Positions 1 through 64,000 of a DNA stretch of 64,000 bases are shown here, piece after piece. The first letter of the stretch is position 1. Each line of letters opens with the position of its first letter. The notes beneath the pieces were generated by a model. It was not told the origin of the DNA and did not search any database. It was given only the letters and a program-made list of their open reading frames with translations. A program made the translations under genes and the position numbers. The DNA comes from Hyphomicrobiales bacterium (GTDB lineage: Bacteria > Pseudomonadota > Alphaproteobacteria > Rhizobiales > Aestuariivirgaceae): positions 1 through 64,000 of the forward strand of contig JACPNZ010000003.1 of the NCBI GenBank assembly GCA_016185245.1. Reading direction: 5' to 3'.

Positions 1-164
1 CCCGAAGCGCATCTACCGCCTCAGGCACAAGATCGAGAATTACTTCTGCCGGATCAAGGACTGGCGACGCATCGCCACCCGCTACGATAAGCTCGCCCGC
101 AACTTCCTCGCTGCCAATCTTATGGTCGGAGCACTCTATTGAGCAAAACTGTGAGTCCAGACCC
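1..164 (+). mobile_element. Right end of an IS5-family insertion sequence (partial)
   Basis: The window opens inside an IS5-type element. Its transposase tail ends at 142, and a short terminal stretch (GAGTCCAGACCC, 153-164) runs up to CTAG at 164-167, where IS256-type coding sequence begins. CTAG or TA targets are common for the IS427 branch of the IS5 family. The left end lies outside the window, so the inverted repeats and target duplication cannot be compared. The exact terminus is inferred from where IS256 homology resumes. Confidence 0.6.
2..142 (+). CDS. IS5-family transposase, C-terminal end (5' cut by window)
   Basis: About 46 residues in frame 2 end at TGA 140-142. The stretch HKIENYFCRIKDWRRIATRYD is the recognisable C-terminal block of IS5-family DDE transposases; it contains the catalytic Glu of the motif, followed by the usual K/R-rich W-R-R-I segment. 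The protein would cut and rejoin DNA at the element ends. Only the tail is visible, so integrity cannot be judged. The stop lies just inside the presumed terminal repeat, which fits a natural C-terminus. Confidence 0.7.
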   Translation, partial: PKRIYRLRHKIENYFCRIKDWRRIATRYDKLARNFLAANLMVGALY

Positions 165-1224
165 TAGTGCAGGCCAGTGACCGGCGTAGCTCCAGAGGCA
201 GACCCAGCCTTGTGACCGTCAGTATTTCATCGAGACCCTCGAGGATGGTCTTGGAAACACCCGGCGCATCATGCTCCAACCGCCGGGCCAGATTGCGCAG
301 GAGACGTTCGGCTTTTTCGGGATCGTCCACCTCCCAGGCTTGGCGCAGGGTGCGGCGGACGCCGGCGTGAAGCTCTGGCGCCAGCCGGTCGGTGATGTTG
401 CGGGCCTTGTGAACTTGACAGCGCTGGATCGGAATGTCGGCACCAAAGGTGCGTCGGATCGCCTTGGTCAGGGCCTTTGCGCCGTCCACGACGAACAGGC
501 GGCAGACCTTGGGGTCGAGCCCACGGCCGGTGAGATTGTCCAGCAGCGCCTGGACCACTGTGGCATTTTCGGTGGCGCCCTCGATCACCCCCAACGGGTG
601 TTTATCGCCGTTGATGTCGACCCCCACAGCACCAACCATCAGCAGGTTCTCATCAAGATGCAATCCGTCAATCTGAATGACCAGGAGATCAAGTTGCGAC
701 AGGTCTGACGACATCCACTCTTCGAGCTTTGCTTCTGTCAGCGCCACAAACCGCCGCGATACAGCCGATTTCGATATCCCCGCTCCCACCGGCACTGGAA
801 CGGCACTCTCCGGCAGGCGCACGGCACGCCGGTATTTCCGCGTCGCGACGTTCATCAGCATCAGGTTCACTGCCCATTGCTCCAACAACCTCGCGTCGCG
901 CGCCGCCTCCCAGCTCGGCAGCGGGATTTCCCCGCCTTGCTGGTCGCGCACCCGCGGCCGTTTCATCTCGACCTTGCCACCGTGGAAACCGACCTTCCCC
1001 TTCGTGCTTCCCCACCGATAGCCAGGCTTGTCAGCAGCCCTCTCATAGCGGCCGCCACACAGCTCTTCGGCATCTTCGGCCAACATCTGCGTCAGGCTGT
1101 CGATACCTGCCAACAGGCAAAATCGCTCAAAGCTCGTGCCGACTTCATCCCATGCGGCCTCCTTCATCCCCTTGGCCGCGATGATACTGGCAGCTGCGGT
1201 TTCCGATGTGGTAGTTCTCTTCAT
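165..1224 (-). pseudogene. IS256-family transposase, truncated by IS5 insertion
   Basis: About 353 residues from an ATG at 1224 that follows a purine-rich GAGGAGAG ribosome site; an upstream in-frame ATG at 1293 lacks such a site. Catalytic Asp residues are visible at about 186 (IQIDG) and 247 (VVDGAK), followed by the family block RCQVHKARN near 268-275. The frame then runs into LRRSLACT and breaks at the IS5 junction, losing the N-I-I-E-x-M-N region with the third catalytic residue (Glu). The product should therefore be inactive, although the frame continues artificially for nine more codons through IS5 DNA. Confidence 0.85.
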
Positions 1225-1325
1225 GGTGTTGCTCTCCTCTCGTGGATTCGACACCCCGAGCCTACGGCTCAAGGGGAGCAACGCCAACCTCACTTCAGAA
1301 TTTCAACATTCTCCGGGACATCCCC
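165..1325 (-). mobile_element. IS256-family (Mutator type) element, interrupted remnant
   Basis: This is the 5' part of an IS256-type element read on the minus strand. Its 3' part is displaced by the IS5-type end at about 164. The outer boundary is placed near 1325: the flanking oxidoreductase homology stops there, and the minus strand begins GGGGATGTCCCGGAG, a plausible element end. The other end must lie left of the IS5 copy, outside the window, so terminal repeats could not be matched. The outer boundary is uncertain by tens of bases. Confidence 0.6.
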
Positions 1326-2429
1326 GCAAGAGGCAGGTGACGGCAGTCTTGCCCTTTGGGGCGAAAGATGGATCGAAGTGAAAGAGGCGAAAAGAAACAT
1401 CGCGGAGCGTGGTTTGCGGATCGATCTCAAGCGGCTCATCGAGGACTAGGGTCACGTAACTGGGTTGATCGGAGAGATCGCGGGCCACTCCCAAGGATAC
1501 TTGAAGGTAGGAGGGAAAGGTCTCGAAGCTGTCAAAGGCCGCATCGACGGCCTTGTCCCTGTACTTGCCGCCAAGCATTTCACAGATGGTTGCATGACCG
1601 TCGGCGGCGGAAAGGATCCAGTCCCCCTTGACGATCTCGCCCCCGGCCAGTTGCACACCAACCGCCACGTCTTCTTCGACCAGGATTTTTTCGACCTTCG
1701 CACCGTAACGAACCCGGCCACTAAGGGCTGTAAGTTTTTGAGCAATCAGCCGGATCAGCGCCTGCGCCCCGCCTATGGGGTAGCCTGCGTTGCCCGCACT
1801 CATCCAGCCCAAAGATATGATCAGCGCCAGAGCCGACAGGTGGCCCACCGCCCCCGCGCCGAAAAAGCGCCGCAGCAGCGGGTGATTGAAACGCTGGCCG
1901 TAGTCTTCAATACTGAGGTGCTGCAAGCGCCACAGCAAGGGCAGGTCGGGCAGCAAGCGCACCAGGCCCAGCATTTTTTGTGGCCAGCTTTCGTCCAGGC
2001 CCGGCATGGGCATATCGCCGAGCTGACGAATTGCCCCAGTGAGGTGCTGAATTTCCCCGGCGTCCTCGGGCGCGGCAACCAGCAATTCCCTCTCGAGGCG
2101 GTCGACATCGGTATAAATGCTTAAGGTGCCGCCGTGCTGGTCTTCCAGACGAAGGTATTCCTCGCCATAAACAAAGTTCAGGCGGTCGATGTCGCAGACT
2201 TCCTGCCATTGCGCATGCAAGGTGCCGGCTGGATTGGAGCCAAGCAGCCAGTGCAGGCAAGTCTCGAAGGTGTAATCTCCCCGTCTCCAGTTTGTTGCCA
2301 GTCCGCCTGGTCTTTCATGCTGTTCGAGAAGCTCGGCCTCGTAGCCGCATTTTCGCGCATAGACCGCCGTGCACAACCCGGCGATACCTCCGCCAACGAT
2401 AACGACCTTGGGTCGTGTCCCCAGTAGTG
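1326..2429 (-). pseudogene. Phytoene-dehydrogenase-like FAD oxidoreductase, truncated at both ends
   Basis: The minus-strand frame encodes about 370 residues beginning PKVVIVGGGIAGL, an N-terminal Rossmann FAD-binding motif, then a GG-L-A-T-N-W segment typical of COG1233 (phytoene desaturase/carotenoid isomerase-like) flavoproteins. Family members are usually near 500 residues. Here the C-terminal third is missing because an IS256-type element abuts at about 1325, and the native start is replaced by the IS end at 2430. The apparent ATG upstream is IS sequence. The substrate is unknown. It is a gene fragment held between two transposable elements and probably non-functional. Confidence 0.75.
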
Positions 2430-3836
2430 GTGTAGCTCGGTAGAGCAAGCCGCTCGCGAAGCGCGCCCATCGGGAGCGCCGTAGCGAGCGAGCGGCTTGC
2501 GGTGGTCATCGATGATTCTCGGTTAGGGTTGGGTTGCGACCTTAAACTCTCACCAGAGGAACCAACGATGACCGATGCCATGATGAACCTTCGCACCCTT
2601 GTGGAAAAGACGCCCGATGCGATTTGCCGCGGGAGATGATCGGCTTTGCCGCCGAGCGGCTGATGGAGATGGAGGTTGGCGCTTCCACCGGAGCGGCCTA
2701 TGGCGAGAAGACCCCTCTGCGGCTGGCCCAGCGCAATGGCTACCGCGACCGGGACTGGGAAACCCGCGCCGGCACGGTCGAGCTGCGCATTCCGAAGCTC
2801 AGGAAGGGCTCCTACTTTCCGGGCTTTCTGGAGCCGCGCCGCATGGCCGAGAAGGCGCTGACCGCGGTCATCCAGGAAGCCTACATCCAGGGCATCTCGA
2901 CGCGCTCGGTCGACGACCTGGTCAAAGCCATGGGGATGAGCGGCATCTCCAAGAGCCAGGTGTCCAGATTGTGCGAGGAGATCGATGAACGGGTCACCGC
3001 CTTCCTCAACCGTCCGATCGAGGGCGATTGGCCCTATCTGTGGATCGACGCCACCTATCTCAAGGTGCACCGTGGCGGGCGCATTGTCTCCGTCGCGGCC
3101 ATCATCGCCGTGGGCGTCAACAGCGACGGAAGACGCGAGGTGCTGGGCATGGAAGTCGGCACCTCCGAGGCCGAACTGGTGTGGACGGCGTTCCTGCGCA
3201 AGCTGGCCAGGCGCGGCCTGCGTGGTGTCAAACTCGTGGTCTCCGACGCCCATGAGGGCATCAAGGCCGCCGTCAGCAAGGTGCTATGCGCGACCCCGGC
3301 CTTCGCCGGGGCAGGCTCTGGCAGAGGTGCCGGGTGCACTTCATGCGCAACGTGCTCGCTCATGCCGGCAAGTCTGGCCGCCGTGTCGTCTCGGCCTTCA
3401 TCGCCACCGCCTTCGCCCAGGAAAACCCCGAAGCCGCCAGCAGCCAGTGGCGTGCCGTCGCCGATCAGATCCGTCCCAAGGTGCCCAAGCTCGCCACCAT
3501 CATGGATGACGCCGAGCCCGACGTGCTGGCCTACATGACCTTCCCCAAGGAGCATCGCGCCAAGCTTCACAGCACCAATCCCATCGAGCGTCTCAATGGC
3601 GAGATCAAGCGGCGCACCGAGGTCGCCGGTATTTTCCCCAACGACGATGCCATCGTCCGCGTCGTCGGTGCGCTGCTCCTCGAACAGAACGACGAATGAG
3701 CTGTCCAGCGCGCCCGCTACATGACACTTGAGACCATGGCCCCTTTGAGCGATGATCCCATCGTCATGCTCTCGGCCGTCCCGGCAGCATGACCGGCTCA
3801 ACCCGGCCGGGCATCATGGTGGTCACCGAGTTACAC
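2430..3836 (+). mobile_element. Second IS256-family element with near-matching terminal repeats
   Basis: GTGTAGCTCGGT at 2430-2441 and ACCGAGTTACAC at 3825-3836 form imperfect terminal inverted repeats (11 of 12 match) around an IS256-type transposase read on the plus strand. The 8-9 bases immediately outside each end do not match, so no target duplication is seen. With different truncated genes on its two sides, this suggests deletion or recombination after insertion. The transposase is decayed, so movement would require a complementing transposase. Confidence 0.75.
2567..3792 (+). pseudogene. IS256-family transposase with two frameshifts and a nonsense codon
   Basis: Translation from ATG 2567 ([18 protein letters not shown]) shifts near 2625-2635. 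It continues as ...[14 protein letters not shown] in frame 2624-3538, with catalytic Asp residues in WIDATYL and VVSDAHEG. It shifts again at a 23-base insertion (3296-3318) and resumes as [16 protein letters not shown] with the Glu-containing STNPIERLNGEIKRR block. A TGA at 3697-3699 replaces the tryptophan expected after EQNDE; the original tail then reads to TGA 3790-3792. Reassembled length is about 400 residues, normal for the family. Non-functional as it stands. Confidence 0.85.
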
Positions 3837-4116
3837 CATGCAAAGGGACATGATCCTGCCGCCGTACGCTTACCTCACACAAATTCGAATTGACAAGTCG
3901 CGTCAGCTCTTGCAGCAGTGCGCGCCAGTATCGCAAGTCGCGCTAGGTGTCGACTTTGCAGATCAGGCGCATTTTGCCAAAAGGTTCAAGCAACTCACAG
4001 GTACCACGCCTGCACGCTACGCAAAATACTTCCAGCGGCGCCGGTGCAGATCAGACGTTTTCCAGTGCTGCCTCGAGTTCGCTGATGAGAAGTTTTGGGT
4101 CTTCCAGCCCGATTGA
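3837..4116 (+). pseudogene. AraC-type regulator, C-terminal DNA-binding fragment
   Basis: Immediately after the IS end the plus frame encodes PYAYLTQIRIDKSRQLL followed by VALGVDFADQAHFAKRFK and a TGTTPARYAKYF ending. These are the second helix-turn-helix and terminal signature of AraC/XylS regulators. The sensor domain and first recognition helix are missing because the IS256-type element sits at 3836. The frame then runs on into the 3' end of the convergent PLP-enzyme gene (overlap 4051-4116), so the native stop may also have changed. It is a remnant with no assignable target. Confidence 0.7.
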
Positions 4117-5208
4117 GACGCGGAATGCGCCTTCACCGATCCAATCCTTGTAGCGGGCCGAAGCGGCGTCTCCGAGACGGTAGGATGAGTTGATGATGTC
4201 CTGAGAGGGAATGTAGAAGATCAGGCTCTTGGCCTTGCCGAGGGAAACGGCATAGCTAAAGGTCTTGACATTCTCCGCCAGCCACCGCGCAAGATCAGGT
4301 CCCTTTTCAACAGAGAAGGCAAGTAAACTGGAGAAATTGGCCATCTGTCGTTTGGCAAGATCATGCTGCGGATGCGACGGCAAGCCGGGCCAAAAAACTC
4401 TTTTGACCTTTGGGTGGTTCTGGAGGAATTCCGCCACGGCCCGGGCGTTGCGTTCGTGAACTGCCATGCGGGCATCAAGCGTTTCAATGCCGCGCAAGAT
4501 GAGCCAGGCTGAAACGGGTGACAAGCATGCGCCATGATGGATCAAGGCTTCCCGTCTGATCGAAGCAAGCGCATCGGCCTTGCCCACAATTCCACCGGCT
4601 ATGGCATCGCCGTGGCCGCAGAGATATTTGCTCAGGGAGTGCACAACATAGTCAGCGCCCAGCGACAGGGGTTGGGTAGCCACAGGCGTGGCAATGGTTG
4701 AGTCGATTGAAAGCTTGGCGCTGCAGCCCGTGGCGATTCTGGATATCGCCTCAATGTCAGCCAGCCGCAAAATCGGGTTGCCAGGTGTTTCAACATGGAT
4801 GAGTTTCGTTTGAGGACGAACAGCAGCGGCTATTTCAGCGAGGTTGGATGTGTCGACTGCGGAAACTGCGATGCCATATTTGGGCAGGATGTCGTGCACC
4901 AGTTCAGCCACACCGGCATAGCAAACATCCGACAAAATGAGATGGTCGCCGTTAGACAAATGCGTGAGAAACAGCGCGGAAATGGCCGCCATGCCGCTTG
5001 CGAAGCAGAGGCCCGCCTCGCCGCCCTCAAGTTCGGCCAACTTGTCTTCAAGGGCGGCAACGGTGGGGTTGCTCCAGCGCGTGTAGAAATGCGGCGCATC
5101 CAGCTGCAGGTCGTTGGCCGAAAAACCAATGGCATCGGGGTGGGCTTTGAAACTTGTTGAGGTGACGATGTCGGGCGAAACAGGACGGGTGGCATTGTGT
5201 TTCGTCAT
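4051..5208 (-). CDS. Cys/Met-metabolism (trans-sulfuration type) PLP-dependent enzyme
   Basis: 385 residues, the normal size for the cystathionine gamma-synthase / beta-lyase / methionine gamma-lyase fold. The PLP-anchoring lysine is about K194 in HSLSKYLCGHGDAIAGG, preceded by D169 (LSIDST) which would contact the pyridine nitrogen; the YTRWSNPT motif near 42-49 fits the family. Substrate cannot be read from sequence. It is the last gene of the minus-strand unit starting at 8855, 173 bases after the class I/II aminotransferase. A sulfur amino acid or another beta/gamma-substituted amino acid is a reasonable guess, given the nearby amine-catabolism genes. Confidence 0.85.
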   Translation of the reverse strand: MTKHNATRPVSPDIVTSTSFKAHPDAIGFSANDLQLDAPHFYTRWSNPTVAALEDKLAELEGGEAGLCFASGMAAISALFLTHLSNGDHLILSDVCYAGVAELVHDILPKYGIAVSAVDTSNLAEIAAAVRPQTKLIHVETPGNPILRLADIEAISRIATGCSAKLSIDSTIATPVATQPLSLGADYVVHSLSKYLCGHGDAIAGGIVGKADALASIRREALIHHGACLSPVSAWLILRGIETLDARMAVHERNARAVAEFLQNHPKVKRVFWPGLPSHPQHDLAKRQMANFSSLLAFSVEKGPDLARWLAENVKTFSYAVSLGKAKSLIFYIPSQDIINSSYRLGDAASARYKDWIGEGAFRVSIGLEDPKLLISELEAALENV

Positions 5209-5381
5209 TTCTTAAGCCCTTATGGAAAGCTGTCTTGGCTCGCCATGAGACGCGAGTTTCTGGGTTTTGGCATTGTCGCCTTGTGCGATTTGCCCGGCAC
5301 CATCGATCGGGCAGGCCAGAACCTGCAAGAGCATCCGCCAGCTGGCGTGAATTTGTAAGCCGCCAGATATTGCGTCGATCA

Positions 5382-6539
5382 TTACTTCGGCCCAGCCGCC
5401 GATTCGAGTACACCTGAAAGTGCACTCAAAGCCTGCGGTAGAACGTTGATCGGCAGATAGCTAAAGCCGAGGCGAAACACCGAAGAATTTTCGCCAAACC
5501 ATGTGCCATCGCCAATTTGCAATTCCGCCTTTGGAAGGGCCGACCAGAAACGCGCAACGCCAGCAGCGTCAAATAGCTTGGCGTTCAAACGCAGGCAGCA
5601 CAATGCGCCGCCATCAGGTCTCACCCATTCAACATGCTTTCTGTTGGCATCAACCCAAGTTGCGACCTGTGCTAAGCCATCAGCCAACATGCCGCGGCGC
5701 GCACTCAGAATCTTCTCACGGTTCTCAAGAACGATGGCTGCCAGCGTTTCATCCAGTTTGGAACCTGAAAGCACGATATTCATTTTCGCAATCGTCAGGC
5801 GGTCGCGCAGGGCACGGTCGCGAACCGTCAACCAGCCAATACGCAAGCCCGGTGCACCGTGTGCCTTGGACACGGATGCGCCGGTGATGATCTTTTCATC
5901 GAGGGTTGCCACACTTGGCGGTGGTGCTTCATTACCGTAGCTGGCATCACGGTAGGTTTCGTCCACAAACAGCAAGGCACCCGGTGCCTTCTTGCGCATC
6001 AGCTCAAGAATGGCCTTGACGTCTTCCACACTCGTGCGGACGCCGCTGGGGTTCTGCGGGCTGGCGATGCTGACGAGCTTTGTGCGTGTGTTCAACAGCG
6101 GTTCAATCGCGCTGGCAGTCAGCTTGAAACCTTGATCAAAAGTCAGATGGCACTCGCGCACGGCGGCGCCAGCACCGATCAGCGAATCACGTGCGAGCGG
6201 GAAGCAAGGCGTGGCAAGCACAACCTCGTCACCCGGCCGGCACAGTTCAAAAGCCAGCAGGAACAGGCCAAGCGACGTACCTTGTGTGGTGAGCACATCT
6301 TCGGGTGCAACGCCGCTCATCGACGCAATTTCCTTGCGGAGACGCAAAAGGCCTGCCGAGGAACCATAGCCTATCTTGAGGTCGCTGATAGCCGAAGCCC
6401 CACCAGCCATGCCAAGAATTTCGCCGAAGGTGAGGTCCTGGGCGGTACTTTCGGCCAGATTGTAACGCCGGTTCACGTCCAGCAGGGTGATGATTTCATT
6501 GTAGGGAAAGCGTCCTTGCCAAGTGGAATTGCTGGCCAT
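5382..6539 (-). CDS. Class I/II (fold type I) PLP aminotransferase
   Basis: 385 residues from ATG 6539, chosen over a longer frame because AGGAAA sits just upstream and homology begins here. Conserved elements are SPQNPSG (about 160-166), the PLP-binding Asp in VDETY (D193) and the Schiff-base lysine in ASVSKAHGAPGLRIGW (K225). It would transfer an amino group between an amino acid and a 2-oxo acid in the cytosol; specificity is unresolved. It lies between the metallo-beta-lactamase-fold gene and the trans-sulfuration enzyme on the same strand, so it probably belongs to the same catabolic unit. Confidence 0.85.
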   Translation of the reverse strand: MASNSTWQGRFPYNEIITLLDVNRRYNLAESTAQDLTFGEILGMAGGASAISDLKIGYGSSAGLLRLRKEIASMSGVAPEDVLTTQGTSLGLFLLAFELCRPGDEVVLATPCFPLARDSLIGAGAAVRECHLTFDQGFKLTASAIEPLLNTRTKLVSIASPQNPSGVRTSVEDVKAILELMRKKAPGALLFVDETYRDASYGNEAPPPSVATLDEKIITGASVSKAHGAPGLRIGWLTVRDRALRDRLTIAKMNIVLSGSKLDETLAAIVLENREKILSARRGMLADGLAQVATWVDANRKHVEWVRPDGGALCCLRLNAKLFDAAGVARFWSALPKAELQIGDGTWFGENSSVFRLGFSYLPINVLPQALSALSGVLESAAGPK

Positions 6540-6648
6540 GTTATTTCCTGATTTCTGTTGCTCGAGGGCGTTAGGCTTCGTGGATGGGCGGGTCTTGTCA
6601 TATTTTGACGTTATTGAAGATAAATCCCTTTTTGACACGAGCCAAACA

Positions 6649-7458
6649 CTAGGCGGGCTGGAAGGAAAACCCGTCCCCGCGCTTGGCGACTGCACCCACG
6701 CCAGGAAAATCGAGATGCGCTCCGGCGACGTGATGACCGAACCTTGCTACGTGGTTCAGCATTCTCAGCCGTGTTGCACCGGCCTGATCCTGATTGGTGT
6801 CAAAGCCCCAGGTCACTTCCGGTCTCGCAAACTGGATCGAGGGCACATGGACAATGTCGCCCCAAATGAACACTGTTTCACCCGCACTTGAAACTTCATA
6901 GGCGGTGTGGCCAACCTCGTGACCATGAGCGGCTCTGGCCGTGATGTTTGGGCCGATTTGCTGGCCATCCAAAAACGGCGTGCGGCGGCCGCGAAAACGC
7001 GCCACGCGCTCGTTGCCATCAAACAGTTGGATTTCCTCCTGCGGAACATACAGGCGCGCTAATTCTGGAAAAGAGTCTGAGTCATCTGCAGCCACAAGTC
7101 CATGAGCATGATCCTCGTGTGTGTGGGTGAGGGCAACAGTTGTTATCAGATTGCGATCAATGCCGGCTTCCGCCAACGCGTCCGGCAGCAGGCCCATTGT
7201 CGGCTCCCATGAGTTGGCAGCGCCCGTGTCGATGAGTACATGCTCGCTGTTATCGATGACCAGAAAGGCATTGACCGAAAGCCGCAGCTTGCCACCCACC
7301 AGTTGCACCTGTGGCGGCAACTCCGCCCCAAAATCCCTGTCGCCGGATTGGCGCAGACGGTTTGTTGGCAAGTCGACATAACCATCGCGCAGGGCAACCA
7401 CGGCAAGAGTGCCCAGCGCATAGCGAGTATAATTCTTGCCGGATTCAATTTTCTTCAT
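6649..7458 (-). CDS. Metallo-beta-lactamase-fold hydrolase
   Basis: 269 residues with the zinc-binding signature THTHEDH (about 111-117), a later conserved histidine in AAHGHEVGHTAYEV and a WGDIVH motif carrying the bridging aspartate. This is the general binuclear-metal hydrolase superfamily, which includes lactonases, glyoxalase II and quorum-quenching enzymes. No signal peptide is evident, so it is probably cytosolic. It starts only 14 bases downstream of the class III aminotransferase stop, arguing for co-transcription. A lactone- or thioester-hydrolysing step in the same pathway would fit, but this is inference from context. Confidence 0.85.
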   Translation of the reverse strand: MKKIESGKNYTRYALGTLAVVALRDGYVDLPTNRLRQSGDRDFGAELPPQVQLVGGKLRLSVNAFLVIDNSEHVLIDTGAANSWEPTMGLLPDALAEAGIDRNLITTVALTHTHEDHAHGLVAADDSDSFPELARLYVPQEEIQLFDGNERVARFRGRRTPFLDGQQIGPNITARAAHGHEVGHTAYEVSSAGETVFIWGDIVHVPSIQFARPEVTWGFDTNQDQAGATRLRMLNHVARFGHHVAGAHLDFPGVGAVAKRGDGFSFQPA

Positions 7459-7472
7459 TCAAATCTTTCCGT

Positions 7473-8855
7473 TCACTTCGCCAGTTCGTCCATCACCTGT
7501 CTCGTCGCCTGGTAGGCAATCTCGACTATCTCATCAATGTCGGATTCCGACACGATGAGGGGCGGCGCAAATCCGAGAATGTCACCATGCGGCATGGCGC
7601 GGGCAATAAGTCCCCTGTCACGGGCGGCCTTCGAAATGCGCGGGCCTACCTTGAGCTGTGGATCAAAGCGGCGCTTGGTGTTGCGGTCGGCCACGAATTC
7701 CACAGCGCCGAGCAACCCGACGCCTCTGACCTCACCTACTATCTCGAGCTGGGCAAATTTTTCTTTCAGGCGCATTTGGAAATACGCACCCACAGTACGC
7801 GCCCGCTCTGCTAGTTTTTCCTTCTCAACGATGTCCAGAACGGCATTGGCTGCGGCCGCCGAAATAGGGTGGCCAGTATAAGTATAACCGTGTGAAAACG
7901 GGCCTACGCGTTCTGCTGCCTCTTCCATGATTGCGTGAACCCTTTCACCGATAATTACGCCTGAAAGAGGGGCGTAGCCGGCCGTCAACCCCTTTGCGAC
8001 GGTGACGAGATCAGGCTCCATTCCATACATGGTGCTGCCGAAATCCGCGCCTGTGCGCCCGAACCCGCAGACCACCTCGTCGGCAATCAGCAGCACGTCA
8101 TAGCGCTTGAGGACACTTTGAATATCGCGCCAGTAGTTCGCGGGAGGCGGAATGATTCCGCCGGTGCCCAAAACCGGCTCGCCAATGAATGCGCCGATGG
8201 TTTCAGGCCCTTCACGCAGGATGAGTTGTTCAAGTTCGTCAGCCCGCCGGCGGGAAAACACTTCTTCGGTTTCTCCCGGTTCGGAGCCCCAGTAGTGATG
8301 GGGCGCGCCTGTGTGTAAGACCTGCGATACCGGAAGATCCATGTTGTCATGGTAATAGGACATGCCTGTCATGGAGCCCGCAATGACGGAGCTTCCATGG
8401 AAGCCCCGCTGACGCGAAATAATTTTCTTCTTTTTGGGCTGGCCGCGAAGATTGTTGTAGTACCAAACAAGTTTGGCTTGTGTCTCGTTCGCATCTGAAC
8501 CTGAGAGACCATAGAACACCCGCCTTGGCTTTCCGGGTGCCATGCGCACCAGGCGATCGGACAAAATGGCCAGAGGCTCTGAGGTGTGTGCCGCGAATGT
8601 GTGATAGTAGGCAAGCTTATAGGCCTGCCGGGCAATAGCTTCAGCGACCTCAGTACGCCCATAACCGATGTTCACACAGTAAAGGCCGGCAAACCCGTCT
8701 ATCAGGCTGCGGCCCTGCATGTCTTGAATGCGGATTCCGTCGCCAGCCGATATGATCGTTGGGTCAATTTTCCCGCTGGCGTAGTCTTTAAGGTGCGTGG
8801 CGGGGTGGAGAACGCTGGCGCGATCGAGCATGGCAATCGATGACGCATCATTCAT
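7473..8855 (-). CDS. Class III omega-aminotransferase (putrescine/diamine-pyruvate type)
   Basis: 460 residues, standard for subgroup II/III aminotransferases such as SpuC-type putrescine-pyruvate and beta-alanine-pyruvate enzymes. GLSGSDANETQAK (about 116-128) is the PLP phosphate region, ADEVVCGFGRTG supplies the ring-contacting Asp (D259), and K288 in TVAKGLTAGYAPL is the Schiff-base lysine. It would remove a terminal amino group from an amine, making an aminoaldehyde for the aldehyde dehydrogenase at 14228-15742. It is first in the minus-strand unit 8855-4051, divergent from the XRE-cupin regulator, with a candidate operator upstream at 8918-8930. Confidence 0.85.
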   Translation of the reverse strand: MNDASSIAMLDRASVLHPATHLKDYASGKIDPTIISAGDGIRIQDMQGRSLIDGFAGLYCVNIGYGRTEVAEAIARQAYKLAYYHTFAAHTSEPLAILSDRLVRMAPGKPRRVFYGLSGSDANETQAKLVWYYNNLRGQPKKKKIISRQRGFHGSSVIAGSMTGMSYYHDNMDLPVSQVLHTGAPHHYWGSEPGETEEVFSRRRADELEQLILREGPETIGAFIGEPVLGTGGIIPPPANYWRDIQSVLKRYDVLLIADEVVCGFGRTGADFGSTMYGMEPDLVTVAKGLTAGYAPLSGVIIGERVHAIMEEAAERVGPFSHGYTYTGHPISAAAANAVLDIVEKEKLAERARTVGAYFQMRLKEKFAQLEIVGEVRGVGLLGAVEFVADRNTKRRFDPQLKVGPRISKAARDRGLIARAMPHGDILGFAPPLIVSESDIDEIVEIAYQATRQVMDELAK

Positions 8856-8917
8856 GATCGTTCCTCCATATTTGGCGCTTCAGCCGATCGCCCTTGACTT
8901 TGCCGACGGTAGGTTCT

Positions 8918-8930
8918 CTCTTATAGTAGA
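8918..8930. promoter_or_regulatory. Candidate operator for the catabolic unit (TATAGTAGA motif)
   Basis: CTCTTATAGTAGA in the divergent gap between the aminotransferase and the XRE-cupin gene. The same 9-mer TATAGTAGA recurs at 15765-15773, in front of the aldehyde dehydrogenase/importer unit. These are the two promoters expected to be controlled together. Binding by the XRE-cupin protein is inference from position. Confidence 0.4.
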
Positions 8931-9090
8931 TGATAATATACTTTGGAAGAGTCTATTTTGGTGGATTTTGTCTTCTATCGGTGACATAGGCTGGCGCGTG
9001 CGTTCAGACGCAAAACTGGCGGCGCAAAAAATTCTGACTTAAGAAAGCAGTGATGGAAGCAAACTAGGAGTGACCAGAAGGTGATTCGAA

Positions 9091-9717
9091 ATGGCTGAGG
9101 CCACGAAGAAGAAGACTGGGAGACAGGATCCCGTAGGCCGCGCATTCGGCGACAGGGTACGCACCCTGCGCGAGCAGTCTGACCTGACGCTGGATCAACT
9201 CTCGAAACTTTCTGAGGTAAGCCGTGCCATGCTTTCGCAAGTGGAGCGCGGTGGCAAAAGCCCGACCATTGGAATTGCCAAGCGCATTGCTCATGGGTTG
9301 GGGGCTTCTTTTTCCGCCCTTGTTGGGGATGAGAGCGCCTCGCGCCGTACCCTGGCCATTGTGCGCAAGGAACAACGGCAGGTCTTCCGGGACCCGGAAA
9401 CCGGCTTTGAGCGTTATCTTCTTTCGCCGTTTGTGGCGGGAATGCCGGTTGAAGTGGTGTTGCACCGGCTGCCAGCAAAAACATCCACAGGCAAGCTGCC
9501 CCCATATCCAGCGGGTGTCACCAAGCATGTTGTGGCTGCCCGGGGGAAAGTGATTGTTGGCGTTGAAAACGAGGAAATCACCCTGGAGGAAGGCGATACT
9601 CTCTATTTTGAAGCGACCACAGAACATTTTTTTGAAAACCGCACGTCGAAAACGTCCGAATACTATCTCATCATTTCAGCAACACAGCCGCTATTCCGGC
9701 GTGGTGACGCTGGTTGA
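9091..9717 (+). CDS. XRE-family transcriptional regulator with C-terminal cupin domain
   Basis: 208 residues: a lambda-repressor-type helix-turn-helix at about 20-72 (RVRTLREQSDLTLDQLSKLSEVS) and a small cupin sensor barrel at about 130-200, containing the proline/glycine-rich LPPYPAGVTKHVV and TLYFEATTEHFFEN segments. This architecture is that of PuuR-like regulators, which often repress polyamine or amino-acid catabolic genes and release DNA on binding the substrate in the cupin. It is flanked by the aminotransferase (divergent) and the importer permease (convergent), so it is the obvious local regulator. Confidence 0.88.
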   Translation: MAEATKKKTGRQDPVGRAFGDRVRTLREQSDLTLDQLSKLSEVSRAMLSQVERGGKSPTIGIAKRIAHGLGASFSALVGDESASRRTLAIVRKEQRQVFRDPETGFERYLLSPFVAGMPVEVVLHRLPAKTSTGKLPPYPAGVTKHVVAARGKVIVGVENEEITLEEGDTLYFEATTEHFFENRTSKTSEYYLIISATQPLFRRGDAG

Positions 9718-9726
9718 TTGTTGCTG

Positions 9727-10557
9727 TCAACCCGGATTTCCCTTCAGCCGTTCATTGCGCCGGCGCAGGCCTTCAACCACGATCAGCAGCAGAATTGAAA
9801 GCGCCGTGAGGATGACGGCGACAACCGTGATGGTTGGGCTGATGTTCTCACGGATACCGCTGAACATTTCGAGCGGCAGGGTTCGCTGCTCGGGGCCGGA
9901 CATGAACAGTACAATCACTACCTCATCAAAGCTGGTTGCGAATGCAAAGAGCGCACCGGAAACAAGGCCAGGGAAAATCAAAGGCAAGATAACCCGGCGG
10001 AAGGCATAGAGCGGGGCTGCGCCCAGCGACGACGCAGCGCGGACCAGGTTCATGTCGAAGCTTTGCAGTGTGGCGCTCACCGTGATCACAACGAATGGCG
10101 ACGCCAGCGCCGTATGGGCAATGATCAAGCCAAGATAGTTGCCGGTGAGCCCGATTGGCGCAAAGAACAGATAAAGGCCAACAGCGGTGATCACCACCGG
10201 CACAACCACTGGCGAAAGCACGAGGGCCAGGATGAGCGGCTTGAATCTACTTTTCCACTGGGCCAGGCCTAATGCCGCGAGCGTTCCAAGTATCATGGAA
10301 AGCAAAGTTGCGGCGATGCCAATCAGCATGCTGTTCTTGAGTGATGACGTCCAACGCGGCGATTGCAGGAAGTCCGCATACCAGCGCAGGGAGAGGCCCG
10401 GCAGCGGATAGGTCAAATAAGACCCGGAGCTGAAGGACAGGGGCATGATCGCGATGACCGGCACTACCAGAAACACAAACACCAGCGTGCTCAGCACAAT
10501 GGTGCCGCCCCAGGCCAGACGTTCGCTGGGTGTTCTGAGCAATGGAACGACGTTCAA
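9727..10557 (-). CDS. ABC importer permease, PotC-like (spermidine/putrescine family)
   Basis: 276 residues with six predicted hydrophobic spans and the conserved cytoplasmic loop around AASSLGAAPLYAFRRVILPLI (the EAA-type loop that docks on the ATPase). It is an inner-membrane subunit of a polyamine-type importer. Its ATG overlaps the stop of the upstream permease by four bases, so the two are translationally coupled. The end is nine bases from the convergent regulator gene. Substrate is inferred from the neighbouring aminotransferase and aldehyde dehydrogenase, not from this sequence. Confidence 0.85.
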   Translation of the reverse strand: MNVVPLLRTPSERLAWGGTIVLSTLVFVFLVVPVIAIMPLSFSSGSYLTYPLPGLSLRWYADFLQSPRWTSSLKNSMLIGIAATLLSMILGTLAALGLAQWKSRFKPLILALVLSPVVVPVVITAVGLYLFFAPIGLTGNYLGLIIAHTALASPFVVITVSATLQSFDMNLVRAASSLGAAPLYAFRRVILPLIFPGLVSGALFAFATSFDEVVIVLFMSGPEQRTLPLEMFSGIRENISPTITVVAVILTALSILLLIVVEGLRRRNERLKGNPG

Positions 10558-11807
10558 TTCTTCATCCCCCCCGTGACTTGCTGGCCCAGAACAAGTTTGC
10601 CGTACGCAAATCCAAGCAACAGGGTGACAAGCAGCAGCAATGCGCCCAAGGCCGATGCCAAACCCCAGTTCGCCGTGTCGGTGGTGTAGAGTGCGATGAA
10701 ATAACTGATCATCTGGTCACCGCCGCCGCCGACCAGGGCCGGTGTGATATAGTAACCAATCGCAAGAATGAAAACGAGCAGACAGCCCGCCCCGACACCA
10801 GGCAGGACTTGCGGCAGATAAACACGCCGGAACGCGGTTGCTGGTGGCGCACCTAGCGAAGCGGCAGCGCGCATATAGGCAGGCGAAATCGCCTTCATGT
10901 TGCTGTAGAGAGGCAAGATCATGAATGGCAGAAGGATGTGCGTCATTGCCACGTAAACACCGAACCTGTTGTAGATGAGGCGCACAGGTTGGTCGATGAT
11001 GCCCAGCCAGTGCAGTGCATCATTCACCACGCCATGGGTCTGAAGCAGAACAATCCAGGCGGAGGTTCGCGCCAGAAGCGATGTCCAGAATGGTAGCAGG
11101 ACGAAAATCATCAACAAGTTTGATCTGTTGGGAGGGAGTGCCGCAAGTAGATAGGCCACAGGAAATCCCAGCAGCATGCACAACAGCGTGACGCTGAAGC
11201 TGATAATGAAGGTGCGCAGGAACACGTCGCGGTAGATCGCCTGTTCCTCTGGAACGCCCACGATCGTTCCGTCGGTGTCATGTGTAAGGTCTAGGGCAGC
11301 GAGAAGGTAGAAACTGGTAAATGGGCCACTCGCGCCTTTGATGGTTACCCATGTTGCGTGGTCGCCCCATGCCGGATTGATTTTTTCTAGAACCTCCTTC
11401 GCCCTGCCCGCTTCCGGCAAGGCGTTCAGCTTGCGCGCTGTGCTTGCCAAAACCGTTCTTATGCCGATCAGCGAATAGTTGAGCCGCTTTGAGGCGATGG
11501 CGACGGTGTCGTTGGCGCGGGCCACTGAGAGATCGCCCGCGAGCGCTGCATAAGCTTTTTCACCAGGCAAATCCCGGCCGTCCCAGCTGGCCAATGCGGC
11601 CACGGTGTTTGGGAGGATTCGGCGGACTTCCAAGTCCTCTACCGAGCGCAACAGCATTCCCGTGATCGGTCCAAAAAATGCAAAGCACAGAAATGCGAGG
11701 AGAGGAAAGATGAGCGCCAGGGACCTGAATTGGCGGCGGCGTTCAGCACGCTTCAACTTGCGCTTCAATTGGCTATCCGCCAAGGCTGTATCGCGGACGG
11801 CTGTCAT
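10554..11807 (-). CDS. ABC importer permease, PotB-like, with extended periplasmic insert
   Basis: 417 residues, longer than the roughly 280-300 of classical PotB. After the first membrane span (about 28-52) there is a polar stretch of some 140 residues before the remaining spans, probably a periplasmic domain; this is seen in a subgroup of PotB-like permeases. The EAA-type loop AAASLGAPPATAFRRVYLPQVLPG lies near the C-terminus. It pairs with the PotC-like protein (four-base overlap). Upstream, 108 bases separate it from the binding-protein gene and include a strong hairpin. Confidence 0.85.
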   Translation of the reverse strand: MTAVRDTALADSQLKRKLKRAERRRQFRSLALIFPLLAFLCFAFFGPITGMLLRSVEDLEVRRILPNTVAALASWDGRDLPGEKAYAALAGDLSVARANDTVAIASKRLNYSLIGIRTVLASTARKLNALPEAGRAKEVLEKINPAWGDHATWVTIKGASGPFTSFYLLAALDLTHDTDGTIVGVPEEQAIYRDVFLRTFIISFSVTLLCMLLGFPVAYLLAALPPNRSNLLMIFVLLPFWTSLLARTSAWIVLLQTHGVVNDALHWLGIIDQPVRLIYNRFGVYVAMTHILLPFMILPLYSNMKAISPAYMRAAASLGAPPATAFRRVYLPQVLPGVGAGCLLVFILAIGYYITPALVGGGGDQMISYFIALYTTDTANWGLASALGALLLLVTLLLGFAYGKLVLGQQVTGGMKN

Positions 11808-11857
11808 CTTTGCGGCAGCGGAAACCTTGGGCTTCCGTCCGCGGTGAAGTGATGAGA

Positions 11858-11882
11858 GCTGGAGGTGGCTGCCACCTCCAGC
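11858..11882 (-). other. Intercistronic hairpin between binding-protein and permease genes
   Basis: GCTGGAGGTGGC and its exact complement GCCACCTCCAGC are separated by one base, giving a very stable stem. It sits just after the binding-protein stop and is not followed by a T-run on the minus strand. It is therefore more likely to stabilise or attenuate the mRNA, raising binding-protein over permease levels, than to be a full terminator. Confidence 0.6.
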
Positions 11883-11915
11883 CTTACAAACCTTCTGTCG
11901 GGACTGGGCCGCACG

Positions 11916-12962
11916 CTACTTGGCCACCCACTTGTTGAAGCGTTCCGTCAGCTTGTCAATGTTCTCAAGCCAGAAGTCGACGTTGATTTCCAGCGTGTTC
12001 TTCAAGTTGTCAGGCGCGGTTGGCAGATTGGCCAAGACTTCTGGAGGCAGCAGCTTGGGCGCATCCTTGTTTGCGGTGCCATAGGCGATGAGCTGTGAAA
12101 ACTTGGCTTGGTTCTCGGCCTTGCCCGCAAAATCAAGGAATTTGTAGGCGGCGTCCTTATTTGGGCTGTCTTTCAGGATGACCCAGCTGTCAATTGTGTA
12201 AAGCGCACCATCCCAAACGAGACCGAAATTCTTCTTTTCGTTCTTGTTGGCGGCATCGATGCGGCCGTTATAGACCACCGTCATGGCAACCTCGCCCGAA
12301 GCGAGAAGTTGCGGCGGCTGAGCCCCGGCTTTCCACCAAACAATGTTGTCCTTGATCGTGTCCAACTTTTTGAAAGCGCGTTCAACGCCGGCATCAGTGG
12401 CAAGTTCCTTGTAAACATCGCCAGGAGCTACGCCGTCCGCCAACAAGGCGATCTCCAGTGTGCTCTTGGCACCCTGGCGAAAACCGCGATTGCCGGGATA
12501 TTTTTTCAGGTCGAAAAAGTCGCCCCACCCTTTCGGTGCGTCCTTAAGCTTGTCCTTGTCGTACGCGAGCGCGAAATCGTAGAGCGCGACACCAATACCG
12601 CAAGGATGGACAGTTTGCGGTAAGTAGGCGTCAGCGCCGCCAATTCGGGAGAAATCGAGCTTTTCAAATAAGCCTTCATCACAACCAACCGCCAGTTCAT
12701 CACTTTCGACTTCAATGACGTCCCAGGTGGAGGCGCCGCCTTGCACCTTGGCCCGCAGCACACCCACACCGCCGTCCCAATTTTCGTCATTCATCGGGAT
12801 GCCGCTGGCCTTGATGAATGGGTCGAAATAGGCCTTCTTTTCCGCATCCTGCAGCGCACCGCCCCAGGACACAACGGTGAGGTCGCGGGCGTGTGCCGTA
12901 CCGGAAATTGCAATTGCCGCGACCGCGGCGCTGAATCCCAACACTATCCTAAATTTTGACAT
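11916..12962 (-). CDS. ABC importer periplasmic substrate-binding protein, PotD/F-like
   Basis: 348 residues with a Sec signal peptide ([25 protein letters not shown], cleavage after about residue 25), then DLTVVSWGGALQDAEKKAYFDPF, the usual start of the polyamine/iron-type class of binding proteins. It would bind the imported compound in the periplasm and deliver it to the two permeases. The gene overlaps the end of the ATPase gene by 14 bases, indicating one transcript. Whether the ligand is putrescine, spermidine or another amine is not decided by the visible residues. Confidence 0.87.
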   Translation of the reverse strand: MSKFRIVLGFSAAVAAIAISGTAHARDLTVVSWGGALQDAEKKAYFDPFIKASGIPMNDENWDGGVGVLRAKVQGGASTWDVIEVESDELAVGCDEGLFEKLDFSRIGGADAYLPQTVHPCGIGVALYDFALAYDKDKLKDAPKGWGDFFDLKKYPGNRGFRQGAKSTLEIALLADGVAPGDVYKELATDAGVERAFKKLDTIKDNIVWWKAGAQPPQLLASGEVAMTVVYNGRIDAANKNEKKNFGLVWDGALYTIDSWVILKDSPNKDAAYKFLDFAGKAENQAKFSQLIAYGTANKDAPKLLPPEVLANLPTAPDNLKNTLEINVDFWLENIDKLTERFNKWVAK

Positions 12963-14154
12963 TGTAACTGCTTCCTTCCTTTGTGCGAGATTTTGACAGG
13001 GTTATTTTGCCTACTTGGCCGCTCGCTCCGGCCAAGAGATTGGTTTGCACGGGATCTAGGGCAAGACAGTCTTCAGGTCGGAAGGCGATGGCAACAGTCT
13101 GGCCGTCTGCCGGTAGATCATGTTGGTCGGACCGAATTTTGACGACTACTTCGCCTTCGCCTGGTACGCTGAGGACTGCCAGCGCGTGATCACCGAGGTA
13201 AATTGACTTCAAGATTCTTGCTGGCAGATGGTTCGGCATTTCCACCGAAGCTCGGCCGGAAACGATTGAAATCCGCTCTGGGCGGATTGACAAGGAAGTG
13301 GCGCTTCCAACCGAAGCCACGTTACCCATTTTCGCAATCAATTTGTGGCCAGTGGAAAGCATCACTTCACAGAATCCGTGCTGGATGCTTTGGGCGATTC
13401 CGGAGAACACGTTGTTTTCGCCGACGAAGCTGGCGACAAAACTGTTTACAGGGTTCTCATAAAGCGCATGCGGGTTGTCAATTTGCTGCACGATACCATT
13501 GTTGAAGACAGCGATGCGATCCGACATCGTCAGCGCCTCGCTTTGGTCATGGGTCACGTAAACAACAGTGATGCCCATGTCTTCGTGCAGCTGCTTTATC
13601 TCAAGCTGCATTTCCTCCCTGAGCCGCTTGTCGAGCGCGCCCAAGGGTTCGTCCATGAGCACGAGCCGCGGGTTAAAAACCAGGGCGCGGGCCAAAGCCA
13701 CGCGTTGCTGTTGGCCGCCAGAAAGTTGGCCCGGACGCCGCCGCGCAAGCCCCTCAAGCTTGATCATGCGAAGTGCGGCCTGCACACGCTCCTTCATTTC
13801 AGCCTTGCCGACCTTGCGCACTGAAAGGGGGAAGGCAACATTTTCCTCGATTGTAAGATGAGGAAACAACGCGTAGTTCTGGAACACCATGCCGATGTCG
13901 CGCTTGTAAGGCGGCACGTGTTTGATGGGCTGTCCTTCAAGATAGATTTCACCGCCGGTCGGGACTTCAAAACCGGCCAACATCATTAGTGTAGTCGTCT
14001 TTCCAGAACCCGAGGGTCCAAGTAGTGTAACGAACTCCCCCTTCCTGATTTCAAGGTCGAGGTTTCTTACAACCAGATGCTCGCCGTCATAGGTCTTCTG
14101 GACGCCAGCAAAGCGCACCAAAGGCGGAGCCTGCCCTGGCATCATACCTTGCAT
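12949..14154 (-). CDS. ABC importer ATP-binding protein, PotA-like
   Basis: 401 residues. Walker A GPSGSGKT (about 46-53), Q-loop in [14 protein letters not shown], signature LSGGQQQR, Walker B RLVLMDEP and switch His in VTHDQ are all present, followed by a C-terminal TOBE-type domain (about 290-375). It powers the importer in the cytoplasm. Its 3' end overlaps the binding-protein start. It lies 73 bases downstream of the aldehyde dehydrogenase, so aldehyde dehydrogenase-ATPase-binding protein-permeases probably form one transcript. Confidence 0.9.
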
Positions 14155-14227
14155 GTTTTATCCTCTTCCCTGCGGCCATTCCAATTGGATTGCGGCTGGT
14201 CAATCTGGGCCACTTGCGCAAATCGTC

Positions 14228-15742
14228 TCATCCGACACTCGGCAGTCTCATCACGAAGGGTGAGGGCACGCCTTGCATGGTGTTCAAGAAAACACTTTTG
14301 GCCTCAAGATATTCACGGATGGCTTCCTTGCCATTTTCGCGGCCAATTCCGGAATTCTTGACCCCCCCAAACGGCGCAAGGTAGCTGACTACGCGATAGG
14401 CATTCACCCAGACGGTTCCGGCTTTCAGACGGGTTGGAAGATTGATGGCGCGAGCGAGGTTTTGCGTCCAAATTCCGGCGGCGAGGCCATAGAGCGTGTC
14501 GTTGGCGATCTGAACCGCCTCATCCTCGTTCTCGAATTTGATGACCGAGAGCAGTGGCCCAAAAACCTCTTCCTGGGCAATGCGCATCCGGTTGTTCACT
14601 CCGGTGAAGACCGTCGGCTGCACAAACAGGCCGCCACCCAGACCGGGACCCGTGGCGCGCTCACCTCCCAGCACGCACGTGGCACCTTCGTTCTTTGCAA
14701 TTTCGATGTAATTCAGAATCTTCTCAAACTGCTGCGGGGTGGCAATGGGGCCGATATCCGTGTCGCTCTGCATCGGGTCACCCAACCTGGCAGTGCCGGC
14801 GAATGCCACGAGTTTTTCAACGAAGGCATCATGAATGGATTCCTGGACAAGTAAGCGCGATCCAGCCATGCAAGTCTGGCCCGCGGCGGCGAAGATGCCG
14901 GCAACCGCTCCTTTTACAGCATCGTCCAGATTGGCGTCCTCGAAGACGATGTTGGGTGATTTGCCGCCAAGCTCCAGGGAAACGCGTTTGAAAGACTTTG
15001 CTGCTGCCAGATAGACGGCCCGGCCGCCTGCTTCTCCGCCAGTAAAGGCAATGCGCTCCACTAATGGATGATTGACCAGGGCTTCGCCCACTTCCTTGCC
15101 GATGCCAGTGATGACGTTGACCACGCCCGGAGGAAAGCCGGCCTGCTCAAACAATTGCGCGAGATACAGCATTGATGCCGACGAATACTCGGATGGCTTG
15201 ACGACGACCGTGTTTCCCGCAGCAAGTGCTGGCGCAAGTTTCCATACAGTCAACACCAACGGCGAATTCCACGGCGAAATGGCGGCGACCACGCCAATCG
15301 GCTCGTAGCGGACATAATGCATCATGCCCGGCCTCTCGGCGGGGGTTACAGATCCCTCGATCTTATCGGCAAGCCCGCCATAATAATAAAACCACTCGGG
15401 CAAATAGCGCATTTGGCCGAGCATCTCGGCCAGAAGCTTGCCATTGTCCCGCACTTCCAGCTCGCCAAGTTTTTCGGCATGGGCCGCGACCAAGTCGCCC
15501 AGCCTGTAAAGCAGGCGGCCACGCTGGGTTGGCGTCATCTCAGCCCAGGGGCCGGAACTGAACGCATGGTGCGCGGCGCGTACAGCGTCGTCGACATCCT
15601 CAGCAGTGGCGCTTGGGACACGGGTCCACACTTTGCCGCTGTAAGGGTCAATGCTGTCGAAATAGGAGCCACCCGAAGCCGGCCTGTGCTGCCCGTCGAT
15701 ATGGAGCGCCAATGTCTCGATGCTGTCACTGCGCTGGTACAA
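14228..15742 (-). CDS. NAD(P)+-dependent aldehyde dehydrogenase (PuuC/aminoaldehyde type)
   Basis: 504 residues with the family's catalytic set: N159 in SPWNSPL, general base E257 in LELGGKSPN and nucleophile C291 in AAGQTCMAGSR. It would oxidise the aminoaldehyde formed by the aminotransferase to an amino acid, using NAD(P)+. It is first in the minus-strand import unit. A TTCTA-TAG-TAGAA inverted repeat lies about 20 bases before the start codon, where a repressor would block transcription. The exact aldehyde is unknown. Confidence 0.88.
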   Translation of the reverse strand: MYQRSDSIETLALHIDGQHRPASGGSYFDSIDPYSGKVWTRVPSATAEDVDDAVRAAHHAFSSGPWAEMTPTQRGRLLYRLGDLVAAHAEKLGELEVRDNGKLLAEMLGQMRYLPEWFYYYGGLADKIEGSVTPAERPGMMHYVRYEPIGVVAAISPWNSPLVLTVWKLAPALAAGNTVVVKPSEYSSASMLYLAQLFEQAGFPPGVVNVITGIGKEVGEALVNHPLVERIAFTGGEAGGRAVYLAAAKSFKRVSLELGGKSPNIVFEDANLDDAVKGAVAGIFAAAGQTCMAGSRLLVQESIHDAFVEKLVAFAGTARLGDPMQSDTDIGPIATPQQFEKILNYIEIAKNEGATCVLGGERATGPGLGGGLFVQPTVFTGVNNRMRIAQEEVFGPLLSVIKFENEDEAVQIANDTLYGLAAGIWTQNLARAINLPTRLKAGTVWVNAYRVVSYLAPFGGVKNSGIGRENGKEAIREYLEAKSVFLNTMQGVPSPFVMRLPSVG

Positions 15743-15760
15743 GCCCCTCTCCCACAGTTT

Positions 15761-15773
15761 CTTCTATAGTAGA
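15761..15773. promoter_or_regulatory. Second candidate operator (TATAGTAGA motif)
   Basis: CTTCTATAGTAGA shares 11 of 13 bases with the site at 8918-8930 and contains a perfect TTCTA-N3-TAGAA dyad (15762-15774). A second dyad, CTCTT-N4-AAGAG, lies at 15796-15809. All are immediately upstream of the aldehyde dehydrogenase start. They are candidate binding sites for the XRE-cupin regulator. Confidence 0.4.
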
Positions 15774-15798
15774 ACTTCTCTATAGCATAAGCCGTCTC

Positions 15799-16119
15799 TT
15801 ATGGAAGAGTTTTTTGGGGAATGTCAGAATTGTTTGCGCGCACGTGTTGTCGCTGCAATGCACTCTCGCAAGCGAGTGCTTGATTTTTGGAGCGGTGAGG
15901 CTGCACTAAAATTATGGGTGCCGACTGGGTTGTCCACCAAAGCTTTCCATCGCCTGCCGCGATGTTCGCCCCATCAAGGGAGAACTGTTCGGTTCTTGCG
16001 GTCCACACCCGGTCGGCCTTCGCCGAGTCAATGGTGCCGTCGGGTTCACGCGTGATCCATCTGGCGGCGATTTCGGCCATGTCTCGGTGGCGCGCGTAGT
16101 GCATGCGCGACATTCCCAT
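15799..16119 (-). CDS. Small protein resembling a phage terminase small-subunit N-terminus, probably a remnant
   Basis: 106 codons from ATG 16119. The first 45 residues (SRMHYARHRDM, then REPDGTIDSAKADRVW) resemble the winged-helix start of phage DNA-packaging proteins, in which S-R-x-x-Y-A-R-H-R-G and D-G-T-I-D-P-x-K-A-D are recurrent. After residue 50 the similarity fades and a hairpin-containing stretch (15860-15879) is read through. I treat it as a decayed fragment at the edge of the integrative module. The assignment rests on pattern memory only. The rest of the 15743-16225 gap shows no other gene. Confidence 0.3.
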   Translation of the reverse strand: MGMSRMHYARHRDMAEIAARWITREPDGTIDSAKADRVWTARTEQFSLDGANIAAGDGKLWWTTQSAPIILVQPHRSKNQALACESALQRQHVRANNSDIPQKTLP

Positions 16120-16225
16120 GCTGTCTTACCGCTCCCGATATGCTCCGTTAGCGGAGCACATGCTCTTGCTCTCTTTTGTGTCCCGAGCCTGACTGCTCCC
16201 GCACTGATCAAGAGAAGGAGCATCC

Positions 16226-16474
16226 ATGGCCCACAGACCGCATCCCGCAGACCTCGCCCAGGCGGCGATCATTCGCAGCGCGATCCGCTACGACGTGGCT
16301 CTCTTTCTCGGCGTCGGCCGCTTTGCGCACGGCACGGCCTCAACTCTTGCCGTGGCCCGCGTCGAGGCGCGCCGCATCAAGGCGGAACACCCCGGCAACA
16401 TCCGCAAGCCGATGATCTACGCCATCGACGCCGACGGTCGCTCGGCCTTCGTCGCCGATCACTTCCAACCATGA
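16226..16474 (+). CDS. Small hypothetical protein of the integrative module
   Basis: 82 residues from ATG 16226, preceded by GAAGGAG at a good ribosome-site distance. The sequence is mixed alpha/beta with no membrane segment and no motif I recognise. It is followed within 15 bases by the next small gene on the same strand, so three small genes (16226-17276) look like one transcript. Function unknown; accessory-element cargo is likely from the context. Confidence 0.55.
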   Translation: MAHRPHPADLAQAAIIRSAIRYDVALFLGVGRFAHGTASTLAVARVEARRIKAEHPGNIRKPMIYAIDADGRSAFVADHFQP

Positions 16475-16488
16475 AAGGAGTTTGCGAA

Positions 16489-17010
16489 ATGAAGACCTAC
16501 GTGAAGAAATTCGACGCCCAGCGGGCGGCGCGCGTCGAACTGGGCGATGACGCCATCGAGGGGATCGACTATCGATCCGTCAAGACCAGTGCCGGATGGA
16601 CATGGGAGCAAGGAAGAAGGCCCGCCTTTGCGGAGCCCGAAAGAAATGCTGATGACGCACCCACGGGCGAACCCGATAGCGTCCTAATCAGCGACCTCAA
16701 GCCCGAAACCGATCCCGCTGCCGCCGCCAATGCCGCTAGCTGGAATTCCATTTCGGCGATCAAGCGCGCGGGCAAGCGTAACGCCATCGAGGAATGCGCC
16801 CGCAATGGCAAGCTGCCGGAGCCGCCGGATTTCAGCGCGGAGACTCACAAGCGTTTCCGCAACAAGCTCACCCGTCTGGTCGAAATGGCGAAGGCAAGCG
16901 ATGTAACCGGGCTCAAGGCAATCGAGATAAATCCTGTTTCGTCCAGCCCGAAGGCCATGGCGCGGTACCGCGATCTTGCTATCATCGCACTGGAGGCACG
17001 GCGTCCATGA
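16489..17010 (+). CDS. Hypothetical protein of the integrative module
   Basis: 173 residues from ATG 16489, chosen because AAAGGAG lies eight bases upstream; an in-frame ATG at 16471 would place that ribosome site inside the gene. It is polar and highly charged, with an acidic and alanine-rich middle and a basic C-terminal half (KRFRNKLTRLVEMAKASDV). There is no signal peptide or membrane span. Its TGA overlaps the next start (ATGA). I do not recognise the family; the C-terminal charge pattern would allow nucleic-acid contact, but this is speculation. Confidence 0.6.
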   Translation: MKTYVKKFDAQRAARVELGDDAIEGIDYRSVKTSAGWTWEQGRRPAFAEPERNADDAPTGEPDSVLISDLKPETDPAAAANAASWNSISAIKRAGKRNAIEECARNGKLPEPPDFSAETHKRFRNKLTRLVEMAKASDVTGLKAIEINPVSSSPKAMARYRDLAIIALEARRP

Positions 17011-17276
17011 TTCCCGCTGAGCAGTTTATGGTCATTGTCGGCCGGAACCGAGTCCCCGCCGCGTCAATCAGGGAAGCTTCGTTGCTGTTTCGAGTGGCGC
17101 GCGACCACTTTGGTGAGGGTGGGAGCACTACGCCGGTTCCCGAGATCGCCGACGCCCATGGGAATGTCTTCGCGCATATCTCCTACAATGGCCGTGTCTG
17201 GCAGGGAGCCAAGGGGTCTTGGACAGCGGACAGCGCGTTGCTCTATGATCCGTTGGTCGACCCCGAGATGGTCTAG
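17007..17276 (+). CDS. Small hypothetical protein, translationally coupled to the upstream gene
   Basis: 89 residues starting at the ATG that overlaps the preceding stop by four bases. It contains a compact beta-rich segment (GNVFAHISYNGRVWQG) and ends PEMV. No motif, signal or membrane segment is recognisable. The ATGA overlap implies equal production with the upstream protein and perhaps a joint function. Confidence 0.6.
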   Translation: MIPAEQFMVIVGRNRVPAASIREASLLFRVARDHFGEGGSTTPVPEIADAHGNVFAHISYNGRVWQGAKGSWTADSALLYDPLVDPEMV

Positions 17277-17757
17277 GGCCGCGCTGGCCCGGTGACGTTC
17301 CAAAAAACCACGCGGCCCGGCCCTTTCCGGGCCGCGCATAACTCCCAAGCCTTCGCATCGTTGTGAGGATCGGATGGAAATGGCGCCTGAACCCACGCTT
17401 CGCGCCCGAACGGCTGCGGATAGATGAAAACCTCGGCGCCAGCGACATCGGACGGCGCAAGATCGCGACCGACCTGAACGACGCAGTGCCTTGCACGCGG
17501 CCAGGCCTGCGCCAGAGCGCGAGCGAGCCCCCCAATCCGGCAGCGCACAAGACCTCGTTAGGCTCGATACCAGTGGCGAGGGCGGCTCGCGCAATTTTCT
17601 CGATGGCTTCCGGCATGTCGACGCCGAACGGCACGAAGTTGGCGCCTGTCCTGGCGCAGTAGTCCCGTGCACGAGCCTGGATGACCGACCGATAGCCGGC
17701 CCCGACGCTCACCAACTTGGCGCCCAGGCGCGCTGCTTCGAGTGTGCGGGCATGGAG
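17273..17757 (-). pseudogene. PLP-dependent-enzyme-like gene, 5'-truncated and frameshifted
   Basis: Two minus-strand frames join into one protein. 17540-17757 gives ARTLEAARLGAKLVSVGAGY, then FVPFGVDMPEAIEKIARAAL and a CAAG glycine-rich turn. 17273-17548 continues ARALAQAWPRARHCVVQVGR and ends with FPSDPHNDAKAWELC and VVFWNVTGPA. The frame changes near 17540. The pattern resembles a phage- or plasmid-borne pyridoxal-phosphate-dependent (tryptophan-synthase-beta-fold) protein. Its N-terminal half, including the PLP lysine, is missing, so it should be inactive. The family call is tentative. Confidence 0.5.
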
Positions 17758-17929
17758 TCAGGCGCACTTCACCACGAAGATCGTGGCATGCCTACTGAAC
17801 ACTGCACCGAATTAGAGGTTTTGGTATCCCATGGCACCTTCCGTCCGATCCACATTCAGACCATCCGACCAGGGGCCGCCCCAGCTCGCAGGGGAACGGA
17901 GGCCGCCGTATGCGCTCGATTGCGCGGGG

Positions 17930-18113
17930 TGCGCAACCGAAGTGCGAACTCCTGCGAACCTGTGAACCCCAAAGAGCGCATCTGTTGCGCAAGCAGGGTG
18001 CGCACCGCACCATTCGCCGGAACCTTATAAAATCAATGGTTTATGAGAATATCGTAAACCAGCCTAGCCTAAGTGGTGTTGCGCACCCGATGGTGCGCAA
18101 CTCGGGGTGCGCA
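17930..18113. repeat. Site A: palindromic TGCGCA repeats flanking an AT-rich core
   Basis: TGCGCA occurs at 17930, 17986, 17999, 18080, 18094 and 18108, mostly as GTGCGCAAC or GTGCGCACC, with two TGCGAAC variants at 17943 and 17953. The copies form two groups of three around an AT-rich centre that contains AATCAATGGTTTATGAGA (18031-18048). The gap 17758-18230 holds no convincing gene. The layout parallels sites B and C, which have the same core but other flanking repeats. Function unknown; iterons, operators or a replication or transfer site are possible. Confidence 0.65.
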
Positions 18114-18230
18114 CCCCGATTTTTGCTCTACCGGTAGGATTTGATCGCCCCTTTGCCGCCCGCATATGTCGGCCGCCGGAAAGAACCTAAGGCCGGGGGG
18201 CCCACAGCACTGCGGCGGGCACCTGCGCCA

Positions 18231-18695
18231 TCAGCGACCCTCAAGCCGCCCCAGCATCGGCAATGCCCAGCCACATATGTCGATTTTTGCGAACTGGTAC
18301 AGCGCGTTCACGAGATCGGCTGGGGAGTGAAAGCCCGCTGCGATGAAGGTGCCGAACACGGCCTCCGGCGTGTATTCCGGGTGTCGGAGCCAGGCCACGT
18401 CGCAGTTGCCGACCACGCAGTTCCAGCGCTGCGAATAATACTCCTCCGTGTATATCTCCTTGGGCTGATCGGTTGTCGAAACCCAGACGTCGGTAACTCG
18501 CTGGGTCTCCCGATGAGACGACCAAAAGATGCGGGCCGAGCTTGCCCTAATCCCGTCGCCGCTTCCGTGTGGGCCCTTGCCCTTCCGGGTGGATGACTTT
18601 CGCGGCGCGGTCGAGCGCCGCGGAAGTTCATCAGGGGTATAAGGGGACACAACGTTCCGCACGACCTCCGCAGGAATATCAAAGACTTGCATCAT
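18231..18695 (-). CDS. Hypothetical protein between two repeat sites
   Basis: 154 residues from ATG 18695. The N-terminal third is basic (R/K/S-rich, about 24-47). The C-terminal part is more hydrophobic and aromatic (YSQRWNCVVGNCDVAWLRHPEYTPEAVFG, with cysteines near 93 and 98). No known motif, signal or membrane span is seen. It lies downstream of the primase-helicase on the same strand, with repeat site B in the 93-base gap and site A after its stop. A role linked to replication of the element is possible but unsupported by motif. Confidence 0.5.
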   Translation of the reverse strand: MMQVFDIPAEVVRNVVSPYTPDELPRRSTAPRKSSTRKGKGPHGSGDGIRASSARIFWSSHRETQRVTDVWVSTTDQPKEIYTEEYYSQRWNCVVGNCDVAWLRHPEYTPEAVFGTFIAAGFHSPADLVNALYQFAKIDICGWALPMLGRLEGR

Positions 18696-18770
18696 AACCT
18701 CCGCAACCTCCGCACAACACCTCCGCCAATGATTTCAATGGCTTATCGGTGAACCTCCGCAAACCTCCGC
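18664..18770. repeat. Site B: direct ACCTCCGC repeats flanking the shared core
   Basis: ACCTCCGC occurs in the same orientation at 18664, 18697, 18706, 18719, 18753 and 18763. Between the fourth and fifth copies lies ATTTCAATGGCTTATCGGT (18732-18750), the same core as in sites A and C. Spacings are irregular (9-34 bases), unlike CRISPR. The array lies between the primase-helicase stop and the start of the 154-residue gene, so it could be a promoter-operator or an iteron-type origin. Confidence 0.65.
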
Positions 18771-18788
18771 GGCATTTCTTCGAACCTC

Positions 18789-20975
18789 TCAGCCGGGCCA
18801 TGCCAACACCTTGAGGCCATGGGCTTTCGAGTGGCTGTCATAAGGAAGCGATCCGACCATCCCATTGGCGATCCACTCGCGCAGCAGGTGACGCGCCGCT
18901 CGCGGGCTCATACCGTGGCTCTGAACCATCAGCGGCACTACATAACGCGGGCTCTGGGGCGAGGCGCTCAGTGCATTGCCCTCGCGCCAGCGCCGGTCGA
19001 TCTCCTTGAGGATTTGCACAACCACGGAGGTGCTCGGGCCCCGCTGCTCGCGATCGAAGGCGTGCGGCACCAGGACACCCACCGGCTCGCCGATCAGCCC
19101 GTAAGGCATAATGACGCCCTCGCGCTCGAACCAACGAGCCCCGCTTGGAGGTGCAAGCTTGCCCTTGGCGTCGTCGAGCCGGATGAACTTGCTGCGATCG
19201 GCGTCAGGAATGCCGAGACCCTCCGCGTCGCCTGAACTCATGTCGGCCAGGGTGAACACGAAATGCGCATCGCCCACGATGGCGCCGCCGCCCCGCACGG
19301 CGAAGATATCGCCCGCCTGATGCGATGTGCCGGCCGGCGGCTTCCGCGTATGGTGGACAAGATGGAGGGCACAATTGGCGGCAACGCTGATCTCGCGCAG
19401 CGCCATCATGACCTGGCCAATTTCGCTATTGAGGTTCTCGGATACGGTGTGAAGCTGCACGAAGGGATCGAGTACCAGAAGGTCGATTTGTGCCTGGCGC
19501 AGGAATTCCGACAGTTGGCCGACACGCACATCGACGATGACCGTTTCATTCGGTCCACGGCGCGCGACTACGAACTTTTCGGCATCGACGCCGCTGTGGA
19601 GATATAGTGTCTCTGCGATCGACGGGAACGGCACCGCGAAACGGACGCAAGTGGCTTCGATCCGGCGCTCGAGTTCGTCTCGGGTTTCCTCATTGTTGAT
19701 GAGCGCGACCTTCCTCGGCCGGTCGATGCCGAACTCCAGGAAATCCATGCCGCTTGCGAGGGATACGGCTTCCTCTACGGAGAGGGTGGATTTACCGACA
19801 CCGGGTGCGGCCGAGGTCACCGTCGTATGCTTGCGCATCAGGCGATGGCGAACCAGCCAGTCGCGCGGCGGCCGTTTGCAGGGATCGAGAAGGCCGACTG
19901 GGTGCAGCACGAAGGGCGAAGGACCGGCGGTTGAGATGTTATTAGCCGGGTTGGGGATTGCCCATTTCTGGCGCCCACCGGTGATCATCGCCCCGACTTC
20001 ACGCTGCGTCTGGGCGACCGTGTAGCCTGGTAACGTCAGCGCTTCGGCCACGGTGAGGATCTCGGCATCCGACCAGCCGCGCGCGATCCAGTGGCCGGTG
20101 AGGCGGATGAAATTATCGTGCCAGCGATCGCCTCGGCGAATGGCGGCCAGAACACTTTCGACCGCGAGATTGCCGATGGCGAGGGTGCCATTCTCGTGCG
20201 GGGTGCAATCCGGTGGAATGGTGGGGGAAAGTGTCGGAAAGCTCGTAGACGGTGTTTCCGCTGGGTCGGGCGCGACCGCCATGAGCGGCCCCCGCACCAG
20301 GGCGAACGCTCGCACCAGCTGCTCAAAGCAATACTGCCGCGGGCGACCGGCAACATCGGGCACATGCACCTCGGTGCGTTCGAGAACACGCCCGGCCTTG
20401 GTCGGCCAAGCCACCGATCCGCCGAGGCGGAGCACCCGGCCCGGATTGACGACCGAGGGATCACCACCGATGGCCTGTGCGATGTTGGAACAGATCACGC
20501 GTAGGACCGCTGGATCGCGGAACGGCGCATCAAGGCGCCACCACATCTGCGCCCTGACATGCGGATTCCGGCCCGTGACGACGGTCATGGTAGGCGGCGA
20601 GCCCCGCTGTTTGCATGTTGCGATCGCCGGCGCCACCACGTCGTTGTCAACGTCCGCCCAGATGCAACTTGCGGCATAAAAATCGGAGTCGGCGCCACGC
20701 TTGCGCTTCGCGGTGCCGGGCTTGCGCAGCGCCGAGCCGACATAGACATTGCAATTGCGCGTTCCATTGAGTTCGACGGCGCGCTCAATGAGTTCGCCCA
20801 GTTCATCGGTGCCGAAGAGGGCCGCAGCGGCCAAAGCGCCGGTCTTCGGGTCGCTCCAGGCAAGCTCGATCAGCCCGTCATGTGCGCCGTCGAGATCGCT
20901 ATGGAACACGTGCTCGAGTTGCCTTCGAATCGCCTCCGGATCGGGCTCAGGGATGGGAGACACGTCGCCGGTCAT
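18789..20975 (-). CDS. Primase-like / RecA-type helicase fusion protein (element replication)
   Basis: 728 residues. The N-terminal part (about 90-230) carries the acidic WADVDND motif (106-112) and a downstream TGRNPHVRAQMWWRL segment, typical of RepB/AEP-type primase domains. The C-terminal part (about 360-640) has Walker A SAAPGVGKS (388-396), a Walker B LLVLDPFV near 500 and LVHHTRKP, the arrangement of RepA/RecA-like hexameric helicases. A short winged-helix-like tail follows. The protein could prime and unwind the excised element. It is encoded divergently from the integrase side and next to repeat site B. Confidence 0.75.
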   Translation of the reverse strand: MTGDVSPIPEPDPEAIRRQLEHVFHSDLDGAHDGLIELAWSDPKTGALAAAALFGTDELGELIERAVELNGTRNCNVYVGSALRKPGTAKRKRGADSDFYAASCIWADVDNDVVAPAIATCKQRGSPPTMTVVTGRNPHVRAQMWWRLDAPFRDPAVLRVICSNIAQAIGGDPSVVNPGRVLRLGGSVAWPTKAGRVLERTEVHVPDVAGRPRQYCFEQLVRAFALVRGPLMAVAPDPAETPSTSFPTLSPTIPPDCTPHENGTLAIGNLAVESVLAAIRRGDRWHDNFIRLTGHWIARGWSDAEILTVAEALTLPGYTVAQTQREVGAMITGGRQKWAIPNPANNISTAGPSPFVLHPVGLLDPCKRPPRDWLVRHRLMRKHTTVTSAAPGVGKSTLSVEEAVSLASGMDFLEFGIDRPRKVALINNEETRDELERRIEATCVRFAVPFPSIAETLYLHSGVDAEKFVVARRGPNETVIVDVRVGQLSEFLRQAQIDLLVLDPFVQLHTVSENLNSEIGQVMMALREISVAANCALHLVHHTRKPPAGTSHQAGDIFAVRGGGAIVGDAHFVFTLADMSSGDAEGLGIPDADRSKFIRLDDAKGKLAPPSGARWFEREGVIMPYGLIGEPVGVLVPHAFDREQRGPSTSVVVQILKEIDRRWREGNALSASPQSPRYVVPLMVQSHGMSPRAARHLLREWIANGMVGSLPYDSHSKAHGLKVLAWPG

Positions 20976-21027
20976 GCTATTTTCTGAGCAGCAGAATTAT
21001 CGGCGTTGCAGTCGCGGGCGATCAAAT

Positions 21028-21297
21028 TCATTGACGATCCCGCAAGAGAAGGGCCACGCCGCACTCGACGAGGTCGTCGATGGTATCGAGAAATTCGATG
21101 TCCGAGTCGTGGAAAGTAACGCCGAGCCTCCCTTCGACATCGGCGATGAGAGAGAACCATTCGTCCACACCCCGGTCCCACAGCCGGTCGTCTGGGGCAG
21201 GCGGCTCTCCGAAGTGTTGGGCATAGGCAAGATGGATCATATTTGAGACGCGAGCTAAGGTCACCTGGCAGTGCGCGATCAAGAGCGGCGGGTTCAT
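21028..21297 (-). CDS. Small hypothetical acidic protein downstream of the alpA-like gene
   Basis: 89 residues from ATG 21297, which overlaps the ancestral alpA stop (ATGA). The frame can be read continuously from 21546, but the upstream part is frameshifted alpA sequence, so I start here. It is acidic, with WFSLIADVEGRLGVTFHDSDIEFLDTIDDLVECGVALLL suggesting amphipathic helices. No motif is recognisable. It lies 52 bases before the primase-helicase start on the same strand, hence probably co-transcribed. Function unknown. Confidence 0.5.
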   Translation of the reverse strand: MNPPLLIAHCQVTLARVSNMIHLAYAQHFGEPPAPDDRLWDRGVDEWFSLIADVEGRLGVTFHDSDIEFLDTIDDLVECGVALLLRDRQ

Positions 21298-21546
21298 CTC
21301 GCGCCTCCGCCGCGTATCTTCGGAGACAGACCAGGGTGCTCGCGTCCGGCCAGCTAGCCGCGAAAGGCATCGGCCCAGCAGAACACCTTGCGGCCCCACG
21401 CGGACACAAGGCGGGACGATCCGTTGGGTCTCCCAGCGGGCTAGAGTGCCCGTGGAGACGCCGATCTCGGCGGCAACTTCAATCCTCGATAGCCAGCCAT
21501 CCAGGAGCGGGAAGTTCCGGGGTTCGGCGTCGGCAATACTGTCCAT
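21294..21546 (-). pseudogene. AlpA-like helix-turn-helix (excisionase/regulator) gene with frameshift
   Basis: From ATG 21546, GWLSRIEVAAEIGVSTGTLARWE and PPCVRVG form the MerR-like winged helix of AlpA/excisionase proteins of integrative elements. At residue 51 a run of four C (21394-21397, plus strand) carries one base too many. Removing one base restores RKVFCWADAFRG, the usual wing and C-terminal helix, but a TAG at 21354-21356 then interrupts it before the ancestral TGA at 21294-21296. The recognition helices remain, so a short DNA-binding product is conceivable, but the gene is damaged. Divergent from the integrase. Confidence 0.6.
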
Positions 21547-21614
21547 TTGATCCCCCGCCTAAGCGTGAAAGTCACGTCGCGTTTATGTCAGCACAGGAGG
21601 GTGCGATCCGGGTA

Positions 21615-21777
21615 GGCGGAAACAGGCGTAAACCCGCGTAAACACCCGTGGGAATTACGCCTATCTAACAATATCAGTGGCTTATGTGTAGAATATAAGC
21701 CTATTCGCCCTGCGGCGCACGGAATCAGGCAGGATTCGTTCCCGCCTCCTTTACGCCTGTTTCCACCTCTTTCCGCC
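21615..21777. repeat. Site C: inverted GGAAACAGGCGTAAA arms around the shared core
   Basis: GGAAACAGGCGTAAA (21618-21632) and its exact reverse complement (21750-21764) form a 15-base inverted repeat. Extra partial copies are GCGTAAAC at 21636-21643 and GGCGGAAA, which appears at 21615-21622 and inverted at 21770-21777. The centre contains ATATCAGTGGCTTATGTGT (21671-21689) followed by AT-rich DNA. This fills most of the 320-base divergent gap between the alpA-like gene and the integrase, so it could hold integrase arm sites, alpA operators or an origin. Confidence 0.7.
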
Positions 21778-21866
21778 TATGCTCGGAAATCCTTTTTGGA
21801 GCAGCTTGCTGTCCGCAAACGACTTCGCCTCAGTGATTGCGAGGCTGGTCAAGAGAAACAGGTGCG

Positions 21867-23141
21867 ATGCGTACTCATCTGACGGAACGGTTTGTCAAGT
21901 CGGCTACCCCCGCCGCTAACGGGCTATCCCCGATCCTGCGTGATACCGAAGTGACCGGCTTCGGCCTTCAGGTGCGTCCGTCTGGCAAGAAGAGCTTCAC
22001 CCTCGACTATGCGTTTGAGAGCCGAAAGCGCCGCCTATTCATCGGCGAGTATCCCGACTGGAGCGTCACAGCTGCGCGCGAAGAGGCAAAGCGCCTGAAG
22101 CGCGAGATCGATCTCGGCCGTGATCCCCTCGCCCAGCGCGATGAACGGCGAATCGCGCCAACGTTCAAGGAACTCTCATACCGCTATCTTGCCGAGTGCT
22201 CTCCACGTCTGGTGAAAGCATCCCAGCGTGACCGGCGCAACATGCTCCATAACTATGTCCTGCCCAAATGGGGGCACCGCAAGGTGGCCGACATTCGCCC
22301 CGCCGACGTCGATCAGCTTCTGGCCGAAGTCGCCAAGGGGCGGGCACGCCCCGCGAAGCAGAAAACAAAACAGAAGCGACTTAAGCCCCTGGCACCGCCA
22401 CGGCCCACCCCCATTCAGGCCAACCGGCTGGGGATGTTGATCCGCAAGATGTTCAACCTCGCGATCCGATGGGAGTGGCGAAAGGACAATCCCGCCTCGG
22501 GCTTCATCCGCAACCCGGAGCACCCGCGCGAACGGTTTCTCGATCATACTGAAATCGCCCGGCTCTCAGAGGCGCTCGCCGAACATCCCAACCAGCGTTT
22601 CGCCAACATCATCCGCATGCTCATGCTGACGGGCGCACGGCGGGGCGAGGTTCTCAACGCGCGGTGGGAGCAGTTCGATCTCGAACGTGCCGTATGGACG
22701 AAGCCCGCCGCCACCACCAAACAGAAGCGGCAGCATCGCGCTCCAATTTCGGGGGCCATGGTAGCCCTCCTCCGCTCGATCCGAACCACGCTACCACAAG
22801 ATAATCCGTGGGTGTTCCCAGGGGATGCTGAGGGCAAACCGATTCAGGAGATCAAGCGGTTTTGGGACGACATCCGCGCCAAAGCCGGTCTCGAAGATGT
22901 GCGCGCCCATGACCTCCGCCACACTTTCGCTTCGCTGCTCGTTTCCGATGGCATGACACTTCCGATGATCGGCCGCCTGCTCGGCCACACTCAAGTGCAG
23001 ACAACCCAACGTTATGCCCACCTCTATGACGATCCGCTCCGAATTGGCCTCGAGAGGATCGGTGAGGCACTTAGGCCGAAGTTGAGGCTGGTTCAGGAAA
23101 GGCCGCTCGAAAGCTTACCTATATCCAACTCAGGGGCTTAG
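21867..23141 (+). CDS. Tyrosine recombinase / site-specific integrase (P4-like)
   Basis: 424 residues from ATG 21867, where family similarity begins. There is an N-terminal arm-binding DUF4102-type domain (LRDTEVTGFGLQVRPSGKKSF, about 23-43) and a core-binding SAM-like region (100-210). The catalytic domain has R258 (TGARRGE), H348-x-x-R351 (HDLRHTF), H374 (GHTQ) and nucleophile Y383 (QRYAHL). All key residues are intact. It would integrate the island at a tRNA 3' end. It reads toward the tRNA-Arg-type scar at 23911-23952, about 770 bases away. Confidence 0.9.
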   Translation: MRTHLTERFVKSATPAANGLSPILRDTEVTGFGLQVRPSGKKSFTLDYAFESRKRRLFIGEYPDWSVTAAREEAKRLKREIDLGRDPLAQRDERRIAPTFKELSYRYLAECSPRLVKASQRDRRNMLHNYVLPKWGHRKVADIRPADVDQLLAEVAKGRARPAKQKTKQKRLKPLAPPRPTPIQANRLGMLIRKMFNLAIRWEWRKDNPASGFIRNPEHPRERFLDHTEIARLSEALAEHPNQRFANIIRMLMLTGARRGEVLNARWEQFDLERAVWTKPAATTKQKRQHRAPISGAMVALLRSIRTTLPQDNPWVFPGDAEGKPIQEIKRFWDDIRAKAGLEDVRAHDLRHTFASLLVSDGMTLPMIGRLLGHTQVQTTQRYAHLYDDPLRIGLERIGEALRPKLRLVQERPLESLPISNSGA

Positions 23142-23209
23142 AGCCTCCCTATAGTCATCAGGCTTTTCTGCAATTATTTTCCTTCCAGACTGTTGGAAGG
23201 AATATAATT

Positions 23210-23599
23210 GTGGACTTGGCGAAGAAAGTTCTGTCGGCCAACGAAGCCGCTTCGGTCACCGGTGTGCCCTTGAAACACGTGCATCGTATTGTCGATGCAG
23301 GTCTCCTAAAGAGTGCTGTGGAAAACCGCCATGGTACGCGCGTTATCATCGGAAACCGCGGCCTGAGAGGTTCGCGTATTCCGGTGCACGACATTGCCGC
23401 GATGATCGCCAACGGCGATGAGAAGTCCGCCATTATCAATGCCTACCCGCAGCTGGCCCCCGAACAGATTGATCTCGCGGTTCTCTATGCCGAAGCCTAT
23501 CCGCGACGCGGCCGGCCGCGCCGCAAACCCCTCTGGGGACGGGGTCAGCCCAAGTCGTCGGAGAAACTCGTGCTTCGCAATTTGCAGCGGGCTTCGTGA
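23210..23599 (+). CDS. DUF433-family antitoxin-like protein
   Basis: 129 residues from GTG 23210 with GGAAGG about ten bases upstream. The N-terminal half resembles a small helix-turn-helix (SANEAASVTGVPLKHVHRIVD). The C-terminal half is a DUF433 domain (GSRIPVHDIAAMIANGDEKSAIINAYPQLAPEQIDLAVLYAEAYP). Such proteins are usually antitoxins for DUF5615 PIN-like toxins. Its stop overlaps the next GTG, as expected for an operon. It is probably an addiction module of the island; because the partner is broken, the antitoxin may now be an orphan. Confidence 0.75.
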   Translation: MDLAKKVLSANEAASVTGVPLKHVHRIVDAGLLKSAVENRHGTRVIIGNRGLRGSRIPVHDIAAMIANGDEKSAIINAYPQLAPEQIDLAVLYAEAYPRRGRPRRKPLWGRGQPKSSEKLVLRNLQRAS

Positions 23600-23740
23600 A
23601 GTTCTTGGTAGATGAATGCTTGAGCCCCGCGCTCGTGGACTTGGCCCGGGCGCGGTTTGTCACCCCTATCCTCGCCAGTGTGCGGCGGTTCGCGGACGTT
23701 GATCCGGCTAAGTTAATCCGCCTACTGAATAATTGTCGGT
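23596..23740 (+). pseudogene. DUF5615 PIN-like toxin, truncated after the N-terminal strand
   Basis: GTG 23596 overlaps the antitoxin stop. The first 21 residues (MKFLVDECLSPALVDLARAR) are the classic DUF5615 start with the metal-binding Asp of LVDE. Thereafter the sequence no longer resembles the family, and the frame simply runs on through the attachment scar to 24060. Expected length is about 115-120 residues with a central VTNNxxDF motif, which is absent. Recombination with island-end DNA seems to have removed the rest. The remainder up to 23910 holds no recognisable gene. Confidence 0.65.
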
Positions 23741-23863
23741 CGCCGCCATGTCGCCCGTCGAAAACGGTTCGTGGCGCGGCGGCTGCGATCGAATGCAGCC
23801 GTGTGCCGACGGTTGCCGCGAACTCTCCCAAGGTCATCAAGGCGCTATTAAAAACTTATAATC

Positions 23864-23881
23864 TAATCAGTGCCTTATGCG
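23864..23881. repeat. Site D: shared core motif next to the attachment scar
   Basis: TAATCAGTGCCTTATGCG matches the core of sites A-C (ATCARTGGYTTATG) at all but one position. It lies 30 bases before the tRNA-derived scar. No flanking repeat arms are visible here. The position suggests a link with the end of the mobile element. Confidence 0.5.
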
Positions 23882-23910
23882 CATTGTTCTGTTTTCGTTC
23901 ACATCGGCTA

Positions 23911-23952
23911 CGAATCTGGGGGTCATGGGTTCGAATCCTGTCGGGCGCGCCA
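23911..23952 (+). other. Attachment-site scar: 3' half of a tRNA-Arg-type gene
   Basis: The 42 bases from the anticodon loop to CCA are tRNA-like: TCTGG anticodon-stem strand, GGGTC variable loop, T-arm ATGGG-TTCGAAT-CCTGT, acceptor strand CGGGCGC, then G and CCA. Upstream bases cannot pair with the anticodon stem and no D-arm exists, so this is not a functional tRNA. Such fragments are left when a tyrosine integrase inserts an element into a tRNA gene. The implied intact gene begins GCGCCCG and should lie at the other end of the island, outside the window. Confidence 0.75.
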
Positions 23953-24046
23953 ATTTTATCATTGCCCAGTCCGGATTGCTTGACAGTGGCGATTTCGCCG
24001 GCTCATCATCTTGTCGCAACGGGAAAATCCCGGATCGGGCGGTGCC

Positions 24047-25150
24047 ATGGCCTTGGCTGAGACTTTGACACGACCGCCCGGCGGGAGGGCCGCGAGGAAG
24101 GCCGGCGCCATCGGCATCATCGCCAATCCGGTCTCGGCCCGCGACATCCGCCGGGTGATCGCCAATGCGACCGCCCTGCAGATCACCGACCGCGCCAACA
24201 TCGTGTTGCGGGTCCTCTCCAGCGTCAAGGCTTGCGGGGTCAGCCACGTCTACATGATGCCGGAGAACGGCGGCATCAGGCACCACGTGCGCCGCGGCAT
24301 CGACCGGGCCGAAAACCAGGGCCTCGATCATTTTCCGAAGGTCGAGCATCTCGACTACAAGATCTCGGGCACCGTCGATGACACCCTGCGGGCCGCCCGC
24401 CAGATGCGGGAGATGGGAGTTGCGGCGATTGTCGTGCTGGGCGGCGACGGAACTCATCGCGCCGTGGTCTCGGCCTGCGGCGACATTCCTATCGCCGGCA
24501 TCTCGACCGGCACCAACAATGCCTTTCCCGAACATCGGGAACCGACCATCACCGGACTCGGAGTGGGCCTCGCCGTGAGCGGCCGGGTGCCGCCGGAGAT
24601 CGCCTTCCAGCCCAACAAGAAGCTGGTCGTCAGGGTGGGCGATCATCAGGAGATAGCGCTCGTCGATGTGGCGGTGGTGACCGAGCGCTTCATCGGCGCC
24701 CGGGCGCTCTGGCGCACCGAAACCTTCCGCGAGCTGTTCGTCACCTTCGCCGACCCGGAAGTGATCGGCATGTCGGCGATCGCCGGCCTCCTCCAACCGG
24801 TCACACGCCAGGACGGCCACGGCCTGCATGTGCGCCTGGCAAGCGAGGATGACGCGAGGCTGGTGCTTGAGACGCCGATTGCGCCCGGCTATTTGCGAAG
24901 GATCGGCATTCGCGACTACCGGGCGATGCCCATCCGCCGGAAATTCCGACCCGAGATCGGCGACGGATCGCTCGCCCTCGACGGCGAGCGCGAACTGGCG
25001 TTCAATGAAACCGACGACGTCACCATCGAGCTGGTCGCCAACGCCTTCAGGACGGTGAATGTCACCGCCTGCATGCACTATGCCGCCCAGCACGGACTCA
25101 TGCGCAATAACCAGAATCTGAACCAACACTCTTCCGGAGGATCGTCATGA
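24047..25150 (+). CDS. acoX: AcoX-like ATP-NAD kinase-fold protein of the acetoin cluster
   Basis: 367 residues from ATG 24047; an in-frame TTG at 24011 is possible. The GGDGTHR motif near residue 137 is that of the NAD kinase/diacylglycerol kinase fold. A conserved STGTNNAFP follows. Proteins of this type accompany acetoin dehydrogenase operons as AcoX; their exact role is not settled. The stop overlaps the next start by four bases, so it is coupled to the E1-alpha gene. The gene begins only about 95 bases after the island scar. Confidence 0.8.
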   Translation: MALAETLTRPPGGRAARKAGAIGIIANPVSARDIRRVIANATALQITDRANIVLRVLSSVKACGVSHVYMMPENGGIRHHVRRGIDRAENQGLDHFPKVEHLDYKISGTVDDTLRAARQMREMGVAAIVVLGGDGTHRAVVSACGDIPIAGISTGTNNAFPEHREPTITGLGVGLAVSGRVPPEIAFQPNKKLVVRVGDHQEIALVDVAVVTERFIGARALWRTETFRELFVTFADPEVIGMSAIAGLLQPVTRQDGHGLHVRLASEDDARLVLETPIAPGYLRRIGIRDYRAMPIRRKFRPEIGDGSLALDGERELAFNETDDVTIELVANAFRTVNVTACMHYAAQHGLMRNNQNLNQHSSGGSS

Positions 25151-26154
25151 AAACAGCAACCAAGAAGAAATCGGCGCCCGCGGCATTTCCGCTCGACCGG
25201 GCGGGCCTGCTCAAGGCCTATCGGACCATGCGCACCATCCGCGAGTTCGAAGAGCGCCTGCATGCCGAGTTCGCCAAGGGCGACATTCCGGGCTTCGTCC
25301 ACCTTTATGCCGGCGAGGAGGCCGCCGGCACCGGCATCATGATGCATCTCCAGGACAAGGACCGCATTGCCTCCACCCATCGTGGCCATGGCCACTGCAT
25401 CGCCAAGGGTGTCGATCCCAAGGCGATGATGGCGGAAATCTACGGCAAGGCCTCAGGCTCGTGCCGGGGCAAGGGCGGCTCCATGCACATCGCCGACCTC
25501 TCCAAGGGCATGATGGGGGCAAACGGCATTCTCGGCGCCGGGGCGCCGCTTGCCTGCGGCGCGGCCCTGGCGGCGAAATTCCGGGGCGATGGCGCGGTCG
25601 GCATTTCCTTTATCGGCGACGGCGCGTCGAACCAGGGCACCTTCCTCGAAAGCCTCAACCTGGCGGCGGTGTGGAACCTGCCGGCGATCTTCGTGGTCGA
25701 GAACAACGGCTATGCCGAGTCGACCTCGCGCGACTATGCGGTGGCGGTCGACTCCTATGTCGACCGCGCCGCCGGCTTCGGCCTGCCCGGGGTCACCGTC
25801 GACGGCCTCGACTTCTTCACCGTTTACGAGGCGGCGGGCGAGATCATCAAGCGGGCCCGCGAGGGCGGCGGACCGGCTCTGCTCGAATGTAAGATGGTGC
25901 GCATGTACGGCCACTTCGAAGGCGACCAGCAGGCCTATCGCGGCAAGGGCGAGGTCGAGGACATCCGCGCCAACAAGGACTGCCTCAAGATGTTCTCCGA
26001 GCGGGTGATCGAGGCGGGCATCATCGCTCGCGGCGAACTTGAAGCGATCGACCGCGAATGTCTGGCGGTGATCGACGAGGCTCTGGCCTATGCCAAGGCG
26101 GCGCCGCTGCCGAAGCCGGCCGATCTCCTGAACGATGTTTATGTCAGCTATTGA
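25147..26154 (+). CDS. acoA: Acetoin dehydrogenase E1 component, alpha subunit (TPP-dependent)
   Basis: 335 residues. The TPP and Mg2+ motif GDGASNQGTFLESLNLAAVWNLPAIFVVENN (about 157-187) is intact, and the N-terminal region with HRGHGHCIAKG fits 2-oxo-acid or acetoin dehydrogenase E1-alpha. It cleaves acetoin to acetyl and acetaldehyde units with the beta subunit. Pyruvate dehydrogenase E1-alpha is the main alternative; the AcoX neighbour and the hydrolase-type AcoC downstream favour acetoin. Confidence 0.87.
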   Translation: MKTATKKKSAPAAFPLDRAGLLKAYRTMRTIREFEERLHAEFAKGDIPGFVHLYAGEEAAGTGIMMHLQDKDRIASTHRGHGHCIAKGVDPKAMMAEIYGKASGSCRGKGGSMHIADLSKGMMGANGILGAGAPLACGAALAAKFRGDGAVGISFIGDGASNQGTFLESLNLAAVWNLPAIFVVENNGYAESTSRDYAVAVDSYVDRAAGFGLPGVTVDGLDFFTVYEAAGEIIKRAREGGGPALLECKMVRMYGHFEGDQQAYRGKGEVEDIRANKDCLKMFSERVIEAGIIARGELEAIDRECLAVIDEALAYAKAAPLPKPADLLNDVYVSY

Positions 26155-26174
26155 TTGCCAAGGAGAACAGGACA

Positions 26175-27194
26175 ATGGCACGCACACTCACCATGCGGCA
26201 GGCGATCAACGAGGCGCTCGACCAGGAAATGGCCCGCGACCAGAATGTCATCCTGATGGGCGAGGATATCGCCGGCGGACAGGGCGGCGACGGAGAACTC
26301 GATGCCTGGGGCGGCCCCCTCGGCGTCACCAAGGGCCTCTATCACAAGCATCCGGGCCGTGTCCTCGATACGCCCCTGTCGGAGTCGGCCTTCATCGGTG
26401 CCGCGATCGGGGCGGCTGCCTGCGGCATGCGGCCGGTGGCGGAACTGATGTTCCTCGATTTCATGGGCGTCTGCTTCGACCAGATCTTCAATCAGGCGGC
26501 CAAGTTCAAATACATGTTCGGCGGCAAGGCGCAAACGCCCATCGTCATCCGCGCCATGGTGGGGGCGGGCTTCCGCGCCGCCGCCCAGCACTCGCAGATG
26601 CTCACCCCGCTGTTCACCCACATTCCGGGACTGAAGGTGGTGTGCCCGTCCAATGCCTATGACGCCAAAGGCCTGCTCATCCAGTCGATCCGCGACAACG
26701 ATCCGGTGATCTTCTGCGAGCACAAGAACCTTTACGATTCCCAGGCCGATGTGCCGGCCGAGTCCTATGCGATCCCCTTCGGCGAGGCGAATGTGGTGCG
26801 CGACGGCGGTGACTGCACCATCGTCGCCTATGGCTTGATGGTGGGCCGTGCCATGGAGGCGGCAAAACAGCTGTCGCCGAAGGGACCCAAGGGGGGCGTG
26901 GAATGCGAGGTGATCGACCTTCGCACCCTGTCGCCCATCGACTGGGACACGGTCATCGACAGCGTCGAGCGGACCGGCCGGCTGGTCTGCGTCGACGAGG
27001 CCAATCCGCGCTGCTCGATCGCGTCGGATGTCTCCGCCATGGTGGCGCAGGAATGTTTCAAGGCGCTCAAGGGACCGATCCGGATGGTGACCGCACCGCA
27101 TACGCCGGTGCCGTTCTCGCCGGTGCTCGAGGATCTTTACATTCCCTCCGCCGCCGCGATCGCCGCGGCAGTGACCAAGACCATGGCCCAGTGA
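26175..27194 (+). CDS. acoB: Acetoin dehydrogenase E1 component, beta subunit
   Basis: 339 residues from ATG 26175, preceded by AAGGAGAACAGG, 20 bases after the alpha-subunit stop. GEDIAGGQGG near 28-37, the SESAFIGAAIGAAACGMRPVAELMFLDF block and the C-terminal transketolase-like domain (IDLRTLSPIDWDTVIDSV) are typical of E1-beta. It completes the TPP site with the alpha subunit. It continues the same operon, ten bases before acoC. Confidence 0.88.
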   Translation: MARTLTMRQAINEALDQEMARDQNVILMGEDIAGGQGGDGELDAWGGPLGVTKGLYHKHPGRVLDTPLSESAFIGAAIGAAACGMRPVAELMFLDFMGVCFDQIFNQAAKFKYMFGGKAQTPIVIRAMVGAGFRAAAQHSQMLTPLFTHIPGLKVVCPSNAYDAKGLLIQSIRDNDPVIFCEHKNLYDSQADVPAESYAIPFGEANVVRDGGDCTIVAYGLMVGRAMEAAKQLSPKGPKGGVECEVIDLRTLSPIDWDTVIDSVERTGRLVCVDEANPRCSIASDVSAMVAQECFKALKGPIRMVTAPHTPVPFSPVLEDLYIPSAAAIAAAVTKTMAQ

Positions 27195-27204
27195 GGACCT
27201 GACC

Positions 27205-28317
27205 ATGTCAGCAAGCCGCATCGTGCCGATCGTCATGCCCAAATGGGGCCTTTCGATGAAGGAGGGGAAGGTGACCGGCTGGCTCCTCGAGGATGGTTCG
27301 CCGATCAATATCGGCGACGCCATCCTGGAGGTCGAGACCGACAAGATCGCCGGCGCCGTCGAGGCCTCCGAGCCTGGCGTGCTGCGCCGCCGGGTCGGCA
27401 CGCCCGACACCGTCTATCCGGTGAAGGCGCTGCTCGGGGTCATTGCCGAAGCCGCCGTGCCCGACGCCGAGATCGATGCCTATGTCGCCTCCTATGTGAT
27501 GCCGGCCGCCGACGAGGGCGAGGAGGATCAGGCAGCCAAGTACGAGTTCGCCGATACGCCGACGGGAACCCTGCGCTATGCCAGGCGCGGCGGCGCCGGC
27601 GACAATTTGATCCTGCTGCACGGCTTCGGCGGCGATCTCGACAACTTTCTGTTCAACATCGATGCCCTGGGCGAGACGGCCACGGTCTATGCCCTCGATC
27701 TCCCCGGCCATGGCCAGTCGATCAAGAATGTCGCCAAGCCCGATCTAGCGTCCCTGACCGCCGCCCTGGCGGGCTTCATGGACAAGCTCGGTCTTAAGGA
27801 CGCCCATCTCGTCGGACATTCCCTCGGCGGGGCGATCGCCATGCGGATGGCGGCCGAGGCGCCTGGCCGCGTGAAGTCGCTGACCCTCATCTGCTCGGCC
27901 GGGCTGGGCTCCGAGATCGGCAGTTATGTCGACGACTTCGTAGCGGCCCAGGGTCGCAAGGACCTGAAGCCGGTGCTCGAGACGCTGTTCGCCGACAAAT
28001 CCCAGGTGAGCCGCCAGCTGGTCGACGATGTACTGAAATACAAGCGCCTCGACGGCGTCGACGCCTTTCTAAAGGCGCTGGCGCAAGCGGTGTTCGGCGG
28101 ACGCAAGCAGCAGGATTTCCCCGCAGCGCAGCTGGCCGGAAAAGCACCGCCGGCGCTGGTGATCTGGGGCCGGGAAGACGCGGTCATCCCCGCCGCCCAC
28201 GCCGGCAATCTGCCGGGCGCCACGGTTAAGGTGATCGACGGCGCCGGCCACATGGTGTTCATGGAGAAAGCCGGCGAAGTGAACGCCCTGATCAAGGCGC
28301 ACATCGCCCGGAGCTGA
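27205..28317 (+). CDS. acoC: AcoC-type protein: lipoyl domain fused to an alpha/beta hydrolase
   Basis: 370 residues. An N-terminal lipoyl domain (1-80) carries the lipoylation lysine K47 in VETDKIAG. A linker leads to an alpha/beta hydrolase domain (about 122-368) with oxyanion region LLHGFGG, nucleophile S206 in VGHSLGG and a C-terminal GAGHM histidine. The usual E2 chloramphenicol-acetyltransferase-like domain is absent, as in other acetoin AcoC proteins. It receives the acetyl group from E1 on lipoamide. No E3 gene is seen here. Confidence 0.87.
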   Translation: MSASRIVPIVMPKWGLSMKEGKVTGWLLEDGSPINIGDAILEVETDKIAGAVEASEPGVLRRRVGTPDTVYPVKALLGVIAEAAVPDAEIDAYVASYVMPAADEGEEDQAAKYEFADTPTGTLRYARRGGAGDNLILLHGFGGDLDNFLFNIDALGETATVYALDLPGHGQSIKNVAKPDLASLTAALAGFMDKLGLKDAHLVGHSLGGAIAMRMAAEAPGRVKSLTLICSAGLGSEIGSYVDDFVAAQGRKDLKPVLETLFADKSQVSRQLVDDVLKYKRLDGVDAFLKALAQAVFGGRKQQDFPAAQLAGKAPPALVIWGREDAVIPAAHAGNLPGATVKVIDGAGHMVFMEKAGEVNALIKAHIARS

Positions 28318-28351
28318 CGGCGTCGGTCCCGCCTTTGTGTCCCCCTGCGAC

Positions 28352-29203
28352 TCAGGCAAGGCCATGGACCTTGGCAAGGCCCTTGAGGAACGGCAAGCCC
28401 TTGGCCAGCACTTCCTGGCGGTCCCGCGCCACGGGCCGCCAGACAGACAGGGCCGCGGCGATCTCGGGCGGGAGTGTGACGAAGCTTTCGACCACCAGCC
28501 GCCCGGTGAAGCCGATGTCGGCGAGGGTGCGGAAGATGTCGTCCCAGTCGATGGTCCCGGTTCCCGGCACGCCGCGGTCGCTTTCCGACAGATGCACATA
28601 GGCGCAGTGGCTTCCGGCATTGCGAAAGCCGGCGCCGATGCCCTTTTCCTCGATGTTCATGTGATAGGTGTCGAGATGGATGGTGACGTTGGGCTCGTCC
28701 AGGAGTTCGAGGAAGCGCAGGGCCTGGGTGCTGGTGTTAAGGAGATGCGTCTCATAACGGTTGCAAGGTTCGAGACCCAGCGTGATGCCGAGCTTCCTGG
28801 CATGGCGGGCGGCGGGTTTCAGTGCCTTCGCCATGTTGGCGTACTCGGCCTCGGTCGGCGGCTTGCCAGAGCGGAAGCCCAAGGCCGAATAGGTCACGCC
28901 GCCCAAGTAGCTCGTGCCCACTTCATGGGCCTTGTCGAGGGCCTTGATGAGGAAGGCCTCGGCCTTCTCGGGTTGCACCTGCGCCATCTTGTCTTCCGGC
29001 AGACAGAGCGAGGCGGTGGGTTCGATGCCGTATCTGTCGAAGAGCTTGCGCGAGTGCGCGGCGTCGATCGCCTCGGGCACCAGCAGCGGAAACTCGATCA
29101 CCTCGAGCCCGTGTTCGGCCGCCTCGGGCACGGCGAGTTCGGCCGCCTCGCGGCTCCAGGTGGCCGCCCACAGGCTCGCATGCATGCCGATCTTGACGCT
29201 CAT
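28352..29203 (-). CDS. Sugar phosphate isomerase/epimerase-type TIM-barrel protein
   Basis: 283 residues of the xylose-isomerase-like/AP-endonuclease-2 superfamily. Metal-site residues are visible in GLEPCNRYETHLLN (Glu), HLDTYHMNIEE (Asp-His), HLSESDRG and VVESFV (Glu). This pattern matches D-tagatose/D-psicose 3-epimerase relatives. It is convergent with acoC and 17 bases downstream of the sugar ABC ATPase on the same strand, so it probably processes the sugar that system imports. Confidence 0.82.
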   Translation of the reverse strand: MSVKIGMHASLWAATWSREAAELAVPEAAEHGLEVIEFPLLVPEAIDAAHSRKLFDRYGIEPTASLCLPEDKMAQVQPEKAEAFLIKALDKAHEVGTSYLGGVTYSALGFRSGKPPTEAEYANMAKALKPAARHARKLGITLGLEPCNRYETHLLNTSTQALRFLELLDEPNVTIHLDTYHMNIEEKGIGAGFRNAGSHCAYVHLSESDRGVPGTGTIDWDDIFRTLADIGFTGRLVVESFVTLPPEIAAALSVWRPVARDRQEVLAKGLPFLKGLAKVHGLA

Positions 29204-29220
29204 GATCTTTCCTCCGGAAT

Positions 29221-29961
29221 TCAGTGGGCGCCGACGATGTAACCCACGACTTCGCGCATCTGCGTCTTCCCGGTCTGAAGATCGGCCTCAATGCGGCCCT
29301 GGCGCAGGACCACGATGCGGTCGGTCACCTCGAACACGTCGTTGAGACGGTGACTGATCAGAATGACGGCGATGCCTTCGTCGCGCATCTGGCGGATGAG
29401 CTTCAGAACGCTCTCGACCTCGCGCACGGCGAGTGCCGCCGTCGGTTCGTCCATGATGACCAGCTTGGGGTTGAAGGTGAGGGCCCGGGCGATCGCCACG
29501 GTCTGCTGCTGGCCGCCGGAGAACATGCCGACGGGCCGGTGGATCGACGGAATGCGCGCTCCCAGCCGGTCGATCATTTTGCGAGCGTCGGCGTCCATCT
29601 TCGCCTTGTCGACGAAGCCGGGTAGAATGCCGAAGGCCCATTTCACCGGCTCGCGGCCAAGGAAGATGTTGGCGGCGACGTCCTGCTGCCGGGCGAGTGC
29701 GAGATCCTGGTAGATCATCTCGATGCCCAGCGCCCGCCGCTGGCCCGGGTTCAGCCCGGTCATCGGCTTGCCGTCGAAGCGGATTTCGCCGCCGTCGGTG
29801 CCGTAGAGCCCGGTGATGGTCTTCATCAGGGTCGACTTGCCGGCGCCATTGTCGCCAACAAGGCCGGTGACGGTGCCGGCCTCAATTGTGAGATCGACGC
29901 CGTTCAGCACCTGGACGGCACCGAAATGCTTGGCAACGGCCTTGACTTCCAGCAGGGTCAT
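29221..29961 (-). CDS. Carbohydrate ABC importer ATPase (single-domain)
   Basis: 246 residues with Walker A GDNGAGKST (about 36-44), signature FSGGQQQT, Walker B LVIMDEPTAAL and switch HR. It has one ATPase domain rather than the two of RbsA, as in FrcA-type systems, so it would work as a homodimer. The start overlaps the permease stop by four bases. Substrate is probably a monosaccharide or sugar alcohol, by association with the epimerase and LacI regulator. Confidence 0.87.
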   Translation of the reverse strand: MTLLEVKAVAKHFGAVQVLNGVDLTIEAGTVTGLVGDNGAGKSTLMKTITGLYGTDGGEIRFDGKPMTGLNPGQRRALGIEMIYQDLALARQQDVAANIFLGREPVKWAFGILPGFVDKAKMDADARKMIDRLGARIPSIHRPVGMFSGGQQQTVAIARALTFNPKLVIMDEPTAALAVREVESVLKLIRQMRDEGIAVILISHRLNDVFEVTDRIVVLRQGRIEADLQTGKTQMREVVGYIVGAH

Positions 29962-30959
29962 GACTTGCGCTCCCGCTCGGACTGGAGCTGGTCGATGTAG
30001 ACGGCGATGATCAGCACCGCGCCGATGGCGATCTGCTGGTAGTAGGATTGCACCGCCAGGAGATTGAGGCCGTTCTGCAGGACACCCATGATCAGGGCGC
30101 CGACCAGGGCGCCGAGGATCGAGCCGCGACCGCCGAACAGGCTGGTACCGCCGATGATGGTGGCGGTGATGGCGGTAAGTTCATAAGTATAACCGGCTGT
30201 CGGATCGCCGGCATTGACCCGGGCCATGAAGATGAGGCCGGCAAGGCCCGCCAAGAGGCCTGAAATCGCATAGAGCTCGCGGCGCAGCCGCTCGACCGGA
30301 ATTCCGGTGGCGCGCGCTGCTCCCTCGTTGTCGCCCATGGCGAGCGTGTGCATGCCGAAGCGGGAATAGGCCAGAACATAGTGGGCGATGAGGGCGGTGA
30401 GCACAAGTATGACGACCGGCGTCGGGACACCGAAGGGGCGGCCTTGGCCGAGATAGACCACGATATCCGGAAGCCCGTAGATGGCGCCGCCATTGGGGGC
30501 GATGATGAGAGCAACGCCGCGGGCGATACCGAGCATGCCGAGAGTCACGATGAAAGCCGGGATGCGGGTGCGGGTGATGAGCTGGCCATTGATGTAGCCG
30601 GCGAGTGCGCCCGAGCCGAGCGCGCCGATGATCGCCATGAACCATGGCCATTCGAGTTCGACGGAGAGATAGGCGCCGGCGACGCCCGAGAGGCCGAGGA
30701 CCGATCCCAAAGACAGATCGAGGCCGGCCGAACTGAGGATCAGCGTGGCGCCGATCGCCAGCACGCCGATGGTCGAGGTCGCCAGCAGGATGTTGAGGAA
30801 ATTGCTGACCGACAGGAAATAGGGAGACAACACGGTCATCGCCACGCACAGCAGGGCCAGGACAATGAGCGACTCGAGCCGCACATGGACCTTGCTGTCG
30901 AAGAAGAATTGCAACCGGCGCCAAGCGTCGCCGCGCCCTGCCGTATCGATGGCGGTCAT
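29958..30959 (-). CDS. Carbohydrate ABC importer permease (RbsC/FrcC family)
   Basis: 333 residues, strongly hydrophobic with about eight to ten membrane segments. Conserved TLILSSAGLDLSLGSVLGLSGV and NGQLITRTRIPAFIVTLGMLGIARG blocks mark the BPD_transp_2 family of sugar permeases. It is an inner-membrane protein coupled by a four-base overlap to the ATPase. It follows the binding-protein gene by 57 bases. Confidence 0.88.
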   Translation of the reverse strand: MTAIDTAGRGDAWRRLQFFFDSKVHVRLESLIVLALLCVAMTVLSPYFLSVSNFLNILLATSTIGVLAIGATLILSSAGLDLSLGSVLGLSGVAGAYLSVELEWPWFMAIIGALGSGALAGYINGQLITRTRIPAFIVTLGMLGIARGVALIIAPNGGAIYGLPDIVVYLGQGRPFGVPTPVVILVLTALIAHYVLAYSRFGMHTLAMGDNEGAARATGIPVERLRRELYAISGLLAGLAGLIFMARVNAGDPTAGYTYELTAITATIIGGTSLFGGRGSILGALVGALIMGVLQNGLNLLAVQSYYQQIAIGAVLIIAVYIDQLQSERERKS

Positions 30960-31016
30960 CCAAAGGTCTCCGAAAGTGGCGCGCGGGGCAATCTCTCCCC
31001 GCGCGCCGCCTGCTGG

Positions 31017-31988
31017 CTACTTCACATACTTCAGCATCGGCTCGGTGCCCTTTTCAAGCACATCCTTGGTAAGTACCAGGGTCGGCACATAGATCACCTC
31101 GTCGACCTTGCCGCCGGCAACCACCTTCTTGACGTTTTCCACCGCCTGCTTGCCGACCAGATAGGGTAGCTGGGCGACGGACGCCGTGAGACGGCCGGCC
31201 TTGATCGACTTCACCGCATCGGAATTGCCGTCGACGCCGACGATCGTCACCTGCTTGCCCTTGTTGGCGGCGAATACGGTTTCGACCGCGCCCAGGGCCA
31301 TGCCGTCGTTGGCGGCGAAAATCACCTTGAGATCGGGATATTTAGTCAGAATATCGTTGGTGATGTTGGCCGCCTTGCCGCGATCCCAGTCGCCGGGAAG
31401 CGAGGCTACGACCTCGAGGCCGGGGGCAACCTTCTTCAGTTCCTCGGCGAAGCCCTTGGCGCGCCGCTGGCCGGTGATGTTACCGGAGAGGCCTTCGATC
31501 ACCAGCACTGGGCCCTTGGCGTCCTTGCCCACCTTCTTGGCGACATAGTCGGCTCCCTGGGCGCCCGCGGTTTCGTTGTTGGAGCCGATGTGGAAGGCGA
31601 TGTTGACGCCGGCGTCCTTGGTGACCTTGGGATCGAGGTTGTTGTCAAGGTCGACGACCGGGATCTTCATCTCGTTGGCGCGCTTCAGGCAGGGCAGCAG
31701 GATGGTCGAGTTGATCGCCGCGGTGATCATCACCGCCGGCTTCTTTTCCAGCATGGTGTTACAGGTATTGAGCTGCGGTTCGGCGGCCTGGTCGCTTTCC
31801 ACCGCCTGCAGGTAATACTCGACACCGGCGGCCTTGGCGCCGGCCTTTACACCTTGCTCCATGGCGCCCCAGAACGGGTTGGCCAGGGTCTTCATCAGCA
31901 CGCCGTAGATCGGCTTGTCGGCGGCCGCCGCGGCGCTGCCGAAGGCGATCAGCACGGATGCAAGCAGCACGGTCTTGAGTTTGGTCAT
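31017..31988 (-). CDS. Carbohydrate ABC importer periplasmic binding protein (RbsB-like)
   Basis: 323 residues from ATG 31988, preceded by GGAGG; a start four codons earlier would overlap that site. A Sec signal peptide (MTKLKTVLLASVLIAFGSAAAAA) precedes a type I periplasmic-binding fold (Peripla_BP_4) with IYGVLMKTLANPFWGAMEQGVK and DGNSDAVKSIKAGRL blocks. It captures the sugar ligand for the permease-ATPase pair. It is the first gene of the import unit, 83 bases downstream of the LacI-type regulator on the same strand. Confidence 0.88.
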   Translation of the reverse strand: MTKLKTVLLASVLIAFGSAAAAADKPIYGVLMKTLANPFWGAMEQGVKAGAKAAGVEYYLQAVESDQAAEPQLNTCNTMLEKKPAVMITAAINSTILLPCLKRANEMKIPVVDLDNNLDPKVTKDAGVNIAFHIGSNNETAGAQGADYVAKKVGKDAKGPVLVIEGLSGNITGQRRAKGFAEELKKVAPGLEVVASLPGDWDRGKAANITNDILTKYPDLKVIFAANDGMALGAVETVFAANKGKQVTIVGVDGNSDAVKSIKAGRLTASVAQLPYLVGKQAVENVKKVVAGGKVDEVIYVPTLVLTKDVLEKGTEPMLKYVK

Positions 31989-32071
31989 TGGGTCCTCCAT
32001 TTGTTTTGGCGCTCATCGTCTGGTGGTCGGAACGCTCCGGCGTAAACGCCACCCGCCGGGCATCCGTTGGG

Positions 32072-33130
32072 TCATCGGTGTGCCGGTCGCGGGGCAGCGA
32101 TTGAGCCGCGAAACTCAACCCGGCAGGAAAGTCTCCGCCGCACCAGGGGTTCCAGCGGATGGTCGATGCGCAGATGCAACTGCTCCCAGGCGGCCCGCGC
32201 CAGTTTCGCGACCGGCTGGATGACGGTGGCGACCGGTGGGTGCATCACCTGCATCCATTCGAAGTCATCGAAGCCGGCAATGGAAATCTCGCCGGGAATG
32301 GCGAGATCATGGGCACCGATGGCGCGCAGAACAGCAAGTGTCCCCTGGATATAGAGGGTGAAAACGGCGGTGGGCAGGGGAGCCTCGGCAAAGCGCCGGG
32401 CCATGGTGCGGCTGGCGCTGTCGAGGCCGGCGCCGCAAAAGAGCGTTTCGATATCCATGGGCTGAGCCAATGCCTCTGCCGCCTCGGCAACTCCGCGCAA
32501 CCGCTCGGCCATGTTGGGAAGGCGCGGCAGGGAGGCGGCAACCAGCAGCCGGCGGTGGCCGAGGTCGTGGAAGTGCCTGACCATGGCGGCGCAGGCCTCG
32601 GCATTGTCGACGCCGACGCCGTCGAAGGGAATTCGGTCAGGTACCCGGTCGAGGATAACCAAGGGCATCGCCTCCTGCCGTAGGCGGGCAGCGCTCGCCA
32701 GTTGGCCGGTCGCCGGAATGACGATGAGGCCGCCCACCCGCCAGTCGAGCAGGGCCTCGATCTGGGCGGCCTCTTTCTCGGCCGACTCGGAACTGCTGAC
32801 CGCCACCAGGCGGAAGCCCTGCTCCTCGGCCAGGCGCTCGATCTCGGCAACGAGGGCGCCGAAGAACGGGTTGCGAAAATCCGGGACGATGAGGCCGACG
32901 ATCGCCCGCCGGTTGCGGCGGAGATTGGCGGCCAGCGCATCGCGCCGGTAGCTCAGCTCCTGGACAGCCTCGTTGACCCGCTCGGCATTGGCCGGGCTGA
33001 CGGTCGTAACCCCGCGCAGGACCTTGGAGACGGTGGCCGGCGACACCCTGGCCCGCTGTGCCACGTCGTAGATCGTCGGACGGGCCGCGGCCACACGGAC
33101 GGATTCCTTGCGCTGGTTGCTGGCAATCAT
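32072..33130 (-). CDS. LacI-family transcriptional regulator
   Basis: 352 residues. The helix-turn-helix and hinge are at about 17-75 (PTIYDVAQRARVSPATVSKVLRG), followed by a periplasmic-binding-like effector domain (AIVGLIVPDFRNPFFGALV onward). It probably represses both the sugar import unit downstream and the divergent 2-hydroxyacid dehydrogenase. Two copies of a near-palindromic 12-mer lie in the shared promoter region. Effector unknown, presumably the transported sugar or a derivative. Confidence 0.88.
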   Translation of the reverse strand: MIASNQRKESVRVAAARPTIYDVAQRARVSPATVSKVLRGVTTVSPANAERVNEAVQELSYRRDALAANLRRNRRAIVGLIVPDFRNPFFGALVAEIERLAEEQGFRLVAVSSSESAEKEAAQIEALLDWRVGGLIVIPATGQLASAARLRQEAMPLVILDRVPDRIPFDGVGVDNAEACAAMVRHFHDLGHRRLLVAASLPRLPNMAERLRGVAEAAEALAQPMDIETLFCGAGLDSASRTMARRFAEAPLPTAVFTLYIQGTLAVLRAIGAHDLAIPGEISIAGFDDFEWMQVMHPPVATVIQPVAKLARAAWEQLHLRIDHPLEPLVRRRLSCRVEFRGSIAAPRPAHR

Positions 33131-33140
33131 TTTTCTACGC

Positions 33141-33174
33141 TAAACCGATTTACAATCGCCTGTAAACCGATTTA
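33141..33174. promoter_or_regulatory. Tandem LacI-type operators
   Basis: TAAACCGATTTA occurs at 33141-33152 and again at 33163-33174, a 22-base centre-to-centre spacing, in the divergent promoter of the LacI-type gene and the 2-hydroxyacid dehydrogenase. The sequence is a near palindrome with the central CG usual for LacI/GalR operators. Two turns of spacing would let two dimers bind the same DNA face. Confidence 0.7.
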
Positions 33175-33209
33175 TTTGACTTCGAACCGAATTTGCAAAG
33201 GATGGTCCT

Positions 33210-34238
33210 ATGAGCGACCCGCGCCCCCTCGTGATTTCGATCCCAGAGCCCCGCCGTCTCGATCTGATCTTCACCAAGAGCGATCTCGAGCTCCTGCGCA
33301 CCCGGTACCGCATCGTCGAGGGCGAAGCGGTCGGGGCCGAGGCGGTGTTGCGCCGCCACCTGCCGGAGGCTTCCTTCATCATCGGCCAGCCGCCCTTGCC
33401 GCGCGACCTGCTGCAGACGGCCGGACATCTCAAGGCGATATTCAACGTCGAGACCAACTTCCTCGACAACATGGACTACGACTATTGCTTCGCCCACGGC
33501 ATCCATGTGCTGACCACCGGCAAGGTGTTCGCCGTGCCGGTTGCCGAGATCGGCCTCGGTCTCGCCCTTTGCCTCGAGCGCAACATCTGCGGCGCCGACC
33601 GGGCCTTCCGCCGCGGCGAGGAAAAGTGGGGCGGCGACAGCAACGCCGAGGCGAGATTGCTGACCGGCGGCAACATCGGCTTCATCGGCTTCGGCGATCT
33701 CGGCAAGGCTCTGCATCGGCTGCTGCCAGGCTTCCGGGCCCGCATCCGGGTATTCGATCCCTGGCTGCCGGCCGGCACGTTGCGCGACTTTGGCGTCGAG
33801 CCTGCGACCCTCGCCGCCGTGCTCGAGACCAGTGATGTGATTTTCGTCGTCGCCTCGGTCACCTCGGAGAATGGCGGCTTCCTCGGGGCCAAGGAATTTG
33901 CCGCGATGCGCCAGGGCGCCAGCTTCGTGCTCTTGAGCCGTGCCGGCGTGGTCGATTTCGAGGCCCTGATGGAAGCGGTAAGGTCGGGACACATCAAGGC
34001 AGCGAGCGATGTCTTTCCCGAGGAACCGCTGGCCGGGAATCATGGCGTGCGCGGCCTCGAGAATTTCGTGCTCTCGGCCCACCGGGCGGGCGCCCTCGAT
34101 GCCGCCTTCAAGGTGATGGGCCACATGGTGCTCGACGATCTCGACCTCATGTCGCGGGGCCTGCCGCCGGTGGCCTGCCGGCGAGCCGAGCGCGAAACCG
34201 TGCGCCGCATGCGCTCCAAGCCCGTCACCCGCAACTGA
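33210..34238 (+). CDS. D-isomer-specific 2-hydroxyacid dehydrogenase family protein
   Basis: 342 residues. The Rossmann motif GNIGFIGFGDLGKAL (about 154-168) binds NAD(P), DPW follows at the end of the second strand, and the catalytic Arg and Glu lie in SRAGVVDFEAL and VFPEEPL with the closing H of SAHRAG. It would interconvert a 2-hydroxy acid and a 2-oxo acid. It is divergent from the LacI-type regulator and shares the operators, so it probably takes part in the same sugar-derived pathway. Substrate unknown. Confidence 0.82.
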   Translation: MSDPRPLVISIPEPRRLDLIFTKSDLELLRTRYRIVEGEAVGAEAVLRRHLPEASFIIGQPPLPRDLLQTAGHLKAIFNVETNFLDNMDYDYCFAHGIHVLTTGKVFAVPVAEIGLGLALCLERNICGADRAFRRGEEKWGGDSNAEARLLTGGNIGFIGFGDLGKALHRLLPGFRARIRVFDPWLPAGTLRDFGVEPATLAAVLETSDVIFVVASVTSENGGFLGAKEFAAMRQGASFVLLSRAGVVDFEALMEAVRSGHIKAASDVFPEEPLAGNHGVRGLENFVLSAHRAGALDAAFKVMGHMVLDDLDLMSRGLPPVACRRAERETVRRMRSKPVTRN

Positions 34239-34258
34239 AGGGCAGTACAGTCGAAGGA

Positions 34259-34333
34259 TGGAGCGGGCGATGGGAATCGAACCCACGACATGCAGCTTGG
34301 GAAGCTGCCGTTCTACCACTGAACTACGCCCGC
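34259..34333 (-). tRNA. tRNA-Gly (anticodon CCC)
   Basis: On the minus strand GCGGGCG pairs with CGCCCGC as acceptor stem. The D-arm GTTC/GAAC, anticodon stem GCAGC/GCTGC with loop TTCCCAA (anticodon CCC), and T-arm GTGGG-TTCGATT-CCCAT are complete, with discriminator T and encoded CCA. Length is 75 bases including CCA. Confidence 0.95.
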
Positions 34334-34376
34334 GTGAGGTGAAGACTAGTCGAGGCCCCTTCCGCCGTAAAGCCGC

Positions 34377-35492
34377 TTATCGGCGGGCGGGATCGAAGGG
34401 CTTGAAGTGCTTCGAAAGCTTGAGGCCCTGACGCTGGTAGTTGGAGCCGATGCCCTGGCCGTAGACCCGCTCGGGCGCCTCGGTCAGCGGCTCATAGACC
34501 AGGCGGCCGATGATCTGGCCGTCCTCGAGGATGAAGGGCACCTCGTGGCTTCTGACTTCCAGCACGGCTTTCGTCCCCTCGCCCAGCCCTGAGCTGTGGC
34601 CAAAGCCCGGATCGAAGAAGCCGGCGTAATGGACGCGGAATTCGCCGACCAGCGGATTGAACGGCACCATCTCGGCAGCGAAAGCCGGTGGCACGCGAAC
34701 CGCCTCCTTGGACGCCAGGATGTAGAACTGGTCGGGATCGAGTACCAGCGAGCCCCGGCGCCAGATGGGTTCCCAGAAATCGGAAACCTCAAGGGCCGCC
34801 TTGCGGTCGACATCGATCAGGCCGGCGTGGCGCTTGGCCCGGAAGCCCACCGGCAAACCCGCATCGCCACCGGAAAGATCGACGGTCAGCGCCAGGCCGT
34901 TGTCGATATTGGCCTCGCCCGCCGAAATGAGACCCTCGCTGTCCTGCAGCTGCCGGATGATCGCATCGGAAGCAAGCGAAGCCCCGGCGCGGAAGCGGAT
35001 CTGCGACAGCCTGGAACCGGTACGCGCCAGGATCGAGAAGGTGCGCGGGCTGATCTCGGCATAGAGTGGGCCCTGATAGGCCTCCGGCACCGTGTCGAAT
35101 TCCTGGGCATAGTCGGTGATGACGCGGGTGAAGATGTCGAGGCGGCCGGTCGAGCTCTTGGGATTGGCGGCTGCCGATACACCCTTCGGCAGCGCCAGGC
35201 TTTCGAGCAGCGGCACGATATAGACGCAGCCCGTTTCCAGCACGGCGCCATCGGCGAGCGGCATGCGGTGCAGCGCCAGCTCGGCCAGCCGTTCGGCCAC
35301 TGTGGCCCGGGGACCCGGCAGGAACGAGGCCCTGACCCTGTAGACCCATTCGCCGAGCCTGAGATCGAGGCTCGCCGGTTGCACCTGGTCGGCATCGGCC
35401 GGCCGTGCCAGGCGGATATCGCCCCTGTCGCAAAAGTCTCGGATGGCGCGGGCCGGCAGGATGCCCTGCCGCATGTCGGTTCTCTGCGTCAT
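34377..35492 (-). CDS. dcd: dCTP deaminase, long alphaproteobacterial form
   Basis: 371 residues from ATG 35492. The frame stays open further upstream, but that part overlaps apaG on the other strand and lacks homology. dUTPase/dCTP-deaminase motifs occur twice, for example ANPKSSTGRLDIFTRVITDYAQEFD and GFFDPGFGHSSGLGEGTKAVLEVRSHEVPF, consistent with a duplicated domain about twice the length of the E. coli enzyme. It makes dUTP from dCTP for thymidylate synthesis. Confidence 0.85.
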   Translation of the reverse strand: MTQRTDMRQGILPARAIRDFCDRGDIRLARPADADQVQPASLDLRLGEWVYRVRASFLPGPRATVAERLAELALHRMPLADGAVLETGCVYIVPLLESLALPKGVSAAANPKSSTGRLDIFTRVITDYAQEFDTVPEAYQGPLYAEISPRTFSILARTGSRLSQIRFRAGASLASDAIIRQLQDSEGLISAGEANIDNGLALTVDLSGGDAGLPVGFRAKRHAGLIDVDRKAALEVSDFWEPIWRRGSLVLDPDQFYILASKEAVRVPPAFAAEMVPFNPLVGEFRVHYAGFFDPGFGHSSGLGEGTKAVLEVRSHEVPFILEDGQIIGRLVYEPLTEAPERVYGQGIGSNYQRQGLKLSKHFKPFDPARR

Positions 35493-35579
35493 GGGCTCTC
35501 TTGGCGGATTTTCCGGGGCCAACGCAAGGGAATGCTTTGGCCGGTGGAAAACCGTGGCGGTTTGGTTAAACTGGCCGCC

Positions 35580-35972
35580 ATGTACGAGCGCATCACCCGC
35601 GGCATCAAGATCGTCGTCCGACCGCAATTTCTCGACGGCCAGTCGAAGCCGGACGAGGGCCATTTCGTCTGGTCCTATACAATCACGGTGGAAAATCACA
35701 GCCGCGAGACGGTGACGCTGCGTACCCGCTACTGGCGGATCACCGATGCCCACGGGAAAGTTCAAGAGGTACGTGGCGCCGGTGTGGTCGGCGAGCAGCC
35801 GACGCTCAAGCCCGGCGACAGTTTCCGCTATACCTCGGGCTGCCCGCTCAAGACCTCGTCGGGCTTCATGGTCGGCGCCTACCAGATGCAGACGGCGGGG
35901 GGCGAATTGTTCAATGTCGAAATCCCCGCCTTTTCGCTCGACAGTCCGCACGAAAAGCAATCGATCAACTGA
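35580..35972 (+). CDS. apaG: ApaG domain protein
   Basis: 130 residues, full length for the family. YERITRGIKIVVRPQFLDGQS, YTITVENHSRETVTLRTRYWRITDAHGKVQEVRG and the glycine-rich QPTLKPGDSFRYTSGCPLKTSSGFMVGAYQM loop are diagnostic. It is a small fibronectin-III-like cytosolic protein, co-occurring with ApaH in other bacteria, whose biochemical role is not firmly known. It is divergent from dcd by 87 bases and five bases upstream of the deacetylase gene, so those two are probably co-transcribed. Confidence 0.92.
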   Translation: MYERITRGIKIVVRPQFLDGQSKPDEGHFVWSYTITVENHSRETVTLRTRYWRITDAHGKVQEVRGAGVVGEQPTLKPGDSFRYTSGCPLKTSSGFMVGAYQMQTAGGELFNVEIPAFSLDSPHEKQSIN

Positions 35973-35977
35973 GCCAC

Positions 35978-37135
35978 ATGAGCGGCCAATATTTCACCAC
36001 CGAAGCCATGCTCGCCCGCCTCGTCAGTTTCGACACGACGAGCCGGGATGGCAACATGCCGCTGATCGAGTTCGTCGAACACTATCTCGACGGCTGGGGC
36101 GTTCCCCATTTCCGCGTCGACTACGAGGCGGGAAAGAAGACCAACCTCTTCGCCACCATAGGTCCCGCCATCGCCGGCGGCATCGTGCTGTCTGGCCACA
36201 CCGATGTCGTTCCCGTCGATGGTCAGGCCTGGGCGAGCGACCCCTTCAGCCTCACCCAGCGCGCTGACCGGCTTTATGGCCGCGGCACCTGCGACATGAA
36301 GGGCTTCATTGCCGTAGCTCTCGCCATGGTGCCGCAATTCCGCGAAGCCGGGCTTGCAATCCCCATCCATCTGGCGCTGTCCTGCGACGAGGAGGTGGGC
36401 TGCAAGGGGGTAAGGCCACTGGTTGCCCATTTGCGCGATCATCTGCCGCGGCCCAGGGCCGCACTCATCGGCGAGCCCACCTCCATGCAGGTGGTGAACG
36501 CCCACAAGAGTGCCTTGACCTTCGCCACCGAAGTCACGGGCCACGAGGCCCATTCGAGCCTCACCCACCAGGGGGTCAATGCCATCATGGTGGCGGGCGA
36601 GCTCATCTCCGAACTCAGCCGCATCCGGCGCGAAGTGGAAGCCCGCGGCGATGCTTCGGGACGTTTCGATCCGCCCTACTCCACCGTGCATGTGGGCCTG
36701 ATCGAGGGTGGCACCGCCAAGAACATCATTCCGCGCCGCAGCACCTTCGCCTGGGAAACACGGCTTTTGCCCGATGCCGATCCCGACGAAGTGCCGCAGC
36801 GCTTCGCCAGTTTCTCGCGCAGCCTCGAGCCCGCCATGAAGGCCGTGGCACCTGACGCCGGCATTGCCACCGAATGCGTCAACCGGGTGCCGGCACTCGC
36901 CCCGGAATCGGATTCTCCCGCCGAGTACCTGGCGCTGCACTTGGCCTCCGCCAACGGCACGCACGCGGTATCCTATTGTACCGAGGCGGGCCTCTTCCAG
37001 CAGATCGGTATTCCCGCCGTCGTTTGCGGGCCGGGCTCGATCGAGCAGGCCCACAAGCCGGACGAATTCGTCGCAGTATCCGAACTGCGCAAATGCGAGG
37101 CGTTCATGCAGCGCCTGATCGCCCGCTGCCGGTAG
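35978..37135 (+). CDS. argE: M20-family deacetylase, acetylornithine deacetylase (ArgE) type
   Basis: 385 residues. Zinc-ligand motifs of the M20 family are [11 protein letters not shown] (His-x-Asp, about 71-81), RGTCDMKGF (bridging Asp), CDEEVGCKG (catalytic and ligand Glu) and a C-terminal [14 protein letters not shown] (His). The latter block is typical of ArgE/DapE. It would release acetate from N2-acetylornithine in arginine synthesis, fitting argD and argF elsewhere in the window. DapE or another N-acyl deacetylase is less likely. Confidence 0.85.
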
Positions 37136-37149
37136 AGAAAGGCACTCCC

Positions 37150-37686
37150 ATGCGCATCGATGCCATTGCAATCGGCAAGAACCCACCCGAGGAAGTCAAC
37201 GTTATCGTCGAGGTGCCGGTGGGCGGCGAGCCGATCAAGTACGAAATGGACAAGGAGGCGGGAACCCTGGTGGTCGACCGCTTTCTCTATACCTCGATGC
37301 GCTATCCGGGGAACTACGGCTTCATTCCCCATACCCTGTCGGGCGACGGCGACCCGTGCGATGTGCTGATCGCCAACCAGCGCGGCATCATTCCAGGTGC
37401 CGTCGTCTCATGCCGTCCGGTGGGGGTGCTCAAGATGCAGGACGAGGCCGGCGGCGATGAAAAGATCGTCGCCGTGCCGGTGCCAAGACTCACCCGCCGC
37501 TATGAGAACGTGCATGAATACACCGACCTGCCGGAGATCACCCGCCAGCAGATCGAGCACTTCTTCGAGCACTATAAGGACCTCGAGAAGGGCAAATGGG
37601 TCAAGCTTATCGGCTGGGGCGGCGCGGCCGAGGCCCGCCGCATGATCATCGAGGGAATCGAACGGGCCAAGGCAGCGAAGACGTAG
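37150..37686 (+). CDS. ppa: Inorganic pyrophosphatase, family I
   Basis: 178 residues from ATG 37150. The signature GDGDPCDVL (metal-binding aspartates, about 67-75) and YGFIPHTL are intact, with EIPVG-like [15 protein letters not shown] at the N-terminus and [15 protein letters not shown] at the end. It hydrolyses pyrophosphate in the cytosol. It starts 14 bases after the deacetylase stop. Confidence 0.95.
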
Positions 37687-38565
37687 CTACATCGCCGGCG
37701 TCGCAATACCCTTGATGGCGCAGGCGGCTTTGACCGTGTTGTGCAGCAAGCAGGCGATAGTCATTGGGCCGACGCCGCCGGGAACCGGAGTGATCGCGCC
37801 CGCCACCTTCTCGCAGGAGGCGAAATCGCAGTCGCCGACCAGTCTGGCCTTGCCATCGCGCTCGATCCTATTGATGCCGACATCGATGACGCAGGCTCCA
37901 GGCTTCAGCCAGTCGCCCTTGACCATCTCCGGCCGACCAACCGCGGCGATCACCAGATCGGCGCGGCGCACCACACCCGGCAGGTCCCTGGTCTTCGAGT
38001 GTGCGATGGTCACCGTGCAGTTCTCGGCCAGGAGAAGCTGGGCCACCGGCTTGCCGACAATGTTAGAACGGCCGATCACCACCGCCTCCAGCCCTTCCAG
38101 CTTACCGAGCGTATGTTTGGCCAGCATGACGGACCCCACCGGCGTGCAGGCAACCAGCGCCTCCTGCCCCGTCGACAGTCTGCCGACATTCACCACGTGG
38201 AAGCCGTCGACATCCTTGGCCGGATCGATGGCCGAGAGCACCTTGGCCGAGTCGATGTGCTTGGGCAACGGCAGTTGCACCAATATGCCGTGGCAGGCGG
38301 GATCCCGGTTGAGCTTTTCGACAAGCGCCAGGAGATCGGCCTCGGAAGTGGAGGCGGGCAGCCTGTGCTCCCAGGAATTCATGCCAACTTCGACGGTCTG
38401 CTTGGCCTTGTTCGCCACATAGACCCTGGAGGCCGGGTCCTCGCCCACCAGCACCACGGCAAGGCCGGGAGTGAAGCCATGCTTGGTCTTCAGCTCCTGA
38501 ACCGCTCCGGCAATCCGCCCCCTGAGGTCCTTGGCAAAGGCCTTTCCGTCAATCAGTTTCGCCAT
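37687..38565 (-). CDS. folD: Bifunctional methylenetetrahydrofolate dehydrogenase / cyclohydrolase
   Basis: 292 residues from ATG 38565; four codons further upstream are open but less likely. Conserved blocks are [21 protein letters not shown] with catalytic lysine in the Y-x-x-x-K region, [11 protein letters not shown] and [18 protein letters not shown] for NADP binding, and [17 protein letters not shown] at the C-terminus. It supplies one-carbon units. It overlaps the DUF167 gene upstream by 17 bases; convergent with ppa, with directly adjoining stops. Confidence 0.94.
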
Positions 38566-38890
38566 CGTCTTTCCCAATCCGGTTTTCGAGTATGGCGATC
38601 AATGCCTGAAGCTTTTCGGCATTTCCAGAGACAAGAATAGTCTTGTGGCGATCGGTCTCGCCGGCAACGATCGACAGCGCCGACTTGGGCAGGCCCGCCG
38701 CCTTGGCCAGGATGGCAGTGACGGCGGCGTTGGCCTTGCCCTTGTCGGGAGGTGCCGCAACTTTCACCGCCAGCGACACCGCGCCATCGGCCGCCCGATG
38801 GAGACCGGCGATCCGGTCCTGGGAGGATTTCGGAGTGACCCGGACGGAAAGCAGGAGACCGCCCCGCCCGGGTCTCAGGGCAGCGGTCAC
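38549..38890 (-). CDS. DUF167 (YggU-like) protein
   Basis: 113 residues. [70 protein letters not shown] is the full DUF167 domain, a small cytosolic alpha/beta fold of unknown biochemical function. It usually sits with yggT, as here: four-base overlap with yggT upstream and 17-base overlap with folD downstream, so the three form one unit. Confidence 0.9.
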
Positions 38891-39180
38891 AGCACGCTGT
38901 AGGCGACGTAGACCACCAGATAGCGCACGAATTGCAGGCCGATGAGTAGAACGATGGGGGAAACGTCAATTCCACCCAGATCGGGCAGCAGGTTGCGGAT
39001 GGGCGCCAGCAGCGGCTCGGTCAGCCGCCGCAGCGCCATCGCCACCTGCCTGACATAGGGGTTCGACCCGTTAATGACGTTGAAGGCGATGAGCCAGCTC
39101 ATCACCACGGCGGCCAGCACGATCCAGAAATAGATATCGAGTACGGTGAGGATCAGCCAGAGAATCGGGTTCATCATCAT
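38887..39180 (-). CDS. yggT: YggT-family integral membrane protein
   Basis: 97 residues from the first of three consecutive ATGs (39180). Two hydrophobic segments, about 4-30 and 68-95, flank a polar loop with NPYVRQVAMALRRLTEPLLAPIRNLLP, the YggT signature (Pro-Ile-Arg near the second membrane span). It is an inner-membrane protein of poorly defined function, linked to osmotic or membrane maintenance in other bacteria. First gene of the yggT-DUF167-folD unit. Confidence 0.92.
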   Translation of the reverse strand: MMMNPILWLILTVLDIYFWIVLAAVVMSWLIAFNVINGSNPYVRQVAMALRRLTEPLLAPIRNLLPDLGGIDVSPIVLLIGLQFVRYLVVYVAYSVL

Positions 39181-39283
39181 TGCGGAAGCCCTGTTGAAAT
39201 CCCCCCTCATCTAGGGCCTGAAGCCCCGGCAAGCAAGCTTGACGCGCGGGCGCCCGGGCCTTAAGTACCGCCCGTTCCACCGG

Positions 39284-39359
39284 GGGGCAGTAGCTCAGTT
39301 GGGAGAGCGCGGCGTTCGCAATGCCGAGGTCAGGGGTTCGATCCCCCTCTGCTCCACCA
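39284..39359 (+). tRNA. tRNA-Ala (anticodon CGC)
   Basis: 76 bases including encoded CCA. Acceptor GGGGCAG/CTGCTCC contains the G3-U70 wobble that marks alanine tRNAs. Anticodon stem CGGCG/TGCCG encloses TTCGCAA (anticodon CGC). T-arm AGGGG-TTCGATC-CCCCT is complete. Confidence 0.94.
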
Positions 39360-39388
39360 CCACTATTGCCTAAACTGGAGACCGCGGC

Positions 39389-40900
39389 GTGACCTACGAT
39401 CTGGTGGTGATCGGCGGCGGCATCAACGGTTGCGGCATCGCCCGCGACGCGGCCGGCCGCGGTCTCAAGGTGTTTCTGGCCGAACGCGACGACCTCGCCT
39501 CGGGCACTTCCTCGGCCTCGACCAAGCTCATTCACGGGGGCCTGCGCTATCTCGAGCACTATGAGTTCCGCCTGGTGCGCGAGGCGCTGATCGAGCGCGA
39601 GGTGCTGTTGCGGGCAGCACCCCACATCATCCGGCCCTTGCGCTTCGTGTTGCCGCATCACAACGGCCTCAGGCCCTGGCCGCTGATCCGGCTGGGCCTG
39701 TTTCTCTACGACCATCTCGGCGGGCGCGACATATTGCCGGGAACGCGCAGCGTCGACCTGCGCCGCGACGAAACCGGCCGACCGCTCAAGGACCGGTTCG
39801 TGCGCGGCTACGAATATTCCGACTGCTGGGTCGAGGATGCCCGGCTGGTCGTTCTCAATGCCCGCGATGCGGTGGGTCGCGGTGCGGCGATCCGCACCCG
39901 CACCAGGGTGGTGCGGGCCCGTCGCGATGGTGAGGCCTGGGACGTGCGGCTTTCATCCGACGCCGGCGAGGAAACGGTGCGCGGCAAGGTTCTGGTCAAT
40001 GCCGCCGGTCCCTGGGTGAGCCAGGTCCTCGGCGAGGTGATCGGCCATAGTGCCCCCGACCGCATCCGCATGGTGAGGGGCAGTCATCTGGTGGTCGACC
40101 GGCTTTACGACCACGACCGCTGCTACATCTTCCAGAACGCCGACGGGCGCATCTGCTTTGCCATTCCCTACGAGCAGAATTTCACCCTGATCGGCACCAC
40201 CGACGAGGATCACCAGGGCGACCCGACGAACCCACGCATTTCCGCTGCCGAGACCGACTATCTCCTGGCGGCGGTGAGCGAATACTTCCGCACCCCGGTG
40301 ACGCGGGCACAGGTGCGCTGGTCCTATTCCGGCATCCGTCCGCTCTATGACGATGGCGCCAGCAAAGCCCAGGAGGCGACCCGCGATTATGTGCTCAAGC
40401 TCGATCCATTGCCGGGAGCAGCACCGCTGTTGTCGGTGTTCGGCGGCAAGATCACCACCTTCCGCAAGCTCGCCGAGGCGACGCTGGAAAAACTGGCACC
40501 CTTCTTCCCGCAGATGGGCAAGCCCTGGACCGTGTCGGCGGCGCTACCCGGCGGCGATTTTGCCTTTACCGAGATCGAGCCGCGCATTACCGAACTGGCC
40601 GGCACGTTTCCCTTCCTCACCCCCGCCAACGCGCGCCGCCTGTTCCGCGCCTATGGCACCGATGCCGCGCGCATCTGCGACGGCGCCAAGACCGCCGCCG
40701 ACATGGGACAGGCCTTCGGCCTACTCAGCGAACGCGAGATCGATCACCTGATTGCCAATGAATGGGCCCGCACCGCCGATGACATCCTGTGGCGGCGCTC
40801 CAAGCTCGGACTGCACCTTTCCGCCGCCGATCAGGAGAGCCTGCGCCGTCACATGGCGACGCGGGTGGGTTCGCCGGGTGCCGAGAACGCCAGAGGATAG
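39389..40900 (+). CDS. glpD: Glycerol-3-phosphate dehydrogenase, FAD-dependent
   Basis: 503 residues from GTG 39389 with CTGGAG upstream. The N-terminal FAD motif is VVIGGGINGCGIARDAAGRG (5-24). The GlpD blocks SGTSSASTKLIHGGLRYLEHYEFRLV and SGIRPLYDD and a C-terminal DAO_C domain are present. It oxidises glycerol 3-phosphate to dihydroxyacetone phosphate at the inner membrane. It is directly followed by glpK (three-base gap); no glpF or repressor is visible beside it. Confidence 0.94.
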   Translation: MTYDLVVIGGGINGCGIARDAAGRGLKVFLAERDDLASGTSSASTKLIHGGLRYLEHYEFRLVREALIEREVLLRAAPHIIRPLRFVLPHHNGLRPWPLIRLGLFLYDHLGGRDILPGTRSVDLRRDETGRPLKDRFVRGYEYSDCWVEDARLVVLNARDAVGRGAAIRTRTRVVRARRDGEAWDVRLSSDAGEETVRGKVLVNAAGPWVSQVLGEVIGHSAPDRIRMVRGSHLVVDRLYDHDRCYIFQNADGRICFAIPYEQNFTLIGTTDEDHQGDPTNPRISAAETDYLLAAVSEYFRTPVTRAQVRWSYSGIRPLYDDGASKAQEATRDYVLKLDPLPGAAPLLSVFGGKITTFRKLAEATLEKLAPFFPQMGKPWTVSAALPGGDFAFTEIEPRITELAGTFPFLTPANARRLFRAYGTDAARICDGAKTAADMGQAFGLLSEREIDHLIANEWARTADDILWRRSKLGLHLSAADQESLRRHMATRVGSPGAENARG

Positions 40901-40903
40901 ACT

Positions 40904-42391
40904 ATGCCGCCACTGATCCTTGCCATCGACCAGGGCACCACCTCGTCGCGCGCCATCGTCTTCGATACCAAGCTCAACCCGCGCGCCGTCAGCCAGAAGG
41001 AATTCAAGCAGCATTTCCCCAAGTCCGGCTGGGTCGAACACGATCCCGAGGACATCTGGGCCTCGGTTCTCGCCACGGTGCGCGGCGCGATCCGGAAGGC
41101 CAAGGCGAAGCCCGCCGACATTCGCGGCATCGGCATCACCAACCAGCGCGAGACCGTGGTGATCTGGGACCGCATGACCGGCAAGCCCATTCACCGGGCT
41201 ATCGTCTGGCAAGACAGGCGCACCGCCGAGATGTGCGCCTCCCTCAAGGCTCGGGGACTCGAGCCCATGTTGTCCGCCAAGACCGGGCTGCTGCTCGATC
41301 CCTATTTTTCCGGAACCAAGATCGCCTGGCTCCTCGATCAGGTGAAGGGGGCAAGGGCCCGGGCCGAGCGCGGCGAACTCTGTTTCGGCACCATCGACTG
41401 CTTCCTCATCTGGCGGCTGACCGGCGGCAAGGTCCATGCAACGGACGCCACCAACGCCTCGCGCACACTGCTCTACAACATTCACAGCGGAAGTTGGGAC
41501 GACGAGCTGCTGGCGGTGTTTGGCGTGCCGCGGGCGATGCTGCCGGAGGTCAAGGACTGCGCTGCCGACTTTGGCGTGACCGAAGCGCAACTGTTCGGCG
41601 TGAGCCTTCCGATCTGCGGTGTTGCCGGCGACCAGCAGGCGGCGACCATCGGCCAGGCCTGCTTCGAGCCGGGCATGATGAAGGCGACCTATGGCACCGG
41701 CTGCTTTGCCCTCCTCAACACCGGCAGCCAGGCCGTGCGCTCGCACAACCGCCTCCTCACCACCGTGGCCTATCAGCTCGACGGCCGCCGGACCTATGCC
41801 CTCGAAGGCGCCATCTTCATTGCCGGTGCGGCGGTACAGTGGCTGCGCGACGGCCTGAAGATCGTCAAGCGGGCGAGTGATACGGGAACGCTCGCCAAGT
41901 CCGCCGATCCGAACCAGCAGGTCTATCTGGTGCCGGCCTTCGTAGGGCTGGGCGCGCCCTACTGGCGGGCCGATGTGCGCGGCGCCCTGTTCGGGCTTAC
42001 CCGCGCCACTACGCCCCGGGAAATATCCCGCGCCGCCCTCGAGGCCGTCTGTTATCAGACCCGCGATCTGCTCGAAGCCATGCGCAAGGACTGGGGCTCG
42101 ACCGGCAAGGCCATTCTCCGGGTCGACGGCGGCATGACCGCCTCGGATTGGACCATGCAGTTCCTCGCCGACATCCTCGATGCAGCCGTCGACCGCCCGA
42201 AAGTCCTGGAAACCACAGCCATCGGCGCCGCCTATCTCGCGGGCCTCAGGGCCGGTCTCATGCCGCAGCCCGGCCAATTCGCCAAAGGCTGGAAGCGCGA
42301 CCGGCGTTTCACACCGCGCATGAAGGACGCCGAACGCTCGGCGAAATGCGCCGGCTGGGCCGATGCGGTCGAGCGCCTGCTGCAACAATAG
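40904..42391 (+). CDS. glpK: Glycerol kinase
   Basis: 495 residues. [16 protein letters not shown] (5-20) is the FGGY ATP/phosphate motif. [31 protein letters not shown], the [11 protein letters not shown] region and [18 protein letters not shown] near the C-terminus are all typical of GlpK. It phosphorylates glycerol for the GlpD step encoded just upstream. Full length and intact. Confidence 0.95.
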
Positions 42392-42488
42392 CCCGCGACC
42401 TCGTCCGGCCTGTGATCTTGCCAATGGCGTCAACTTGCGCCAACCTCGTTGTGATGCCGGATCGGGCATCGGGTGGAGAAACGGTCTC

Positions 42489-42989
42489 ATGCGCAAGTTT
42501 CAGGAAGGTGCCACCATGCAGGTGGCGGTCATCGTCCGCGACATGGAGGCAGCCCTTCGGCGCCATTGGGATCAATGCCGGATCGGCCCGTGGGACATCT
42601 ATACTTTCGCGCCGGGAAAAGTGCAGAATTATATCTACCGCGGTAAGCCGGCCAATCACACCTGCCTGATCGCCGTCGCATGGAGCGGCGACACCCAGCT
42701 CGAGTTGATCCAGCCGCTCACTGGCTACAGTATCTATGACGAACACCTGGAGCGCCACGGCGAGGGGCTGCACCACATCAAGCTCTACTATTCCGACTGT
42801 CAAAAGGCCATCGCCGGCTACGCCAAACGCGGCTATCCGGTGATTCAGTGCGGCCGTTTCGATGAGGACGAACACTACTATCTGGAGACCGAAAAGGACT
42901 TCGGCTATATCGTCGAACTCGGCAACGCCGGCCACATCCGATCTGCCGAGAGGCGGTATCCGCCGGCAGAAGCCGGCGGTGGCGTTTAG
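42489..42989 (+). CDS. VOC-family (glyoxalase/methylmalonyl-CoA epimerase-like) protein
   Basis: 166 residues from ATG 42489; a second ATG nine codons on is also possible. QVAVIVRDMEAALRRHWDQCRIGPWDIY, LELIQPLTGYSIYDEHLERHGEGLHHIKLYY and YLETEKDFGYIVELGN form paired beta-alpha-beta-beta-beta units, with metal-ligand candidates His at GLHHIK and Glu in VELGN. Substrate unknown. It overlaps the convergent cueR stop by four bases and has no clear functional link to its neighbours. Confidence 0.75.
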   Translation: MRKFQEGATMQVAVIVRDMEAALRRHWDQCRIGPWDIYTFAPGKVQNYIYRGKPANHTCLIAVAWSGDTQLELIQPLTGYSIYDEHLERHGEGLHHIKLYYSDCQKAIAGYAKRGYPVIQCGRFDEDEHYYLETEKDFGYIVELGNAGHIRSAERRYPPAEAGGGV

Positions 42990-43384
42990 CCCTCGCCGTC
43001 GCCGGCAAGGTCGCGCAGGATCGGGCAATGGGGCCGGCTATCGCCGTCGCAGGCGGCGGCAAGATGCTTGAGAGTGTCGCGCAAGGCTTGCATGCGGGCG
43101 ATTTGCGCTTCCAGTTCGGCAATGCGCTCCGAGGCCAGCCGCTTCACCTCGCGGCTGGGGCGCCTTTGGTCATTCCACAAGCGCAGGAGATCGCGGATGC
43201 GCTCGGTCGAGAACCCGAGTTCGCGGGCGCGGAGGACAAAGCGCAGCCGGTGCACATCGGATTCGTCATAGAGCCGGTACCCACTATCTTTGCGTACAGC
43301 CGAGGGAATGAGACCGATATCCTCATAGTAGCGTATCATTTTTGCCGTTACGCCGGATGCGGCGGAAGCTTCACCGATCTGCAT
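42986..43384 (-). CDS. cueR: Copper-responsive MerR-family activator
   Basis: 132 residues. N-terminal winged helix (MQIGEASAASGVTAKMIRYYEDIGLI), long dimerisation helix and the metal-binding loop with C112 and C120 in ACDGDSRPHCPI. The C-x7-C spacing is the CueR/HmrR signature for Cu(I), Ag(I) or Au(I). It is divergent from the copper ATPase gene, whose promoter contains a matching dyad, so it should switch on copper export. Confidence 0.9.
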   Translation of the reverse strand: MQIGEASAASGVTAKMIRYYEDIGLIPSAVRKDSGYRLYDESDVHRLRFVLRARELGFSTERIRDLLRLWNDQRRPSREVKRLASERIAELEAQIARMQALRDTLKHLAAACDGDSRPHCPILRDLAGDGEG

Positions 43385-43411
43385 CTGGGATTGCCTCAGA
43401 ATTGCCGCTTG

Positions 43412-43432
43412 ACCTTCCTACCGTTGGAAGGT
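43412..43432 (+). promoter_or_regulatory. CueR-type operator in the copper ATPase promoter
   Basis: ACCTTCC-N7-GGAAGGT is a perfect dyad. It overlaps a TTGACC -35-like hexamer (43409-43414) and lies before a TTTATGT -10-like sequence (43432-43438), giving the over-long spacer expected for MerR-type activation by DNA distortion. It sits between cueR and copA. Confidence 0.8.
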
Positions 43433-43478
43433 TTATGTGAGATGCCACCGCAAGGATTGCTTGTCCAGGAGAAATTAG

Positions 43479-46022
<2,544 letters not shown>

Positions 46023-46073
46023 GTTGCGGGCAGAGGGCAGACATCCACGAACAAAGCTTGCCACCGAAACGCG

Positions 46074-46107
46074 AAACCCCGCCAACTCATTGAGTTGACG
46101 GGGTTTT
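46074..46107. terminator. Bidirectional rho-independent terminator
   Basis: AAACCCCG-cCAACTC / GAGTTG-aCGGGGTTTTT is a 13-14 base stem with a short ATT loop. T-runs on the plus strand serve copA, and TTT on the minus strand serves tRNA-fMet. It lies 50 bases after the copA stop and ends directly at the tRNA 3' end. Confidence 0.85.
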
Positions 46108-46184
<77 letters not shown>

Positions 46185-46335
46185 TCATGGATGAGGTGGC
46201 TATGTAGCAACCGAGCGGCGGAAAGGGAACCCCCAATTCGGGTTTTGTTTTGGGCTGCGGCGATATCGCCGCACTCGTTGATTGTGACGGCGGAAGCCGC
46301 CATGGTCACGCCCCGTTCAAGGGGAGTTCCAAATC

Positions 46336-47220
46336 ATGTCCGCCATTCGTGCCGACCGGCCGGCGGGCGAGGCGATCCGCGCGCTCGCACGCAAGACCCT
46401 GACGGGTCTGGCGCATGATCTGGCGACCGCAGAGGCGGGTGGCGAGGTCCATGGCGCCCGCAAGCGCCTCAAGTTCCTGCGCGGGCTCATCCGTCTGGTG
46501 GCCCCTTGCCTTGGCAAGAAAACGGTCGCCGAGGCCAACGGTCTGCTGCGGGCGGCGGCCGATGCGCTCGCCGGCCCCCGGCGCGCCGCCGCCCTCCAGG
46601 AGACGGTGGCGAAACTGCTCCGGGACGACCCCGCCCTCGCCCCGGCACTTTCCGAATTGGCCAACCTTGCCGCCGCCGCCCATCGCGATGACGCGGCGCC
46701 CGCGGCGGTGCGCGAGGCCTGTGCTCTGGCGCTCGCCAATGCCGAGAAGCTCCGCGCCCAACTCGGCCGCTGGCCCCTTGCCCGAAGGGACATCGGCCTC
46801 TTCCTCGAAGGGCTGGGAGATACCTATGGCCGGGCCCGCCGGAAACTCCGCAAAGCCTTCGCCGCCGAGGACCTCGTCCTCCTGCACGAGGCCCGCAAGT
46901 CGGTCATTCATCACCTGCACCAGCTGCAGATGCTGAAGCCGCTGTGGCCCGACCTCATCAAGGTGTGGACGGCAGAACTGCTGGACCTGCGTGAAGACCT
47001 CGGCGACCTCAACGATCTCGAAGAGCTTCGCCGACTTGCCGAAGCCGATCCCGGCGGGTTTACCACCCCCGCCTATCGCGACCAGACGCTCGCCGCCATT
47101 GCCGGGAGGCGGCGCAAGCTGCTGCGCCAGGCGGCAGCCCGCCACCGGCACCTTTTTGCCGAAAAGCCTACGGCCTTGACCCGGCGCATCGGCGCCATGT
47201 GGCAGCCCCTGCTCGACTGA
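46336..47220 (+). CDS. CHAD domain protein
   Basis: 294 residues. VHGARKRLKFLRGLIRLV (about 38-56) and a second helical copy LHEARKSVIHHLHQLQML (about 183-200) with conserved His-x2-Arg-Lys are the hallmarks of CHAD, an all-helical domain with basic surfaces that binds polyphosphate in characterised members. No CYTH triphosphatase domain is attached. It may associate with polyphosphate granules; the phosphate regulon about 8 kb away is not evidence of a direct link. Confidence 0.85.
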   Translation: MSAIRADRPAGEAIRALARKTLTGLAHDLATAEAGGEVHGARKRLKFLRGLIRLVAPCLGKKTVAEANGLLRAAADALAGPRRAAALQETVAKLLRDDPALAPALSELANLAAAAHRDDAAPAAVREACALALANAEKLRAQLGRWPLARRDIGLFLEGLGDTYGRARRKLRKAFAAEDLVLLHEARKSVIHHLHQLQMLKPLWPDLIKVWTAELLDLREDLGDLNDLEELRRLAEADPGGFTTPAYRDQTLAAIAGRRRKLLRQAAARHRHLFAEKPTALTRRIGAMWQPLLD

Positions 47221-47245
47221 GCTCCGCCGCTTCTATCGCGCCGGT

Positions 47246-48850
47246 TCAGGCAAACCACCAGCGTTCGGCGATCTTCATGCCGTCCATCGGCCAGTTGGCG
47301 GCGGTGTCGCCGTGGGCCAGGGTATTGGCATGGGCGTCGACGAAGGAATTGAACACGATGTTAACCAGGCCGCCGTCGTCGTGCAGGAGCTGCTGCATCT
47401 CGGCATACATGGCGGCGCGCTTGGCGTCGTCGGTCTCGGTACGGGCGGCGATCAGGAGCTCGTTGAAGCGCGGGTTCTTCCAACGGGTGTCGTTCCAGGC
47501 GGCATCGGCGGCAAAACCGGTGGTGAACATCCAGTCGGCGCTGGGGCGGCCCGACCAGTAGGAAGCGACGAACGGCTTCTTCAGCCAGACATTGTCCCAA
47601 TACGAATCTTCCGGCTCGCGGATAACATTGATGTCGATATTACAGGCCTTGGCGGAAGCCTGCCACAGGAGGGCCGCATCGGTGGCGCCGGTCCAGGCGG
47701 TTTCGGCCACTGACAAGTCGACCTTGAGGCTGTCGAGACCGGCCTTCTTCAGCAGGCTCTTGGCCATCTCCGGATTGTAGACATGCTTGGGCTCGGGATC
47801 GATGGCGAACTTGACCGCCGGCGCAAGTGTGTTGTCGTTGCCTACGGTGCCATGGCCGAGGAAGACCTTTTCCAGGATTTCCACGCGGTTCACCGAGTAC
47901 TTTAAAGCGTTGCGAACATCCTGGTTGTCGAAGGGCTTGGCGGTGACGTCCATGACATAGATGTCCTGGGCGTAGCCGGTCTTCTCGAAGATCACCAGAT
48001 TGGGATTCTGCTTGAGCAGGTCGAGGGTCTTGAGATCGGCGGCCTGCATGTAGTCGGTTTCGCCGGAATTCAGCGCATTGGTGCGGGCGGTGGTATCTTT
48101 GATCGACAGACATTCGACGCGGTCGAACCACGCCTTGCCGGTCTTGTAGTAGTTGGGATTGCGGTTGAGCGTCACCCTCACGCCCGGCTCGAATTTCTCC
48201 AGCACATAGGGACCGGTGCGGATGCCCGACGACCAGTCGGCGCTGCCGTCGGCATTGGCCGGCATGATCGGCATGTGGTAGTCGGAGGCGATGTACGAAA
48301 AATCGGCATTGCCGCCGGTGAGCGTGATCACCACCGTATACTTGCCGTCGGCCTTGATCGATTCCATCGCCTTGAGCAGCGCCTTGGCGGCGGACTTGGT
48401 GTCCTTCACCGTGTGATGCAGGTAGGAGGCGACGACGTCGTTGGCGGTCACCTCCTTGCCATTGTGGAAGGTCGAACCCTTCCTCAGCTTGAACACCCAC
48501 TTCTTGGCGCCGTCGGAGGGCTCGAAGCTCTCGGCGAGATCGGGCACGGCGTTGCCGGCGGGATCGAGCTCGGTCAGGCTGTTGGAGGCGGTGCCCCACA
48601 GCGCCGTGCCCATGAACTGGTCATAGTAGAGGCCGGGATCGAGGGAGTCGGTGGTCGCCCCCTGGGACAGGCCGAGGCGCAGGGTTCCGCCCTTCTTGGG
48701 CGCGGCCCGGACGGCGCGGCTGAACAGTGTGTCGGCGGCGGCCAGTGTCAGGCCCGAAGCCAGGGCCAGCCGGGTGAAATCGCGGCGCGATAGCCTGCCC
48801 CGTCCGGCCAGGCTGGCGGCCTGGCGCAATTTGTTGTCGATGTCGTCCAT
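47246..48850 (-). CDS. ABC transporter substrate-binding protein, family 5 (DppA/OppA-like), Tat-exported
   Basis: 534 residues from ATG 48850, with GGAGG upstream; the longer open frame is not supported. The N-terminus has a twin-arginine motif (RLSRRDFTRLALASGLTLAAADTLFSRA), then AAPKKGGTLRLGLSQGATTDSLDP, the usual start of SBP_bac_5 proteins for peptides, opines or other solutes. No permease or ATPase gene is adjacent, so the partner transporter is elsewhere. It is a close paralogue of the next gene upstream. Confidence 0.87.
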   Translation of the reverse strand: MDDIDNKLRQAASLAGRGRLSRRDFTRLALASGLTLAAADTLFSRAVRAAPKKGGTLRLGLSQGATTDSLDPGLYYDQFMGTALWGTASNSLTELDPAGNAVPDLAESFEPSDGAKKWVFKLRKGSTFHNGKEVTANDVVASYLHHTVKDTKSAAKALLKAMESIKADGKYTVVITLTGGNADFSYIASDYHMPIMPANADGSADWSSGIRTGPYVLEKFEPGVRVTLNRNPNYYKTGKAWFDRVECLSIKDTTARTNALNSGETDYMQAADLKTLDLLKQNPNLVIFEKTGYAQDIYVMDVTAKPFDNQDVRNALKYSVNRVEILEKVFLGHGTVGNDNTLAPAVKFAIDPEPKHVYNPEMAKSLLKKAGLDSLKVDLSVAETAWTGATDAALLWQASAKACNIDINVIREPEDSYWDNVWLKKPFVASYWSGRPSADWMFTTGFAADAAWNDTRWKNPRFNELLIAARTETDDAKRAAMYAEMQQLLHDDGGLVNIVFNSFVDAHANTLAHGDTAANWPMDGMKIAERWWFA

Positions 48851-49025
48851 TGTTCCGTCCTCCAGGGAAGCGCCGCACGATACACCCCGCCGTACCGGGC
48901 AACGCTGTTCATTATTTTGGTGGGAATGGTGAATGCCGTTCACACTCCCGGACGCGACACTCGGACGTGCCCCCTCTCCAAAAGGCATGGCCGCGGCGGT
49001 TTTCCATCCGGCAGAATCACATGAC

Positions 49026-49057
49026 AAAACGGCCCCGTCAATCGCTTGACGAGGCCG
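49026..49057 (-). terminator. Rho-independent terminator after the upstream binding-protein gene
   Basis: On the minus strand CGGCCTCGTCAAG pairs with the later part of the inverted GACGGGGCCG (two mismatches), followed by TTTTGTC. It lies 34-65 bases after the stop of the 49091-50695 gene and separates it from its paralogue. Confidence 0.75.
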
Positions 49058-49090
49058 AAGAACCGGAAATTTAGCAATTCTGGCGTTACG

Positions 49091-50695
49091 CTACGCCATC
49101 CACCAGCGCTCGAAGATATAGCCGCCATCATCGTCGAAATTGCTGTTGAGGTCTCCGTGGGCCACCCGCTTCGAGTTAGCCGAGACGAAATTGTTGAACA
49201 TCAACACGATCACGCCGCCGTCGTCGTGCAGGATCTGCTGCATTTCGGCATACATGGCGGCGCGCTTGGTCTCATCGGTCTCCGAGCGGGCGGCAACCAG
49301 CAGCTCGTTGAAGCGCGGGTTCTTCCAAGAGGTGTCGTTCCAGGCGGCGTCGGCCGCGTAGGCGGTTGTCATCATCCAGTCGACGGTTGGGCGGCCGCCC
49401 CAATAGGACATGCTCCAGGGTTTCTTCATCCAGACATTATCCCAATAGCTGTCGTCAGGCTCGCGGATCACATTGATGTCGATACCAGCCGCCTTGGCCT
49501 GGGCCTGCATCAGCAGGGCAGCATCCACGGCGCCGGAGAAGGCGGCATTGGATGTCGAAAAATCGACCTTCAGGCCTTCCATACCGGCCTTCTTCAGGTG
49601 GAATTTCGCCTTTTCCGGATCGTAGGAATAAACGGGCTGGGGATTGGTGGCGAATTTGATCGACGGCGCGATCGGATTGTCGTTGCCGGGGGTGCCGTAG
49701 CCGAGGAGTATCTTGTCGACGAGTTCCTTGCGGTCGATCGCCCACTTGAGCGCCAGCCTGACATGGACATCGTCGAATGGCTTCTGGGTCACGTTCATTG
49801 GCGCCACATAGTGGCCGAAACCGGTCACATTGACGATCTCGATCTCGGGGTTTTGTTTGAGCATATCAATGGTCTTGAGATCGGCCCGGTTGATGTAGTG
49901 CACTTCGCCCGACAGCAGGGCGTTGGTGCGGGCGGCCGTGTCGACGATGGAAAGTATCTCGACGGAGTCGAACCAGGCGGAATCCGGCTTGAGATAGTTG
50001 GGATTGCGTTTGGCCGTGACCCTGATGCCTGGCTCGTAATTCTCAAGGATGTAGGGGCCGGCGCTGATGCCCTTCTCCCACTCGATGCCGCCGCCATCCT
50101 TGGCCGGATAGATCGGCAGATGATAATCGGATGTCACATAGGGGAAGTCGGCCGAGCCGCTGTTCAGCGTGAACACCACGGTTTCCGGCCCGTCCGCCTT
50201 TATGTCCTTGACGATGGCCAGTACCGACTTGACGGCCGACTTGGATTTTTCGCCGCGGTGATAGTTGTAGGTCTCGACCACGTCCTGCGCCGTCACCGTC
50301 TTGCCATTGTGGAAGGTCAGCCCTTTGCGAAGCTTGAACACCCACTTGGAGGCACCGTCTGACGGCTCGATCGATTCCGCCAGATGAGGCACTATCGCCG
50401 TCTTCTGGTCGATCTGGGTCAGCTGCGCGCCGAATATTCCGACCGACATGTCGAACTGCAAGCCGTTTGTCCAGGTCGAAGGATCGAGCGTATCGGTTGT
50501 CGCTCCATGGCCGACGCCGATCTTGAACGTTCCGCCCTTCTTGGGCGCGGCGCGGGCGGCGGTGGCAAACAAGGTGTTGGCGGCGGCGATGGTGACGCCG
50601 GAGGCAACGGCAAACTGCATGAAGTCGCGGCGCGACAGCTTGCCGAGGCTCACTGCCTTCTGCGCCTGCTTCAGTTTCATGTCGAACTCGGTCAT
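49091..50695 (-). CDS. ABC transporter substrate-binding protein, family 5, Tat-exported (paralogue)
   Basis: 534 residues from ATG 50695 behind GGAGA. Tat signal KLSRRDFMQFAVASGVTIAAANTLFATAARA, then AAPKKGGTFKIGVGHGATTDTLDP. It aligns along its whole length with the neighbouring 47246-48850 protein: same length, same TVVFTL/TVVITL, NPNY and DDSYWDNVWLKKP-type blocks. It is therefore a tandem duplication with divergence. Ligand unknown. A terminator separates the two, so they are expressed independently. Confidence 0.87.
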   Translation of the reverse strand: MTEFDMKLKQAQKAVSLGKLSRRDFMQFAVASGVTIAAANTLFATAARAAPKKGGTFKIGVGHGATTDTLDPSTWTNGLQFDMSVGIFGAQLTQIDQKTAIVPHLAESIEPSDGASKWVFKLRKGLTFHNGKTVTAQDVVETYNYHRGEKSKSAVKSVLAIVKDIKADGPETVVFTLNSGSADFPYVTSDYHLPIYPAKDGGGIEWEKGISAGPYILENYEPGIRVTAKRNPNYLKPDSAWFDSVEILSIVDTAARTNALLSGEVHYINRADLKTIDMLKQNPEIEIVNVTGFGHYVAPMNVTQKPFDDVHVRLALKWAIDRKELVDKILLGYGTPGNDNPIAPSIKFATNPQPVYSYDPEKAKFHLKKAGMEGLKVDFSTSNAAFSGAVDAALLMQAQAKAAGIDINVIREPDDSYWDNVWMKKPWSMSYWGGRPTVDWMMTTAYAADAAWNDTSWKNPRFNELLVAARSETDETKRAAMYAEMQQILHDDGGVIVLMFNNFVSANSKRVAHGDLNSNFDDDGGYIFERWWMA

Positions 50696-50979
50696 GGGCT
50701 TCTCTCCTTGACTGACCAAAGCGGTGTTTGGTTCTGGGACTGTCTTCGATGCTGCAGCGCAACCGGCGTGGCGATCCCTGTGCCAGGCCCGATGTTCCAG
50801 CCGTCTCCACGGTTATTGTTCTTGCGGATGGCCGGGATGCCATTCGTGACAGCAAAACTGTCACGCCATCCGATCCCGGTCAATGCGGGGATCGGTGAAA
50901 TTCGGAAATTTGAGGTGAAGATTGCTCATGCCTGCGATCCATTACAGATCGATCGCGACACATGGGCCAATAACCCTAT

Positions 50980-51918
50980 CTACGCTGCGTCGAAACCTGC
51001 CGGATCGAAACGGTAGACAGTCGAGCAGAACTCGCAGGTGACGGTGATGGTGCCGTCGGTCACCATGTCGGCCCGGTCCTCCGCCGGGAAGCGCCGCAGC
51101 ATGGCGTCGATGGTGGCGGTCGAGCAGGTGCAATGGCGGGCCAGAGGCGTCGCTGGGTAAACCGTTACCCCGTCTTCGTGATAGAGCCGGTACAAGAGCT
51201 GCTCGGGCGAAACCGTCGGATCGAGCATCTCATGGACTTCGACGGTGTCGAGCAGGAGCCGCGCCCTGACCCAGTCGTCGTGCTCGGCGGGTTGCTCGAC
51301 AGCGCCGGGCGGAGCGTTCCCTGGCGTCAGCGGCAAGGGACTTGACCCGCCCTCGCGCGGCAGGTGCTGCACCATGATGGCGCCGACCCGCCAGCTCTCG
51401 GCCGCCGAACCGCGGGTGATCAGTGGCCCCGCCGCCAGGCGGAGCCTGGTCGGTATCTGTTCGGACTGGGCGAAATAGGCGTGCGCGGCCGCCGCCAGAT
51501 CGCTGCCGTCGAGCGGCACGATGCCCTGGTAGCGCTCCATGTCTGGCCCCTGGTCGACGGTCATGGCGAGGTAGCCCTTGCCCAACAGGTCGGCCTGCCG
51601 CGGCGCCGGGCCTAGGGCATTCAACCGGGCACGGTCGAAGCGGGCATAGCCGCGCACCCCGCCGGGGCCGGCGAAGTCCGCCACCAGCATGTCGACGGGC
51701 CCGTCGGTCTTGGTCTGCAGGATGAACTTGCCGGCGAACTTGAGGCTGGCGCCCAGCATGGCGGTCAACGCCACGGCCTCCGCCAAAAGCGCCGAGACCG
51801 GCGGCGGATAGTCGTGCCGGTGCAGGATGTCGTCGACCACGGCACCTAGCCGCACCAGGCGGCCGCGCACGCCTAAGGGCTTCACCGCGAAAGCCAGCAT
51901 CAGGTCGTCGTCGGCCAT
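50980..51918 (-). CDS. hslO: Redox-regulated chaperone Hsp33
   Basis: 312 residues from ATG 51918; an in-frame ATG at 51936 is possible. The C-terminal zinc-binding redox switch is present as HCTCSTATI and CEFCSTVYRF (C-x-C ... C-x-x-C). The N-terminal domain has TKTDGPVDMLVADFAGPGGVRGYAR. On oxidation the zinc is released and the chaperone is activated. The start is ten bases downstream of the argF stop on the same strand; argD-argF-hslO is an arrangement common in Hyphomicrobiales. Confidence 0.92.
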   Translation of the reverse strand: MADDDLMLAFAVKPLGVRGRLVRLGAVVDDILHRHDYPPPVSALLAEAVALTAMLGASLKFAGKFILQTKTDGPVDMLVADFAGPGGVRGYARFDRARLNALGPAPRQADLLGKGYLAMTVDQGPDMERYQGIVPLDGSDLAAAAHAYFAQSEQIPTRLRLAAGPLITRGSAAESWRVGAIMVQHLPREGGSSPLPLTPGNAPPGAVEQPAEHDDWVRARLLLDTVEVHEMLDPTVSPEQLLYRLYHEDGVTVYPATPLARHCTCSTATIDAMLRRFPAEDRADMVTDGTITVTCEFCSTVYRFDPAGFDAA

Positions 51919-51928
51919 GACCGCCGCC

Positions 51929-52867
51929 TCAGCCATCGGCCGCCAGGCAGTGGAGCAGAATGCCCTTCTGGGCATGGAGCCGGTTCTCGGCCTCGTCGAA
52001 GACCAGCGAATTGGGCCCATCGATCACTTCCGCCGTCACCTCCTCGCCGCGGTGCGCCGGCAGGCAGTGCATGAACTTTGCCCCGGGCCCGGCCATATTC
52101 ATCAGCCGCCGGTTGACCTGATAGGGCTTCAGAATGTTGTGGCGGCTCGCCGCATCGCTATCGTGCATGGAGACCCAGGCGTCGGTGATGACGCAATGGG
52201 CCCCGGCAACGGCCGCCTCGGGGTCTTCGCCGACGGTCACTTGGGCGCGCTCCGCCTTGGCCCAGGCAAGCAATGCCGGATCGGGCATGAGCGAAGCCGG
52301 ACAGCCGAGCCTCAACCTGCCGCCCAGCCGTGCCACCGCCTGAATCCACGAGGCCGCGACATTGTTGCCATCGCCCACCCAGGCGACCGTCAGATCGCCA
52401 AGCGGCCCCACATGTTCTTCCAGGGTCATCACGTCGGCCATCACCTGGCAAGGGTGTGACCGGTCGGTCAGCCCGTTGATCACCGGCACGCCGGCGGCGG
52501 CGGCGAGCTCCGTCAGATTTGAGTGCTTCGCCGCCCGGATCATGATGGCGTCGACATAGCGCGACAGAACGCGCGCCGTATCGGCCACGGTCTCGCCGCG
52601 GCCCAACTGCATGTCGGTGGCCGAGATCATCAGCACCTCGCCGCCGAGCTGGCGCATCGCCACCTCGAAGGAAACCCTAGTGCGGGTCGAGGGACGCTCG
52701 AAGATCATGGCAAGGATGCGGCCTTTCAGCGGTTCGTTCCTGTCGCGTTGGCCCCTGGGTGCGCCGGCGCGGGTCCTCTTCATGGCGCGCGAGGCGGCGA
52801 GAATGGCTTGCAGCTCGGCTCGATCGAAATCGGCGATATCGAGAAAGTGCCGGGGCTCTCCCGCCAT
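51929..52867 (-). CDS. argF: Ornithine carbamoyltransferase
   Basis: 312 residues from ATG 52867, overlapping the argD stop (ATGA-type). The carbamoyl-phosphate site [13 protein letters not shown], the [11 protein letters not shown] block and the ornithine-binding [13 protein letters not shown] motif are intact. It forms citrulline from ornithine and carbamoyl phosphate. The open frame continues upstream inside argD, but that part is not homologous. Confidence 0.95.
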
Positions 52868-54057
52868 CACCGGCTCCGGGCGGATTTCGCCTCGATTTCC
52901 CTGCAGGCCCGGTCGAGACGCGCCATGGCGTCGGCGATGTCGTGATCGGTCACCACCAAGGGCGGCAGCAGGCGCACCACATTGTCGCCCGCCCCGATCA
53001 CCAGAAGATGCTGGTCCATGGCGGCCGCCTGAAACTCGGTATTGGGCACCTTGCATTTGATGCCGATCATCAGGCCGAGGCCACGGATTTCGTCGATCAC
53101 TTGCGGGTGCTCGTCCTTGAGGCCGGCGAGCTTCTGCTTGAGAGTGAGGGCGCGGTCGCGCACGCCTTCGAGAAATCCATCGGCCAGCACCACGTCGAGC
53201 ACGGCATTGCCGACGGCGGTCGCCAGCGGATTGCCGCCGAAGGTCGAGCCGTGGGTGCCTGTGGTCATGCCGGCGGCGGCCTTCTCGGTCGCCAGACATG
53301 CACCCATGGGAAAGCCGCCGCCGAGCCCCTTGGCGATCCCCATGATGTCGGGAGCGGCGCCCGCCCATTCATGGGCGAAGAACTTTCCGGTCCGGCCGAT
53401 GCCGCATTGGACCTCGTCATAGACCAGCAACAGGCCGTGCTCGTCGCAGATGCGGCGCAGCGCCCGCAGGAATTCATTGGGCACCGGGCGGATGCCGCCC
53501 TCGCCCTGCACCGGCTCGATCAGGATGCCAGCGGTCGCCGGGCCGATTGCGTTTCTGACCGCTTCGAGATCGCCGAAGGCCACCTGGTCGAAGCCGTCGG
53601 CCTTGGGGCCGAAGCCTTCGATATATTTCATCTGGCCGCCGGCGGCGATGGTGGCCAATGTCCGGCCATGGAAGGCGCCCTCGAAGGTGATCAGCCGGAA
53701 CTTCTCCGGGTGGCCTGCCGCGGCATGGTATTTGCGCGCCATCTTGATCGAACACTCGAGTGCTTCGGCCCCGGAATTGGTGAAGAACACCGTATCGGCG
53801 AAGCTCGCCTCGATCAGCCGCTTGGCCAGCCGTTCCTGCCCCGGCATCTCATAGAGGTTGGAGGTATGCCAGATCTTCTGGGCTTGGTCGGTTAAGGCCT
53901 TCACCAGATGGGGATGGGCATGGCCGCAGCTCGTCACCGCAACGCCGGCGCCGAAATCCAGGTATTCCCTGCCGTCAGGCGTATAGACGCGTACGCCTTC
54001 GCCCCGCTCGAAGGAGACTTTGGCTCTGGCATAGGTCGGCAGAACGGGGCTGATCAT
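52867..54057 (-). CDS. argD: Acetylornithine aminotransferase
   Basis: 396 residues from ATG 54057. Class III motifs: [17 protein letters not shown] for the PLP phosphate, [21 protein letters not shown] with the PLP Asp, and Schiff-base lysine in [16 protein letters not shown]. Overall it matches ArgD in length. It makes N-acetylornithine from the semialdehyde. Coupled to argF by one-base overlap. Confidence 0.93.
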
Positions 54058-54453
54058 GGCTGAGGGCTTCCGGTCGAAATCAAAAAGCGCCGAGCGTCGG
54101 CCCGGCGCCTTGTTCCTGGCAAGACCTATAAGTCCATGATGGCCATGGGTCAATTGGTGCAATCGCGAGCTTTCGCGGGGGTGAGTCAAAAGAGCGCATG
54201 GACCGCTGATTCGGCCTGCTGATAAGGTCACGTTAACCATGGGGCGGGGCGATTAGCTGGGGAAAACGTTACTCCCTACCAGCATGGATTCTTGCAGGTG
54301 AGTCACTGCGTATTGTAGTGTCGCGTCGCTGAGCCTACGAGATTTAGCTCTTCATGGTCAGATCGGATAGGAAACGCCGCAGCCTTCGCTGCGGTGAAGG
54401 ATAAGGAATTTCGCGTGGGCACTGACATGGAAGTGAGCCAGGGAGGGGCAAAG
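54058..54453. promoter_or_regulatory. argD-gcrA divergent control region with four GANTC sites
   Basis: The 396-base gap holds no gene. GANTC occurs at 54183-54187, 54208-54212, 54287-54291 and 54300-54304. This is the CcrM methylation site of alphaproteobacteria; GcrA is known to act at methylated GANTC promoters. Four copies within 122 bases directly upstream of gcrA suggest methylation-coupled or autoregulated expression. Confidence 0.5.
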
Positions 54454-54978
54454 ATGTCCTGGACAGATGAACGGGTGGAACTTCTCAAGAAATTGTGGTC
54501 GGAAGGTCTGAGCGCCAGCCAGATTGCCGCCCGCCTGAGCCAGGGTGTTACCCGCAATGCGGTGATCGGCAAGGTTCACCGCCTCAATCTCTCGGGCCGG
54601 GTCCAGCAGCCGCGCACCGTGGCGCCGCGGGCGCCGCGCAAAGCCCGCGAACCCAGTCATCCCGGCCGCGCCACCGGCCTGCCATCGATGCCGTCGGCCG
54701 GCAATACGGCGCTCAAACCCATGGTCCGGGTCGACATCCGCCCGGTGGCCATCCCCGAGCCGCAACCGGTGCGCCTGCTCGACCTGCCCAAGGGCGGCCG
54801 GGTCACTATCCTGCATCTCTCCGACAAGACCTGCAAATGGCCGATCGGCGATCCGGGCAGCGAGGAATTCTGTTTCTGCGGTCACGGCCCCCGGAACGGT
54901 TCGCCCTATTGTGAATACCATGCCCGGCTTGCCTACCAGCCGCTGCAGGACCGCCGCAACCGCCGGATGGCCTACTGA
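54454..54978 (+). CDS. gcrA: GcrA family cell-cycle regulator
   Basis: 174 residues from ATG 54454 with GGGAGG upstream. MSWTDERVELLKKLWSEGLSASQIAARL and GVTRNAVIGKVHRLNLSGR is the diagnostic N-terminal DNA-binding domain. A proline-rich linker follows, then the C-terminal sigma70-contact domain with CKWPIGDPGSEEFCFCGH and SPYCEYHARLAYQP. It stimulates sigma70 transcription at CcrM-methylated promoters. Its presence places the organism in Alphaproteobacteria. Confidence 0.95.
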   Translation: MSWTDERVELLKKLWSEGLSASQIAARLSQGVTRNAVIGKVHRLNLSGRVQQPRTVAPRAPRKAREPSHPGRATGLPSMPSAGNTALKPMVRVDIRPVAIPEPQPVRLLDLPKGGRVTILHLSDKTCKWPIGDPGSEEFCFCGHGPRNGSPYCEYHARLAYQPLQDRRNRRMAY

Positions 54979-54979
54979 A

Positions 54980-55681
54980 CTAAACCGGCCGGCCGAACCT
55001 CTCGTCGAAGGCATAGCCAATGCCGCGCACGGTGCGGATGGGGTCGGTCTCGCGGCCGCGGGAGAGCGACTTGCGCAGGCGCCCGACATGGACGTCGACG
55101 GTGCGTTCGTCGACATAGATGTCGCGGCCCCACACCGTGTCGAGGAGCTGGGCCCGCGAATAGACGCGGCCGGGATTCTGCATCAGATGCTCGAGCAGCT
55201 TGAACTCGGTGGGCGAGAGTGCCACGTCGCGGGGGCCGCGCATCACCCGCCTCGTACGCCGGTCGAGGGTGAGGTCGCCGGCCCTCAGCGTGTCGGCAAC
55301 CGCATCCGGATTGATCCGGCGCAGGATGGTGCGCACCCGGGCCAGAAGCTCCGGCACCGAAAACGGCTTGACGATGTAATCGTCGGCGCCGGTCGAAAGC
55401 CCACGCACCCGCTCGGCCTCTTCGCTCCGCGCCGTCAGCATGATGATCGGCACGTCGCGGGTCTCGGGCCTGGCCCGGAGCAGGCGGCAGACCTCGATCC
55501 CGGAAATCCCCGGCAGCATCCAGTCAAGCAGGATGAGATCGGGACGCTCCTCGGTCACCATCGGCATGGCCTCCTCGCCCTGGCCTGTGACCCGCACCCG
55601 GTAGCCTTCGGCTTGCAGATTGTAGGTCAGCAGGATCTGCAGGGGGTCTTCGTCTTCGACGACTAAAATCGAGGCGCTCAT
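54980..55681 (-). CDS. phoB: Phosphate regulon response regulator
   Basis: 233 residues. The receiver domain has acidic pocket VVEDED (7-12), phosphorylated D53 in LILLDWM, T83 region MLTARSE and K105 in IVKPFSV. The OmpR-type winged helix (about 135-228) ends TVRGIGYAFDERF. Activated by PhoR, it binds Pho boxes such as the one before pstS. Last gene of the pst-pho unit, overlapping phoU by four bases. Confidence 0.95.
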   Translation of the reverse strand: MSASILVVEDEDPLQILLTYNLQAEGYRVRVTGQGEEAMPMVTEERPDLILLDWMLPGISGIEVCRLLRARPETRDVPIIMLTARSEEAERVRGLSTGADDYIVKPFSVPELLARVRTILRRINPDAVADTLRAGDLTLDRRTRRVMRGPRDVALSPTEFKLLEHLMQNPGRVYSRAQLLDTVWGRDIYVDERTVDVHVGRLRKSLSRGRETDPIRTVRGIGYAFDERFGRPV

Positions 55682-56403
55682 TGGCCCTCCACCTCATGGC
55701 CTGGCTCGATCGGGGTGACGCTGGTCTTATCCTTCTTCGGCCGCTCCTCGGCAATCGCCCGGCCGTTGACCAGGAAATAGATGTTCTCGGCGATGTTGGT
55801 GGCGTGATCGCCGATCCGCTCCAGATTCTTGGCGCCGAACAGGAGATGGGTACATAGCCCGATATTGCGCGGGTCTTCCATCATGTAGGTGAGAAGTTCG
55901 CGGAAGATCGAATTGTACAGGGCATCGAGGTCCTCGTCCGAGCGCCACACCGCGAGCGCCTTTTCGGCGTCGGCCTGGGCATAGGCATCGAGGATGTTCT
56001 TGAGCTCCTCCTGGGCCAAATTGCCCATGCGGCTCAAGCCGCTCAGCAGCTTGCGCGGCAGGGCATCGGAAATCGCCAGAGTGCGCTTGGCGGTGTTCTT
56101 GGCGAGATCGCCGATCCGTTCCAGATCGGAGGCGACGCGGATCGCCACCATGATCTCGCGCAGGTCGCGGGCCATGGGCTGGCGCTTGGCGATGGTCAGG
56201 ATGGCGCGCTCCTCGATCTGCCGTTCGAGGGCGTCGATCCGGGCATCGCCGGCGATCACCTTGTCGGCAAGGGCGGCATCGCGGCCGATCAGTGCCTCCA
56301 TGGCACTGCCGAGTTGCTTCTCGGCCAGCCCGCCCATCTCGGCCAGCATGGTCTTCAGACTGGTCAGTTCCTCGTCATAGGCACGGACGGTATGATCGGA
56401 CAT
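55678..56403 (-). CDS. phoU: Phosphate transport system regulatory protein PhoU
   Basis: 241 residues from ATG 56403. Two three-helix bundles, each with the E/D-x-x-x-D metal-binding pattern of PhoU (LERIGDLAKNTAKRTL at about 97-112 and LERIGDHATNIAENIYFL at about 199-216). It links Pst transporter status to PhoR activity and restrains uptake. It lies 20 bases after pstB. Confidence 0.95.
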   Translation of the reverse strand: MSDHTVRAYDEELTSLKTMLAEMGGLAEKQLGSAMEALIGRDAALADKVIAGDARIDALERQIEERAILTIAKRQPMARDLREIMVAIRVASDLERIGDLAKNTAKRTLAISDALPRKLLSGLSRMGNLAQEELKNILDAYAQADAEKALAVWRSDEDLDALYNSIFRELLTYMMEDPRNIGLCTHLLFGAKNLERIGDHATNIAENIYFLVNGRAIAEERPKKDKTSVTPIEPGHEVEGQ

Positions 56404-56423
56404 TCTCGTCTCCAAAGCCCCGG

Positions 56424-57230
56424 TCAGCCGAAGCGGCCGGTGATGTAGTCCTGGGTGCGCCGATCGCCCGGGCTGGTGAAGATCTCCGTCGTCGGCGCGA
56501 ATTCGATCAGTTCGCCAAGCAGCATGAATGCGGTGTAGTCGGACACGCGGGCCGCCTGCTGCATGTTATGGGTAACGATGGCGAGGGTGTAGGACGCCTT
56601 CAACTCGTCGATCAGTTCCTCGATTTTGGCGGTGGAAATGGGATCGAGCGCCGAGCAAGGCTCGTCGAGCAGGATGACTTCGGGCTTTATCGCCACGGTG
56701 CGGGCGATGCACAGGCGCTGTTGCTGGCCGCCGGACAGGCTCAGGCCGCTGGCATTGAGCTTGTCCTTCACTTCGGCCCACAGGGCAGCAGCGCGCAAGG
56801 CGGTCTCGACCCGGCCGTCGAGTTCCGATCTTGGTAGTCGCTCGTAGAGCTCTATGCCGAAGGCGATGTTGTCGTAAATCGACAACGGAAACGGCGTCGG
56901 CTTCTGGAACACCATGCCGACGCGGGCGCGCAGCAGGTTGACATCGACGCTGCGGTCCAGCACGTTGCCGCCGCCAAGCAGGACTTCGCCCTCCGCCCGC
57001 TGCTTGGGATAGAGTTCGAAGATGCGGTTGAAGACTCGCAGCAGGGTCGATTTCCCGCAGCCGGAAGGGCCGATGATGGCTGTCACCTTGTGCTCGTAGA
57101 GCCGCAAGTCGACACTCTTCAGCGCTTGCGAGTCGCCATAGAAGAAATCGAGCTTGCGGGCGCGCATCTTGACCGGCGGAGCGCTGGCTTCCGAAATGGC
57201 TTCCGGATTGCGGGTAACGGCGTTCATCAT
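56424..57230 (-). CDS. pstB: Phosphate ABC importer ATPase
   Basis: 268 residues from ATG 57230, the first of two adjacent ATGs, overlapping the pstA stop (ATGA). Walker [10 protein letters not shown], phosphate-family [18 protein letters not shown], signature [13 protein letters not shown] and Walker [13 protein letters not shown] are intact. It energises the PstSCAB phosphate importer. Confidence 0.95.
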
Positions 57231-58072
57231 GACTTGGCGCTCCCGCGGCTCGACAGCAGGCGAGCGAGGATGTTGGTGGCAAGAACGGCAAAGGTGATCA
57301 GCAGGGCGCCGGTCCAGGCGAGCTGCTGCCAGTCGTCGTAGGGGCTCATAGCGAACTGGAAGATGACCACCGGCAGGCTGGCGATCGGGGCGTTGAGATC
57401 GAGGCTCCAGAACTGGTTGTTGAGTGCGGTGAACAGCAGCGGCGCGGTCTCGCCGCTCACTCGCGCCAGGGCGAGAAGCAGGCCGGTCAAGATGCCGGAC
57501 CGCGCCGCGCGGTAGGTGACGAAGCGGATCACCGTGGCGCGCGGCGCGCCAATGGCGGCGGCGGCCTCGCGCATCTGGTTCGGCACCAGCAGCAACATGT
57601 CCTCGGTAGTGCGCACCACCACCGGAATGACGATCAGCGCCAGAGCCAGGCCGCCGGCCCAGCCGGAAAAATGCTGCAGCGGACGGACCATGACCTCGTA
57701 GACGAACAGGCCGATGACGATCGACGGGGCGCTGAGCAGGATGTCGTTGATGAAGCGCACGGCTTGGGTGAGGCGGCCGCCGCGGCCATATTCGGCCATG
57801 TAGGTTCCGGCGAGAATGCCGACCGGCGTGCCGACGGCAATGGCGATGGCGGTCAGCATCAGGCTGCCGACGATCGGGTTGAGAAGGCCGCCGGCCGATC
57901 CGGGCGACGGCGTCATTTCGGTGAACACCCCCGGCCGGAGGCCGGCCAGGCCCCGCCACAGCAGTGCGCCGAGGATCAGCATAAGCCAGCCAAGGCCCAT
58001 GGCGGTGGCCAGGGTGGCACAGCTCATGGCGATGAAGTTGCGGCGGCGGCGCTTGGCGTAGACGCGGTTCAT
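57227..58072 (-). CDS. pstA: Phosphate ABC importer permease PstA
   Basis: 281 residues with six membrane spans. [34 protein letters not shown] and [41 protein letters not shown] (ATPase-docking loop) mark PstA. Inner membrane; pairs with PstC, from which it is separated by four bases. Confidence 0.94.
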
Positions 58073-58076
58073 GGCG

Positions 58077-59078
58077 CTATCCCCTCTTCTGCTCGATGCG
58101 CATCAGCAGGTAGCGGGCGACGGCGAGGACGATCAGGCTGATGATGAACAGAATGAGGCCCAGCTCGATCAGCGACGCCGTGTAGAGTTCGCCGTCCGCC
58201 TCGGTGAATTCGTTGGCGATGATGGCCGAGATCGTCGTGCCCGGGGCCAGGATCGACCCGGATATCCTGCGGGCGTTGCCGATCACGAAGGTCACCGCCA
58301 TGGTCTCGCCGAGAGCCCGGCCGAGGCTCAGCATCACGCCGCCGACGACGCCGGCCCGCGCGTAGGGCAGGACGATCTTGCCGAACACTTCCCAGGTGGT
58401 GCAGCCGACGCCGTAGCCCGCTTCCTTGAGTACGGCGGGCACGGCGGTGAATACGTCGCGCGAGATCGAGGCGACGAAGGGCAGGACCATGATTGCCAAA
58501 ATCAGCCCGGCGGTCATCACGCCGATGCCGTAAGGCGGCCCGGCGAACATTCCACCGATGCCGGGAATGTTTCCGAGGCTGTGAATAAGTAGCGGCTGCA
58601 AGGTGACCTGCAGGAAGGGGGCCAGGACGAACAAGCCCCAGATGCCGTAGATGATGCTGGGCACGCCGGCCAGAAGCTCGATGGCGATGCCGATCGGGCG
58701 GCGCAGCGGAATGGGGCATATCTCGGTAAGGAATATCGCGATCAGAATGCCGGCGGGCACGGCGATCAGCATGGCGATGGCCGAAGTCACCAGGGTTCCG
58801 TAGATCGCCGGCAGGGCGCCGAATTCCTCGGTGACCGGATTCCAGGAGAGGCTGGTCAGGAACCCGAAGCCATATCTGGCGAGCGCCGGGGAAGCGCCGG
58901 AGGCCAGGGAGACGATGACCGCGCCCAGCACCGCGAGGACGGCGATGGCCGCGGACCTGGTCAGAAGGCCGAACAGGCGGTCGCCGATCCGGAGGCGGTT
59001 CAGCATCGCATGCCGGGCGGCCGCGGCGTGGTCGCCGCTCAACGCTGCAGTCGCCTTCGTCGTGGCAATGTCCGTCAT
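58077..59078 (-). CDS. pstC: Phosphate ABC importer permease PstC
   Basis: 333 residues with six to seven membrane spans. [38 protein letters not shown] and the docking loop [50 protein letters not shown] are PstC-specific. An N-terminal cytoplasmic extension of about 35 residues precedes the first span. Separated from pstS by 119 bases with hairpins. Confidence 0.94.
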
Positions 59079-59111
59079 GGATCTTGGTCGTCCACCTATC
59101 GCAGGTTCCGA

Positions 59112-59128
59112 CCGCCGGTTGCCGGCGG
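59112..59128 (-). other. Intercistronic hairpin between pstS and pstC
   Basis: CCGCCGG-TTG-CCGGCGG is a perfect 7-base stem. A second GGCGG/CCGCC hairpin lies at 59161-59178. Neither is followed by a T-run. Such structures after binding-protein genes usually limit read-through or protect the upstream mRNA, allowing more PstS than permease. Confidence 0.55.
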
Positions 59129-59197
59129 CCGGATCGACTTATAGATTATAAGGCCGAGGAGGCGGACCCCGGCCCGCCTCGCCCGTATCGGCATGGC

Positions 59198-60244
59198 TTA
59201 CATGCCGGCGAAAATGGGCTTGCCGTCGGCGTCCCTGATCTCGGACGCCCAGGTCTTCTCGACATCGGCGACGACGCTGTCTGGCATCGGGACATAGGCA
59301 AGTTCCTCGGCCATCTTGGCGCCGTTCTTGTAGGCCCAGTCGAAGAACTTGAGGGCCTCGCCGGTGGCGGCGGCATCCTGCGGCTGGGCATAGACCAGGA
59401 TCCAGGTGGCGGCGGTCATCGGCCAGGAATTGTCGCCCGCCTGGTTGGCGAGGATGACGCCATAGCCTGGCTGCGAATTCCAGTCGGCATTGGCGGCGGC
59501 GGCCTGGAAGGTCTCGGCCTTGGGGGTCACGGTCTTGCCGGCCTTGTTGATCATCCGGGTGTAGGTCATCTTGTTCTGCAGGGCATAGGCATACTCGACA
59601 TAGCCGATCGATCCCTTGGTGTTGGCGACGTTGCTGGCCACACCTTCGTTGCCCTTGGCGCCGATGCCGACCGGCCACTGGACCGACTTGTCGACGCCGA
59701 CCTTGGACTTCCACTCGGGGCTCACGTCGCCCAGGTAGTAGGTGAAGTTGAAAGTGGTGCCCGAACCGTCGGAGCGCTCCACCACGGCGATGGCATCATG
59801 GGGCAGCTTGGCGTTGGGATTGAGCTTGGCGATGGCCCCGTCGTCCCAGTTGGTGATCTTGCCGAGATAGATGTCGGCGAGGGTCGTGCCGTCGAGAACC
59901 AGATCGCCGGCGTTGACGCCGTCGAGGTTCACCACCGGAACGATGCCGCCCATGACCATCGGAAACTGGATGAGCCCGGCGGACTTGAGGTCATCGCCCT
60001 TGAGCGGCGCATCGGAGGCGCCGAAGGTGACGGTCTTGGCCTTGATCTGCTTGATGCCGCCACCCGAACCGATCGACTGATAGTTCATGCCGATGCCGCT
60101 CTTGGCCTTATAGGCTTCGGCCCACTTGGCATAGATCGGGTAGGGGAAGGTGGCCCCGGCGCCGGAGATGTCGGTGGCGCCAGCGGCGCTAGCGCCTGCC
60201 ACGGTAATCAGTCCGGCTAGCGCGAGGTTGAAAATGGCTTTCAT
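59198..60244 (-). CDS. pstS: Phosphate-binding periplasmic protein
   Basis: 348 residues with a Sec signal ([23 protein letters not shown]). [54 protein letters not shown] and [18 protein letters not shown] carry the phosphate-contacting Ser, Asp and Arg residues. First gene after the Pho box, and expected to be the most strongly induced under phosphate limitation. Confidence 0.95.
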
Positions 60245-60323
60245 GATTGGCTCCCTGTGGGAAGATGGGTGAGAAGAAATGAGCGTCGGGTCCTGGTCCT
60301 ACGCCTGGATCTTCGCTAAGGCT

Positions 60324-60367
60324 TCACAATCACTGGTATGTGACTCTAGGATCACATTTTCATGACG
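60324..60367 (-). promoter_or_regulatory. Pho box upstream of pstS: four 11-base PhoB half-site units
   Basis: On the minus strand the 44 bases divide into four consecutive 11-mers: CGTCATGAAAA, TGTGATCCTAG, AGTCACATACC and AGTGATTGTGA. Each has GTSAT/GTCAC-type 7-base half-sites and an AT-rich 4-base spacer. It lies 80-123 bases before the pstS start. Four units suggest two PhoB dimers. Confidence 0.7.
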
Positions 60368-60410
60368 ATACAAACGATTGAAATACATACATAAAAAGTT
60401 TGAAACAAGA

Positions 60411-61517
60411 TCAGGCCGCAGGCAGCCTGAGGGTGAAGACGCTGCCCTTGCCAAGGTTCGAGGAGACGATCAGCCGGCCGCGATGGCGGTTAAGGATGTG
60501 CTTGACGATGGCCAGCCCCAAGCCGGTGCCGCCGCGCGCCCGGCTTTCCTGAACATCGACCCGATAGAAGCGTTCGGTGAGCCGGGGGATGTGCTGTTCG
60601 GCGATGCCGGGGCCGAAATCGCGCACCGTCAGCTCGACCTGGCCCTCTGAACTGCCGCCGCCCAGTTCGATACGCTTGCCGGCGCCGGCATATTTGAGAG
60701 CATTCTCGACCAGGTTCTGGACCACCTGCACCAGCTCGTCGCGGTCGCCGTTGACCACCAATGGCTCGTTGAAATCGAGGACGATGGCGCAGTCCTCGGC
60801 CTTGGCCATGCCGGCCAGCGCCTCGGCCACATGGCGGGCAATTTCGACCAGGTCGACCCGGCTTGAGGGCCGCACATGGACGTTCATCTCGATGCGCGAC
60901 AAGGACAGAAGATCGTCGATCAGCCGCTTCATGCGGAAGGCCTGGGCCCGCATCAGTTCGAGAAATTTCTGGCGCGCCGCGGCATCTTCGCGCGCCGCCC
61001 CCAGCAGCGTTTCGATGAAGCCCGAGAGCGAGGCCAGCGGCGTCCTCAGTTCATGGCTGGCATTGGCGACGAAGTCGGCCCGCATGCGCTCGACCTGCTG
61101 CTCGCGGGTCAAGTCGCGGAGCTGAATCAGCACCGCCGGACTTTCGCCCATGCCGCCGATCGCCGCCACATAGACGCCGAACAGCTTCGGCGCCGGCACC
61201 TTGATCTCGTGCTCGACATGCTGCGGCGCCTCGCCGGCCAGGACATCCCGCACCGCGGCGAGCACGGCGGGCGCCCTTATCGCCACCGAGATGTGCTGGC
61301 CCCTGGCCTCGGTCTCAAGCGCTGCAACGGCCGGCGGATTGGCGAAAAGTACCGTGCCCTTCCGGTCGAGCACCAGGACGGGCTCGGGCAGCGCCTGCAC
61401 CAGGGCGGCAAGACTCGCCGCACTGGCGGAATCAGCGCCGGTGCTTTCCGGCGCCGCGGCAGGTCTCGTCCGGCTGAAGGGCCACATGGTGCTTGACGAT
61501 AGACGATTGATGTTCAT
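60411..61517 (-). CDS. phoR: Phosphate regulon sensor histidine kinase
   Basis: 368 residues from ATG 61517; the upstream open frame overlaps the divergent hydrolase gene and is not used. A PAS-like domain (about 38-135) is followed by the HisKA domain with H155 in ANASHELRTPLASLSGF, then HATPase N-box NLVENALKYA, G1 DFGPGI and G2 GGTGLGLAIVKHIL. No clear transmembrane span is visible at the N-terminus (polar, Ser/Ala/Pro-rich), unlike typical PhoR. It phosphorylates PhoB. PhoR identity rests on its place in front of pstS. Confidence 0.85.
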   Translation of the reverse strand: MNINRLSSSTMWPFSRTRPAAAPESTGADSASAASLAALVQALPEPVLVLDRKGTVLFANPPAVAALETEARGQHISVAIRAPAVLAAVRDVLAGEAPQHVEHEIKVPAPKLFGVYVAAIGGMGESPAVLIQLRDLTREQQVERMRADFVANASHELRTPLASLSGFIETLLGAAREDAAARQKFLELMRAQAFRMKRLIDDLLSLSRIEMNVHVRPSSRVDLVEIARHVAEALAGMAKAEDCAIVLDFNEPLVVNGDRDELVQVVQNLVENALKYAGAGKRIELGGGSSEGQVELTVRDFGPGIAEQHIPRLTERFYRVDVQESRARGGTGLGLAIVKHILNRHRGRLIVSSNLGKGSVFTLRLPAA

Positions 61518-61571
61518 TCGGGCAGAACTAGCCGCCGCATATGACAGATATTCGGGAGGGAATACAGGACC

Positions 61572-62521
61572 ATGTCGGTGACTCCGATCGATGCCGGAAT
61601 GCTCGAATTCTACGAGGAACTGTCGGCCAGGACACCGCCCGAGGCGACGCACTGGCCGCTCGCCCGCCAGCGGGCCACCTGGGACGAGGTCTGCCGGGCC
61701 TTCCGGGCGCCGCGTCCCGAGCGTCTGCTGGTTGAGGATCTCGATGCTAACGACGTGCACGTACGAGTGTTCCGGCCCGTCGGCAACACGCCGAAGCCCG
61801 GCGTCATCTATTTCCACGGCGGCGGCTGGGTGCTCGGCTCGTGCGAAACCCATGACGACATGTGCGCCGAATTTGCCGCCCTCGCCGATGTCGTCACGGT
61901 GCTGGTCGACTACCGCCTGGCGCCGGAACATCGTCATCCGGCCCAACTCGAGGATTCGCTTGCCGTCCTCGACTGGATGGGCTCCTCCGGCCGCGCCCTG
62001 GGGATCGATCCCACCCATATCGTCGGCGCCGGCGACAGCGCCGGCGGCCAGATGACGGTGGGGCTCGCCATGACGCTCCGTGACCGGGGTCTGCCGCAAC
62101 TGCGCGGCCAGGTGCTGATCTATCCGGTGCTCGGGTCCGACACGGAAACCCCGTCCTACTTGCGCAACGCCCATGCCCCCTGCCTCACCCGCGACGAGAT
62201 GATCTACTATCTCGAGAGTTTTCTGGGACCACGCGGCAGTGCGAGCTGGACCGACCCCTATGCGGTGCCCAATCTCGCCGGCAATCTGTCCGCTCTGCCG
62301 CCGGCTTTCATTGCCGTCGCCGAGCACGATCCCCTGTGCGACGATGGCGCGATCTTCCATGACAAGCTGAAAGCCGCCGGCATTGCGTCGAAACTTCGTC
62401 GCGAACCGGCACTGGCCCACTCCTACATGCGGGCCCGCCACGTCAGCGCCCCGGCGATGGCGGGCTTCGAGGCGATTGCCCGGGCCATCCATCTCCTGGC
62501 GCACGAGGGCATGCTGCCGGA

Positions 62522-62525
<4 letters not shown>
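61572..62525 (+). CDS. Alpha/beta hydrolase, acetyl-esterase (HSL/family IV) type
   Basis: 317 residues. IYFHGGGWVLGS (about 77-88) is the HGGG oxyanion motif, the nucleophile Ser is in GAGDSAGGQMT (near 158), and Asp in EHDPLCDDG and the His of LAHSYMR complete the triad. This matches bacterial hormone-sensitive-lipase-like esterases. It is divergent from phoR. Its stop overlaps the sulfotransferase stop region by four bases (convergent). Natural substrate unknown. Confidence 0.88.
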
Positions 62526-63433
<908 letters not shown>

Positions 63434-63486
63434 CGCCGCCTCCCCTGCCGTCTAAAACGCAAGCATACCGTGCCCAACCATACAAG

Positions 63487-63510
63487 GAAACGGGCCCAGC
63501 TGGGGGCCCG
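63487..63510 (-). terminator. Rho-independent terminator after the L,D-transpeptidase gene
   Basis: On the minus strand CGGGCCC ... GGGCCCG forms a stem of six to seven G-C pairs followed by TTTCCTTG, 31 bases after the 63541 stop. It separates this gene from the sulfotransferase. Confidence 0.65.
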
Positions 63511-63540
63511 ATCTTGCGAGGCGAGGGGTTGCAGGAGATC

Positions 63541-64000
63541 TCAGATCACCGTCACCGTGGCGCCGAGTTTGACGAACTGGTAGAGCTCGCTCACGTCCTC
63601 GTTCAGCATGCGGATGCAGCCGGAGGAGACGGACTTGCCGATCGACTTGGGCTCATTGGTGCCGTGAATGCGGTAGAGAGTGCCGCCGATATAGATGGCG
63701 CGGGCGCCCAGCGGGTTCTCGGGGCCGCCGGCCATATATTCGGGAAGCTCGGGGCGGCGTGCACGCATCTCGACCGGGGGACGCCAGTCGGGCCAGACGG
63801 TCTTCGAGGCGACCGGATGGGTGCCCGACCATTCGAAGCCCGGCTTGGCGGTGCCAACCCGGTATCTGGCGGCCATGCCGTTGCCGAGCACGAAGTAAAG
63901 AGCGTGTTCCCGGGTGTCTATGATGATCGAACCGGGCGCCATGGGGCTGTTATAGGCGACGATCCTGGCGCGCTTGAACTGGGGCTGGCTGTCGCTCTTG
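63541..64000 (-). CDS. L,D-transpeptidase (YkuD), 5' end beyond the window
   Basis: About 153 residues are visible; the frame is open to the window edge (QFKRARIVAYNSP precedes the first internal Met), so the N-terminus, probably with a signal peptide, is missing. APGSIIIDTREHALYFVLGNG begins the YkuD domain, and IHGTNEPKSIGKSVSSGCIRML contains the catalytic His and Cys (H-x(14-18)-S-x-G-C-R pattern). It forms 3-3 peptidoglycan crosslinks or anchors proteins in the periplasm. Catalytic residues are intact. Confidence 0.88.
   Translation of the reverse strand, partial: KSDSQPQFKRARIVAYNSPMAPGSIIIDTREHALYFVLGNGMAARYRVGTAKPGFEWSGTHPVASKTVWPDWRPPVEMRARRPELPEYMAGGPENPLGARAIYIGGTLYRIHGTNEPKSIGKSVSSGCIRMLNEDVSELYQFVKLGATVTVI

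Follow-up and report, generated by a model that had tools for sequence, protein, structure and literature searches.

The window, i.e. the whole 64-kb stretch of DNA that we have analysed, contains an element that encodes, on the minus strand, a primase-helicase of 728 aa (18789..20975, with its C-terminal domain encoded at approximately 18792–19058), a 154-aa open reading frame (18231..18695) and a 172-aa protein (21028..21546), the last with weak helix-turn-helix matches below the Pfam cut-offs and a weak match to a PHROG excisionase/regulator. On the plus strand, a tyrosine integrase is encoded (21837..23141; Phage_integrase and Arm-DNA-bind_3), followed by an attachment scar (23927..23952) that resembles a tRNA 3' end in its sequence; a search of the assembly for a second exact copy of the scar, which would mark where the element stops on its far side, found none. 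Positions 23210–23720 of the window hold a DUF433 protein and then the start, at 23596, of an open reading frame that resembles a cut PIN-type toxin partner.

The gene order of the element fits the layout of the PICI satellites (int, AlpA-like regulator, pri-rep, ori). The comparison of nine proteins of the relative L027 with the window has revealed two of them as broken pieces only, PALP-like and orf234-like (17276–17811 and 16140–17001), while the other seven, including ParB, the methylase, DUF6362 and the gene after site B, have no match in the window. We favour a decayed prophage because of these broken pieces of phage genes and the phage synteny of the relatives; this suggests that the control sites of the element have outlived its genes.

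The cores of sites A to D

A preliminary description of this DNA had proposed that a common core, always in the same orientation, is embedded at three intergenic sites in three different frames of short repeats. The three frames are indeed different: site A (17928..18115) has four copies of a 10-nt GGTGCGCAAC/CC unit that flank an AT-rich centre, site B (18664..18770, plus strand) has direct repeats of ACCTCCGCA, and site C (21613..21779), located between the helix-turn-helix and integrase genes, has inverted GGCGGAAAC-type repeats that form a 30-nt pair with 83% complementarity (21613–21642 and 21750–21779). The cores are all on the plus strand, as was claimed, but they are not identical: in the 64-kb window, the 14-nt sequence ATCARTGGYTTATG occurs exactly at 18032 (A) and 21673 (C) only, while B (18734) differs from it by two mismatches and the fourth core, D (23866), by one; the start positions originally given were 1–2 nt too low. 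At B, the proposed core near 18734 is present, but a better one, TATCAAAGACTTG at 18677, had been overlooked.

When up to three mismatches are allowed, the 14-mer has 11 matches in the window, where 7.5 are expected and 12 of 100 shuffles reach 11, i.e. it is near chance. The genome of the element has two exact copies, both within the window, and an exact copy is present in seven of the 69 family genomes searched (reversed control: one of 69). None of the six exact copies outside the element's own genome is framed like A or B: the commonest 7-mer within 130 nt of the core has two to three copies at these six, compared with four at A, six at B, two at C (the inverted repeats) and one at D. The 14-mer was therefore rejected as a marker of the family.

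The shared centre of A, B and C is better described by WATCAANNNNTTR, which the consulted part of PMC8942017 gives as the consensus of IHF. This consensus occurs exactly at 18031 (A, AATCAATGGTTTA, 18031..18043) and 18677 (B) and nowhere else in the 64 kb (two matches against 0.56 expected; 13 of 100 shuffles reach two), while the second site of B and the cores of C (TATCAGTGGCTTA, 21672..21684) and D (AATCAGTGCCTTA, 23865..23877) each have one mismatch to it. A looser pattern, WATCARNNNNTTR, has four matches in the 64 kb, all on the plus strand, namely A, B, C (21672) and D (23865), against 1.3 expected, with 5 of 100 shuffles reaching four; the pattern was loosened after C and D were known, and therefore serves as a description and not as a test. 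Taken by itself, the window has a modest excess of IHF-like matches; chance is left far behind at B once its homologues are counted. A search of the element's own genome with the IHF-alpha model found a homologue above the model cut-off (125.6 bits); the genome has three more, weaker DNABII-like matches. Overall, the cores look like predicted IHF sites.

Site B, its iterons and the primase-helicase

Site B lies directly 3' of the primase-helicase gene, a position that is kept in the relatives. Its six ACCTCCGC units (starting at 18664, 18697, 18706, 18719, 18753 and 18763) are arranged around two AT-rich IHF-like sites in the order one unit, IHF, three units, IHF, two units, with no single centre; the first of these sites, missed in the preliminary description, is TATCAAAGACTTG (18677..18689, plus strand), an exact match to the consensus, and the second, previously taken as the core of B, is TTTCAATGGCTTA (18733..18745, plus strand), located 56 nt from the first and with one mismatch. 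On one side, B is overlapped by the 5' end of the 154-aa open reading frame, whose product has a full-length relative in L032 (59%), N-terminal pieces only in L027, L031 and L037, no match in plasmids and no relative in the viral scan. B is also adjoined by a strong hairpin (18592..18632; z -5.0, with none of 200 shuffles folding as well), next to which the motif GGGGTATAAGGGG is located (18634..18646, plus strand); some form of this G-run motif occurs in 21 of the 51 B regions compared below, and the hairpin may be a general part of such origins. The hairpin together with GGGGTATAAGGGG (18592–18646) is possibly a candidate priming site.

The 728-aa protein has a Pfam match to AAA_25 and a profile match to RSF1010 RepA (1g8y; E 4.9e-29, residues 372–615 of the profile). 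The structure predicted for it has a moderate quality (mean pLDDT 68.5, pTM 0.38) and matches PrimPol, RSF1010 RepA and RSF1010 RepB'; that the primase part is N-terminal is a placement that we infer, because the table of model matches gives no ranges. From residue 651 onwards, the model has a pLDDT of 78–90 per ten-residue block, with three helices and two strands, a predicted secondary structure that we read as a putative winged helix.

A single-protein search of genome contigs found no relatives of the primase-helicase, while an alignment-based profile search of these contigs found 10 loci, of which the named ones are mostly from Alphaproteobacteria. Together with 67 viral loci, L013, the plasmid L094 and the window itself, these make up 80 sources, 77 of which have a usable downstream region; after those with at least 90% protein identity were dropped, 51 regions were kept, the window included. 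We counted IHF-like sites in the last 230 nt before the 3' end of the gene, in the orientation of the window, and compared the counts with 200 dinucleotide shuffles. The 51 regions have 67 IHF-like sites on the strand of the core (21 exact and 46 with one mismatch) versus five on the other strand, while the shuffled regions have 2.3 on average and eight at most; at least one site is present in 39 regions and at least two in 27. The distances between the sites fall on a few values: 56 nt (12 cases), 67 nt (five), 57 nt (three), 68 nt (three) and five single values. There are 12 of the 51 regions that have no IHF-like site on the core strand, among them the GTCCACA-type regions L050 and L058 and the plasmid L094.

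A motif search that makes no use of the consensus (two sites per region, six runs) returned AATGAWWTCAATGRSTTR in its best-scoring run; the motif was found in four runs, and the other two landed on the repeats. The information is concentrated at TCAA and TT (1.18–1.38 bits), with 0.36–0.74 bits in the spacer, and because of this result we regard the constant part of B as an IHF-like frame. About half of the B sites have a T at position 2, where the consensus of E. coli has an A, TG is preferred at the start of the spacer, and an AATGA flank is conserved; the constraint on the spacer and the flank counts against a pure IHF reading, so that another protein may be involved.

The repeats that surround this frame were assessed by the commonest 7-mer in the 170 nt beside the gene, compared with 60 shuffles. 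They exceed all 60 shuffles in 44 of the 51 regions; among the remaining seven, L027 and L034 have repeats that are too variable for an exact count, and five show none. The units differ from phage to phage: ACCTCCG, ACTTCCG, TCTCCGC, CTTCGCC, AAGTTTC, GGTTCCG, CCTTGCA, GTCCACA, GTGCCAC and others. In L050, L056, L058, L100 and L102, where the units are GTCCACA, GTGCCAC, CGCACAC or GAAACAC, the C-terminal end of the protein looks different, and IHF-like sites on the usual strand are absent from four of these five, L100 being the exception.

The unit type varies together with the C-terminal domain of the primase-helicase. Using 50 regions, 49 of which have a comparable C-terminal domain (1176 pairs; 2000 label permutations), the partial rank correlation between unit similarity and the identity of the C-terminal domain, given the rest of the protein, is 0.44 (reached in none of 2000 permutations), while that between unit similarity and the rest of the protein, given the C-terminal domain, is 0.08 (227 of 2000), i.e. 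there is no clear link. Taken in windows of 50 residues, the partial correlation amounts to 0.42 at residues 681–730, 0.37 at 641–690 and 0.29 at 601–650; it is also 0.29 at 401–450, so that the covariation is not limited to the last domain. In 78 pairs, the rest of the protein is 65% or more identical; of these, the 21 pairs with like units have a mean identity of 79% in the C-terminal domain, compared with 44% in the 49 pairs with unlike units; eight pairs are intermediate. As a control, the gene that borders B opposite the primase-helicase was compared in 46 regions (990 pairs), and it does not track the iteron units: its rank coefficient is -0.11, against 0.44 for the C-terminal domain and 0.19 for the rest of the primase-helicase. 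Linkage alone is thereby weakened as the source of the covariation.

Pairs of otherwise similar loci show where the sequences part. L052, a viral contig, and L103, from a Methylocystis MAG, are 80–100% identical per 60 columns over the first 1.86 kb of the gene; their identity falls to 25–67% from about 7861 to 8458 and then returns to 85–98%, with one dip to 60% near 9059. The divergent stretch holds the C-terminal domain (the gene ends at 8208) and the iterons (8222–8327), and reaches approximately the opening codons of the gene that follows (whose first match, from its residue 19, is at 8447). Both alleles have the IHF-like pair, with sites that are 56 and 68 nt apart. The same cut is seen when L052 is compared with L057, while the control pair L052/L090, which has like units, is at least 85% identical throughout, except for the first window. 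L064 and L068, with unlike units, show 50–75% identity over the domain and the repeats and about 70–90% elsewhere; they make a weak case for exchange, because the dip is shallow and another one occurs at 4621–4681. We read the difference between L052 and L103 as a probable swap of the domain together with its cognate origin; the control with the neighbouring gene argues for function behind such exchange, though linkage alone could yield it.

Sites A, C and D

Site A is read as a set of putative cosB-like repeats, next to a cosN-like block, TAGGTTCTT...ATATGCGGGCGGC (18143..18189, minus strand). In the relatives, the repeats are located between a DUF6362 gene and a ParB-like gene; at least three TGCGCAC- or TGCGAAC-type words are present in 19 of 26 distinct gaps, and the block ATGCGGG[CG]GG in 22 of the 26, while L036, L042 and L045, where the gap is longer than 1.5 kb, have neither. 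The genome of the Rhodobacter phage RcBaka has the ParB-like gene as its first gene and the DUF6362 relative as its last, and its joined ends (right and left) align with the block: TAGGTTCTT...CTATG followed by CGGGGCGG in RcBaka corresponds to ...ATATG followed by CGGGCGGC in the window. The alignment is alike in 17 of the 18 relatives displayed; the copy in L033 failed to align. Phages of the RcC cluster, to which RcBaka belongs, have ends with 11-base 5' overhangs, according to the section of PMC8601537 that deals with them. Because the block aligns with the RcBaka ends, A is most likely a cos site, by homology to physical phage ends.

An IHF-like site within the A repeats is found in L061 only, among the 26 distinct relatives (the IHF-like matches of L028, L042 and L045 are elsewhere in the gap, outside the repeats); IHF at A was therefore rejected as a general feature, being absent within the repeats of the other 25. 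At bases 45–90 of RcBaka (L115, MW677509.1), just inside the left end of the genome, there are three TTTCCACTT repeats, at a position that matches the A repeats; it is possible that these are terminase sites with a different unit.

Site C is read as the operator region of the regulator gene. Of 17 regions upstream of this gene, 15 have two or more words of the GGCGGAAA type, and the 17 C regions together have 11 IHF-like matches on the core strand and two on the other, against 1.3 in shuffles, none of 200 of which reach 11. A GAACN7GAAC box is overlapped by four of the 11 matches (L033, L052, L057 and L103), and the match in L104 is uncertain, so that six of the 17 regions remain: the window, L028, L047, L054, L059 and L061. 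The GAACN7GAAC box itself, which we take to be LexA-like in Alphaproteobacteria, is present in the divergent promoter in the C regions of 14 of the 17 (e.g. L028, L034, L047, L054, L059 and L061) and absent from the window, L027 and L068. A distant BLASTN search of site C against plasmids gave no match. From its sequence, C is probably an operator with IHF.

The core of D is located 50 nt from the attachment scar, and no repeats were found in its surroundings; D is plausibly an IHF site in an attachment arm, an assignment from one case with one mismatch.

Interpretation and comparison with known systems

The reading that we consider probable is that of a decayed prophage whose cores are IHF sites; they would serve a number of phage control regions (an origin at B, a cos site at A, an operator at C and an attachment arm at D), each of which would have a sequence-specific partner of its own. 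What is observed is the match to the consensus and its enrichment, the conservation of B, the covariation and exchange of the iterons with the C-terminal domain, and the alignment of the block at A with phage ends; from these we infer all activity of the sites, be it in replication, in packaging or in the binding and bending of DNA, as well as what C and D do. At B, the C-terminal domain of the primase-helicase would bind the iterons, two phased IHF bends would give the array of iterons its fold, and the primase-helicase, which would load itself, would open and prime the DNA, perhaps at the adjoining hairpin. A would be the cos packaging site, made up of cosN and of repeats that the small terminase subunit would bind, with IHF folding these repeats much as it does in lambda cosB; C would be the operator region of the helix-turn-helix regulator, between its gene and the integrase gene, and D would supply an IHF site to the attachment arm.

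The cores could instead be bound by another protein, e.g. a lineage- or phage-specific protein of the DNABII/HU type, with the frames remaining as described. Such a protein would account for the T that about half of the B sites have at position 2, for the TG with which the spacer tends to begin and for the AATGA flank, and the three weaker DNABII-like matches in the same genome would suit it; but the positions conserved best (TCAA, with TT four bases further) agree with the IHF consensus, and an IHF-alpha homologue is encoded in the genome; we regard this explanation as unlikely. It is quite improbable that A, B and C are all operators in which IHF loops promoter DNA, with B being no origin and the covariation reflecting physical linkage only: the three sites are all upstream of leftward genes, linked stretches can swap together, and the L052/L103 stretch continues past the iterons as far as the opening codons of the gene that follows, but the units are not tracked by the gene that flanks B opposite the primase-helicase, the place of B directly 3' of the primase-helicase gene is the layout of a SaPI/PICI origin, and the alignment of the A block is with the physical ends of a phage. 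That short AT-rich intergenic matches stand beside unrelated repeats by chance would be in keeping with the modest, partly post hoc excess in the window (4 vs 1.3 and 2 vs 0.56); at the B homologues, chance is refuted by the count (67 vs 2.3), the strand bias (67 to 5) and the fixed spacing, while D, and partly A and C, could be chance matches. As an explanation of the whole, we hold chance to be very improbable.

With the cores read as IHF sites, the preliminary suggestion of a common protein with site-specific partners, or of a family of origins, fits in outline, since the core is IHF-like, the B iterons track the C-terminal domain and the A repeats are next to a cos-like site, as far as can be told from sequence comparison. 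The further idea of arms that are interchangeable across the sites is contradicted by A and C, which retain their own unit types in most of the relatives examined, only the B units varying widely; nor is it correct that no feature class describes the arrangement, as iteron origins with IHF, SaPI/PICI origins and lambda cosB were already known.

For B, the exchange leads to a more specific proposal, to which we give about even chances: origin specificity may reside in a swappable cassette of approximately 600 bp, made up of the DNA-reading C-terminal domain and its cognate iterons, on a constant scaffold of two IHF sites 56 or 67 nt apart, and swapped between the otherwise similar genomes of a large phage family whose named members are mostly from Alphaproteobacteria. 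If true, the cassette would be akin to a compatibility type, and could let related replicons coexist or evade replication parasites; its exchange suggests selection on the origin type. The many pairs of iterons and domains would then amount to a DNA-recognition code that is legible from sequence, and the co-varying iterons and C-terminal domains of dozens of phages to a natural data set on the origin choice of helicase-type initiators. More broadly, an odd shared motif would become a map, open to testing, of the sites that control these phages (origin, cos, operator and attachment arm), all of them using one host protein. Our literature search, judged by titles and the openings of abstracts and with subscription journals mostly outside its reach, found no paper that describes this origin family; as far as that search goes, the two-IHF origin frame of these phages and the exchangeable initiator-origin cassette are new.

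By analogy, B is most likely an origin of the SaPI/PICI type. In the SaPIs, the C-terminal domain of Rep recognises an iteron origin directly downstream of the rep gene (PMC7581432, relevant portion), and in the PICIs the origin is immediately 3' of the replication gene, with two iteron sets that flank an AT-rich region (PMC6092414); IHF is not named in the consulted portion of the latter account. As in those systems, so far as these excerpts describe them, the B iterons follow immediately after the 3' end of a gene for a helicase or primase-helicase and their units are element-specific; unlike them, the helicase at B is of the RSF1010 RepA type, the array includes IHF-like sites, which often form a pair 56 or 67 nt apart, and the domain and the iterons are seen exchanging together at B-type loci. 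An IHF-like site inside an iteron origin is also a feature that B shares with the plasmids pSC101, R6K and P1, whose iteron origins carry IHF sites (PMC4980987, in the part consulted); the neighbour of B is a primase-helicase fusion, unlike the Rep initiator of these plasmids, which acts with DnaA.

In lambda cosB, the IHF site I1 is located between R3 and R2 (R3-I1-R2-R1; PMC4856287, in the excerpt consulted), and A is similar to this arrangement in having a cohesive-end-like site that adjoins repeats, with an IHF-like site between them. A differs from lambda cos in the sequence of its repeats, in having them on both sides of a longer centre, and in that 25 of the 26 relatives have no IHF core within the repeats. 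The protein at B resembles those of RSF1010, with matches to RepA (by model and profile) and to RepB' (by model). RepB' and RepA are separate proteins in RSF1010, where RepC binds the iterons; here, unlike in RSF1010, there is one protein, with an added C-terminal domain.
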